A stretch of DNA of 35,911 bases, taken from positions 1 to 35,911 of the forward strand of contig WHTI01000015.1 in assembly GCA_009377815.1 (NCBI GenBank). Reading direction: 5' to 3'. The notes below the pieces were generated by a model. The model worked only from the letters and a program-made list of their open reading frames with translations, was not told the DNA's origin and ran no database searches. A program made the position numbers and the translations under genes. Shown here piece after piece: positions 1-35,911 of the stretch (its first letter is position 1; the number at the start of each line of letters is the position of its first letter). Source of the DNA: Actinomycetota bacterium. Lineage in GTDB: Bacteria > Actinomycetota > CADDZG01 > WHSQ01.

Positions 1-789
1 GACACCATCGTGCAGACGGTGAACATCGAACCCGGCAGCCTCGAGAGCGGTCGCCGCAGCGTCGTCGTCCCCGGTCACGAGACTGACCGTGTCCGAACCG
101 ACTATCGCCTTCAGAGCCTGCGGGGTATCGAGGGCCACGATCTCACCGTGGTCGATGATGGCGATCCGATCGGCGTATTCCGCTTCATCCATGTAGTGGG
201 TCGTGAAGAAGACGGTCACCCCCTCTTCGTCTCTGAGACGAGCTACGTCCTTCCACATCTGTGCTCGGGTCTGGGGATCGAGCCCGGCCGTGGGCTCGTC
301 GAGGAAGAGCACCTCCGGCGTGTGCAGAAGTGCGCGAGCGATCTCCAGTCGCCTCGCCATCCCACCGGAGAGGGTCGACACGAGGTCCTTCCGACGGTCG
401 CTGAGGCCCACGAGGTCCAGGACGCGGGCGATGCGCTCCTCCACGACCGTGGCCGGAACCCCATAGAGCACGGCGTGGAACTTGAGGTTCTCCTCGGCGG
501 TCAGTTGCGCGTCGAGGGTCTGTTCCTGGAACACCAACCCGATGCGCCGCCTGACCCCTCGTGAGTCCCCCAGGACATCGGATCCGCCCACGGACGCGCT
601 CCCCGTGGTCGGCCTGGCCAGCGTGCAGAGCATCTTGATTGTGGTGGACTTTCCGGCGCCGTTGGGCCCGAGGAAGGCGAATATCTCTCCCCGGTTCACC
701 TCGAACGAGATGTCCTTGACCGCCGCGATGGCGCCGTAGTTCTTGCTGAGACCATGGACCTGAACGGCCGGGATCGTGGAAGTTGTCAT
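1..789 (-). CDS. ABC transporter ATP-binding protein, DrrA-like (3' end cut by window)
   Basis: The minus strand reads from an ATG at 789 to the window edge without a stop, giving 263 residues of an ABC ATPase whose C-terminus is missing. Visible motifs are Walker A (GPNGAGKST, about residues 41-49), a Q-loop (FQEQ), the signature LSGGMARRLEIARALL, Walker B (VLFLDEPTAGLD) and the H-loop (TTHYMDEAE). The LSGGM.RRLEIARAL form and the D-loop context are typical of the DrrA/NodI branch, the ATPase of two-component ABC-2 exporters for drugs or lipids. A permease would be expected just beyond position 1 but cannot be seen. The gene is divergent from the TetR gene at 839, so the exporter is probably repressed by it. 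Substrate is unknown. Confidence 0.93.
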   Translation of the reverse strand, partial: MTTSTIPAVQVHGLSKNYGAIAAVKDISFEVNRGEIFAFLGPNGAGKSTTIKMLCTLARPTTGSASVGGSDVLGDSRGVRRRIGLVFQEQTLDAQLTAEENLKFHAVLYGVPATVVEERIARVLDLVGLSDRRKDLVSTLSGGMARRLEIARALLHTPEVLFLDEPTAGLDPQTRAQMWKDVARLRDEEGVTVFFTTHYMDEAEYADRIAIIDHGEIVALDTPQALKAIVGSDTVSLVTGDDDAAATALEAAGFDVHRLHDGV

Positions 790-793
790 TGAC

Positions 794-816
794 TGACATT
801 ATGGCGCTCTATGTCA
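794..816. promoter_or_regulatory. Candidate TetR operator palindrome
   Basis: TGACAT (794-799) and ATGTCA (811-816) form a perfect 6-bp inverted repeat with an 11-nt spacer, centred between the divergent ABC and tetR genes. It overlaps the -10 box and spacer of the ABC promoter, where binding by the neighbouring TetR-family protein would block transcription. The assignment is by position and symmetry only. Confidence 0.45.
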
Positions 817-824
817 TCGGTCAA
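796..824 (-). promoter_or_regulatory. Candidate promoter of the ABC transporter gene
   Basis: Read on the minus strand, TTGACC (819-824) is followed after exactly 17 nt by TAATGT (796-801), a good match to a -35/-10 pair, ending 7 nt before the ATG at 789. The predicted transcript would therefore begin at or very near the start codon. No transcription data are available; this rests on the hexamers and spacing only. Confidence 0.5.
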
Positions 825-838
825 CCGACTGTGCCATC

Positions 839-1471
839 ATGGGAGCTATGGCGAGCATGAGAACCCGACCCGACGAGGGCCTCCGGGAGAAACAGCGCCG
901 GACCACGGCGGCGGCGATCTCCGAGGCGGCGCACAAGTTGATCTCCGAGCGAAGCTACGAGGAGGTCACGATCGAAGACATCGCCCAGGAGGTCGGGATG
1001 TCGTCGAGGACGTTCTTTCGCTACTACTCCTCCAAGGAAGACGTCATCCTGATCGGCTACGAGGAGCACCAGCAGAAGCTCCTCGATGCCCTGGACGAGC
1101 GGCCGATCGATGAAGACATCACCGACGCAGTGCGTAACGCCCTGCTGGCATTCTCGGTCGGGCACGAGAGGGACCGAGCGGCCCTTCGCAAGAAGTTCAT
1201 CATCTTCCGAGACAACCCTTCGATGGCGAAGGTCTTCATCGGCCGCCAGTGGACCTGGGAACGTCTCTTCGTAGATCGCATCGGAGAGCGCATGGGCGTC
1301 GACCCCAATACCGACATGCGGCCGGCTGTGATAGCCGGAGCAGCCATGGCCGCGTGGCGCGCGGCGATCCGGTCGTGGATCTTCCAGAAGAACGGTCCTC
1401 CCGAGCTCGTTACCCACACCGCCAGAGCCCTCGATGCCTTATCCGAGAGCTTCCGGTCCCGCGCGGGGTGA
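839..1471 (+). CDS. TetR/AcrR-family transcriptional regulator
   Basis: A protein of about 200 residues with the TetR N-terminal helix-turn-helix at about residues 20-66 (segments AAAISEAAHKLISER, TIEDIAQEVGMSSRTFFRYY, SSKEDVI), followed by a divergent all-helical ligand/dimer domain, as usual for the family. The start is uncertain: in-frame ATGs lie at 839, 848 and 857 and none has a well-placed Shine-Dalgarno sequence, so the protein may begin at MRTRPDEG. It is divergent from the DrrA-like ABC ATPase, with a shared palindrome between them, the classic arrangement of a local repressor of a drug or lipid exporter. The ligand cannot be inferred. Confidence 0.9.
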   Translation: MGAMASMRTRPDEGLREKQRRTTAAAISEAAHKLISERSYEEVTIEDIAQEVGMSSRTFFRYYSSKEDVILIGYEEHQQKLLDALDERPIDEDITDAVRNALLAFSVGHERDRAALRKKFIIFRDNPSMAKVFIGRQWTWERLFVDRIGERMGVDPNTDMRPAVIAGAAMAAWRAAIRSWIFQKNGPPELVTHTARALDALSESFRSRAG

Positions 1472-1577
1472 TCGTGGACGAGACGGAGCACGAGGGGATT
1501 TCCATCGTCATCGGAAAGTGGCTCGATCCGGGCATCTCCTAGCTGGCGTCACGCGGGAGCGATAGGGTTGCCCTCCC

Positions 1578-2807
1578 GTGGGATGGGTACCCGAGATTCT
1601 CCGCGACCGTGACTTCCGAAGGCTGTACCTCGCGCGCTCGATCTCGATTCTGGGTAACAGGATCGCTCCCATCGCGCTGGCGTTCGCGGTGCTCGAGATC
1701 GGAGACGCAGGAGACCTGGGCTTCGTCATCGGAGCGGCCACCGTCCCCTCGGTGCTCTTCATCCTTTTCGGTGGAGTGCTCGCTGACCGATTGAGTCCAC
1801 CCCGGATGATGTTCATCGCCGATGTCGTCGACACCGTTGTGCAAGGGATAACCGCCGCGCTTCTCATCACCGGCAACGCCGAGCTCTGGCACCTGGCCAT
1901 CCTGCAGTTCATGTGGGGCGCGTCGTCGGCTTTCTTCAATCCGGCCTCCATGGGCGTCGTGCCGCTGGTCGCTCCCCCAGGTCGTCTCCAGGACGCCAAT
2001 GCAACCTTGAGCTTCGCTCGTCAGCTCTCCGCGATCGTCGGCCCTGCTCTCGCCGGTGTTCTAGTCGCCAGCGTGGGCACCGGTTGGGCATTCGCGGTTG
2101 ACGCCGCCAGCTTCGGTCTCAGCGCCTTCTTCCTGTTCCCGCTTCTCAGGCTCGGGGAACGATCTCTGGAGATCCCCGACACCATCGGGGAACTCAAGGC
2201 CGGATGGACCGAATTCGTCTCGCGGCGATGGCTCTGGACGCTCGTCATGTACTTCGGGTTCTTCCACGTCGTCTTCATCGCCCCGGTGTCGGTGTTGGGA
2301 CCTGCGGTCGCAGACGCGTCCCTCGGCGGAGCGAAGGCGTGGGCGGCGATCGCAACCGCGGGAGGGATCGGCGGGATCATCGGGGGGCTTCTCGGCCTGC
2401 GCATCCGTCCCGAACGCACCGCCTTCGTGGTCGCGGGGATGGGGTTCCTTCTGCTCCCCGTGCTGATCGCCCTCGCCATCCCTGCGCCGGTGTTCGTGAT
2501 CGCTGCCGGGGAGTTCCTCGCCGGCGGAACGTTCGCTTACGGAGGCACCCTGTGGGATACGACTCTTCAGGAGCACATCCCACGGAACATGCTGTCACGC
2601 GTTTCGGCCTACGACTGGTTGGGGTCAACTCTGCTTCTACCTCTCGGCACGATCGCCGCCGGGGTGCTTGGTGTCAGCATCGGCTTCGGTCCAACGCTTA
2701 TAGGAGGCGCGATCCTCCTCGTCGTCTCGACAGCCGCGGTGATGCTGGTCAAGGATGTGCGCGAACTCAAGCGACCGACGATCCCCATGAAGGAGGAAAT
2801 GGCGTGA
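1578..2807 (+). CDS. MFS transporter, MFS_3 / transmembrane secretion effector type
   Basis: A 409-residue permease starting at GTG 1578 with about 12 hydrophobic segments. It opens with the family's [23 protein letters not shown] segment in the first helix and carries the A-motif-like loop [14 protein letters not shown] between helices 2 and 3, then [24 protein letters not shown], typical of the EntS-like MFS_3 group. Such proteins export siderophores, macrolides or other small molecules, or have no known substrate. The gene overlaps the YjbQ gene downstream by 4 nt, so the two are translationally coupled. It is related to the two MFS genes at 20235-22867. A possible -10 box (TAGGGT, 1563-1568) lies 9 nt before the start. 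Confidence 0.88.
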
Positions 2808-3265
2808 AGGCACACACGGTCTACAAGACGTTCAACACGAAGGAGCGCCGCGAGTTCGTGCGGATTACGTCCGATGTCGAGGAAGCGGTGGGGGAATCGG
2901 GGGTGCGGGAGGGGATGGTGCTCGTCTCGGCGATGCACATCACCGCGGGGGTCTGGGTCAACGACGACGAACCGGGCATCCAGGAGGACGTCCTCGAGTG
3001 GCTCGACAAGATCGCTCCCCCATCGTGGAAGCCGCCGGCCAACGACGTAGCGGCCGCGCTCTCACCGGATCCGGGCGACTACCGACATCATCGTGGTGGC
3101 GAAGACAACGGCGACGCTCATCTGAAGAATCTCCTCGTCCATCACCAGGTCGTGCTGCCGATCACCGGCGGAAAGCTCGACCTCGGTCCGTGGCAGGCGG
3201 TCTTCTACTGCGAGTTTGACGGGCGCAGGAACAAGCGCCTCGTGATCAAGGTGATCGGAGACTAA
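2804..3265 (+). CDS. YjbQ/UPF0047-family protein
   Basis: A 153-residue protein beginning at GTG 2804, which overlaps the MFS stop codon (GTGA) and has a strong AAGGAGG upstream. The family hallmarks are present: an N-terminal beta strand with the ITSDVEEAV segment, the [16 protein letters not shown] block, and the C-terminal core [19 protein letters not shown] followed by [14 protein letters not shown] and FYCEFDGRR. The clustered His, Glu and Asp residues suggest a metal site. Some family members can substitute for thiamine-phosphate synthase in weak complementation, but the physiological role is unsettled. Its stop codon overlaps the convergent VOC gene by 4 nt (CTAA at 3262-3265). Confidence 0.85.
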
Positions 3266-3666
3266 CCGGGCACGACCGGTTGGTAGGTACCGAAGCTCCA
3301 CAAGTGACCCTCGAGATCGCGCGCGGTGTACTCGCGGGCGCCGTAGTCCATGTCGGCGATATCGAAGACCATCTCGGCACCGTGCTTGCTCGCTCGTGCG
3401 TAGTGGGCATCGATGTCCTCGACGTAGACGTAGATGCCACCGGTGACAGCATCGAGCTCACCAGGGGACTTGACACCGAGTGCATCGTCACGAGCCTCGC
3501 CAACCATGATGATCCCGGGTCCGAGCTTGAGTTCCGCGTGAGCCACGGTGCCGTCCTCGGCATCCATGAACGAGTGAACCTCGAAACCGAACGCGAGCCC
3601 GAGCCACTCGATCGCCTTCCGAGCGTTGCGGTACCGAAGGAACGGGAAGATGTTGGGGGCCGTCAT
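3262..3666 (-). CDS. VOC-superfamily (glyoxalase/PhnB-like) protein
   Basis: A 134-residue protein. The start chosen is ATG at 3666 because GGAGG lies 7 nt before it; an upstream extension of the frame has no such signal. The sequence shows paired beta-alpha-beta-beta-beta modules of the vicinal-oxygen-chelate fold: [39 protein letters not shown], then [17 protein letters not shown] and a closing [14 protein letters not shown]. The DLEGHLWSF end is typical of the PhnB/bleomycin-resistance-like subgroup. Metal ligands and substrate cannot be fixed by eye. It is the last gene of the minus-strand run that starts with the mutase, 11 nt after the metallophosphoesterase gene. Confidence 0.85.
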
Positions 3667-3677
3667 CACTGAACCTC

Positions 3678-4412
3678 CTACGAGGAACTTCTCTGCGTCG
3701 ACCATAGTCCGAGCCACCACTCGAGCTGAGGCATATCGCGTTCGCGCGCCGCGTCAAACAGCGGCGCCGGGTCGTATGGGAGGCGGTAGAAGTCCGCGCC
3801 GCCGAACTCAGCCTCATCCATCGTCACGATCGCATAATCGGCTAGGGGTACCAGAAGAGCGTCACCTGAAGTCTGGTTGTACGACATCCCCACGCTCCCG
3901 GGATTGACGTAGAAGCGATCGGCGAAGCGGCGGAGGTTCTGGAAATGCCAGTGCCCCCCGCAATAGACGCGCGCTCCTCGATCGAGAGCCGATGCCAGGA
4001 ACTCCTCGGGTGCATCCAGCTCGATCTTCTCGTCGTACGAGGCCGGCGTTCCGTGGAACGCGAGCAGCGCACCGTCGACGAGCGACACGGTCGGTGAGTA
4101 ACGGCGGATATGAGCGCGGTGTGCATCGCTCAGCGCCGCGGCGCACCACATGTCGATCTCGAGGATCCTGGCGATGAAGTCGTCGTCGGTTTCCTGCTCC
4201 TCGTCCCCCAAGAGGATCTCATCGGCGTTCCCCATTACTACCGGGCACCCGAGAGCGGCGACGCGCTCGATCGTCTCGACCGGGAAGGGGCCTGTGGCCG
4301 CGACATCGCCGAGGCACACGTAAGAATCCACCGCTCGCCCGGCGGCATGGGCGAGGACAACCTGAAGCGCTACGTCGTTGCCGTGGATGTCCGCGATGAC
4401 GGCTATACGCAT
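3678..4412 (-). CDS. Calcineurin-like metallophosphoesterase, YfcE-like
   Basis: A 244-residue protein with the conserved dinuclear-metal motifs in order: D-x-H in IADIHGN (residues 7-13), GD in VCLGDVA (about 33-39), GN-x-D in MGNADE (about 60-65), an isolated His in AFHGTP, and the C-terminal GGHWHFQ pair standing where GHTH is usual. Family members cleave phosphomonoesters or diesters, including cyclic nucleotides and nucleotides, and the real substrate is often unknown. The N-terminus MRIAVIADIHGN begins directly with the first strand, which supports the ATG at 4412. It lies 7 nt after the ACT-domain gene. Confidence 0.87.
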   Translation of the reverse strand: MRIAVIADIHGNDVALQVVLAHAAGRAVDSYVCLGDVAATGPFPVETIERVAALGCPVVMGNADEILLGDEEQETDDDFIARILEIDMWCAAALSDAHRAHIRRYSPTVSLVDGALLAFHGTPASYDEKIELDAPEEFLASALDRGARVYCGGHWHFQNLRRFADRFYVNPGSVGMSYNQTSGDALLVPLADYAIVTMDEAEFGGADFYRLPYDPAPLFDAARERDMPQLEWWLGLWSTQRSSS

Positions 4413-4419
4413 GACAGGA

Positions 4420-4815
4420 CTAGTAAGTCGCCTCGTCCACTCTCAGCCCGCGGCGTTCTCGGCGCATGCTCTCGGTCCCGATCACCCACCGACCGTCGGG
4501 AGCCATGTAAAGGACCTCGATGTTGTCGCCCTTGGTCGAGTACTCGTTGAACAGATCGACCAGGACGCCGCGGTGAGCCTCGATCTCGCGCAATTCGATC
4601 TCGTGCTCGCCCGTCACCTCGATATTGGCGGCCCCGAACGCCTTGCGGGCACCGTCGGCATGATCGGTGAGCACATGGATGTACGCCCACCGTTCGCCGG
4701 GGCGGTTGTCTGCCGAGGCCGCAAGGACCTCAACCCCCGCGTCGAGCAAGACCTGAAGGGCACCTACCAGGGCCCCCGGTCGGTTGGGCACGTTGACTCG
4801 AAGATCGACGCTCAA
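4420..4815 (-). CDS. ACT-domain protein
   Basis: A 131-residue protein starting at TTG 4815, preceded by GGAGG at a 6-nt distance. The N-terminal half is an ACT domain: SVDLRVNVPNRPGALVGALQ at the start, where the NRPGALV turn forms the usual ligand-binding loop, followed by a strand with AYIHVLTD. The second half (IEVTGEHEIELREIEAHRG, then a helix and YMAPDGRWVIGTES) looks like a partial second ACT-like unit. ACT domains bind amino acids and act as allosteric modules. As a free-standing protein its partner is unknown. It lies 69 nt after the DLH-like gene. Confidence 0.75.
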   Translation of the reverse strand: MSVDLRVNVPNRPGALVGALQVLLDAGVEVLAASADNRPGERWAYIHVLTDHADGARKAFGAANIEVTGEHEIELREIEAHRGVLVDLFNEYSTKGDNIEVLYMAPDGRWVIGTESMRRERRGLRVDEATY

Positions 4816-4884
4816 CCTGCACCTCCATCGTCACTCGGTCCCTCATGATGGGCCCGATCCGGCTCCGCGACAAGAGCGATCCAC

Positions 4885-5424
4885 CTACGAGAGGTTGTAG
4901 GCGAGGAAGTCGGCGATGTCCTCGGACGACGCCGAGGCGGCATCGAGGCACAGGAGCGGGCAGTCGGCCTCGACCTCCGTCCCCCATGCGACCAGGGCGT
5001 CGAGCCGAGAACCCGCGGCGGCAGAGGCCCCGAGGGCCGCGCCCCATCCGAGCCCCACGACCCCGACGCGGGGATGCCAGTTGGCGGTGAGATGCCCGGC
5101 CGCCTCACGGATCAGGCGGGCCGCCCGGGCATCGTCGAGGCCTCCGGCAAGGGCCGCCGCCTCATCCTCATCTCTCGCCATCCGGCCGTCGAACAGATCG
5201 GGGGCCAGAACCGTGAAGCCCTCGAGGTTGAGCTCGTCGCAGAACGCGATCACATCGTCGTGCAGACCGAAGGCATCGTGCACCACGACGACCCCCGGAC
5301 CCACTCGCTCGGAGTAAGACATGTAGCCGGTCCCTCGCGCAGCACCGCCGCCGAAGTCGACAGTGGTTCCGAACCGCCGTTCGGGCTTCGTGTGTTCGCT
5401 GCGCCACTGAAGCGTCACACCCAT
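4885..5424 (-). CDS. Dienelactone-hydrolase-like protein without the nucleophile
   Basis: A 179-residue alpha/beta-hydrolase of the dienelactone hydrolase family: GPGVVVVHDAFGLHDDV (oxyanion region, about residues 42-58), then GFTVLAPDLFDGR and the elbow region RVGVVGLGWGAALG (about 119-131). In active family members the elbow is G-x-C-x-G; here it reads GLGWG with Gly126 in place of the nucleophile Cys/Ser. The end is also short, with no clear catalytic His after LCLDAASA. The start chosen is ATG 5424, 2 nt after the PEBP stop; a longer frame runs upstream inside that gene. A non-catalytic relative is the simplest reading. Confidence 0.72.
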   Translation of the reverse strand: MGVTLQWRSEHTKPERRFGTTVDFGGGAARGTGYMSYSERVGPGVVVVHDAFGLHDDVIAFCDELNLEGFTVLAPDLFDGRMARDEDEAAALAGGLDDARAARLIREAAGHLTANWHPRVGVVGLGWGAALGASAAAGSRLDALVAWGTEVEADCPLLCLDAASASSEDIADFLAYNLS

Positions 5425-5426
5425 AG

Positions 5427-6002
5427 CTAGGACCCCTGGTCCCTTCCACCGTAGGTCGCTCGCAGTTCTCCTCGAGCGCTGAGACAGCAAGCTACGGCAT
5501 CATCGATCTCGGCCGCCGAAGGTGACTTGAGGTCGCCGAAGTCCACGTTCCCCTTGGACGCGTAGACGACGAAGGTGTAGCGATGCTCCTCGTCGCCCGG
5601 AGGACAGGGACCGCGGTATCCCGTCGACCCGAATGAGTTCTCGCCCTCCTTCGCGCCCTCGGGGACGACCCCCTCCTCTAGGCCGGTCACGTCTCCGGGG
5701 ATGTCGTAAAGGATCCAATGAACGAAATCGTCGGCGTCGGGATCGATCAGGAGCACGAGGTAGGAGTCCCCTCCCGCATCACTCCACTCAAGGGGCGGAA
5801 GGACATCGTCGCCGTCACAGGTGAACCTGGTCGGGAACTCGCCTCCGTTCTCGATCGCGGGGCTCGACACCTGCAGCGAGCGTTCGACCTGCTTCCCCGC
5901 AAGCTCCCCAGCCCCGTCGTCACCGCACGCGCTTGCGCCCAAGGCACTGAGAACCAGCGCGCCCGCGGCGACGAACGTCCGGGTCCTACTCCGGGAGCCC
6001 AC
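5427..6002 (-). CDS. PEBP-family (YbhB/YbcL, Raf-kinase-inhibitor-like) lipoprotein
   Basis: A 191-residue protein starting at GTG 6002. The N-terminus is a lipoprotein signal: basic SRSRTR, a hydrophobic stretch, then the lipobox LGASAC with Cys26 as the lipidation site, so it should be anchored outside the membrane. The mature part matches the bacterial PEBP fold: SPAIENGGEFPTRFTCDGDD, PPLEWSDA, LLIDPDADDFVHWILYDIP (the D-x-D and H-W of the ligand pocket), then GSTGYRGPCPPGDEEHRYTF. Ligands of bacterial PEBPs are mostly unknown. It overlaps the end of the F420:NADP oxidoreductase gene by 17 nt. Confidence 0.9.
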   Translation of the reverse strand: MGSRSRTRTFVAAGALVLSALGASACGDDGAGELAGKQVERSLQVSSPAIENGGEFPTRFTCDGDDVLPPLEWSDAGGDSYLVLLIDPDADDFVHWILYDIPGDVTGLEEGVVPEGAKEGENSFGSTGYRGPCPPGDEEHRYTFVVYASKGNVDFGDLKSPSAAEIDDAVACCLSARGELRATYGGRDQGS

Positions 6003-6660
6003 TTATGCGAATCCCCGATCGATCGGTCTTGTAGCGCATGTTGATGCCGATGAGCAGTGACGTGATGGGCTCGATGATCCGGGCGTTGTCCAGCGGGCCG
6101 GCGTCGACGTACTTGAGGCCTGGGATCGCGTTGACGAGCTCACCCACCTCCTGACGAGCGGCCTTCTTCGTCCCACACACGAGCACGTCGCCTTCCATCT
6201 CCCGATCGAGATCGTTCAACGCCGCCGCCGCAAGCGAATGGAACCCCGCACACATGATGGTGCCCTTCGGAAGCAAGGACTGCGCCTGCTGCGCGGCCGA
6301 GCCCTCCCAGACACCGAGGACTTTGGTGGCCTTGTGCCCGACCGCGGCCGCCACCGGGACGGTGCAGTCCACGACGATGGTCTCCGGAGTGATCGCGTCG
6401 GCGATGGAGCGATAGATCGCCGCCTGACCCGAGAATGGAACCGTCACGACGACGATGGGGGCCGACGCTGCTGCGGCCGCATTCTCGAGTCCGCTGACCG
6501 AACCGCCGGCAAGTTTCTGGATCTTCGCGGCGGCGGCTTGCGCTCGCTCGGCGTCGCGCGATCCGATCACGACCTCGACCCCGGCCTTCGCCCAGCGCGC
6601 CGCGAGCCCGGAGCCCTCGTCGCCCGTACCCCCGATGACCGCGACCTTCGTAGTGGCCAT
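5986..6660 (-). CDS. npdG: NADPH:F420 oxidoreductase (F420-dependent NADP reductase)
   Basis: A 224-residue protein, the usual length for Fno/NpdG. The N-terminus VAVIGGTGDEGSGLAARWAK is the dinucleotide-binding turn, and VVIGSRDAERAQ supplies Ser and Arg that usually hold the 2'-phosphate of NADP. The end ARIIEPITSLLIGIN and RYKTDRSGIRISGLP matches the conserved C-terminal F420 site of this family. It transfers hydride between NADPH and the deazaflavin F420, so this organism is expected to make F420. Its ATG shares one base with the mutase stop (TGATG), making it translationally coupled to methylmalonyl-CoA mutase, although no biochemical link between them is established. Confidence 0.92.
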   Translation of the reverse strand: MATTKVAVIGGTGDEGSGLAARWAKAGVEVVIGSRDAERAQAAAAKIQKLAGGSVSGLENAAAAASAPIVVVTVPFSGQAAIYRSIADAITPETIVVDCTVPVAAAVGHKATKVLGVWEGSAAQQAQSLLPKGTIMCAGFHSLAAAALNDLDREMEGDVLVCGTKKAARQEVGELVNAIPGLKYVDAGPLDNARIIEPITSLLIGINMRYKTDRSGIRISGLPE

Positions 6661-8234
6661 CAGGCTCCCGGCTCGAACTCGCCGAAGACGTCCCTCAACA
6701 CATCCGAGACTTCACCGAGGGTCGCGTAGGCGGCGAGCGCCTCTCGCATGGGATAGAGGAGGTTGTCCGACGACCTCGCCGCCGCGTCGACGCCCTTCAG
6801 CGCGGCATCGACCTGCGCCTGATCCCGCTCCCGACGGACCTTCTGGGTGCGCTCCATCTGACGGCGGGCCAGTTCGGGGTCGAACTCGATGATCTCCACC
6901 GGCTCCTCGTCCTCGCTGACGAACCGGTTGACCCCGACGACGGGGCGTTCTCCGCTCTCGACCCCCTGCGCGATCCGGTAGGCGGCGTCCTCGATCTCGC
7001 TCTTCATCCATCCGGTAGCAACCGCTTCGATCCCTCCGCCCATGTCGTCGATCCGCTTGAGGTAGTCCTCGGCCCTCGCCTCGATCTCGTCGGTCAGCGC
7101 TTCGACGAACCACGACCCTCCGAGAGGATCGACCGTGTCAACTGCCCCCGACTCGTAGCCGAGCACCTGCTGCGTCCGCAGCGCGATGGTTGCCGCCTTC
7201 TCGCTCGGTAGGGCCAAGGCTTCATCGAACGAGTTGGTGTGAAGCGACTGGGTCCCGCCCATCATCGCGGCGAACGCCTCGAGCGCGGTGCGAACGATGT
7301 TGTTCTCGGGCTGCTGCGCCGTCAACGTGGCCCCACCGGTTTGCGTGTGGAAGCGGAGCATCATCGACTTCGGGTCCTTTGCTCCGAACGTCTCCTTCAT
7401 CACTCTGGCCCAAAGACGACGCGCGGCGCGGAACTTGGCGACCTCCTCGAAGAAGTTCATGTGACACGCGAAGAAGAACGAGAGCCGGGGCGCGAAGTCA
7501 TCGACCTCGAGTCCGGCTTCGATCGCGGCTTCGACATATGCGATGCCGTCGGCGATCGTGAACGCGACCTCCTGGACCGCGGTGCATCCCGCCTCGCGCA
7601 TGTGATAGCCGGAGATCGAGATCGTGTTCCACCGGGGCAGGTTGTCTTTGCAGTAGCCGAAGAGGTCGGTGACGATCCTCATCGACGGCTTCGGTGGATA
7701 GATGTACGTCCCGCGCGCCGTGTACTCCTTGAGGATGTCGTTCTGTGTCGTCCCCGAGACCTTCTCCCTTGGGACCCCTTGCTTCTCGGCCACGAGTTCG
7801 TAGAGGAGCAGGAGGATCGCGGCGGTCGAGTTGATCGTCATCGAGGTCGAGGCCTCATCGAGCGGGATCCCGTCGAAGAGGAGCTCCATATCGGCGAGCG
7901 AATCGATCGCGACCCCGACCCGGCCGACCTCGGCCTGAGCCTTCGGGTGATCGGAGTCGTAGCCCATCTGTGTCGGGAGGTCGAAAGCCACCGATAGTCC
8001 CGTCTGTCCGGCCTTCAACAGGTACTTGAAGCGTTCGTTGGTCTCCTCAGCCGAACCGAAGCCCGCATATTGGCGCATGGTCCACAAACGACTCCGGTAC
8101 ATACCGGGATGGACGCCCCGGGTGAAGGGGAACTCGCCCGGTTCGCGGAGCTTGTTCTCATCCACGGGATAGTCCGAGCCGCCGTAGTGGGCATCGATCT
8201 CGATCCCGGAATCGGTCTTCCGTTCTTCGGTCAT
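6660..8234 (-). CDS. mcmA: Methylmalonyl-CoA mutase, large (alpha) subunit
   Basis: A 524-residue catalytic TIM-barrel subunit without the C-terminal B12-binding domain, which must come from a separate small subunit not in this window. It has the CoA-tunnel motif [14 protein letters not shown], then [28 protein letters not shown] and [14 protein letters not shown]. Aligned on Propionibacterium mutase numbering (a constant offset of 33), Tyr56 matches Tyr89, Arg174 in [11 protein letters not shown] matches Arg207, and His211 matches His244. The Tyr/Arg pair is the methylmalonyl-CoA signature; isobutyryl-CoA mutases have Phe and Gln. The product succinyl-CoA feeds the TCA cycle, whose sdh genes are divergent 55 bp away. 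The start at 8234 sits 6 nt after a TAGCAT box. Confidence 0.95.
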
Positions 8235-8240
8235 GCCTAG

Positions 8241-8246
8241 ATGCTA
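8241..8246 (-). promoter_or_regulatory. Candidate -10 box, leaderless start of the mutase gene
   Basis: On the minus strand TAGCAT ends 6 nt before the ATG at 8234 and no Shine-Dalgarno sequence precedes that start. This spacing puts the transcription start at or beside the ATG, as in leaderless actinobacterial mRNAs. No convincing -35 box was seen. Confidence 0.4.
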
Positions 8247-8275
8247 GTTGCTCCGGGAGCCAGAGGTGGGGGCGT

Positions 8276-8281
8276 TAACAT
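8276..8281 (+). promoter_or_regulatory. Candidate -10 box for the sdhDAB operon
   Basis: TAACAT lies 8 nt before the sdhD ATG at 8290, in the 55-bp region shared with the divergent mutase gene. No good -35 element was identified, and a GGGA at 8285-8288 is too close to the start to act as a strong ribosome site. The assignment is tentative. Confidence 0.3.
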
Positions 8282-8289
8282 CCTGGGAC

Positions 8290-8709
8290 ATGGCCACGAT
8301 CGAAGAGGTTTATCGCAAGAAGAAGCCCAAGGCCTTCGCCGCCGACCGGAGCCCCTCGAAGGCCGAGGTGTGGTGGTGGTTCTTCATGAGGCTTTCGGGG
8401 ATCGTGTTGCTGTTCCTCGTCCTGATCCACCTCTACATCATGCATCTCGTCGACTCGGGCGTTGAGCGGGTCAACTTCGAGTTCGTTGCGGAACGCTGGG
8501 ACAACGTCGGATGGAAGACGTTCGACTGGGTGCTTCTGGTGCTCGCCCTCCTCCACGGCGTCAACGGTCTGCGGGTGATCATCAACGACTACGTCCACCG
8601 TCCCGGGGTGAGGACCACGGTCAAGGCCACGCTGTACACCGTGACCGCGATCCTGATGATCATGGGCACCGCGGTCATCATCACCTTCGATCCGGCGGTT
8701 GGTGGATGA
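8290..8709 (+). CDS. sdhD: Succinate dehydrogenase membrane anchor subunit (SdhD-like)
   Basis: A 139-residue protein with three membrane helices at about residues 36-56 ([20 protein letters not shown]), 79-97 and 112-134. The pattern [20 protein letters not shown], then [33 protein letters not shown] and a closing ITFDP follows mycobacterial SdhD closely as I remember it. The His residues in the first two helices are candidates for quinone or haem contact. The start is ATG 8290; an upstream extension of the frame would run into the divergent promoter. Its stop overlaps the sdhA ATG (ATGA). The usual preceding anchor gene sdhC is not here: only 55 bp separate this gene from the divergent mutase. 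Confidence 0.88.
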
Positions 8710-10445
8710 GCGACAACGTTCATGTCTTCGACGCGGTCATCGTCGGAGCCGGTGGAGCCGGATTGAGGGCCGCACTCGAGGCGAGCAAGGGGTGCAAGAC
8801 CGCGGTCGTCTCGAAGATGTATCCGACGCGTTCGCACACCGGCGCCGCCCAGGGGGGCATGTGCGCGGCGCTCGCCAACGTCGAAGAGGACTCGTGGGAA
8901 TGGCACGCGTTCGACACCGTGAAAGGCGGCGACTTCCTCGCCGACCAGGACGCCGTCGATGTGATGTGCAAGGACGCGGTCGAGTCCGTGCTCGAGCTCG
9001 AACGCATGGGACTGCCCTTCAACCGCACGCCCGAGGGCAAGATCGACCAGCGCCGGTTCGGGGGCCACACCCGCAACCACGGTGAGGCTGCGGTCAAACG
9101 GGCCTGCTACGCGGCCGACCGCACCGGGCACATGATCCTGCAAACGCTGTTCCAGCAGTGCAACAAGCAGGGCGTCGAGTTCTACAACGAGTTCTTCGTC
9201 TTAGATCTCATCATCCAGGGCGGTGTCTGCGGCGGGATCATCGCCTACGAGATCGCCACCGGTGAGGTTCACACCTTCCGTGCCAAGTCGGTCATGTTCG
9301 CGACCGGTGGCTACGGAAAGATGTTCAAGATCACTTCGAACGCCCACACCCTCACGGGTGACGGGCCCGGCGTCGTCTACCGCAAGGGCCTGCCGCTCGA
9401 GGACATGGAGTTCTTCCAGTTCCATCCCACAGGTCTGTATCGTCTCGGCATCCTTCTGTCGGAGGCAGCTCGTGGTGAGGGCGGCATCCTCCGCAACGGC
9501 GACGGCGAGCGCTTCATGGAGCGCTACGCGCCGACCATCAAGGACCTGGCGCCACGCGACATGGTGTCGAGGGCCGAGTTCTTCGAGATCAAGGAAGGAC
9601 GGGGGGCCGGGCCCAACAAGGATTATGTGCTGCTCGACCTCACCGGGATCGACCCCGAGGTCGTCGAGGCGAAGCTCCCCGACATCACAGAGTTCGCTCG
9701 CACCTACCTCGACGTCGACCCCTTGAAGGAGCCGGTGCCGACGGTCCCGACCGCGCACTACGCGATGGGCGGCATCCCGACCAACGTCAACGCCGAGGTC
9801 CTGCACAGCGCGCACGGAGAGGTCGTGCCCGGCTTCTACTCCGCCGGCGAGTGCGCCTGCGTGTCGGTCCATGGTGCCAACCGGCTAGGGACCAACTCGC
9901 TCCTCGACATCGTGGTGTTCGGTCGGCGGGGCGGGCTCAACATGGCCGAGTACGCCAACAACAACAAGCTCATCGACGTCCCCGAGGACGTCGCCAAGTC
10001 GTCCGAGGAGTGGCTCCGTTCGATCACCGAAGGCGAATCGACCGAGCCGATCGCCGCGATCCGCAAGGATCTCCAAGAGGAGATGTGGGACAAGGCATCG
10101 GTGTCCCGCACCGACGAAGGACTGGGCCAGGCACTCGGCACCCTCGATAGCCTCAAGGAGCGCTACGGCAAGGCCCGGGTAAAGGACCGGAGCAAGGTCT
10201 TCAACACCGAACTCGTCGAGCACATGGAGCTGGGCTTCATGATCGACATCGCCGAGGCACTCGTCATCTCGGCCAAGGCCCGGACCGAGTCGCGCGGCGG
10301 TCACTACCGTGAGGATCACCAGATGCGGGAAGACGAGCACTGGTTGAAGCACACTTTCATCAACAAGACCGCCGACGGGGATACGCGGCTGGCCTATAAG
10401 CCGGTCACGATGGGGCGCTACGAACCAGTAGAAAGGAAATACTAG
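8706..10445 (+). CDS. sdhA: Succinate dehydrogenase flavoprotein subunit
   Basis: A 579-residue protein from ATG 8706 (coupled to sdhD). It has the FAD-binding start [18 protein letters not shown], the motif [10 protein letters not shown] with His44 positioned for covalent FAD attachment, [38 protein letters not shown], the active-site region [18 protein letters not shown] and the FAD-pyrophosphate segment [11 protein letters not shown]. It oxidises succinate to fumarate in complex II; electrons go through SdhB to menaquinone or ubiquinone at the membrane anchor. The natural-looking C-terminus (RYEPVERKY) ends in a TAG that is also the first bases of the palindromic repeat filling the gap to sdhB. 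Confidence 0.97.
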
Positions 10446-10607
10446 TGCACCTCCGCGGAACTAGTCGTTGCACCAGAGCGCCCCTGCATCGACGATGGCT
10501 GCGTTGCTCGTCGCTCACGTACTGTCCAGTACTTTCGACTCCTCGCGCCTTGCCCTCGCCGCGCAGTGGCGCTCTGGACGTCGACGCTACTTCCGCGGAG
10601 GTGCACT
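10444..10607. repeat. Palindromic repeat element, copy 1 (164 bp, in the sdhA-sdhB gap)
   Basis: A non-coding element bounded by a perfect 17-bp inverted repeat: AGTGCACCTCCGCGGAA at 10444-10460 and its complement at 10591-10607. Inside is a second perfect inverted repeat, CCAGAGCGCC (10473-10482) with GGCGCTCTGG (10568-10577), and a small central hairpin GTACT-GTCC-AGTAC around 10520-10533. The transcript could fold into one long interrupted hairpin. The left end coincides with the sdhA stop codon; the right end carries GGAGG 7 nt before the sdhB ATG and so forms its ribosome-binding site. A related copy is at 13654-13750. No transposase is present, so a MITE-like or REP-like element is the best description. 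Confidence 0.85.
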
Positions 10608-10608
10608 G

Positions 10609-11313
10609 ATGCCCGAAGTGACGCTCAAGGTGCTCCGGTTCAATCCGGAGACCGACGCGGAGAGCCACTTCGAGGAGTACCGGATCGACGCCAACCCAAT
10701 GGATCGCCTGCTCGACCTCCTACACGAGATCAAGTGGTACCAGGACGCATCGCTCGCCGTCAGACGCTCGTGCGGACACGGGATCTGCGGGTCCGATGCG
10801 GTCGTCGTCAACGGAGTGAACCGTCTTGCGTGCAAGATCCTCGTTAAGGACCTTCCCTCTGAGATCACCGTCGAGCCGATCCGCGGCATGCCGGTGATCA
10901 GGGACCTCGTCGTGGACATGGAGCCGTTCTTCGCCGGCTACCGAGCGGTCAAGCCGTGGCTGATCACCGACGACGAGCACGAGCCGACCAGGGAGCGCAT
11001 CCAGAGCCCCGAGGAGCGGGAGCGCTTCGACGACACGACCAAGTGCATCCTCTGCGCCGCCTGCACGACTTCTTGCCCGATCTTCTGGTCGGACGAGGAG
11101 TACGTGGGCCCGGCCGCCATCGTCAACGCCCACCGCTTCATCTTCGACTCGAGAGACACCGGTGCGGCCGAGCGCCTCCAGATCCTGTCGTCCTCGAACG
11201 GCGCATTCAAATGCCGGACCGCCTTCAACTGCACCGAAGCCTGCCCCCGCGGCATCAAAGTGACGATGGCGATCCAAGAGGTCAAACAAGCCGCCCTCTA
11301 CCGCTCCGTCTAG
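10609..11313 (+). CDS. sdhB: Succinate dehydrogenase iron-sulfur subunit
   Basis: A 234-residue protein beginning at ATG 10609 (MPEVTLKVLRFNPE); the open frame extends upstream only through the repeat element. The [2Fe-2S] site is Cys55, Cys60, Asp63 and Cys75 in SCGHGICGSDAV and NRLAC, the same spacing and Asp ligand as in E. coli SdhB. The [4Fe-4S] and [3Fe-4S] sites are in CILCAACTTSCP and CRTAFNCTEACPRGI. It passes electrons from SdhA to the quinone site. Its Shine-Dalgarno GGAGG lies within the terminal inverted repeat of the upstream palindromic element, so its translation level probably depends on that element. Confidence 0.96.
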   Translation: MPEVTLKVLRFNPETDAESHFEEYRIDANPMDRLLDLLHEIKWYQDASLAVRRSCGHGICGSDAVVVNGVNRLACKILVKDLPSEITVEPIRGMPVIRDLVVDMEPFFAGYRAVKPWLITDDEHEPTRERIQSPEERERFDDTTKCILCAACTTSCPIFWSDEEYVGPAAIVNAHRFIFDSRDTGAAERLQILSSSNGAFKCRTAFNCTEACPRGIKVTMAIQEVKQAALYRSV

Positions 11314-11338
11314 CCCCAACCCTCTTTTCTTCCATACC

Positions 11339-11357
11339 AGTCGTCTATGGGACGACT
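11339..11357. other. Hairpin between convergent sdhB and yccF
   Basis: AGTCGTC (11339-11345) and GACGACT (11351-11357) form a perfect 7-bp stem with a TATGG loop in the 59-bp gap between the convergent stops of sdhB and yccF. No U-tract follows on either strand (a pyrimidine-rich stretch precedes it on the plus strand), so it is not a canonical intrinsic terminator. It may still protect mRNA 3' ends. Confidence 0.35.
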
Positions 11358-11372
11358 CCCGTGGAAATCTGA

Positions 11373-11777
11373 CTACCCAACGACGACGGATCTCCCCGCA
11401 GTCATGTCCCGGGGAATGACCTCTTTCCCGAATGGCACCAGGCTGACCAAAGCCAGTTTCATGTGCACCACTGCGAACGGGATCCCGATGATGGTGATGG
11501 TCAGTATCAGAGCCGAGACGAGGTGGCCAAGCGCAAGCCACCAGCCGGCCAGGATGAACCAGAGAACGTTGCCTACGACCGATCCCGTTCCCGCCTCTGG
11601 ACGCCGGACGAGAGCGCTCGTGAAGGGGAACAGGGTGAAAGCAGCAAGCTTGAAGGCCTGGAGCCCGAAGGGGATGGTCACGATCAACAAACACATGATC
11701 AACCCCGCGACGACGTAACCGAGGGCCATGAAGATCCCACCGAATAGAAGCCAGACGATGTTGCCGAGAAAGCGCAC
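11373..11777 (-). CDS. yccF: YccF-domain inner-membrane protein
   Basis: A 134-residue protein starting at GTG 11777, preceded by AGGAGG at a suitable distance. It contains two similar units, each starting with GN-x-x-W and a pair of hydrophobic helices: MRFLGNIVWLLFGGIFMALG followed by VTIPFGLQAFKLA, and VVGNVLWFILAGWWLALGH followed by IIGIPFAVVHMKLA. This duplicated IPFG/IPFA-x-x-x-x-KLA pattern defines the YccF (DUF307) family. Its members are small membrane proteins of unknown function. It is convergent with sdhB and divergent from ydcF. Confidence 0.88.
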   Translation of the reverse strand: MRFLGNIVWLLFGGIFMALGYVVAGLIMCLLIVTIPFGLQAFKLAAFTLFPFTSALVRRPEAGTGSVVGNVLWFILAGWWLALGHLVSALILTITIIGIPFAVVHMKLALVSLVPFGKEVIPRDMTAGRSVVVG

Positions 11778-11828
11778 GCGGTCCTCCTGAGGACGATTGG
11801 GATCGGACTCAGTCTCTGCCTATGTCCC

Positions 11829-11894
11829 CTGGGAAACAAGGGCTCCCGACCGGCACCGCAAAGGGGCGGGCCCAAGTCCCGGCCCGCTTCCCAT
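11829..11894 (+). ncRNA. Structured intergenic segment between yccF and ydcF (possible cis-RNA)
   Basis: The 157-bp gap between the divergent yccF and ydcF genes contains nested inverted repeats: TGGGAA (11830-11835) with TTCCCA (11888-11893), enclosing GCGGGCC (11866-11872) and GGCCCGC (11881-11887), plus a short GGGA/TCCC pair at 11831-11847. An ACCGCAAAGG stretch lies between the arms, reminiscent of but not matching c-di-GMP riboswitch cores. It could be a multi-stem leader RNA on either strand. It lies upstream of the proposed leaderless ydcF promoter, which argues against a role in that transcript. No known class is assigned. Confidence 0.25.
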
Positions 11895-11898
11895 GGCT

Positions 11899-11928
11899 GA
11901 TTCGCGAATCCTGTGGGATGGGTAGCCT
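11899..11928 (+). promoter_or_regulatory. Candidate ydcF promoter with palindrome
   Basis: TAGCCT (11923-11928) ends 6 nt before the ydcF ATG, the leaderless spacing seen elsewhere in this window. A perfect 12-bp palindrome, GATTCGCGAATC (11899-11910), occupies the -35 position and could be a regulator site. Confidence 0.4.
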
Positions 11929-11934
11929 GAGTGG

Positions 11935-12528
11935 ATGAAACGTCTTCGCATTGCTGTTCTGGTCGCCGTTCTCCTCGTCGTCGGGTATCCGGCGTGGATC
12001 GGCGTGCAGGTCTGGAGCCAGTCGCGCCAGGACGAGCTCCACTCGGCCGATGCCATCGTGGTCCTCGGCGCGGCCCAGTACGACGGCGAGCCGTCACCGG
12101 TGTTCAAGGCCCGGCTGGATCAGGCGGCGTACCTCTACAACGAGGGTTTCTCGGCCACGGTCATCGTGACCGGGGGTAAGCAGCCCGGTGACCGGTTCAC
12201 CGAAGCGGGTGCGGGCGAGGCATACCTGGCGACGCAAGGGGTTCCGAGCGACGCGATCCTCGGAGAGGACGAGGGGAAAACGACGCTCGAGTCGCTCGAG
12301 AAGGTCCGTGAGATCGCCCACGCCAACGACATCAACTCGGTGCTCATGGTCTCGGACCCGATGCACTCCGAACGACTGAAGCGGATCGGTGGAGACCTGG
12401 GCTTCGAGGAGGTCTATGCGAGCCCCGCCTCATACGTGGACCTGAACCGCAGCCGCCTCACGAAGGCAAAGGAGTTGTTGCACGAGGTCGGCTCGATCAT
12501 CGTCTACCAGTTGATCGATCAATGGTGA
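11935..12528 (+). CDS. YdcF-like (DUF218) membrane-anchored protein
   Basis: A 197-residue protein with an N-terminal membrane anchor or uncleaved signal (LRIAVLVAVLLVVGYPAWIG, residues 4-23) and one DUF218 domain. Family motifs are ADAIVVLGAAQYDGEPSPVF (strand plus the conserved Gly/acidic loop), ARLDQAAYLYNEG, VIVTGGKQPGDRFTEA, then TLESLEKVREIA and VLMVSDPMHSERLKRIGGDL. Relatives include E. coli YdcF, SanA and ElyC, linked to envelope integrity, with no established reaction. The domain would face the outside of the membrane. The gene overlaps the GNAT gene by 7 nt, and a leaderless-type TAGCCT box precedes its ATG. Confidence 0.85.
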   Translation: MKRLRIAVLVAVLLVVGYPAWIGVQVWSQSRQDELHSADAIVVLGAAQYDGEPSPVFKARLDQAAYLYNEGFSATVIVTGGKQPGDRFTEAGAGEAYLATQGVPSDAILGEDEGKTTLESLEKVREIAHANDINSVLMVSDPMHSERLKRIGGDLGFEEVYASPASYVDLNRSRLTKAKELLHEVGSIIVYQLIDQW

Positions 12529-13094
12529 TCGCGCGGTTGAGCGCGGAAGAGACCGCAAGGATCAGGGCCGAGCTCGTCAAGGTCTACCGAGAGGCGTGGT
12601 CGACCACCAAGTACGCGCTGACCCGTCACCAGATCCGCGATTTCGCATCGGTGTTCGACATGCACCTCGGTCGGGACGACTTCCGGGCGGTGACAGCGCG
12701 CGACGATCCCGACGGCCCCATGCTCGGGTTCGCGTACGGATACACGAGCGCTCCGGGCGGGTGGTGGCGGGAAACGGTGATCGATGGGCTCCCGAAGGAG
12801 GCGACCGAGGTGTGGTTCGCCGACAGCTACGAGTTCGTCGAGCTCGCCGTGATCGAATCCGCCCGGGGGCGCGGCCTGGGTGGCGCCCTCCACGACGCCC
12901 TCCTCGAGGGGATCGAACGCAAGACCTCGGTGCTCTCGACCCAGTGCGGCAACGCCGCCGCCCTGGCGCTCTACCGCGCCCGCGGCTGGACGACGATCTC
13001 GGGGGACTTCAGGTTTCCGAATCGCCCATATCCATACGCGGTGATGGGACTCGTCCTCAACGATAGGGGGCGGTTACGCTCATCACGTGAGTAA
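12522..13094 (+). CDS. GNAT-family N-acetyltransferase
   Basis: A 190-residue protein with a GNAT fold. The acetyl-CoA motif A is clear: YEFVELAVIESARGRGLGGALHD at about residues 103-125, where RGRGLGG is the pyrophosphate-binding loop. Motif B follows as STQCGNAAALALYRARGWTTIS, and the N-terminal part has the predicted acceptor-binding helices. The acceptor is not identifiable. The ATG at 12522 lies inside the end of ydcF, so the two are probably co-translated, and its end overlaps the next gene by 8 nt. Confidence 0.87.
   Translation: MVIARLSAEETARIRAELVKVYREAWSTTKYALTRHQIRDFASVFDMHLGRDDFRAVTARDDPDGPMLGFAYGYTSAPGGWWRETVIDGLPKEATEVWFADSYEFVELAVIESARGRGLGGALHDALLEGIERKTSVLSTQCGNAAALALYRARGWTTISGDFRFPNRPYPYAVMGLVLNDRGRLRSSRE
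13075..13080 (+). promoter_or_regulatory. Candidate -10 box of the membrane protein gene at 13087
   Basis: TACGCT ends exactly 6 nt before the GTG at 13087, inside the end of the GNAT gene. No Shine-Dalgarno sequence precedes this GTG. This fits a leaderless internal transcript, but the match to a -10 consensus is modest. Confidence 0.3.
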
Positions 13095-13656
13095 CCCCCT
13101 TGAGCCTCGCCGCTCGCGGCTTCCCTTCATCCTGGCTCTCGCGTTCGCGGGGATCGTGACCCTGGCCGTCTACCGGCTCACCGATGCCTTCGTCGTACAA
13201 CTGAGGAACAACAGTCCCCTATCCGATCCAGCGGCCGGATGGGCATACCGGCTGATCGTCGCCATCTCGGTCCTGCAGGCGCTCTATGCGGGATGGGCGA
13301 TCCTCAGGCCTGAGCGGGTGCGCCGAGCGATGGCCGAGGAAGAGACCGTGGCGCGGCTTCCCCGCTATGCGATCGCACGGTCGGTATGTAGGAACGCGGC
13401 GGGCATCGCGTCGCTCACGGTGATCTACGGCGTGGCGGTCTTTCTGTTAACGGGACTGCGCGGAGGCTTCCTCGTCTTCCCCCTCCTCGCGTTGCTCCAG
13501 ATCGCGTGGTACTTCCGGCAGGCCGGGGTGATCGCGGGGTGGCTCGCGTTCCAACAGGAACCGGCCCCCGAACATCCCGCACCACTCCCATGGTCCCGAG
13601 AGCCGGCCGACTACTGTCCCCCGCTCGCGAGGGGGCTCCGGCCGGAGGGCAACTAG
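13087..13656 (+). CDS. Hypothetical membrane protein, four predicted helices
   Basis: A 189-residue protein of no family I recognise. Hydrophobic segments lie at about residues 13-33, 50-68, 102-121 and 124-144, with a basic linker (RPERVRRAMAEEE) between the second and third. The tail is Pro-rich (EPAPEHPAPLPWSREP) and probably cytoplasmic or disordered. It starts at GTG 13087, overlapping the GNAT gene, and its TAG stop at 13654-13656 forms the first bases of the second palindromic repeat. The original C-terminus may have been altered by insertion of that element. Confidence 0.7.
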   Translation: MSNPLEPRRSRLPFILALAFAGIVTLAVYRLTDAFVVQLRNNSPLSDPAAGWAYRLIVAISVLQALYAGWAILRPERVRRAMAEEETVARLPRYAIARSVCRNAAGIASLTVIYGVAVFLLTGLRGGFLVFPLLALLQIAWYFRQAGVIAGWLAFQQEPAPEHPAPLPWSREPADYCPPLARGLRPEGN

Positions 13657-13750
13657 TGCACCTCCGCGTAAGCAGCCGAGCTCCTCGCGCCTTGCCCTCA
13701 CCGCGCCGTGGCGCTCTGGATATGGACGCCTGTCACGCGGAGGTGCACTA
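13654..13750. repeat. Palindromic repeat element, copy 2 (97 bp, before the acyl-CoA synthetase)
   Basis: Bounded by a perfect 16-bp inverted repeat, TAGTGCACCTCCGCGT (13654-13669) and its complement (13735-13750). It shares with copy 1 the terminal repeat and a nearly identical block of about 40 bp (13681-13720 against 10539-10578, beginning CTCCTCGCGCCTTGCCCTC and ending TGGCGCTCTGGA). The left internal half of copy 1, including its CCAGAGCGCC arm, is replaced here by a 12-nt stretch, so this copy looks internally deleted. As with copy 1, the left end is the stop codon of the upstream gene and the right end places GGAGG 8 nt before the next start codon. Confidence 0.85.
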
Positions 13751-13751
13751 A

Positions 13752-15206
13752 TTGGGAGGCATCGGTGGGTTCGCGCGGACCGCTCCCGACAAGACGGCGA
13801 TCATCGAAGGCGCACGGGCCACGACCTACGGACAACTCGAGTCGCGAGCGCGGGCGATCGCGGGGATGCTCCGGCGCGGTGGGCTGAAACGTGGAGATCG
13901 GATCGCGGTGCATTCCGGCAACCGCACCGAGGTCCTCGAGGTCGTCATCGCGGCCTTGCGCATCGGGGTCGTGGCGGTCCCGGTCAACTCGCTGCTAACC
14001 CAACCAGAGATCACTTACATCCTGGAAGACTCGGGAGCCCGGTGGCTGTTCACCGATCGAGCGGTCGATACCCCGCCGGGCGTCGAGCGAACGATGAGCT
14101 TCGGCGATGCGTTCGAACGGAGCCTGCACACTGCAGAACCGGCCGAGATCGCCGACTTCACCCTGGCCAAGCCGATGCTCTATACCTCCGGGACCACCGG
14201 TCTGCCCAAAGGGGTCTGGGTTCCGCCCCACACACCACCGGTCGCCGCGCGGATCTCCGAGGACTTCCAGAGGCTCTGGGGCATCACCGACGACGAAATC
14301 CACATCATCTGCTCGCCGCTGGCTCACTCGGCCCCGCTGCGTTACTCGACCCGAACGCTCGAAGCGGGTGGGACCGTCGTCGTCCAGAAGGCGTTCGATC
14401 CCGCCGAGACGCTGGCGGCGATCGAGATCTACTCGGTGACCTCGACCTTCATGGTTCCGACGCATCTGGAGCGGATCATCGACCTCGATCCGTCAACCAT
14501 TCGCCGTCACGACCTCTCGACCATGCGACTGCTGGCACATGCCGGCGCGCCGATCAGGGTCGAGACGAAGGAAGAAGTCATCAAGCTGTTCCCCGAAGAC
14601 TCGGTGTGGGAGTTCTACAGCGCAACCGAGGGCGCGGCCACACGGATCTCACCCGCAGAATGGCGGCGCAAGCCGGGAAGCGTGGGGAAACCCCACCGCG
14701 GGATCGAGATCATCATCCGTGACGAATGGGGTGAGGTGCTCGCACCCGAGAAGAGCGGCGAGATCTGGGTGCGCGACTCCGAGGCACCGCCGTACGAATA
14801 CTGGGGTGACTCGAAGAAGACCGCCCGCATGAGATGGGAGGGTGCGGTCACGTTCGGAGATCTCGGCCATCTCGATAGTGACGGCTACCTCTACGTTGTC
14901 GGGCGCGCACACGACACGATCATCTCGGGCGGGGTGAACGTCTATCCCCGCGAGGTCGAGGAGGTCCTGATCCAACACCCCGCGGTCCACGAGGTCGCGG
15001 TCTACGGAGCCGAGCATCCCGAGTGGGGCCAGGAGGTCCGGGCGATGGTCGTGAGGGCCGGCGAGCAACCGCTCGATCCGGAACTACTCCGCGGCTGGGC
15101 TCGCGAGCGACTAGCGGGGTTCAAGTGCCCGCGGCAGATCATCGTCGTCGATGCATTGCCCCGCACGCCAACCGGGAAGATCCTCCGCCGGGGGCCGGAG
15201 GACTAG
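13752..15206 (+). CDS. AMP-dependent acyl-CoA synthetase / ligase
   Basis: A 484-residue member of the adenylate-forming (ANL) superfamily. It shows the P-loop MLYTSGTTGLPKGV (about residue 142), the A5 motif EFYSATEGAA, the A7/A8 region FGDLGHLDSDGYLYVVGRAHD followed by IISGGVNVYPREVEE, and the C-terminal A10 lysine motif PRTPTGKILRR. The best start is TTG 13752, with GGAGG 8 nt upstream supplied by the palindromic repeat; this leaves only a short N-terminus before the conserved APDKTAI. The length suits a medium- or long-chain or aromatic acyl-CoA synthetase, but the acid substrate cannot be told. Its stop shares CTAG with the convergent mdh gene. Confidence 0.9.
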   Translation: MGGIGGFARTAPDKTAIIEGARATTYGQLESRARAIAGMLRRGGLKRGDRIAVHSGNRTEVLEVVIAALRIGVVAVPVNSLLTQPEITYILEDSGARWLFTDRAVDTPPGVERTMSFGDAFERSLHTAEPAEIADFTLAKPMLYTSGTTGLPKGVWVPPHTPPVAARISEDFQRLWGITDDEIHIICSPLAHSAPLRYSTRTLEAGGTVVVQKAFDPAETLAAIEIYSVTSTFMVPTHLERIIDLDPSTIRRHDLSTMRLLAHAGAPIRVETKEEVIKLFPEDSVWEFYSATEGAATRISPAEWRRKPGSVGKPHRGIEIIIRDEWGEVLAPEKSGEIWVRDSEAPPYEYWGDSKKTARMRWEGAVTFGDLGHLDSDGYLYVVGRAHDTIISGGVNVYPREVEEVLIQHPAVHEVAVYGAEHPEWGQEVRAMVVRAGEQPLDPELLRGWARERLAGFKCPRQIIVVDALPRTPTGKILRRGPED

Positions 15207-16138
15207 TTCTTAGCGGCGATGTCGGCGCACTTCGTCCGGATCGCCTCAGCTGCTTCCTTGAGCTTGGCGATCTCGTCGTCGTTGAGATCGAGCTCGACGA
15301 TCTCGGTTACGCCGCCCTTCCCGAGCTTCGCCGGCACGCCGAGGTAGACGTCCGACACGCCGTACTGCCCGGTGGTCCAGGCGCAGGTTGGATGGATGTC
15401 ATCGGAGTCGCTCATGATCGAGGCCACCATCGTCGCGACCGAGGTCGACGGCGCGTAGAACGCGCTTCCCTTCTTGAGGTAGCCGACGATCTCGGCGCCA
15501 CCGTCGCGCGTGCGCTGGAACAGTTCCTTGAGTTCCGCCTCATCAACGAGCTCGGGAAGCGGCTTGCCGTTGACGGTCGCGTGTCGAGGGAGGGCAACCA
15601 TCTGATCGCCGTGGGACCCAAGCGTCATGGCCTCGACCTCGTGAGGAGCGACGTCAAGCTTCTCGGCGATGAAGTAACGGAGTCGCGAGGAGTCCAGCAC
15701 GCCCGCCATGCCCATCACGCGCTCCTTCGGGAAGCCCGACACGAGCGAGGCGAGGAACGTCATCTCATCGAGCGGGTTGGAGACCACGATGATCACCGTG
15801 TCGGGAGAGTTGGCCGCCAGCTCCTTGGTTACACCGCCCACGATCGCCGCGTTCTTATCAAGGAGGTCCATGCGGCTCATGCCCGGCTGGCGGGGAAGCC
15901 CGGCGGTGACGACGCAGACGTCCGAACCGGCCGTATCGGCGTAGTCGTTGGTGCCGGTCACGTGCGCGGAGAATCCCTCGACCGGGGCTGACTGATTGAT
16001 ATCGAGAGCCAGTCCCTGTGGGAGACCCTCGACGATGTCGATCATCACTACCTCGTCGGCGAGGTCCTTCTCTGCGATCCGGCGAGCCGTGTTGGAGCCG
16101 ACGTTGCCCGCGCCGACGACCGTCACTTTCTTGGCCAT
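15203..16138 (-). CDS. mdh: Malate dehydrogenase (lactate-dehydrogenase-like type)
   Basis: A 311-residue NAD-dependent dehydrogenase. The Rossmann turn is VVGAGNVGSNTARR, and Asp34 at the end of VVMID favours NAD over NADP. The substrate loop LPRQPGMSRMDLL has Arg83 and Arg89; an Arg, not Gln, at the loop position marks malate rather than lactate specificity. Arg152 and His176 in GSHGDQ complete the catalytic set. It oxidises malate to oxaloacetate in the TCA cycle. It follows idh after 21 bp on the minus strand with AAAGGG 8 nt before its ATG, so the two form an operon. Its stop overlaps the convergent acyl-CoA synthetase stop (CTAG, 15203-15206). Confidence 0.96.
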   Translation of the reverse strand: MAKKVTVVGAGNVGSNTARRIAEKDLADEVVMIDIVEGLPQGLALDINQSAPVEGFSAHVTGTNDYADTAGSDVCVVTAGLPRQPGMSRMDLLDKNAAIVGGVTKELAANSPDTVIIVVSNPLDEMTFLASLVSGFPKERVMGMAGVLDSSRLRYFIAEKLDVAPHEVEAMTLGSHGDQMVALPRHATVNGKPLPELVDEAELKELFQRTRDGGAEIVGYLKKGSAFYAPSTSVATMVASIMSDSDDIHPTCAWTTGQYGVSDVYLGVPAKLGKGGVTEIVELDLNDDEIAKLKEAAEAIRTKCADIAAKN

Positions 16139-16159
16139 GTCAGTTTCCCTTTCTGAGAA

Positions 16160-17269
16160 CTAGACCGCGTCGGCTTCCAGCTTCTCGATGATGGCATCCG
16201 CCACCTCAGAGGTGCCCACGGCGGTGGGATCGTCACGAGTGGGCTTCATGTCGTAGGTCACGGACTTGCCCTCGGCGATGACGGCGGAGATCGCCTTCTC
16301 GAGACGGTCACCGGCGCCGAACTCCTCGAGGTGATTCAGCAGCATGACGCCGGACAGCATCATCGCCATGGGGTTGACCTTGTTCTGTCCCGCGTACTTT
16401 GGAGCCGAGCCGTGGGTCGGCTCGAAGACGGCCGCGTCGTCACCGATGTTCCCGCCCGGAGCGACACCGAGGCCCCCGATGAGTCCGGCACCCAGGTCCG
16501 AGATGATGTCACCGTAGAGGTTGGGAAGTACCAGTACGTCGTAGAGCTCGGGCTTCTGAACGAGTTGCATACACATGTTGTCGACGATGCGCTCTTCGAA
16601 CTCGACGCCGGAATGTCCGTACTCGGACTCCGCGGTTTCCGTCGCCGTCTTGAGGAAGAGACCGTCGGAGAACTTCATGATATTGGCCTTGTGCACCGCG
16701 GTGACCTTCTTACGACCCTGCTTCACCGCATAGTCGAACGCTCCGCGAACGATGCGCTTCGAACCGGTGATCGAGATCGGCTTGATCGAGATGCCGGAGT
16801 CCTCACGGATTCGACGCGCCCCGAGGTCGGCCATGAAGTCGATCAGCTTGGCGGCTTCGGGGCTCCCCTGCTCGAACTCGATGCCGGCGTAGAGGTCCTC
16901 GTGGTTCTCGCGAACGATCACCAGATCGATGTTCTCGTAGCGGGAGCGCACGCCCGGGTACGACTTGCAAGGACGGAGACACATGAAGAGATCGAGTTCC
17001 TTGCGCAGAGCCACGTTGACCGACCGGAAGCCGGTTCCGACCGGGGTCGTGATCGGCCCCTTGATGGCGACATTAGTGTCCCTGATCGAGTCGAGCACCT
17101 GATCGGGAAGCGGTGTGCCGTACTTCTCCATCACATCGACGCCGGCATCCTGGACGTCCCAATCGAACTTCACCCCGGTCCCTTCGAGTACTCGTCGGGT
17201 GGCTTCGGCGATCTCCGGGCCGGTTCCGTCGCCGGGGATGAGGGTTACGCGATGCGTCTTGCTCGCCAT
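16160..17269 (-). CDS. icd: Isocitrate dehydrogenase, short form
   Basis: A 369-residue beta-decarboxylating dehydrogenase of the isocitrate/isopropylmalate family. The substrate site [21 protein letters not shown] contains Ser83, Asn85 and Arg89, equivalent to Ser113, Asn115 and Arg119 of E. coli isocitrate dehydrogenase, which separates it from isopropylmalate dehydrogenase. The metal aspartates are in [10 protein letters not shown]. The cofactor loop [16 protein letters not shown] has Lys291, Tyr292 and Val298 where NADP-dependent E. coli enzyme has Lys344, Tyr345 and Val351, suggesting NADP rather than NAD. It makes 2-oxoglutarate. ATG 17269 has AAGGAG 8 nt upstream. It is first in an operon with mdh and divergent from citrate synthase. 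Confidence 0.92.
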
Positions 17270-17340
17270 CTAGAGGACTCCTTCATCGGGTCTCGTTCGA
17301 GGATGTGACCTGCGGAAAGGCCCGCCCAGCCTACCTGGTA

Positions 17341-17357
17341 GCCTTGATACGCAAGGC
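17341..17357. promoter_or_regulatory. Inverted repeat between idh and citrate synthase
   Basis: GCCTTG (17341-17346) and CAAGGC (17352-17357) form a perfect inverted repeat with a 5-nt spacer, in the 112-bp region between the divergent idh and citrate synthase genes. It may be an operator shared by both TCA-cycle transcription units. A TAGGCT on the minus strand (17328-17333) is a possible -10 box for idh. Confidence 0.35.
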
Positions 17358-17381
17358 ATACGAGGAAAGGGTGGGCAGCCT

Positions 17382-18506
17382 GTGGCGAATGCCGGAAAGG
17401 GTCTCGAGGGCGTAGTAGCGGCGGAAACCGCGCTCAGCGACATCGACGGCCAGCAAGGCATCCTCTCCTATGTCGGCTACAGCATCCATGACCTCGCCGA
17501 CAACGCCACCTTCGAGGAGATCATCTACCTCCTCCACCATCTCGAACTACCCACGGAGTCCCAGCTGGCGAGCATCCGCGAGCAGCTCGCTCAGGAGCGT
17601 GAGCCCAACGGGTTCGTTTCCGAGCTCCTCCCGACCCTGGCCGCGAATGCAGCCCCGATGTCGATGCTCCGTACCGCCGTGTCGGCCTCTTCGGCCAAGG
17701 ACCCCGACGGCTGGGACGTCTCGGAGGCGGCCAACTACCGCAAGGCGATCCGCCTGTGCGCGGTGTTCCCCACGCTGGTTGCCTACTACCACCGCCTCCG
17801 GAGTGACGAGAAGCTGATCCCGCCGGACCCGAACCTCTCCCTGGCGGCCAACTTCCTGTACATGCTCAAGGGCGACAAGGCCGACGACGACACCGCCCGG
17901 ATGTTCGATACCTGCCTCGTGCTACACGCGGATCACACGATGAACGCATCGACATTCGCGGCACGAGTCTGCGCGGCGACCCTGTCCGACATCCATTCGG
18001 CCATGACCGCCGCGATCGCAGCGTTGAAGGGACCTCTCCATGGGGGTGCCAACGAGGCCGTCATGAAGATGATCAAAGAGATCAAAACGGCGGACAAAGC
18101 ACGCGACTACATCATCAAGAAGTTCGCCAACAAGGAAAAAGTCATGGGCTTCGGGCACCGCGTCTACAAGACCGAAGACCCGCGCGCCACGCATCTGCGA
18201 AGGATGGCCAAGGAACTCGCCGAGAAGACCGGCGACCCACACAACTGGGAGATCTCACAGGAGATCGAGAAGACCGTCATGGACGAGAAGGGCATCTACC
18301 CCAACGTCGACTTCTACGCGGCCTCGGTCTACGGCTACCTGCAGATCCCGACCGACCTCTTCACGCCAATCTTCGCGTGCAGCCGGGTTGCTGGTTGGAG
18401 TGCGCACGTGCGCGAGCAGTACGCCGACAACCGCTTGATACGCCCGGACCACGGCTACGTGGGTCCGGCTCCTCGGGACTGGACGCCGCTGTCCGACCGA
18501 GGCTAG
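17382..18506 (+). CDS. gltA: Citrate synthase (short, about 375-residue type)
   Basis: A 374-residue citrate synthase starting at GTG 17382. Catalytic residues are visible: His in LKGPLHGGANEAVM (about residue 220), His in MGFGHRVYKTEDPRA (about 259) and Asp in YPNVDFYAASVYG (about 309). The early segment GILSYVGYSIHDLA is the usual N-terminal signature. It condenses acetyl-CoA and oxaloacetate. The short form is shared with 2-methylcitrate synthases, and the sequence alone does not exclude a second activity on propionyl-CoA, but the location beside idh and mdh favours citrate synthase. Its stop overlaps the convergent small gene (CTAG, 18503-18506). Confidence 0.93.
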   Translation: MANAGKGLEGVVAAETALSDIDGQQGILSYVGYSIHDLADNATFEEIIYLLHHLELPTESQLASIREQLAQEREPNGFVSELLPTLAANAAPMSMLRTAVSASSAKDPDGWDVSEAANYRKAIRLCAVFPTLVAYYHRLRSDEKLIPPDPNLSLAANFLYMLKGDKADDDTARMFDTCLVLHADHTMNASTFAARVCAATLSDIHSAMTAAIAALKGPLHGGANEAVMKMIKEIKTADKARDYIIKKFANKEKVMGFGHRVYKTEDPRATHLRRMAKELAEKTGDPHNWEISQEIEKTVMDEKGIYPNVDFYAASVYGYLQIPTDLFTPIFACSRVAGWSAHVREQYADNRLIRPDHGYVGPAPRDWTPLSDRG

Positions 18507-18613
18507 CTGGTCCGGTGCGTCATCCAGTCGTTGCCGTCACGGCTATCCGCTCCGCTGTAGACCGCCAGCAGATCCAGCACCACCAGTACTCCGATCGCCA
18601 TCACTACCCACAT
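18503..18613 (-). CDS. Small hypothetical membrane peptide, 36 residues
   Basis: The ATG at 18613 is preceded by GGAGGGAGGG, the strongest ribosome-binding site in the region, which favours this start over the longer 60-residue frame beginning at 18685. The product is MWVVMAIGVLVVLDLLAVYS followed by the polar tail GADSRDGNDWMTHRTS: a single membrane helix with a short cytoplasmic or external tail. Similar tiny one-helix proteins occur in actinobacteria, but I cannot name a family. It is divergent from the CGNR regulator and its stop shares CTAG with citrate synthase. Confidence 0.6.
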   Translation of the reverse strand: MWVVMAIGVLVVLDLLAVYSGADSRDGNDWMTHRTS

Positions 18614-18663
18614 GGTGCCCTCCCTCCGCCCGTCTACCGGGACTTGACGCCCGGGCTCAACAG

Positions 18664-18683
18664 GAGCAAACTTGTCTTTGCTC
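18664..18683. promoter_or_regulatory. Candidate operator upstream of the CGNR regulator
   Basis: GAGCAAA (18664-18670) and TTTGCTC (18677-18683) form a perfect 7-bp inverted repeat with a 6-nt spacer, in the divergent region between the small membrane peptide and the CGNR gene. A TTGACG at 18644-18649 could be a -35 box. Autoregulation by the CGNR protein is a reasonable guess. Confidence 0.45.
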
Positions 18684-18717
18684 ATTACAAAGTACGCCCC
18701 TTTCGCTAAGGAGTCAA

Positions 18718-19266
18718 GTGGAGTTCACTAGTTACAAGGACTGCAACGTCCAGATCGCCGTGGCCCTGGTCAACTCCCACGGGGTGGCCCCCGACGCCGA
18801 GCGCCTGACCGGCCCGAAGGTGCTCAAGGACCTGCTGGACGGCTTCCGCTCGAGCTACGACGGGCCTATCACCGACGCCGACCTGGCCGACATCCGGGCG
18901 CTACGGGAACGCCTCCGCGAGGTGTTCAGCGCCGAGCCCGAGCGAGCCACCGAGATCCTCAACACGCTCCTTCACGAGAGTGGAGCGCAACCCTTCCTCA
19001 CCAACCACGGGGGGGAACCATGGCACCTGCACTTCGTCCCCCAGGGAGCCTCGCTGAAGGACTGGCTGACCGCCTACACCGCCATGGGTCTCGCGACCGT
19101 GATCGCGGAGGAGGGATTCGATCGTCTGAAGAGCTGCGCGTCGGACACCTGCAACGACGTCTTCGTCGACCAGTCCAAGAACCGATCCCGGCGTTTCTGC
19201 AGCGCCGAGGTCTGCGGCAACCGATCCAGCGTCGCCGCCTACCGTCAGCGGCAGAAGCAGGCCTAG
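18718..19266 (+). CDS. CGNR zinc-finger / ABATE-domain regulator
   Basis: A 182-residue protein from GTG 18718, with AAGGAG 6 nt upstream. The N-terminal part (LVNSHG, then helices with DADLADIRALRERLREVF) matches the ABATE domain that often precedes CGNR. The C-terminal zinc finger is LKSCASDTCNDVFVDQSKNR and RRFCSAEVCGNRSSVAAYRQR: the C-x4-C and C-x4-CGNR ligands are intact and the basic helix after CGNR is the likely DNA contact. Such proteins are presumed transcription regulators. A perfect palindrome lies upstream. Its stop and the convergent folD stop are separated by exactly TGCA. Confidence 0.9.
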   Translation: MEFTSYKDCNVQIAVALVNSHGVAPDAERLTGPKVLKDLLDGFRSSYDGPITDADLADIRALRERLREVFSAEPERATEILNTLLHESGAQPFLTNHGGEPWHLHFVPQGASLKDWLTAYTAMGLATVIAEEGFDRLKSCASDTCNDVFVDQSKNRSRRFCSAEVCGNRSSVAAYRQRQKQA

Positions 19267-19274
19267 TGCACTAG
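19263..19274. repeat. Perfect palindrome CTAGTGCACTAG spanning two stop codons
   Basis: CTAGTGCACTAG contains the CGNR stop (TAG, 19264-19266), the folD stop on the other strand (19271-19273) and TGCA between. CTAGTGCA is also the outer end of both palindromic repeat elements, so this could be an excision remnant, although a chance palindrome is possible. Confidence 0.5.
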
Positions 19275-20122
19275 CCTCCGGCGAGCATTACGGTGTTGCT
19301 GAGCAGCATCGCGATCGTCATCGGACCGACCCCACCGGGCACGGGCGTGACCTGAGAACAGATCTCCATCGCCGCGTCGAAGTCGACATCGCCCTTCAGC
19401 CCGTCTTCGGTTCGATTCATGCCGACGTCGATCACGACCGAGCCGGGCTTGAGCATCGGACCGGTGATCGCGTGCGCGCGACCGATCGCTGCGATCAGGA
19501 TGTCGGCTCGAACGGTGTGCTGGGCGATGTCGCGGGTTCCCGTGTGGCAGACGGTGACGGTCCCGTTCGCCCCCGGAGCCTTCTGCAACAGCATCGCGGC
19601 GATCGGCTTACCGACGATGTTCGAGCGCCCGACAACGACGACCTCGGCCCCCGAGACCTCGACGTTCGAGCGCATCAGCATCTCCTGGATCCCCGCGGGG
19701 GTCGCCGGAGCCACCAGCGGGTCCCCGGCCAGGAGCCGCCCGAGGTTCATCGGATGGAACCCGTCGGCGTCCTTCAGGGGATCGACCGCGACCAGCACCT
19801 TCTGCTCGTCGATGTGTTCGGGAAGAGGAAGCTGGACCAGGATCCCGTGAACGCCCTCGTTCGCGTTTAGGTCCGCGATCAACCCCAGCAGTTCGTCCTC
19901 GGGCGTGGACGACGGAAGCGGGTAATCCCAAACTTTGATCCCGACCTCGGCACAGGCTTTCTGTTTCGCCCCGACGTAGACCCTGGAGGCCGGGTCCTCC
20001 CCCACCAGGACCGTCGCCAGCCCGGGGGTGATGCCCTCTTCGGCCAGCGCGAGGGCCCGCACCTTGACCTCGGAGCGCACCTCCTGAGCCAGGGCCTTGC
20101 CGTCGATAACCGCTGCAGTCAC
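19271..20122 (-). CDS. folD: Methylenetetrahydrofolate dehydrogenase / cyclohydrolase
   Basis: A 283-residue bifunctional FolD starting at GTG 20122 with GAGGGGG upstream. Signature segments are ASRVYVGAKQKACAEVGI (catalytic Tyr and Lys), GILVQLPLPEHID, the region DPLKDADGFHPMN, the NADP-binding VVVVGRSNIVGKP, and the closing TPVPGGVGPMTIAMLL. It converts methylene- to 10-formyl-tetrahydrofolate, the one-carbon donor of PurN and PurH encoded 7 kb away. A TAGGAT on the minus strand (20162-20167) is a possible -10 box. It is divergent from the MFS pair. Confidence 0.97.
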   Translation of the reverse strand: MTAAVIDGKALAQEVRSEVKVRALALAEEGITPGLATVLVGEDPASRVYVGAKQKACAEVGIKVWDYPLPSSTPEDELLGLIADLNANEGVHGILVQLPLPEHIDEQKVLVAVDPLKDADGFHPMNLGRLLAGDPLVAPATPAGIQEMLMRSNVEVSGAEVVVVGRSNIVGKPIAAMLLQKAPGANGTVTVCHTGTRDIAQHTVRADILIAAIGRAHAITGPMLKPGSVVIDVGMNRTEDGLKGDVDFDAAMEICSQVTPVPGGVGPMTIAMLLSNTVMLAGG

Positions 20123-20192
20123 TGCGCCCCCTCGTCGCTCGCTATCTGCCTCCGACGTCGAATCCTATGGGGTGACGGCGACCTCGGGGTTC

Positions 20193-20204
20193 CTACCGTG
20201 GTAG
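20193..20204. promoter_or_regulatory. Small inverted repeat upstream of the MFS pair
   Basis: CTACC (20193-20197) and GGTAG (20200-20204) form a short inverted repeat directly before TAGATAAGG, a possible -10 region for the MFS gene at 20235, in the 112-bp gap between folD and the MFS pair. It is weak evidence for a regulator site. Confidence 0.25.
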
Positions 20205-20234
20205 ATAAGGCCTGCTGAAAGGGGGAAACGTAAG

Positions 20235-21620
20235 TTGGGGGAACGTGCCCAAGGAACCGGGGAACCCGGTTCGGGCCTGAAGATGCTCCGCCCACTGAAG
20301 ACTAGGGATTTCGCACTTCTGTGGACGGGTCTCACGGTCTCGTTGATAGGCGACGGCATGTTCTTCGTTGCGTTGCCGCTTCAGGTATTCAAACTGTCTG
20401 ACTCCGCTTCGGTCTATTCCCTGATCCTGTTGGCCTGGACGATCCCCCTCGTGCTGCTCCTGATCCCCGCGGGTGTGCTGTCGGATCGCTTCGATCGCCG
20501 GCGTCTCCTCATGCTCTCCAACACGCTTCAGGGGATCGCCATCGCGGTCCTCGGCCTGTTATCTCTAACCTCGTCGATCGAGCTGTGGCATATCGCCGTC
20601 GGTGTCGTCGTCTACGGAGGAGCCGAAGCCCTGTTCGGGCCTGCCTTCGGAGCGATCGTTCCGGACATCGTTCCCCACGACCAACTCGTCGAGGCGAACG
20701 CGCTGGACAACTTCTCGCGACCGTTCTCACTCAGGGTCGCCGGCCCTGCCATCGGGGGCCTGATCGTGGCCGTCTTCGGGATCGGGCAGGCCTTCCTGAT
20801 CGACGCGGTGACCTTCGGGCTCGCCAATATCTTCCTGTTCATGATGCAACCGCGCATCGCGCACCGCGAGGAGGGCGAGGTCATCCATCTCTCGGACGCA
20901 CGAGAGGGATTCGCATTCGTGCGAGCGCACCGCTGGTTGTGGGGCGCACTGCTGTCGTCCGCGTTCGGTCTACTGGTCTTCTACGGTCCGTGGCAGGCGC
21001 TCGTACCGCACCTCGTCACCCACAAGCTCGGAGGAAGCGAGAGCGACTTCGGTCTGGTGCTGGCGATCGGTGGACTCGGCGCGCTGAGCGCGTCGGTCTT
21101 TATCGGGCAACGGAACCTTCCGCGCCGCTCGCTGAGGACGATGTACACCGTCATGGCAGCGGGAACCCTGATGCTCACCGGATTCGGCCTCTCGTCACGG
21201 CTCTGGCAAGTGGTCATCGCGAGCTTCTTCCTCCAGGCCCTCTTCACGACCGGGATCATTATCTGGAACACGACCATGCACCGAGAGGTCCCGGGCGACA
21301 TCCTCGGCCGGGTATCGAGCCTCGACTGGCTGGTCTCCACCAGCCTGATACCGATCTCATTGGCACTTACCGGGCCGCTCGCGTCGCTCCTCGGCGAAGA
21401 CACCACCCTGATCTTCGCCGGCCTACTCGGTTCGGTCGCGATCGTTTCGTTCCTTATAATTCCCGGCGTGCTCGATCTCGACGACCCGACGCGCAAGACA
21501 CCCCCTCCTCCTCCGGACTCTCCCTCCGAGCCGGGTGATGCATCCCAGAAACACAGCGTGATCGTCCCGCCTCCTGCAACGCCGGAGTGGACCTTCTTCC
21601 CCGACGACGATCCGGAGTGA
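20235..21620 (+). CDS. MFS transporter, first of a tandem pair
   Basis: A 461-residue MFS_3-type permease from TTG 20235, with AAAGGGGG upstream; an internal ATG at 20283 is an alternative. Helix 1 begins at RPLKTRDFALLWTGLTVSLI; the loop GVLSDRFDRRRLL is motif A; FGPAFGAIVPDIVPHDQLVE and ANALDNFSRPFS follow. After about 12 helices there is a Pro- and acid-rich cytoplasmic tail of about 50 residues (KTPPPPPDSPSEPGDASQK) ending in TFFPDDDPE, which the partner lacks. Its stop overlaps the next gene (GTGA). Substrate unknown; export of a small molecule or lipid is likely. Confidence 0.87.
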   Translation: MGERAQGTGEPGSGLKMLRPLKTRDFALLWTGLTVSLIGDGMFFVALPLQVFKLSDSASVYSLILLAWTIPLVLLLIPAGVLSDRFDRRRLLMLSNTLQGIAIAVLGLLSLTSSIELWHIAVGVVVYGGAEALFGPAFGAIVPDIVPHDQLVEANALDNFSRPFSLRVAGPAIGGLIVAVFGIGQAFLIDAVTFGLANIFLFMMQPRIAHREEGEVIHLSDAREGFAFVRAHRWLWGALLSSAFGLLVFYGPWQALVPHLVTHKLGGSESDFGLVLAIGGLGALSASVFIGQRNLPRRSLRTMYTVMAAGTLMLTGFGLSSRLWQVVIASFFLQALFTTGIIIWNTTMHREVPGDILGRVSSLDWLVSTSLIPISLALTGPLASLLGEDTTLIFAGLLGSVAIVSFLIIPGVLDLDDPTRKTPPPPPDSPSEPGDASQKHSVIVPPPATPEWTFFPDDDPE

Positions 21621-22867
21621 GCCGGCCCTTCGTCGATCGGCTGGGCGTCATCCGCCCGTTGAGGATCCGGGACTTCCGTCTGTTGTGGACGGGCATGACG
21701 GTTTCGCTGATCGGCGACGGCATCTACCTGATCGCCGTTGCATGGCAGGCATACGAACTGTCGAACTCGCCGACCGCTCTCAGCCTCGTTGGCCTGTCGC
21801 AGAGTATCCCGCTGCTGGCCTTCATCCTGCTCGGGGGCGTGCTGAGCGACCGCTTCGAACGCCGTCGTCTGATGATCGTCGCGGACGTGGCCCGAGGAGT
21901 GGCCGTGGGAACGATCGGGCTGATCTCGGTCGCCGGTCACATGACCTTGCCGATCCTCGTTGCACTCGTCGGCCTCTACGGCTTCGGGCAGGCGATGTTC
22001 TATCCCGCGTTCGGCGCCATCGTGCCGGAACTCGTTCCAGCCGACCTTCTCGTTCAAGCCAACTCGCTCGATCAGTTCGTGCGGCCGTTCGCCTACGGGA
22101 TCCTCGGTCCGGCGCTAGGCGGAGCGGCCATTTCCGGCATCAGCGTCGGTGCGGCCTTTCTCTTCGACGCGGGAACCTTTGTCGTTTCCGGCATCTGTCT
22201 GTTGCTCATGCAACAACGCACCAAGCCACGGCGCGAGGAGGGCGCGCCCGGGGCGCTCCGCGAAGTGCTCCAGGGACTTCGGTTCGTACGTTCGCAGCCG
22301 TGGCTGTGGGCCACCCTGCTGTCGGCCGCCACCGCCCTCCTGATGTTCGTCGGCCCGTTCGAGGTCCTGGTTCCGTTCGTGGTCAAGTTCCAGCTCGATG
22401 GGAGCGCGGGCGACCTCGGTTCAATCTTCGCCGCCGGGGGCGTCGGCTCGATCATCGCCGCCGTGGTCATGGGACAGGTGGGATGGCCCAAGCGCTACGT
22501 GACATTCATGTACGTCTCGTGGTTCGTCGCCGTCCTGGCGGTCGCGGGATACGGCCTGATGACGGCTCTGTGGCAGGGGATGCTCATCCGCGGCGTCGCA
22601 GCCGGGCTCGCCACCGCGGGAACGATCGTGTGGGGCACGTTGATGCACCGGCACGTCCCGTCACATCTCCTCGGACGAGTGACCAGCCTCGATTGGCTGG
22701 TGTCGCTCAGTCTCATCCCGCTTTCGTTCTCGATCACCGGTCCCATCGCGGAGGTGATCGGGGCGGACACGACGCTGATCCTTGGAGGCGTCCTCGGTGC
22801 CATGGTGACGATCGCGTTCCTGTTCGTCCCCGGTGTGAGAGACCTGGAGCGCCGGGCCGAGCCCTAG
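21617..22867 (+). CDS. MFS transporter, second of a tandem pair
   Basis: A 416-residue paralogue of the preceding gene. The start chosen is GTG 21617, inside the overlap GTGA with the upstream stop; a longer frame from 21587 runs into the first gene's tail. The two align along their length: RPLRIRDFRLLWTGMTVSLI against RPLKTRDFALLWTGLTVSLI, GVLSDRFERRRLM, and FYPAFGAIVPELVPADLLVQ. They are thus a recent duplication or a functional pair. This copy lacks the Pro-rich tail. Its stop shares CTAG with the convergent Met8-like gene. Confidence 0.88.
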   Translation: MSRPFVDRLGVIRPLRIRDFRLLWTGMTVSLIGDGIYLIAVAWQAYELSNSPTALSLVGLSQSIPLLAFILLGGVLSDRFERRRLMIVADVARGVAVGTIGLISVAGHMTLPILVALVGLYGFGQAMFYPAFGAIVPELVPADLLVQANSLDQFVRPFAYGILGPALGGAAISGISVGAAFLFDAGTFVVSGICLLLMQQRTKPRREEGAPGALREVLQGLRFVRSQPWLWATLLSAATALLMFVGPFEVLVPFVVKFQLDGSAGDLGSIFAAGGVGSIIAAVVMGQVGWPKRYVTFMYVSWFVAVLAVAGYGLMTALWQGMLIRGVAAGLATAGTIVWGTLMHRHVPSHLLGRVTSLDWLVSLSLIPLSFSITGPIAEVIGADTTLILGGVLGAMVTIAFLFVPGVRDLERRAEP

Positions 22868-23514
22868 AGCGCGCGTGCCTGCGCGGCGGCGATGAGCTCG
22901 GCCACCGCGGCCTCGTCTCCTGCCTTCAACAACGAGACCGGATCCACCGGCCCCTTCACGATGTCGTCGAAGAACGCCTTACGATCCGCGTAGGTGCTCA
23001 GGTGCTCCTTCGCCCAGGGCCGAAGCTCGGCCAGCAACCCTGCCAGGCGAGCGTAGGAATCGTCGACCAGAGCCCCGATCTCGCTTCGCAAGCGTTGTGC
23101 CAGGGCGGGGCTCGCCCCGCCGGTGGAAACGGCCACCGCTAGCGGTCCGCTCCTATGCACCGCAGGAAGGATGAAGTTGCACAGGTGCTGGACATCGGCG
23201 ACGTTGACGAGCATCGAGCGAGCCTCCGCGTCATCGTGGACCGCGCGCGATACTTCGGTGTCCCCGGTGGCGGCGACGGCCAGGAAGGCGTCCTCGAGGT
23301 CGCTCGCCTCGTACGCCTTCCGGTCCCACGCAACCGAACCGGAATCGACGAGTGCGCTCACCTCGTCGCAGACCTCGGGGGCAACGACGCGGATCGAGGC
23401 ACGCGCGGCCAGGAGGGTCTCGATCTTCTCGAACGCCACCGGCCCTCCCCCAACGACGAGCACCGGACGACCGGCAAGATCGATACAGGCGAAGAACAGC
23501 TCGTTGTCGCTCAA
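22864..23514 (-). CDS. Precorrin-2 dehydrogenase / sirohydrochlorin ferrochelatase (Met8/CysG-N-like)
   Basis: A 216-residue protein that matches the N-terminal half of CysG. It starts FFACIDLAGRPVLVVGGGPV with an NAD-binding GGGPVAFEKIETLL, then an Asp-containing segment LVNVADVQHLCNFILPAV, and the helical part VSTGGASPALAQRLRSEI. It oxidises precorrin-2 to sirohydrochlorin and may insert iron to make sirohaem. The methyltransferase half is separate here (the divergent cobA). TTG 23514 is the start, overlapping the zinc-ribbon stop (TTGA) with GGGAG 7 nt upstream. It ends the sulfate-reduction operon. Confidence 0.92.
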   Translation of the reverse strand: MSDNELFFACIDLAGRPVLVVGGGPVAFEKIETLLAARASIRVVAPEVCDEVSALVDSGSVAWDRKAYEASDLEDAFLAVAATGDTEVSRAVHDDAEARSMLVNVADVQHLCNFILPAVHRSGPLAVAVSTGGASPALAQRLRSEIGALVDDSYARLAGLLAELRPWAKEHLSTYADRKAFFDDIVKGPVDPVSLLKAGDEAAVAELIAAAQARAL

Positions 23515-23654
23515 GGATCTTCTCCCAGACCCAGGAACTTCAGCTCGAAACGGCGATCGCAGGAAGAGCAGTAGAAGGCGCGCTCGTCCCCGATCGGTTC
23601 GAGCGTGGACTCGCCACAGTAGGGACAGTTGAGAGGGGCGGCGCGCTGGCTCAC
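23511..23654 (-). CDS. Small zinc-ribbon protein in the sulfate-assimilation operon
   Basis: A 47-residue protein from GTG 23654, 10 nt after the cysH stop and preceded by GAGG. It has two CxxC pairs 16 residues apart (NCPYCGESTLEPIGDERA and FYCSSCDRRFE), a rubredoxin-like zinc ribbon and little else. The overlap with the Met8-like gene (TTGA) shows co-translation. I recall small unnamed proteins in similar positions in streptomycete sulfite/APS reductase operons, so it may be a conserved accessory factor (metal or iron delivery, or a redox partner), but no function is established. Confidence 0.75.
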   Translation of the reverse strand: MSQRAAPLNCPYCGESTLEPIGDERAFYCSSCDRRFELKFLGLGEDP

Positions 23655-23664
23655 GCCTCGGTGC

Positions 23665-24411
23665 TCACTGCTCGGCCTCGGTCTCCATCGGGCCCCCGCT
23701 CTTGCCGAACGTGTGGATCCCACACTCGGTCTTTCCGTGACCGTCCCACCGGCCGGCGCGCTCGTCCTCGTCGGCCCCGATCGCACGGGTGCACGGGTAG
23801 CAGCCGATCGATGCGTACCCCTTGGCGAACAAGGGATGAGCGGGAACCTTGTTGTCGCGTGCATACGTCAGGACATCCTTCGAGGTCCAGCGCGCCAGCG
23901 GGTGAACCTTCATGATCTCGTCACCCGACGGCAACATCTGAGCCTCGACGATGGGCGTCTCGGATCGCAGTGGAGACTGATCGCGCCGCAATCCCGAGAG
24001 CCACCCGTCGTACTCCTCGAGCGCATCCTGCAGTGGCTCGACCTTGTTGATGTGGCAACACAGATCGGGGTCACGATCGAAGAGATGAGGCCCGTACTCG
24101 CGCTCCTGGCCCTCGACCGAGCCGTGTCGGCCGCGCAGATCGACCAGTTTCAGATCCCACATCTCGACGATCTTGGCGCGGAACTCGAGTGTTTCGGGAA
24201 AGTGGAAGCCGGTGTCGATGAACAGGACCGGGACGTCGGGACGGATGTCTTTCATCATGTGGAGGATCACCATCCCCGAGGCCTGGAACGACGTCGCCAG
24301 CGCAAGGCGGTCGATCGACCGGGCCGCCCACTCGATCACCTGGCGCGGATGGGCTCCTTCGAGACCCGAGTACTCCGGATCCGGCGATGCAACGCGGTGT
24401 TCGATACTCAC
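23665..24411 (-). CDS. cysH: Adenylyl-sulfate (APS) reductase
   Basis: A 248-residue reductase. The PP-loop-like nucleotide site is LALATSFQASGMVIL, and FIDTGFHFPETLEF is the conserved second block. Cys118-Cys119 (DLCCHINK) and Cys204/Cys207 (IGCYPCTR) are the CC...CxxC ligands of a [4Fe-4S] cluster, so it is an APS reductase rather than a cluster-free PAPS reductase. The catalytic Cys230 lies in GKTECGIH. It reduces APS to sulfite and AMP with thioredoxin. Its GTG overlaps the sulfite reductase stop (GTGA). The sulfurylase genes cysD/cysN are not in this window. Confidence 0.95.
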   Translation of the reverse strand: MSIEHRVASPDPEYSGLEGAHPRQVIEWAARSIDRLALATSFQASGMVILHMMKDIRPDVPVLFIDTGFHFPETLEFRAKIVEMWDLKLVDLRGRHGSVEGQEREYGPHLFDRDPDLCCHINKVEPLQDALEEYDGWLSGLRRDQSPLRSETPIVEAQMLPSGDEIMKVHPLARWTSKDVLTYARDNKVPAHPLFAKGYASIGCYPCTRAIGADEDERAGRWDGHGKTECGIHTFGKSGGPMETEAEQ

Positions 24412-26153
24412 GACACCCTCGCCTCTGCGATGACGCTCGAGGCAGGCGGTGCCCCGACGAGCTTGGGCTTGCTTGCGAACTCGGCGAGCTCCGCATCCGA
24501 GAGGCGCGCGATGAAGGCAGCGAAGTTCTCATCGGTGTTCCTCTGCTTGCGGTAACGCCGTACCAGGGCCTCGACGTAGGGACCGGTCTCGGACCCCAGC
24601 ACCTTGACGCCGCGGGCCTTGCGTCCGAAGGCGCGTCCCTCTCCCAGATGTCCGCCGAGGTGAACCAGGAACGCCTCAACCTTGCGCTTGGACGCCACCT
24701 GGTTGCCGTCGTGATCCGGGGTGTAGATGGTCTCGGACACCTGGCAACCCATCAGGCCGATATCGGCAGTCTGGTAGCGCGCGCAGGAATTCGGGCAGCC
24801 GTTCACGTTGATCCGCACGTCCTCATCGAATCCTGGGAGCCGGTCCTCGAGGTAGCGGTAGAGCTCCGCCGCCCGCCCCTTCGTCTCGACGATCGCCAGC
24901 TTGCAGAACTCGATCCCCGTGCAGGCCATCGTTCCTCGGCGCCACGCGCTCGCGCGCGCCGGGAGGTCGATCGCCTCGAGTTCGGCGACCAGATCCTCGA
25001 CCTTGTCTTCCGGCACGTCGAGGATGACCACCTTCTGCTGTGTGGTCGTGCGGATGCGCCCCTCTCCGAAGCGGTCCGCGAGACGGGCGATCGCCTCGAG
25101 CTGGTGGCCCGAGATGCGTCCCGCCTTGGGCACGAACCCGACGTAGAAGCGGCCGTCCTTCTGGGGCCAGACTCCGTGATGCTCGCGACCGGTAAGTGCC
25201 GACGCCTTCGGCTCGGCCAGGTCGACCAGGGCGTAGCCGATCTCCTTCTCGAGCATCTCCCGGAACTTTTCCGGCCCCCAGTCGCGCACGAGGAACTTGA
25301 AGCGTGCCCGGTTACGGGCGCGGCGGTAGCCCCAATCGCGAAAGATCCTCGTGATGCCGATCACTACGTCGGTCACTTGTTCGGGTCTCACGAAGGTCCC
25401 GATCCGCGTTGCGAACATCGGATTCGTGGACAGCCCGCCCCCGACCCACAGATCGAACCCGGCGTCGCCACCGGGACCCCTGGTTCCGACCAGGCCGACG
25501 TCATTGATCTCATGCTGCGCGCATTGATGAGTGCACCCGGAGATCGAGATCTTGTACTTGCGTGGGAGGTTCGAAAACTCCGGATCTCCCAGGATTCGCG
25601 CGTTGACCTCCTGGATGGCCGACGAAGCATCGATTATCTCGGAACCGTCGATCCCCGCCAGTGGGCAACCGAGGATGTTCCTCGGGACGTCACCACATGC
25701 CTCCATGGTCGATAGCCCTGCCGGCTCGAGCAGATCCCAGATCCGCGGAACGTCCTCGACGCGGATCCAGTGCAGTTGAACGTTCTGGCGATCGGTAACG
25801 TCGGCGACGTCGCGCCCGAAGCGACGCGAGACATCGGCGATCATCCGCGTCTGATCCGAGGTGAGGATCCCACCGGGGATGCGGATCCGCATCATGAAGT
25901 AGCCGTCGACCTCAGGGCGCTGGGTGTAGAGACCGCACCACCGGAAGCGGCTCCGAAGGTCCGACGGCCAGATCGACGCGAAGCCCTGCTTGGAGTAGAG
26001 ATGCTCGATGCGAGCGCGGACGTTGAGCCCGTCGTCCTCGCGCTTGGCCGTCTCGGCGGCGTTGAGCGGCTCGGTGTAGCCGAGCGCCCACTGCCCTTCG
26101 CTCCTCGTTGCCGGCATTGCCCCCATCACCTTCGGATCGCGGATACCAAGCAA
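24408..26153 (-). CDS. sir: Ferredoxin-dependent sulfite reductase (sirohaem and [4Fe-4S])
   Basis: A 581-residue sulfite/nitrite reductase with the tandem ferrodoxin-like halves. The first half carries RWCGLYTQRPEVDGYFMMRI, the DRQNVQLHWI substrate-side segment and EACGDVPRNILGCPLAG. The sirohaem/[4Fe-4S] ligands are in MACTGIEFCKLAI (C-x5-C) and NGCPNSCARYQTADIG (C-x3-C). Sulfite rather than nitrite is expected because APS reductase and a sirohaem enzyme follow in the same operon. The start is uncertain: TTG 26153 has no well-spaced ribosome site, and ATGs at 26126 and 26117 are alternatives. It is divergent from cobA, with 38 bp between. Confidence 0.94.
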   Translation of the reverse strand: MLGIRDPKVMGAMPATRSEGQWALGYTEPLNAAETAKREDDGLNVRARIEHLYSKQGFASIWPSDLRSRFRWCGLYTQRPEVDGYFMMRIRIPGGILTSDQTRMIADVSRRFGRDVADVTDRQNVQLHWIRVEDVPRIWDLLEPAGLSTMEACGDVPRNILGCPLAGIDGSEIIDASSAIQEVNARILGDPEFSNLPRKYKISISGCTHQCAQHEINDVGLVGTRGPGGDAGFDLWVGGGLSTNPMFATRIGTFVRPEQVTDVVIGITRIFRDWGYRRARNRARFKFLVRDWGPEKFREMLEKEIGYALVDLAEPKASALTGREHHGVWPQKDGRFYVGFVPKAGRISGHQLEAIARLADRFGEGRIRTTTQQKVVILDVPEDKVEDLVAELEAIDLPARASAWRRGTMACTGIEFCKLAIVETKGRAAELYRYLEDRLPGFDEDVRINVNGCPNSCARYQTADIGLMGCQVSETIYTPDHDGNQVASKRKVEAFLVHLGGHLGEGRAFGRKARGVKVLGSETGPYVEALVRRYRKQRNTDENFAAFIARLSDAELAEFASKPKLVGAPPASSVIAEARVS

Positions 26154-26179
26154 CGCACCTTACCACCGGATAAAACGTG

Positions 26180-26185
26180 TAAAGT
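26180..26185 (+). promoter_or_regulatory. Candidate -10 box for leaderless cobA
   Basis: TAAAGT ends exactly 6 nt before the ATG at 26192, with no ribosome-binding sequence. It is the best example in the window of the TANNNT plus 6 nt plus start pattern. A convincing -35 was not seen. Confidence 0.45.
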
Positions 26186-26191
26186 ACGGGG

Positions 26192-26974
26192 ATGCGAGCG
26201 AACGAAGGAGCGACCGTGGCCCTGGTGGGGGCCGGCCCCGGCGACCCGGGGCTCCTGACCCTCAAGGGCAGGGACCGGATCGCGGCCGCCGACGTGGTGG
26301 TCTACGACCGCCTGGTCGACCCCGAGATCCTCGACCATGCCCGACCGGGGGCCCGGCAGATCTACGCGGGCAAGGAACGGGGCCGGCAGGTCCTGAGCCA
26401 GGACGACCTCAATCGGCTCCTGGTCGAGCTGGCCCGGGACGGGCTAAGGGTCGTCCGTCTCAAGGGCGGCGACCCGTTCCTGTTCGGACGCGGCGGCGAG
26501 GAAGCGAGCGCGCTCGTGGCCGCGGGGATCGATTTCGAAGTCGTCCCCGGCATCAGCGCGGGACTCGCTGCTCCCGCTTACGCCGGCATCCCGGTGACCG
26601 ATCGCCGGCTCTCATCGTCGGTGGCATTCGTCACGGGGCACGAGAAGCCCGGGAACACAGGAGTCGATTGGGCAGGACTCGCCACGTCGGTCGACACGAT
26701 CGTCATCTTCATGGGGATGAAGCACCTCGACGCGATCGCCCGCGCACTCGCCATCGGCGGTCGCCCCGGTGATACCCCTGCAGCGGTGATCCAGTGGGGA
26801 ACGAACTCCGAGCAGGTCACGGTGATCGGAACCCTCGAAGACATCGCCGGTCGGGCTCGCGCCGCGGGGGCCGGTTCTCCCGCGACGGTCGTCATCGGAG
26901 AGGTCGTGTCACTCGCCGGGGCGCTCGATTGGTTCCGGACCCTCCCCGCTCCCTCCCGGGTGGTCGCGGTCTAG
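26192..26974 (+). CDS. cobA: Uroporphyrinogen-III C-methyltransferase
   Basis: A 260-residue SAM-dependent methyltransferase. It begins TVALVGAGPGDPGLLTLKG, the signature of precorrin methyltransferases, then DVVVYDRLVDPEIL, RLKGGDPFLFGRGGEEA (SAM-binding GGDP), VVPGISAGLAAPAYAGIPVT and HR-free IVIFMGMKHLDAIA. It methylates uroporphyrinogen III at C2 and C7 to precorrin-2, feeding the Met8-like protein for sirohaem and also cobalamin, the cofactor of the mutase at 6660-8234. It is divergent from the sulfite reductase. The short 2-bp gap to the convergent purH leaves no terminator. Confidence 0.95.
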   Translation: MRANEGATVALVGAGPGDPGLLTLKGRDRIAAADVVVYDRLVDPEILDHARPGARQIYAGKERGRQVLSQDDLNRLLVELARDGLRVVRLKGGDPFLFGRGGEEASALVAAGIDFEVVPGISAGLAAPAYAGIPVTDRRLSSSVAFVTGHEKPGNTGVDWAGLATSVDTIVIFMGMKHLDAIARALAIGGRPGDTPAAVIQWGTNSEQVTVIGTLEDIAGRARAAGAGSPATVVIGEVVSLAGALDWFRTLPAPSRVVAV

Positions 26975-26976
26975 CA

Positions 26977-28506
26977 TTAGTGCCGGAAGTGGCGTCGTCC
27001 GGTAAACAGCATCGGGATGCGGTGTTCGTCGGCGGCCGCGACCACCTCATCGTCTCGCACCGACCCGCCCGGTTGGATGACCGCGACCGCCCCGGCCTCA
27101 ACCGCGGCGTCGAGCCCATCTCGAAACGGAAAGAACGCATCCGAGGCACACACGGTCCCGATCGCCCGGTCCCCTGCGCGCATCGCAGCTAGTTTGGTCG
27201 ACTCGACCCGGGACATCTGGCCGGCGCCTACCCCCACCGCGGTGAGACCCTTCGCCAGCACGATCGCGTTCGACTTGACGTGCTTGCACACCGTCCACGC
27301 GAACCGGAGGTCCGCCATCTGTTCCTCGGTCGGCTGCGCCGTGGTCACGACCTTGAGGTCATCGAGCGGATCGATGGAGTCCGGGTCCTGGATCAGGTAG
27401 CCGCCCGTGACGCGTCGCACCTCGGGGTCGCGCGGGTAGCTGGGTTTGGCCGTCAGGATCCTGAGGTTCTTCTTGCCGGTCAGGGCCGCAAGGGCGCCCT
27501 CGGTGAAGCCGGGGGCGATGACGACCTCGGTGAAGATCTCCGCTATCTGTACCGCGGTCGCGGCATCGCACTCCGCGTTCAGGGCCACGATCCCTCCGAA
27601 CGCAGACGTCCGGTCGCAATCGAGAGCCCTCGCGTACGCATCCTCAAGCGATCCCGCCTGCGCTACTCCACAGGGGTTCGAATGCTTGATGATCGCCGCC
27701 GCCGGGCTCTCCAGCTCCAGGACCAGACGCCACGCCGCGTCGGTGTCGAGCAGGTTGTTGTAGGAAAGTTCCTTGCCGTGCAACTGCTCGGCTGCCGCCA
27801 GTCCGGACGGCGCTCCGGCGCTCTTGTAGAACGCTGCCTGCTGGTGGGGATTCTCTCCGTAGCGAAGATCTGCAACCTTCTCGCCCGAGAGCACGACGAT
27901 AGATGGGAAACCTTCGCCGCGCGAGAAGTACCCGGCGATCGCGGCGTCGTACGACGCGGTGTGCCGGAACGCCTCGTGAGCTAAAGACCGCCTGGTGGCA
28001 TCCGACACCGCGCCCGTGGACGAGAGCTCCTCGAGGACCGTGGCGTAACGGGCCGGGTTCACCACCACGGCAACCGACGGATGGTTCTTCGCCGCGGCAC
28101 GCACCATCGCCGGGCCCCCGATGTCGATCTGTTCGAGGGCATCATCCTCCTTGACCGACGGATGCTCCACGGTCCGCTCGAACGGATAGAGGTTGCAAAC
28201 GACGAGGTCGATCGCCTCGATCCCCTGTTCAGTGAGTTGAGCCATGTGCTCGTCCTTGCGGCGATCGGCAAGGATGCCGCCGTGGATCTTCGGATGGAGT
28301 GTCTTCACCCGGCCCCCGAGGATCTCGGGGGCGCCGGTTACATCCGGAACCTTAGTCACCGGGACCCCGGCTTCGGCGAGGACCGACGCGGTGCCGCCCG
28401 ATGAGATCAGAGCGACGCCGAGTTCAACAAGACCCTGGGCGAACTCAACGATGCCTTCCTTGTCGGACACGCTGAGGAGGGCACGCTTCACTTTAAGTTC
28501 CGGCAT
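26977..28506 (-). CDS. purH: AICAR transformylase / IMP cyclohydrolase
   Basis: A 509-residue bifunctional PurH. The N-terminal IMP cyclohydrolase (MGS-like) domain has ALLSVSDKEGIVEFAQGL, ALISSGGTASVLAEAG and GGRVKTLHPKIHGGIL; the C-terminal transformylase has AIIKHSNPCGVAQ, TEVVIAPGFTEGAL, CKHVKSNAIVLAKG and the closing RDDEVVAAADEHRIPMLFTG. It performs the last two steps of IMP synthesis. The start ATG 28506 follows GAGGGG by 6 nt and shares one base with the purN stop (TGATG); an apparent upstream extension is only open frame inside purN. Confidence 0.97.
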   Translation of the reverse strand: MPELKVKRALLSVSDKEGIVEFAQGLVELGVALISSGGTASVLAEAGVPVTKVPDVTGAPEILGGRVKTLHPKIHGGILADRRKDEHMAQLTEQGIEAIDLVVCNLYPFERTVEHPSVKEDDALEQIDIGGPAMVRAAAKNHPSVAVVVNPARYATVLEELSSTGAVSDATRRSLAHEAFRHTASYDAAIAGYFSRGEGFPSIVVLSGEKVADLRYGENPHQQAAFYKSAGAPSGLAAAEQLHGKELSYNNLLDTDAAWRLVLELESPAAAIIKHSNPCGVAQAGSLEDAYARALDCDRTSAFGGIVALNAECDAATAVQIAEIFTEVVIAPGFTEGALAALTGKKNLRILTAKPSYPRDPEVRRVTGGYLIQDPDSIDPLDDLKVVTTAQPTEEQMADLRFAWTVCKHVKSNAIVLAKGLTAVGVGAGQMSRVESTKLAAMRAGDRAIGTVCASDAFFPFRDGLDAAVEAGAVAVIQPGGSVRDDEVVAAADEHRIPMLFTGRRHFRH

Positions 28507-29078
28507 CAGGATCCCCTCTCGAGCATGAGACGGCACGCCTCCGGAAGCAGCCGATGCTCGACCGCCTTGATCCGCTCGTGCAACGTCCCTTCCGAATCGT
28601 CGGGAAACACCGGAACCGCTTCCTGCAACAGGATCGGGCCATGATCGACCTGATGATCGACGAGATGGACTGTCGTCCCGGTCACCTTGACGCCGAAGTC
28701 GAGCGCCTCTCGCACCGCATGCGCTCCCGCGAACGACGGCAACAGCGAAGGGTGCAGGTTGATCAACCGCCCCTCGAAGGCGTCGACGAATGCGGGCGCC
28801 AGTATCCGCATGAACCCCGCGGAGACCACGAGGTCCGGCTCCGCGGCGGCGACCGCGTCTCGTAGGGCGACACTCCAGTCTTCCCTCGAGCCAAACGCCG
28901 AGAACTCGACGAGTTGAGTGGTGATGCCGCGATCGTCGGCGATCTCGAGGCCGCGACACTTGCGATCGGCGGCGACCAGAAAGACCTCCCCGGGGACCGT
29001 CCCGGCGGTGCACGCGTCGGCCAACGCCTCCATGTTCGAGCCCGACCCCGACACGAGCACCGCGATCCTGGCCGCCAT
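28506..29078 (-). CDS. purN: Phosphoribosylglycinamide formyltransferase
   Basis: A 190-residue PurN. It begins with the GAR-binding VSGSGSNMEAL, carries the motif FMRILAPAFVDAFEGRLINL followed by HPSLLPSFAGAHA with the catalytic Asn and His, and the Asp segment HLVDHQVDHGPIL. It transfers formyl from 10-formyl-tetrahydrofolate to glycinamide ribotide. The start ATG 29078 has no ribosome site but lies 6 nt from a TAGGGT box on the minus strand. It is the first gene of the purN-purH operon. Confidence 0.96.
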   Translation of the reverse strand: MAARIAVLVSGSGSNMEALADACTAGTVPGEVFLVAADRKCRGLEIADDRGITTQLVEFSAFGSREDWSVALRDAVAAAEPDLVVSAGFMRILAPAFVDAFEGRLINLHPSLLPSFAGAHAVREALDFGVKVTGTTVHLVDHQVDHGPILLQEAVPVFPDDSEGTLHERIKAVEHRLLPEACRLMLERGS

Positions 29079-29084
29079 GCCCCA

Positions 29085-29090
29085 ACCCTA
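29085..29090 (-). promoter_or_regulatory. Candidate -10 box for leaderless purN
   Basis: On the minus strand TAGGGT ends 6 nt before the purN ATG at 29078. There is no recognisable ribosome-binding site, and no good -35. The pattern matches other starts in the window. Confidence 0.4.
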
Positions 29091-29100
29091 CAAGGCCGGA

Positions 29101-29130
29101 TTGAGCCTCCGCCGCTCGTGGTCGTAGGGT
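29101..29130 (+). promoter_or_regulatory. Candidate promoter of the aminopeptidase gene
   Basis: TTGAGC (29101-29106) and TAGGGT (29125-29130) are separated by 18 nt. The predicted transcription start near 29137 would leave a leader of about 45 nt before the ATG at 29182, which has its own GAGGGGG ribosome site. Confidence 0.45.
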
Positions 29131-29181
29131 TAGGTGGCTAACTCATTTTCGCCAACGTCGACGAACGAGGGGGTCTCAGTT

Positions 29182-30396
29182 ATGGGCCGGGAGGACCGCG
29201 TCAAGCGCTACGCCGAGCTGGCCGTTCGGGTCGGGGCCAACGTCCAGCCGGGCCAGGACGTCATCGTCCGCTGCATGGTCGAGCACCGGGAACTGGCCCG
29301 CGCCGTCGTGGAGGCCGCCTACGAGGCGGGCGCTCACTACGCGCACATCATCTATTGGGACCCGATCCAGAAGCTTCACCGCCTGAACCTCGCCGACCCC
29401 GACTCGCTCGAATTCGTGCCCGCCTGGTGGGATAAGGCGAACGACGATCTGACCGACGGCGAGGGCGCCCTGATCTCGATCACCGGCGACCCCACGCCCG
29501 ATCTCTACGCGGGCATCGCCGCCGAGAAGCTGAAGCACGACCACATGCCGTCGCCTCCCTCACACTTCCGCCTGGTACTCAGCGGCCGCGTTAACTGGAC
29601 GATCGTCGGCGGGCCGATCCCCGAGTGGGCCGAGCGCCTCTTCGGAGAACCCGACACCGATCGCCTCTGGGACTTGATGGCGCAGGCCACCCGGCTCGAC
29701 CACGACGACCCGGTGCAGGCATGGAGAGACCACGTCACTCGGCTACGGGAACGGGCCGAAGGACTCCAGGCTCGCAACTTCAGCGCGCTGAGGTATCGGG
29801 GGCCGGGCACCGACCTGACCATCGGCCTGCTCCCCGACTCCACGTGGCGCTCAGGCTCGATGGTCACCACCGCGGGCATCGAGCATGTCGCGAACATGCC
29901 GACCGAGGAGGTCTTCACCACGCCCGACTACCGCAAGACCGAGGGAACCGTTCGCTGCACCCGGCCGCTCTACCTGAACGGATCGATCGTCGAGGGCCTC
30001 GAGCTCACCTTCAAGGAGGGCGAGATCGTTGAGGTCAGGGCCGAGCGGAACGCCCAGGCGGTCGAGGGCGACGTCGCCACCGATGTCGGGGCGCGCCGGC
30101 TCGGCGAGGTTGCGCTGGTGGACGGAACCTCGGAGGTCGGCAAGACGGGGGTCGTCTTCGGCAACACCTTGTTCGACGAGAACGCCACCTGCCACATCGC
30201 ATGGGGCGCCGGATTCCCGAACGCAGTCGAAGGTCTTCCCGAGTCCGCCGAAGAGCGCGACGCCATGGGTTTCAACTCCTCGAAGACTCACACCGACACG
30301 ATGATCGGGGGCCCGGAGGTCGCGGTCCACGGCGTAGCTCCCGACGGGGCCGAGATCCCCATCATCATCAACAACGAATGGCAGCTCGACGGGTAA
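29182..30396 (+). CDS. M29-family aminopeptidase (AmpS/AmpT-like)
   Basis: A 404-residue metalloaminopeptidase. ATG 29182 is chosen because GAGGGGG lies 8 nt upstream and the protein then begins RVKRYAELAVRVGANVQPGQ as in family members; a GTG at 29134 is an alternative. The C-terminal domain has the metal-site motifs HVANMPTEEVFTTPD (Glu), GARRLGEVALVDG (Glu), ENATCHIAWGAGF (His) and SSKTHTDTMIGGPEV (His/Asp), in the order found in thermophilic aminopeptidases T and S. These are dimeric cobalt- or zinc-dependent enzymes that remove N-terminal residues in the cytoplasm. Confidence 0.93.
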   Translation: MGREDRVKRYAELAVRVGANVQPGQDVIVRCMVEHRELARAVVEAAYEAGAHYAHIIYWDPIQKLHRLNLADPDSLEFVPAWWDKANDDLTDGEGALISITGDPTPDLYAGIAAEKLKHDHMPSPPSHFRLVLSGRVNWTIVGGPIPEWAERLFGEPDTDRLWDLMAQATRLDHDDPVQAWRDHVTRLRERAEGLQARNFSALRYRGPGTDLTIGLLPDSTWRSGSMVTTAGIEHVANMPTEEVFTTPDYRKTEGTVRCTRPLYLNGSIVEGLELTFKEGEIVEVRAERNAQAVEGDVATDVGARRLGEVALVDGTSEVGKTGVVFGNTLFDENATCHIAWGAGFPNAVEGLPESAEERDAMGFNSSKTHTDTMIGGPEVAVHGVAPDGAEIPIIINNEWQLDG

Positions 30397-30429
30397 ACCT
30401 TCCGCCCCTCTCGAGCCTCTATACGGTTG

Positions 30430-30918
30430 ATGGACAAGCAGAGTGATGCAACCTTCGCCATGTTCTTCCGCACCGAGTATCCGGGCGTCGTCCGGACCGC
30501 CTACCTCGTCCTTCACGACCAGGAGGCGGCGAACGACGTCGCCCAGGATGCCTTCGCCAAAACCCTGAGCCACTGGGGCCGGGTGTCCCGCTACGACCGC
30601 CCGGATGCCTGGGTCCGCAAGGTCGCCATCAACCGGGCGATCAGCGTGGCCAGGCGACAGAAGCTCCACATCGCGGCCAGCTCTCACACCGAACCCACCA
30701 CTGAGCAGAAGCCGGTGGATCTCGATCTCATGCGCGCTATCCGAGCGCTCCCTCCCGCGCAACGAGCCGCGGTCGTCCTCTTCTATTTCGAGGACCGCCC
30801 GGTCGCCCAGGTCGCCGAGATCATGGACTGCTCACCTTCGACCGCCAAGGTGCATCTCCATCGCGCCCGTAAACGACTCAGTGAACAACTAGGAGAGGCG
30901 GTAGCCGATGTCTCTTGA
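30430..30918 (+). CDS. RNA polymerase sigma factor, SigE-family (ECF-like)
   Basis: A 162-residue sigma factor from ATG 30430 (a TTG one codon earlier is possible; there is no ribosome site, so a leaderless start is likely). Region 2 spans about residues 10-75: FFRTEYPGVVRTAYLVLHDQ, EAANDVAQDAFAKTLSHW and PDAWVRKVAINRAIS, the core and -10 binding part. Region 4 spans about 95-155: LPPAQRAAVVLFYFEDRPVA, QVAEIMDCSPSTAKVHLHRA, the helix-turn-helix for the -35. The class is the SigE-like group of actinobacterial ECF factors. It overlaps the following membrane-protein gene by 11 nt, which suggests a functional pair. Confidence 0.93.
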   Translation: MDKQSDATFAMFFRTEYPGVVRTAYLVLHDQEAANDVAQDAFAKTLSHWGRVSRYDRPDAWVRKVAINRAISVARRQKLHIAASSHTEPTTEQKPVDLDLMRAIRALPPAQRAAVVLFYFEDRPVAQVAEIMDCSPSTAKVHLHRARKRLSEQLGEAVADVS

Positions 30919-31936
30919 CGGACGCATCAGGCAAGGGCTCGTTCAGGCCGCGGACTCGGTCGAGCCCAACGTGGAAGGAGACCTCATGAAGGTCACGCAA
31001 CGAGCCCGCACCCGTCGCCGCATCCAGTGGGCCGCAGGTGCCGTCGCGGTCGCGGCGATCGGCGCCTTCCTGTTCCTCGGAGGCACCGACCTCTTCGACG
31101 CCACCGGCGACACGAACCCGATCCCCCCTGCCTCAACCGGCGGGGACGGGGGTCCCACCATCAGCCCAACCCCAGAGGACTCCCCCTCGGAAGCGGTGAG
31201 CCTTACCCTGGCTGACCTCTGGTTCACGAGAGGCGAGGTGCTTTTCCCCGACACCAGCGGCCTGCCGAGCGCCGAGTTGGAAGGAACCAAACTGACGGGT
31301 GAGATGCTCCTGGGTGCGCTCGTCGCGGGAACCGACCATGCTCCACCTGAAGCCGGGCTCTCCACCTCCATCCCTGAGGGAACCAAGGTGCTGGGATTCG
31401 ATATCGCGAACAGGATCGCCACCGTCGATCTCAGCAGTGAGTTCGTCTCCGGTGGGGGCAGCCTTTCGATGAGGATGCGGGTGGCCCAGGTCGTGTTCAC
31501 ACTCACTCAGGAGGAGGAGGAAGTGGAAGGCGTCCTGTTCGAGATCGACGGCGAGCCTGTGGACGCCATCGGCGGGGAGGGTGTTGACGTGAGCGATCCC
31601 CAAACGCGGGCAGACTACGAAGATCTGCTCCCTCCGATCGCCGTCACCAGTCCCAACTGGGGCACGTATTTTGTCAGCGGCGAAACCATCGAGGGCATCG
31701 CTAACGTCTTCGAGGCCACGGTGTCGTGGCGGATCCTCGATGAAAGCGGGGAGGAGATCGCCAATGGCTTCGCAACGGCCACCTGTGGGACCGGCTGCTG
31801 GGGCGACTTCACGACCGAGGTGGAGTTCTCCATCGACCACTCGCAAGAGGGCACGGTCGAGGTGTTCGAATCGTCTGCCGAGAATGGTGAGCCGATGAAT
31901 GTGGTCTCGGTCCCCGTGACCTTGTTCACGGACTAG
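30908..31936 (+). CDS. Membrane-anchored GerMN and Gmad2-domain protein
   Basis: A 342-residue protein with a short cytoplasmic N-terminus rich in Arg (TQRARTRRRIQ), one membrane helix at about residues 40-60 (WAAGAVAVAAIGAFLFLGG), a low-complexity Pro/Thr/Ser linker, then an external GerMN-like domain (residues about 95-215, with VLFEIDGEPVDAIGGEG) and a Gmad2 immunoglobulin-like domain (about 235-340, opening IAVTSPNWGTYFVSGETIEG). It overlaps the sigma factor gene and its cytoplasmic head could hold that factor, although no zinc anti-sigma motif is seen. GerMN/Gmad2 pairs are common in actinobacterial cell-envelope proteins. Function not established. Confidence 0.8.
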   Translation: MSLDGRIRQGLVQAADSVEPNVEGDLMKVTQRARTRRRIQWAAGAVAVAAIGAFLFLGGTDLFDATGDTNPIPPASTGGDGGPTISPTPEDSPSEAVSLTLADLWFTRGEVLFPDTSGLPSAELEGTKLTGEMLLGALVAGTDHAPPEAGLSTSIPEGTKVLGFDIANRIATVDLSSEFVSGGGSLSMRMRVAQVVFTLTQEEEEVEGVLFEIDGEPVDAIGGEGVDVSDPQTRADYEDLLPPIAVTSPNWGTYFVSGETIEGIANVFEATVSWRILDESGEEIANGFATATCGTGCWGDFTTEVEFSIDHSQEGTVEVFESSAENGEPMNVVSVPVTLFTD

Positions 31937-31983
31937 TTGCACAGAGTCGGGAACCTGGGGGGCCCGGAAGCCGTCCAAGCACC

Positions 31984-32664
31984 ATGCGCAGACTGACGCT
32001 GGGCCTCATGGGTGCGGTGCTCGTGATTGCGGGCTGCGGGAGCGAGCCCGACCCGGTGACCCCGATCGCCGAACCGGTCCCCGACGTCTTCGAGTTGACG
32101 TGCACGGAGGATGGGTCGACCAAGGTCGCCGAGACCGAGGTGACGGTTCAGGAGGACGGCTTCCACGTCCGGATGGACAACCAGACCGGCGAGCCGGTCA
32201 GTATGAACGGCTTGGGCTGGGATTTCTCGGAGGGTGTCTCGACCGAAACCCTCCCGACTCCCCCGGGACCGCTCGAGATCGCCTGCTGGCCCTACAGCGA
32301 GCACGAAAGCGGCGAGGAACCTCCTACGACCGATATCTCCGTGCTTGACCCGGACGGTGTGTGGGTGAGCCCGGAGGTCGAGTGCGGGACCGGCATGCAA
32401 CAGAGCGTCATCTTCGATCACTTCTTCGCCTCGCCCGGGAGGAAAGGCGACCCGGTCGACCTCGCCCGGGACGTCCTCCACAACCTCAAAGCCGATGATG
32501 TCCTCGAACGGGCCGGCTACCCCGGCGAAGAACAACGCGTGACGGTGAGGGTCCAACGTGGAGGAAAGACGGTTGCCGGGGTCTCTTACGACCTCGCCGA
32601 AAACGGCGGCTACCTCCTGAGCGGCGCAAACATCTGTGACGCGACCGGTATCAGGGTCAAATAG
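31984..32664 (+). CDS. Hypothetical lipoprotein
   Basis: A 226-residue protein with a lipoprotein signal: MRRLTLGLMGAVLVIAGC with the lipobox VIAGC (Cys18), followed by a Pro-rich linker GSEPDPVTPIAEPVPD. The mature domain contains two CxxE/C features (LTCTEDGS, IACWPYSE, VECGTGMQ, ANICDATG), whose four Cys could form disulfides, and reads as a mostly beta secreted domain. I do not recognise a family. It follows the GerMN protein by 47 bp on the same strand and may belong to the same transcription unit. No good ribosome site precedes ATG 31984. Confidence 0.7.
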   Translation: MRRLTLGLMGAVLVIAGCGSEPDPVTPIAEPVPDVFELTCTEDGSTKVAETEVTVQEDGFHVRMDNQTGEPVSMNGLGWDFSEGVSTETLPTPPGPLEIACWPYSEHESGEEPPTTDISVLDPDGVWVSPEVECGTGMQQSVIFDHFFASPGRKGDPVDLARDVLHNLKADDVLERAGYPGEEQRVTVRVQRGGKTVAGVSYDLAENGGYLLSGANICDATGIRVK

Positions 32665-32719
32665 GGTTGTCCGATTGATGACAGGTCCACGAGAAAGAGG
32701 CCTGCTACGCTTCGGGTTC

Positions 32720-32740
32720 AGCCGCACATCTTGTGCGGCT
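32720..32740 (+). promoter_or_regulatory. Hairpin I in the speD leader
   Basis: AGCCGCAC (32720-32727) and GTGCGGCT (32733-32740) form a perfect 8-bp stem with an ATCTT loop, 22 nt before the leader reading frame. A TACGCT at 32706-32711 could be the -10 box, which would start the transcript just at this hairpin. No U-tract follows, so it is not an intrinsic terminator. Confidence 0.5.
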
Positions 32741-32749
32741 CGGGATGAA

Positions 32750-32798
32750 GGGAGGCGCTTCGTGACTGTGACCAGAGATCACCTCATCGGCGCCTCCC
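32750..32798 (+). promoter_or_regulatory. Hairpin II in the speD leader, sequestering a ribosome site
   Basis: GGGAGGCGC (32750-32758) pairs perfectly with GCGCCTCCC (32790-32798). The left arm contains the GGAGG ribosome site of the leader reading frame and the right arm lies inside that frame. A smaller GTGA/TCAC pair (32768-32782) can extend the hairpin. Translation and folding would exclude each other, the arrangement expected of a translation-coupled attenuator. Confidence 0.5.
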
Positions 32799-32815
32799 GG
32801 CCTTCTTTCGCCTAG
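32762..32815 (+). CDS. Possible 17-residue leader peptide upstream of speD
   Basis: A short frame from GTG 32762 to TAG 32815 encodes MTVTRDHLIGASRPSFA. GGAGG (32751-32755) lies exactly 6 nt before the GTG, a strong ribosome site, and no other gene covers it. It is 80 nt upstream of speD. Its ribosome site is held in the stem of hairpin II. Leader peptides before polyamine genes are known elsewhere (the MAGDIS peptide of mammalian AdoMet decarboxylase, SpeFL in enterobacteria), but this peptide matches neither. It could also be chance, given its length. Confidence 0.35.
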   Translation: MTVTRDHLIGASRPSFA

Positions 32816-32895
32816 CCAGGCACAGTTCGAGCAACTCCTTTAGGTCGGCCCGGTGGCGCTGCGCGCCCCAATCCGATCGATACGAAGGAGCAAGA

Positions 32896-33273
32896 TTGCT
32901 CGATACCCCAGCATTACTGGAGTCCCCACGCATGCGCCTCTGGGCTATGGATGCGTGGGTCGCCAACGGGAGCATCCTCACGGACCGCGAACGATTGCGG
33001 ACGATCATGTATGACGCCGCCCGGAACGGCGGGGTCACCGTGCTCGGCGAGGAGTTCTGCGGGTTCGACAACGGTGCGGTCACCGGCGTACTGGTTCTCG
33101 CCCAATCGCATCTCAGCATCCATACCTGGCCCGAGTTCGCGCTGGCGAACGTCGACCTCCTGTCGTACGGCGACGTCCGGGGCGAGGACATGATGCACGC
33201 CATAGGCAGGGAACTCGGCGCGGAGAACGTGAACGTCAGCTGCGTCCTGCGAGGGATCCCATCACAGACATGA
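32896..33273 (+). CDS. speD: SpeD-family pyruvoyl decarboxylase (AdoMet decarboxylase homologue, altered active site)
   Basis: A 125-residue protein from TTG 32896 with AAGGAG upstream. The central segment SHLSIHTWPEFALANVDLLS aligns well with bacterial SpeD: Ser71 is the predicted self-cleavage and pyruvoyl residue, His76 the processing His. Two otherwise conserved residues differ from T. maritima SpeD: the residue before Ser is Gln70 (Glu there), and Tyr91 (in LLSYGD) stands where Cys83 (FTCGE) should be. Cys83 is thought to be the proton donor in decarboxylation. So it may not be a standard AdoMet decarboxylase; SpeD relatives acting on arginine or ornithine have been described. Coupled to bpsA by an ATGA overlap. 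Confidence 0.85.
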   Translation: MLDTPALLESPRMRLWAMDAWVANGSILTDRERLRTIMYDAARNGGVTVLGEEFCGFDNGAVTGVLVLAQSHLSIHTWPEFALANVDLLSYGDVRGEDMMHAIGRELGAENVNVSCVLRGIPSQT

Positions 33274-34421
33274 AGCGAGATGAGATCCTCCGCGAGGTCG
33301 CCACCGCAGTCGCCTTGATCGAGGGCGTGGCCGGCGTGCTCGAGGTCGTTAACGCGATCGCTCGGTTCGAACCCATCGCGGTCCGGAAGATCAGCCGGAC
33401 GGTAGGGCTCCCGGTGCCTATCGTCGCGGCCATCTGCGCCGAACTCCGCAAACGCGCCGTCGTGGCCGTCGAACGGCCGGTTCAGCTCACACCTGAGGGC
33501 CGGGCAGAGTTCGGCTTCGCCGGTCGTGCCCCTGTCACCGATCCGGAGGTTGGTCTCTCGGCCGACCTCGAGGAAGTGACGGCCGAACTGACGAAGGTTG
33601 CGGACGCCGCTCCAAGGGTTCGGCTAGAGATCGATCAGTCCCACTGCACGGTCGAGACGAAGATCCGCAGGGTGTTGCTCCTTCATGAGGCCGGTGCCCT
33701 GTCCGGAAAGAGAGTGCTGTTCCTCGGCGACGACGACCTGATGTCGATCGCGCTCGACCGTGTGGCCCGACGCTATGGTTTCGCGGGCTCGATCCGGGAG
33801 GTGGCGGTCGTCGACATCGACCCCGAGGTGGTGGAGTTCTGCCGCTCGCGGCTACACGATGCGATCGTCCCAGCTTCATTCCACGTGCATGATCTGCGCG
33901 ATCCCGTCCCGGAGGCCCTTGCCGGGCGCTTCGACACCGTGTTCATCGATCCGCCCTACACGCCCGAAGGCGCCGAGCTGTTCCTGTCGCGCGCTGCGTC
34001 CGCCCTCTCGAGAGCGAGCGGCGGCAACGTTTTCCTCTGTTTCGGGATGAAGCCTCCGCCCGACAGCCTCAGAATCCAAAGCGCGATCGCCGAGATGGGG
34101 TTCGTGATCCGCCGGCTGGAACGCAACTTCAACGAGTACGCGGGGGCCGGCGCCCTCGGCGGCGTCAGCAACCTCTATCACCTGACCTCGACCAACATGA
34201 CGGATCCCCTGATCGATGAGCACTACGCCGGCCTCCTCTATACCGGAGACGAGCGCGGTACCCGTCGGTACCGTTGTGTTTCCTGCGGCGCGGTCGAGAC
34301 CGTGGGACGGCAGCAGACTTGGGAAACGATCGGCGACCTCAAGGCGGCGGGATGCCCCCGCTGCAAGGCGAGTGCGTTCCGCCCGATGCCGCGCTCGGGT
34401 GGTCCAGTCCGAGCGCGCTAG
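33270..34421 (+). CDS. bpsA: BpsA-like branched-chain polyamine synthase with C-terminal zinc ribbon
   Basis: A 383-residue DUF43/BpsA protein. The N-terminal winged-helix-like domain (residues about 20-85: LEVVNAIARFEPIAVRK and ISRTVGLPVPIVAAICAELR) is followed by an aminopropyltransferase Rossmann fold: DQSHCTVETKIRR, VLFLGDDDLMSIAL (acidic GDDDL at 153-157), VVDIDPEVVEF and FDTVFIDPPYTPEG. BpsA adds aminopropyl groups to spermidine to give N4-bis(aminopropyl)spermidine, best known in thermophiles. The last 50 residues hold CxxC pairs (RCVSCGAV, GCPRCKAS; Cys336/339 and Cys362/365), a zinc ribbon I do not recall in archaeal BpsA. The ATG is coupled to speD; its stop shares CTAG with the next gene. 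Confidence 0.88.
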   Translation: MKRDEILREVATAVALIEGVAGVLEVVNAIARFEPIAVRKISRTVGLPVPIVAAICAELRKRAVVAVERPVQLTPEGRAEFGFAGRAPVTDPEVGLSADLEEVTAELTKVADAAPRVRLEIDQSHCTVETKIRRVLLLHEAGALSGKRVLFLGDDDLMSIALDRVARRYGFAGSIREVAVVDIDPEVVEFCRSRLHDAIVPASFHVHDLRDPVPEALAGRFDTVFIDPPYTPEGAELFLSRAASALSRASGGNVFLCFGMKPPPDSLRIQSAIAEMGFVIRRLERNFNEYAGAGALGGVSNLYHLTSTNMTDPLIDEHYAGLLYTGDERGTRRYRCVSCGAVETVGRQQTWETIGDLKAAGCPRCKASAFRPMPRSGGPVRAR

Positions 34422-35893
34422 CCGTCGGCCAGGCGGACCAGACCCCCGAGCACACCGACATAAGCGGCACCGTCGGGGCCGAGTGTCACCGGCGCGTAGT
34501 TGTTATTGAAGCCGAGACCGGTACCGGCGAGTTGCTTGAAAATGGTCTCCCCGGAGCGGAAGTCGATCGCAGTGAGGTACCAGGCGTCGATCCCGTCGGG
34601 GTTAGCCGCCTTCGTGTACGTGTAGACGAGCCCCGTCGCGAGCGAGACTTTGGGGACGACTGACGGTGCGATCTCGTCCGACTCCCACACCGTGCGGCAA
34701 CCCTTCCGTCCGAAGGCGACCCTCGTTAGCCCCGGGGTTGTGGTGGCGCCCTGCAGTGTGGACGTCGGACCTCCGTAGCCGTAGTTGTTCTCAGTCACGA
34801 TCGAGTTGCCGACCACAACAAGCGACTGGTCGGTGTTGCCCTCGTTCGGCCGGAACACCGGCTCCTTGCAGAGGAGCTCTCCCCCTGCCTTCCGGCCCCT
34901 CTTGTAGACGAGCACGTTCATGCGCGGATCGGCGTTGTCGGTGATCGCAACGTAGCGACGGCCGATCACGGTCGGAGTCGTGCCGGAGCCCTGAGATGCC
35001 TGACCGGTCTTGAGGCGCTCACCTCGGTCGTACTTCTTCCGCCAGGTGATCCTGAGGTGACCGTCAAGGTCCGCATCGAAGCGGTAGAAAGCGTGGTCCG
35101 AGACGATGTAGACGCCACCCGAGTCATCGACCGCGAAGGAGTTGGCGATCGCTTCGCCCTCGAGCTGCATCACCGTCGCCTCACCTGAGTCGCGCGCGAC
35201 GGTGCCCACGAGCCCCTTGGCGGTGACGAACCAATAGGTCCCGTCCCAATCGGGGAGGACCGAGACGATGTTGTCCCCGAGCGGGATCGCGCCCGAGAGA
35301 TCGTAGGTCCGAGTGATGCCGAAGGCGGTTCCGTCGAACTCGACGATCCAAAGCTGCCGGTTGTTGGTCGGGATGACGGCTCGGCCCTCGTGGTCGAGAT
35401 AGAAGTAGCCACCTCCCGAGAAGTCGGTGAAGATCCCGGTTCCCGTTCCACTCCCCGAGCGCGGCGGCAGCGGATGGATCGCCAGGGTCTCCAGCGAGAC
35501 CGGGTCCATCATCACCAGCCGGGGGCCCTCGAGGCCGACACAGACGGTCACGATCCGGCCCTCGGGATCGAATGTCACGGATGCACACTCGGCAACGTGG
35601 AAGGTCGACGTGACGCCCATCGTCCGTCCGAGCGGACCGCGACGTTCGTAGGCATCGATCTGGTAGGCGTCGTTGTGGATGTTGCTATCCGACCCGGACG
35701 CCATGAACGGATGATCGGGGATCTCGAACGAACGGAGAGGCCGGGGCTGCGCGGGCGAGCCGATGAAGCCCTCAACCGCGGCCTCCTCGGTGGGATCCTG
35801 CGGGATGGGGATGACCGGCACCCCCTGAGCCACCGCAGAGGTAGGGATCGCGAGAGCCACTAGCCCCGCAGCCACAAGGAAGCGCCTGTCCAT
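34418..35893 (-). CDS. Secreted beta-propeller-like (PQQ-like) protein
   Basis: A 491-residue protein from ATG 35893 with a Sec signal peptide (MDRRFLVAAGLVALAIPTSAVAQ, cleavage likely after AVA). The mature protein consists of repeated strand pairs with aromatic or acidic edges, such as GIFTDFSGGGYFYLDHEG, DGTYWFVTAKGLVGTVARDS, DDSGGVYIVSDHAFYRFDAD and DGAAYVGVLGGLVRLADG, the pattern of quinoprotein-like or other seven- or eight-bladed beta-propellers. No PQQ-site residues are evident and no enzymatic role can be given. It is convergent with bpsA, overlapping by CTAG. Confidence 0.75.
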   Translation of the reverse strand: MDRRFLVAAGLVALAIPTSAVAQGVPVIPIPQDPTEEAAVEGFIGSPAQPRPLRSFEIPDHPFMASGSDSNIHNDAYQIDAYERRGPLGRTMGVTSTFHVAECASVTFDPEGRIVTVCVGLEGPRLVMMDPVSLETLAIHPLPPRSGSGTGTGIFTDFSGGGYFYLDHEGRAVIPTNNRQLWIVEFDGTAFGITRTYDLSGAIPLGDNIVSVLPDWDGTYWFVTAKGLVGTVARDSGEATVMQLEGEAIANSFAVDDSGGVYIVSDHAFYRFDADLDGHLRITWRKKYDRGERLKTGQASQGSGTTPTVIGRRYVAITDNADPRMNVLVYKRGRKAGGELLCKEPVFRPNEGNTDQSLVVVGNSIVTENNYGYGGPTSTLQGATTTPGLTRVAFGRKGCRTVWESDEIAPSVVPKVSLATGLVYTYTKAANPDGIDAWYLTAIDFRSGETIFKQLAGTGLGFNNNYAPVTLGPDGAAYVGVLGGLVRLADG

Positions 35894-35911
35894 CTCTAAC
35901 CATTCGCTCCC

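Follow-up and report, generated by a model that had tools for sequence, protein, structure and literature searches.

A BpsA-like protein with a zinc ribbon and a SpeD homologue with tyrosine at the catalytic cysteine position: a candidate aminopropyl-transfer module in Actinomycetota

Introduction

Does a gene for a homologue of the branched-polyamine synthase BpsA, placed next to a gene for a relative of the S-adenosylmethionine (SAM) decarboxylase SpeD, mean that an actinobacterium makes branched polyamines? A preliminary description of such a locus, made from the sequence alone, had suggested so. The locus lies near the end of a stretch of 35,911 nucleotides (contig WHTI01000015.1 of assembly GCA_009377815.1, positions 1 to 35,911, forward strand), and this whole stretch is called the window here. 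The characterised enzyme of T. kodakarensis (Tk-BpsA) provides the points of comparison. Asp159 and Asp160 of its GDDD motif position the aminopropyl group of dcSAM. Activation of the acceptor amine falls to Asp225, Glu259, Tyr290 and Tyr316, and the aminopropyl carrier is a cluster of acidic residues at the C-terminus (PMC12979288). For the tail, the residue numbers in this review differ by two from those of the chain, and these residues were therefore identified by pattern.

Results and Discussion

The gene pair and its contig

The reading frame described as a BpsA homologue is real. The protein, called BpsA' here, matches the BpsA_C domain (PF01861) over profile positions 4–187 of 243 only, and a search of solved structures returned BpsA entries only (2qm3, 5xnc and 6j27, 1e-21 to 1e-26). 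The upstream gene was also correctly described as a SpeD relative. Its product, called SpeD' here, scores above the cut-offs of both PF02675 and TIGR03330 (Table 1), and its search of solved structures returned SpeD entries only. A Shine-Dalgarno-like GAAGGAG precedes the TTG start of SpeD', and the stop of this gene overlaps the start of BpsA' by 4 nt, so that the proposed two-gene operon is credible. A later start of SpeD', at ATG 32932, is possible.

The contig is of chromosomal type, and we take its genes, read by eye, to include succinate dehydrogenase-like, purine and citrate-cycle genes. The GC content is even, the housekeeping genes are of uniform composition, and the codon usage of the BpsA' gene is native-like and the most typical in the window. 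Contamination was rejected on these grounds, and the actinobacterial origin of the locus stands. Codon usage gives no support to a recent transfer from high-GC actinomycetes.

Two strong inverted repeats lie between the upstream gene and SpeD', at 32719–32741 and approximately 32749–32800 (GCCGCACA..TGTGCGGC and GGGAGGCGC..GCGCCTCCC; folding z about -2). An Rfam search upstream of SpeD' gave no match for an RNA element. Positions 30430–31936 of the window hold the genes of a sigma-70 family factor and, after it, of a membrane protein whose Germane and Gmad2 domains are of the spore-germination type.

Table 1. Positions of the gene pair and its motifs in the window, and of the clusters in five related genomes
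Feature	Position	Strand	Size and basis
SpeD', class 1b SpeD homologue	32896..33273	+	125 aa, TTG start; PF02675 86 bits, TIGR03330 80.5 bits (curated cut-off 75.65)
SpeD' processing motif QSHLSIHTWPE (Ser71 pyruvoyl site, His76)	33103..33135	+	alignment with canonical SpeD
SpeD' Tyr91 at the position of T. maritima SpeD catalytic Cys83	33166..33168	+	structure search, SpeD alignment, SpeD tree
BpsA', BpsA-like protein	33270..34421	+	383 aa; ATG start overlaps SpeD' stop (ATGA); PF01861 140 bits (cut-off 27), E=8e-41; tree
BpsA' GDDDL motif, putative dcSAM-positioning site	33726..33740	+	joint alignment
BpsA' DPPY motif (canonical BpsA: DPPE)	33948..33959	+	motif comparison, joint alignment
BpsA' FNEY motif with Tyr290	34128..34139	+	joint alignment
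BpsA' LLYTGD, remnant of the acidic aminopropyl-carrier tail, one invariant Asp (D327)	34236..34253	+	joint alignment
BpsA' C-terminal zinc ribbon CVSC...CPRC	34269..34385	+	four Cys kept in 6/6 clade members, absent from other clades; strands and helix predicted, moderate to low confidence
Compact cluster: PPTase, SpeD', BpsA'-ribbon-GNAT fusion, FkbH, ACP	L027:7998-12855, L028:7777-12872, L151:6817-12983, L152:6711-12262
Cluster of the same type, PPTase not seen: SpeD', BpsA'-ribbon-GNAT fusion, FkbH, ACP	L153:8905-13239

Three kinds of BpsA homologue

In 397 genomes of the phylum, BpsA_C was matched 24 times, 13 times above the cut-off. The clear homologues are of three kinds by motif. The canonical kind has GDDDL, DPPE, a CxxC in the linker and an acidic tail. 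The GDHDL kind, of approximately 550 residues, has DPPY, and its GDDD is altered to GDHD. The ribbon kind has GDDDL, DPPY and a C-terminal CxxC...CxxC. Searches with a profile of the ribbon kind also covered the class of the window (24 genomes) and that of G023 (395 genomes). G023 belongs to a genus judged Streptomyces-like by its genome size, GC content and chaplin genes. There are six ribbon members: the window protein, four from the Streptomyces-like genus, and one from a genome of another family (G521). Their occurrence in the sampled genomes is very patchy.

In a maximum-likelihood tree of the catalytic domain, with the ribbon excluded, the ribbon kind falls on one side of a branch supported at 95/89. 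The enzymes of T. kodakarensis, P. furiosus and T. thermophilus, together with the canonical actinobacterial BpsA, sit on a separate branch (100/99). The window branch is long, and its place inside the ribbon clade is tentative. The described kinship with BpsA holds, and the protein lies outside the characterised clade; the window BpsA' and the characterised enzymes are not orthologues. The zinc ribbon that had been noted at the C-terminus (CVSC-x22-CPRC, residues 336–365) is present throughout the six-member clade, in 0/10 canonical homologues and in 0/23 of the GDHDL kind; its absence from the three reference enzymes was read from aligned sequences. The preliminary description had raised the possibility that the tail is universal in the family, and it is not.

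Canonical BpsA occurs in small Actinomycetota genomes (L004–L010) next to PvlArgDC, SpeD and/or SpeE. PvlArgDC comes directly after BpsA in two examined loci (L008, L009), SpeD is found in L007, L008 and L010, and SpeE in L005, L008 and L009. These loci are apparently true branched-polyamine operons within Actinomycetota, with the expected pathway from agmatine to branched polyamines. The window pair is not an operon of this type.

The GDHDL family, in which Asp159 is replaced by His, is common and spread over several actinobacterial families (L013, L014, L031:8752-10416, L131–L150). It is apparently uncharacterised, and that it works with dcSAM is doubtful. The one BpsA homologue matched in a plasmid collection belongs to this clade, and a search of viral contigs gave no member with the full domain. 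A BpsA-like protein of Candidatus Blackburnbacteria (L002:3965-4873), encoded near sugar-nucleotide genes, has GDDD and DPPY and no ribbon; its placement in the tree is uncertain.

The active site of BpsA'

A model of BpsA' derived from two sequences (mean pLDDT 60) was used for the overall fold only. Its best structural matches are BpsA structures (E 3e-13). The described ribbon is modelled as strand-strand-helix-strand, at moderate to low confidence. The likeness to BpsA (EC 2.5.1.128; 5xnc from T. kodakarensis, 2qm3 from P. furiosus, 6j28 from T. thermophilus) extends over the BpsA_C domain with its Rossmann core and the N-terminal helical, winged-helix-like part. In a joint alignment, GDDD (residues 153–156 in the window protein), Asp225 and Tyr290 are kept in the ribbon clade.

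BpsA' also differs from BpsA. DPPY stands in place of DPPE. The Glu259 column holds no acid in the ribbon clade; it is Met in the window protein, with an invariant Lys one column on. The whole segment that carries Tyr316 is deleted, and the CxxC of the linker is gone from the window protein. The ELYDDEE tail of Tk-BpsA has become LLYTGDE in the window protein and LYTAD in G521, leaving a single invariant Asp in the clade, and the ribbon follows directly. The retained GDDD makes binding of dcSAM by BpsA' plausible. The known chemistry at N4 of spermidine is not supported, since Glu259, Tyr316 and the greater part of the acidic tail are gone.

The preliminary description had called for a search for speE/spermidine genes. 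In the window genome, no spermidine synthase was found (no PF01564 match at E<=0.001), and the same search matched in 11 of 14 controls. The genome is a MAG (96.6% complete), and the absence is therefore not fully certain. The other ribbon-clade genomes do have PF01564 matches, at the level of the family.

Could BpsA' nevertheless be an ordinary branched-chain polyamine synthase, as first proposed, working on imported spermidine? Its family and fold, and the kept GDDD, Asp225 and Tyr290, are consistent with this. We consider it very unlikely, and it carries the least weight of the readings set out here, since the protein lies outside the characterised clade and lacks Glu259, Tyr316 and the bulk of the carrier tail, the genome has no SpeE, and the canonical loci of the phylum carry the full pathway. 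Nor is there a sign of thermophily; the composition estimate (IVYWREL, approximately 43 °C) is crude and uninformative. The inference from the pair to branched polyamines in this lineage is thus not borne out. From its sequence, BpsA' resembles BpsA up to the predicted binding of dcSAM, and it should not be filed as BpsA, because four defining features that we tested are missing: the complete four-residue activating set, the acidic carrier cluster, the grouping with characterised BpsA in the tree and SpeE in the genome.

The SpeD' partner

Aligned with canonical SpeD, SpeD' keeps the self-processing Ser71 and His76 (equivalent to Ser63 and His68) and the HTWPE motif. It differs from the class 1b enzyme (T. 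maritima, 1tlu) at the column of the catalytic Cys83, which is Tyr in the window protein and the four Streptomyces-like members (5/6) and Cys in G521. The residue before the pyruvoyl Ser is Gln in the window, and Gln or Ala across the clade, in place of Glu. The SpeD' sequences form a clade of their own (100/100). The preliminary description had overlooked the lost cysteine, and it had no means of seeing the setting of the relatives among FkbH and carrier-protein genes. The six genomes with a ribbon BpsA' have SpeD' as their only SpeD, and SpeD is absent from six close relatives of the window genome, all of them without BpsA' (6/6).

Nearly all viral SpeDs keep the Cys; the exceptions among 80 loci are one with Ala-Ser-Gly at this place and one that gave no score. 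Like the window SpeD', a viral SpeD homologue at L073 is without the catalytic Cys (FASGD).

Changes of function are documented for other SpeD homologues. In PMC10407285, Ser63, His68 and Cys83 are expected to be common to SpeD, SpeDA and SpeDC, so that SpeD', with its Tyr, fits neither SpeDA nor SpeDC cleanly. The diagnostic residues of SpeDC given there are Gln, Thr, Phe and Tyr, with Cys83 marked separately. The window protein carries Gln ahead of the Ser, Tyr in place of Cys83 and a Phe following HTWPE; these are at best possible counterparts of three of the four. Like SpeDA and SpeDC, the window SpeD' occurs in a genome that has no SpeE. It differs in being paired with a dcSAM-type transferase and not with SpeY, HSS or CASDC, and in having lost the Cys83 position while keeping the Pro of HTWPE.

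These substitutions raise the alternative that SpeD' is not a SAM decarboxylase. It might then decarboxylate arginine or ornithine in the manner of SpeDA or SpeDC, act as a decarboxylase on an aminocarboxypropyl product, or be dead; the substrate of BpsA' would be SAM itself, and BpsA' a methyl- or aminocarboxypropyl-transferase. DPPY occurs in methyltransferases, which is in keeping with such a role. The changed Cys and Glu positions of SpeD' agree with it as well, and neofunctionalisation of SpeD is documented in PMC10407285. We regard this alternative as quite improbable. Cys83 is marked in that paper as catalytic in SpeD, SpeDA and SpeDC alike, so that losing it is at odds with these groups. 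The Pro of HTWPE, which a pelagiphage homologue has lost, is kept in SpeD', and GDDD is kept in BpsA', in contrast to GDHD in the GDHDL clade. The pairing of SpeD' with BpsA' is strict.

FkbH and carrier-protein genes in the relatives

In the five other ribbon members, the BpsA' protein continues into a GNAT domain (5/5). The stop of the fusion gene lies inside or almost inside an FkbH-domain gene, which is followed by an ACP gene (5/5). The FkbH assignment was tested for L152 (TIGR01686, 194.5 bits against a cut-off of 146.65). SpeD' is no more than about 1.5 kb away in these five genomes, and a PPTase is nearby in the four Streptomyces-like ones. Of 61 genomes of the Streptomyces-like genus sampled with the family model, one (G023) carries the cluster, which is therefore accessory; three more carriers come from other samples.

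The gene content makes this compact cluster a candidate for an undescribed natural-product cluster. Where FkbH proteins occur with a standalone ACP, glyceryl-ACP is considered to be their product (PMC7489565). The five relatives share both with FkbH-type clusters such as those for tetronates, and four share the PPTase. Unlike those clusters, the compact cluster has no PKS or FabH-like gene and contains SpeD' and the BpsA'-GNAT fusion. Microcin C type aminopropylated peptides take the aminopropyl group from dcSAM (Kulikovsky 2025, as cited in PMC13381572). The likeness would be a natural product with a dcSAM-derived aminopropyl group, if the clusters of the relatives make one; no peptide precursor or Mcc genes were seen here. 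A search of the open literature gave no paper that joins FkbH with a SAM decarboxylase, and the annotation name of the ribbon BpsA' family was not in use in any paper it returned.

The window carries the core pair only. Its BpsA' has no GNAT fusion, no FkbH or ACP gene lies beside the pair, and no FkbH homologue was found in the genome at E<=0.01 in a search run without a positive control. The role of the pathway in the window organism may therefore differ. The GNAT domain was considered as a PanZ-like activator of a SpeD' without Cys and rejected: the window SpeD', with Tyr, has no GNAT, and the SpeD of G521, with Cys, has one.

A further alternative is that BpsA' replaces SpeE as the only polyamine aminopropyltransferase of the genome, converting putrescine or agmatine and dcSAM to spermidine or N1-aminopropylagmatine. 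A SpeD without SpeE agrees with this, and so do two arginase-family genes of the window genome, which by eye we take to be one arginase-like and one agmatinase-like. No ornithine or arginine decarboxylase of the PF02784 type was found in this genome beyond a single protein that reads, presumably, as diaminopimelate decarboxylase (LysA), so that a source of putrescine is not evident. The relatives lie in ACP/FkbH clusters and not in polyamine operons, and the distribution is very patchy for a core polyamine enzyme. This role is unlikely.

A proposed aminopropyl-transfer module

We think it fairly probable, on the retained and lost residues and the strict pairing, that SpeD' and BpsA' form a self-contained module that makes and uses dcSAM for aminopropyl transfer to a changed acceptor. 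From the observed sequence features, clade, neighbourhoods and co-occurrence, we infer the following activities, acceptor and roles of Tyr91 and the ribbon. SpeD' would cleave itself to form the pyruvoyl cofactor and decarboxylate S-adenosylmethionine, with Tyr91 in place of Cys as the proton donor. In PanD, an unrelated pyruvoyl enzyme, the proton donor is Tyr (PMC3314653), and the exchange of Cys for Tyr in SpeD' may thus be chemically reasonable. Alternatively, the enzyme may have been inactivated or redirected when the Cys was lost. BpsA' would bind dcSAM at the GDDD site and move the aminopropyl group to an acceptor other than the N4 amine of spermidine. The zinc ribbon would replace the carrier tail, and its probable task is to present or dock the acceptor or a partner protein. 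In the five related genomes, the GNAT fusion and the FkbH and carrier-protein genes, with a PPTase in four, make the supply of an aminopropyl amine for a small ACP-dependent natural product the most likely role of the module. It is quite possible, although we would not call it probable, that the pair as a whole serves for aminopropyl transfer in an undescribed ACP-dependent (FkbH/GNAT) natural-product pathway of actinobacteria, with a SAM decarboxylase that uses Tyr for Cys and with a stripped-down version in the window genome.

Conclusion

The domain match alone would annotate the ribbon-clade genes as branched-polyamine synthases and falsely imply polyamines of the thermophile type. The clade suggests that the BpsA fold was put to a second use, on a new acceptor, and that the catalytic cysteine of a SpeD can disappear while the protein stays tied to a consumer of dcSAM. 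If the FkbH-linked clusters make the kind of product that their genes point to, they would be a small, expressible pathway that puts the aminopropyl group of dcSAM into a natural product.
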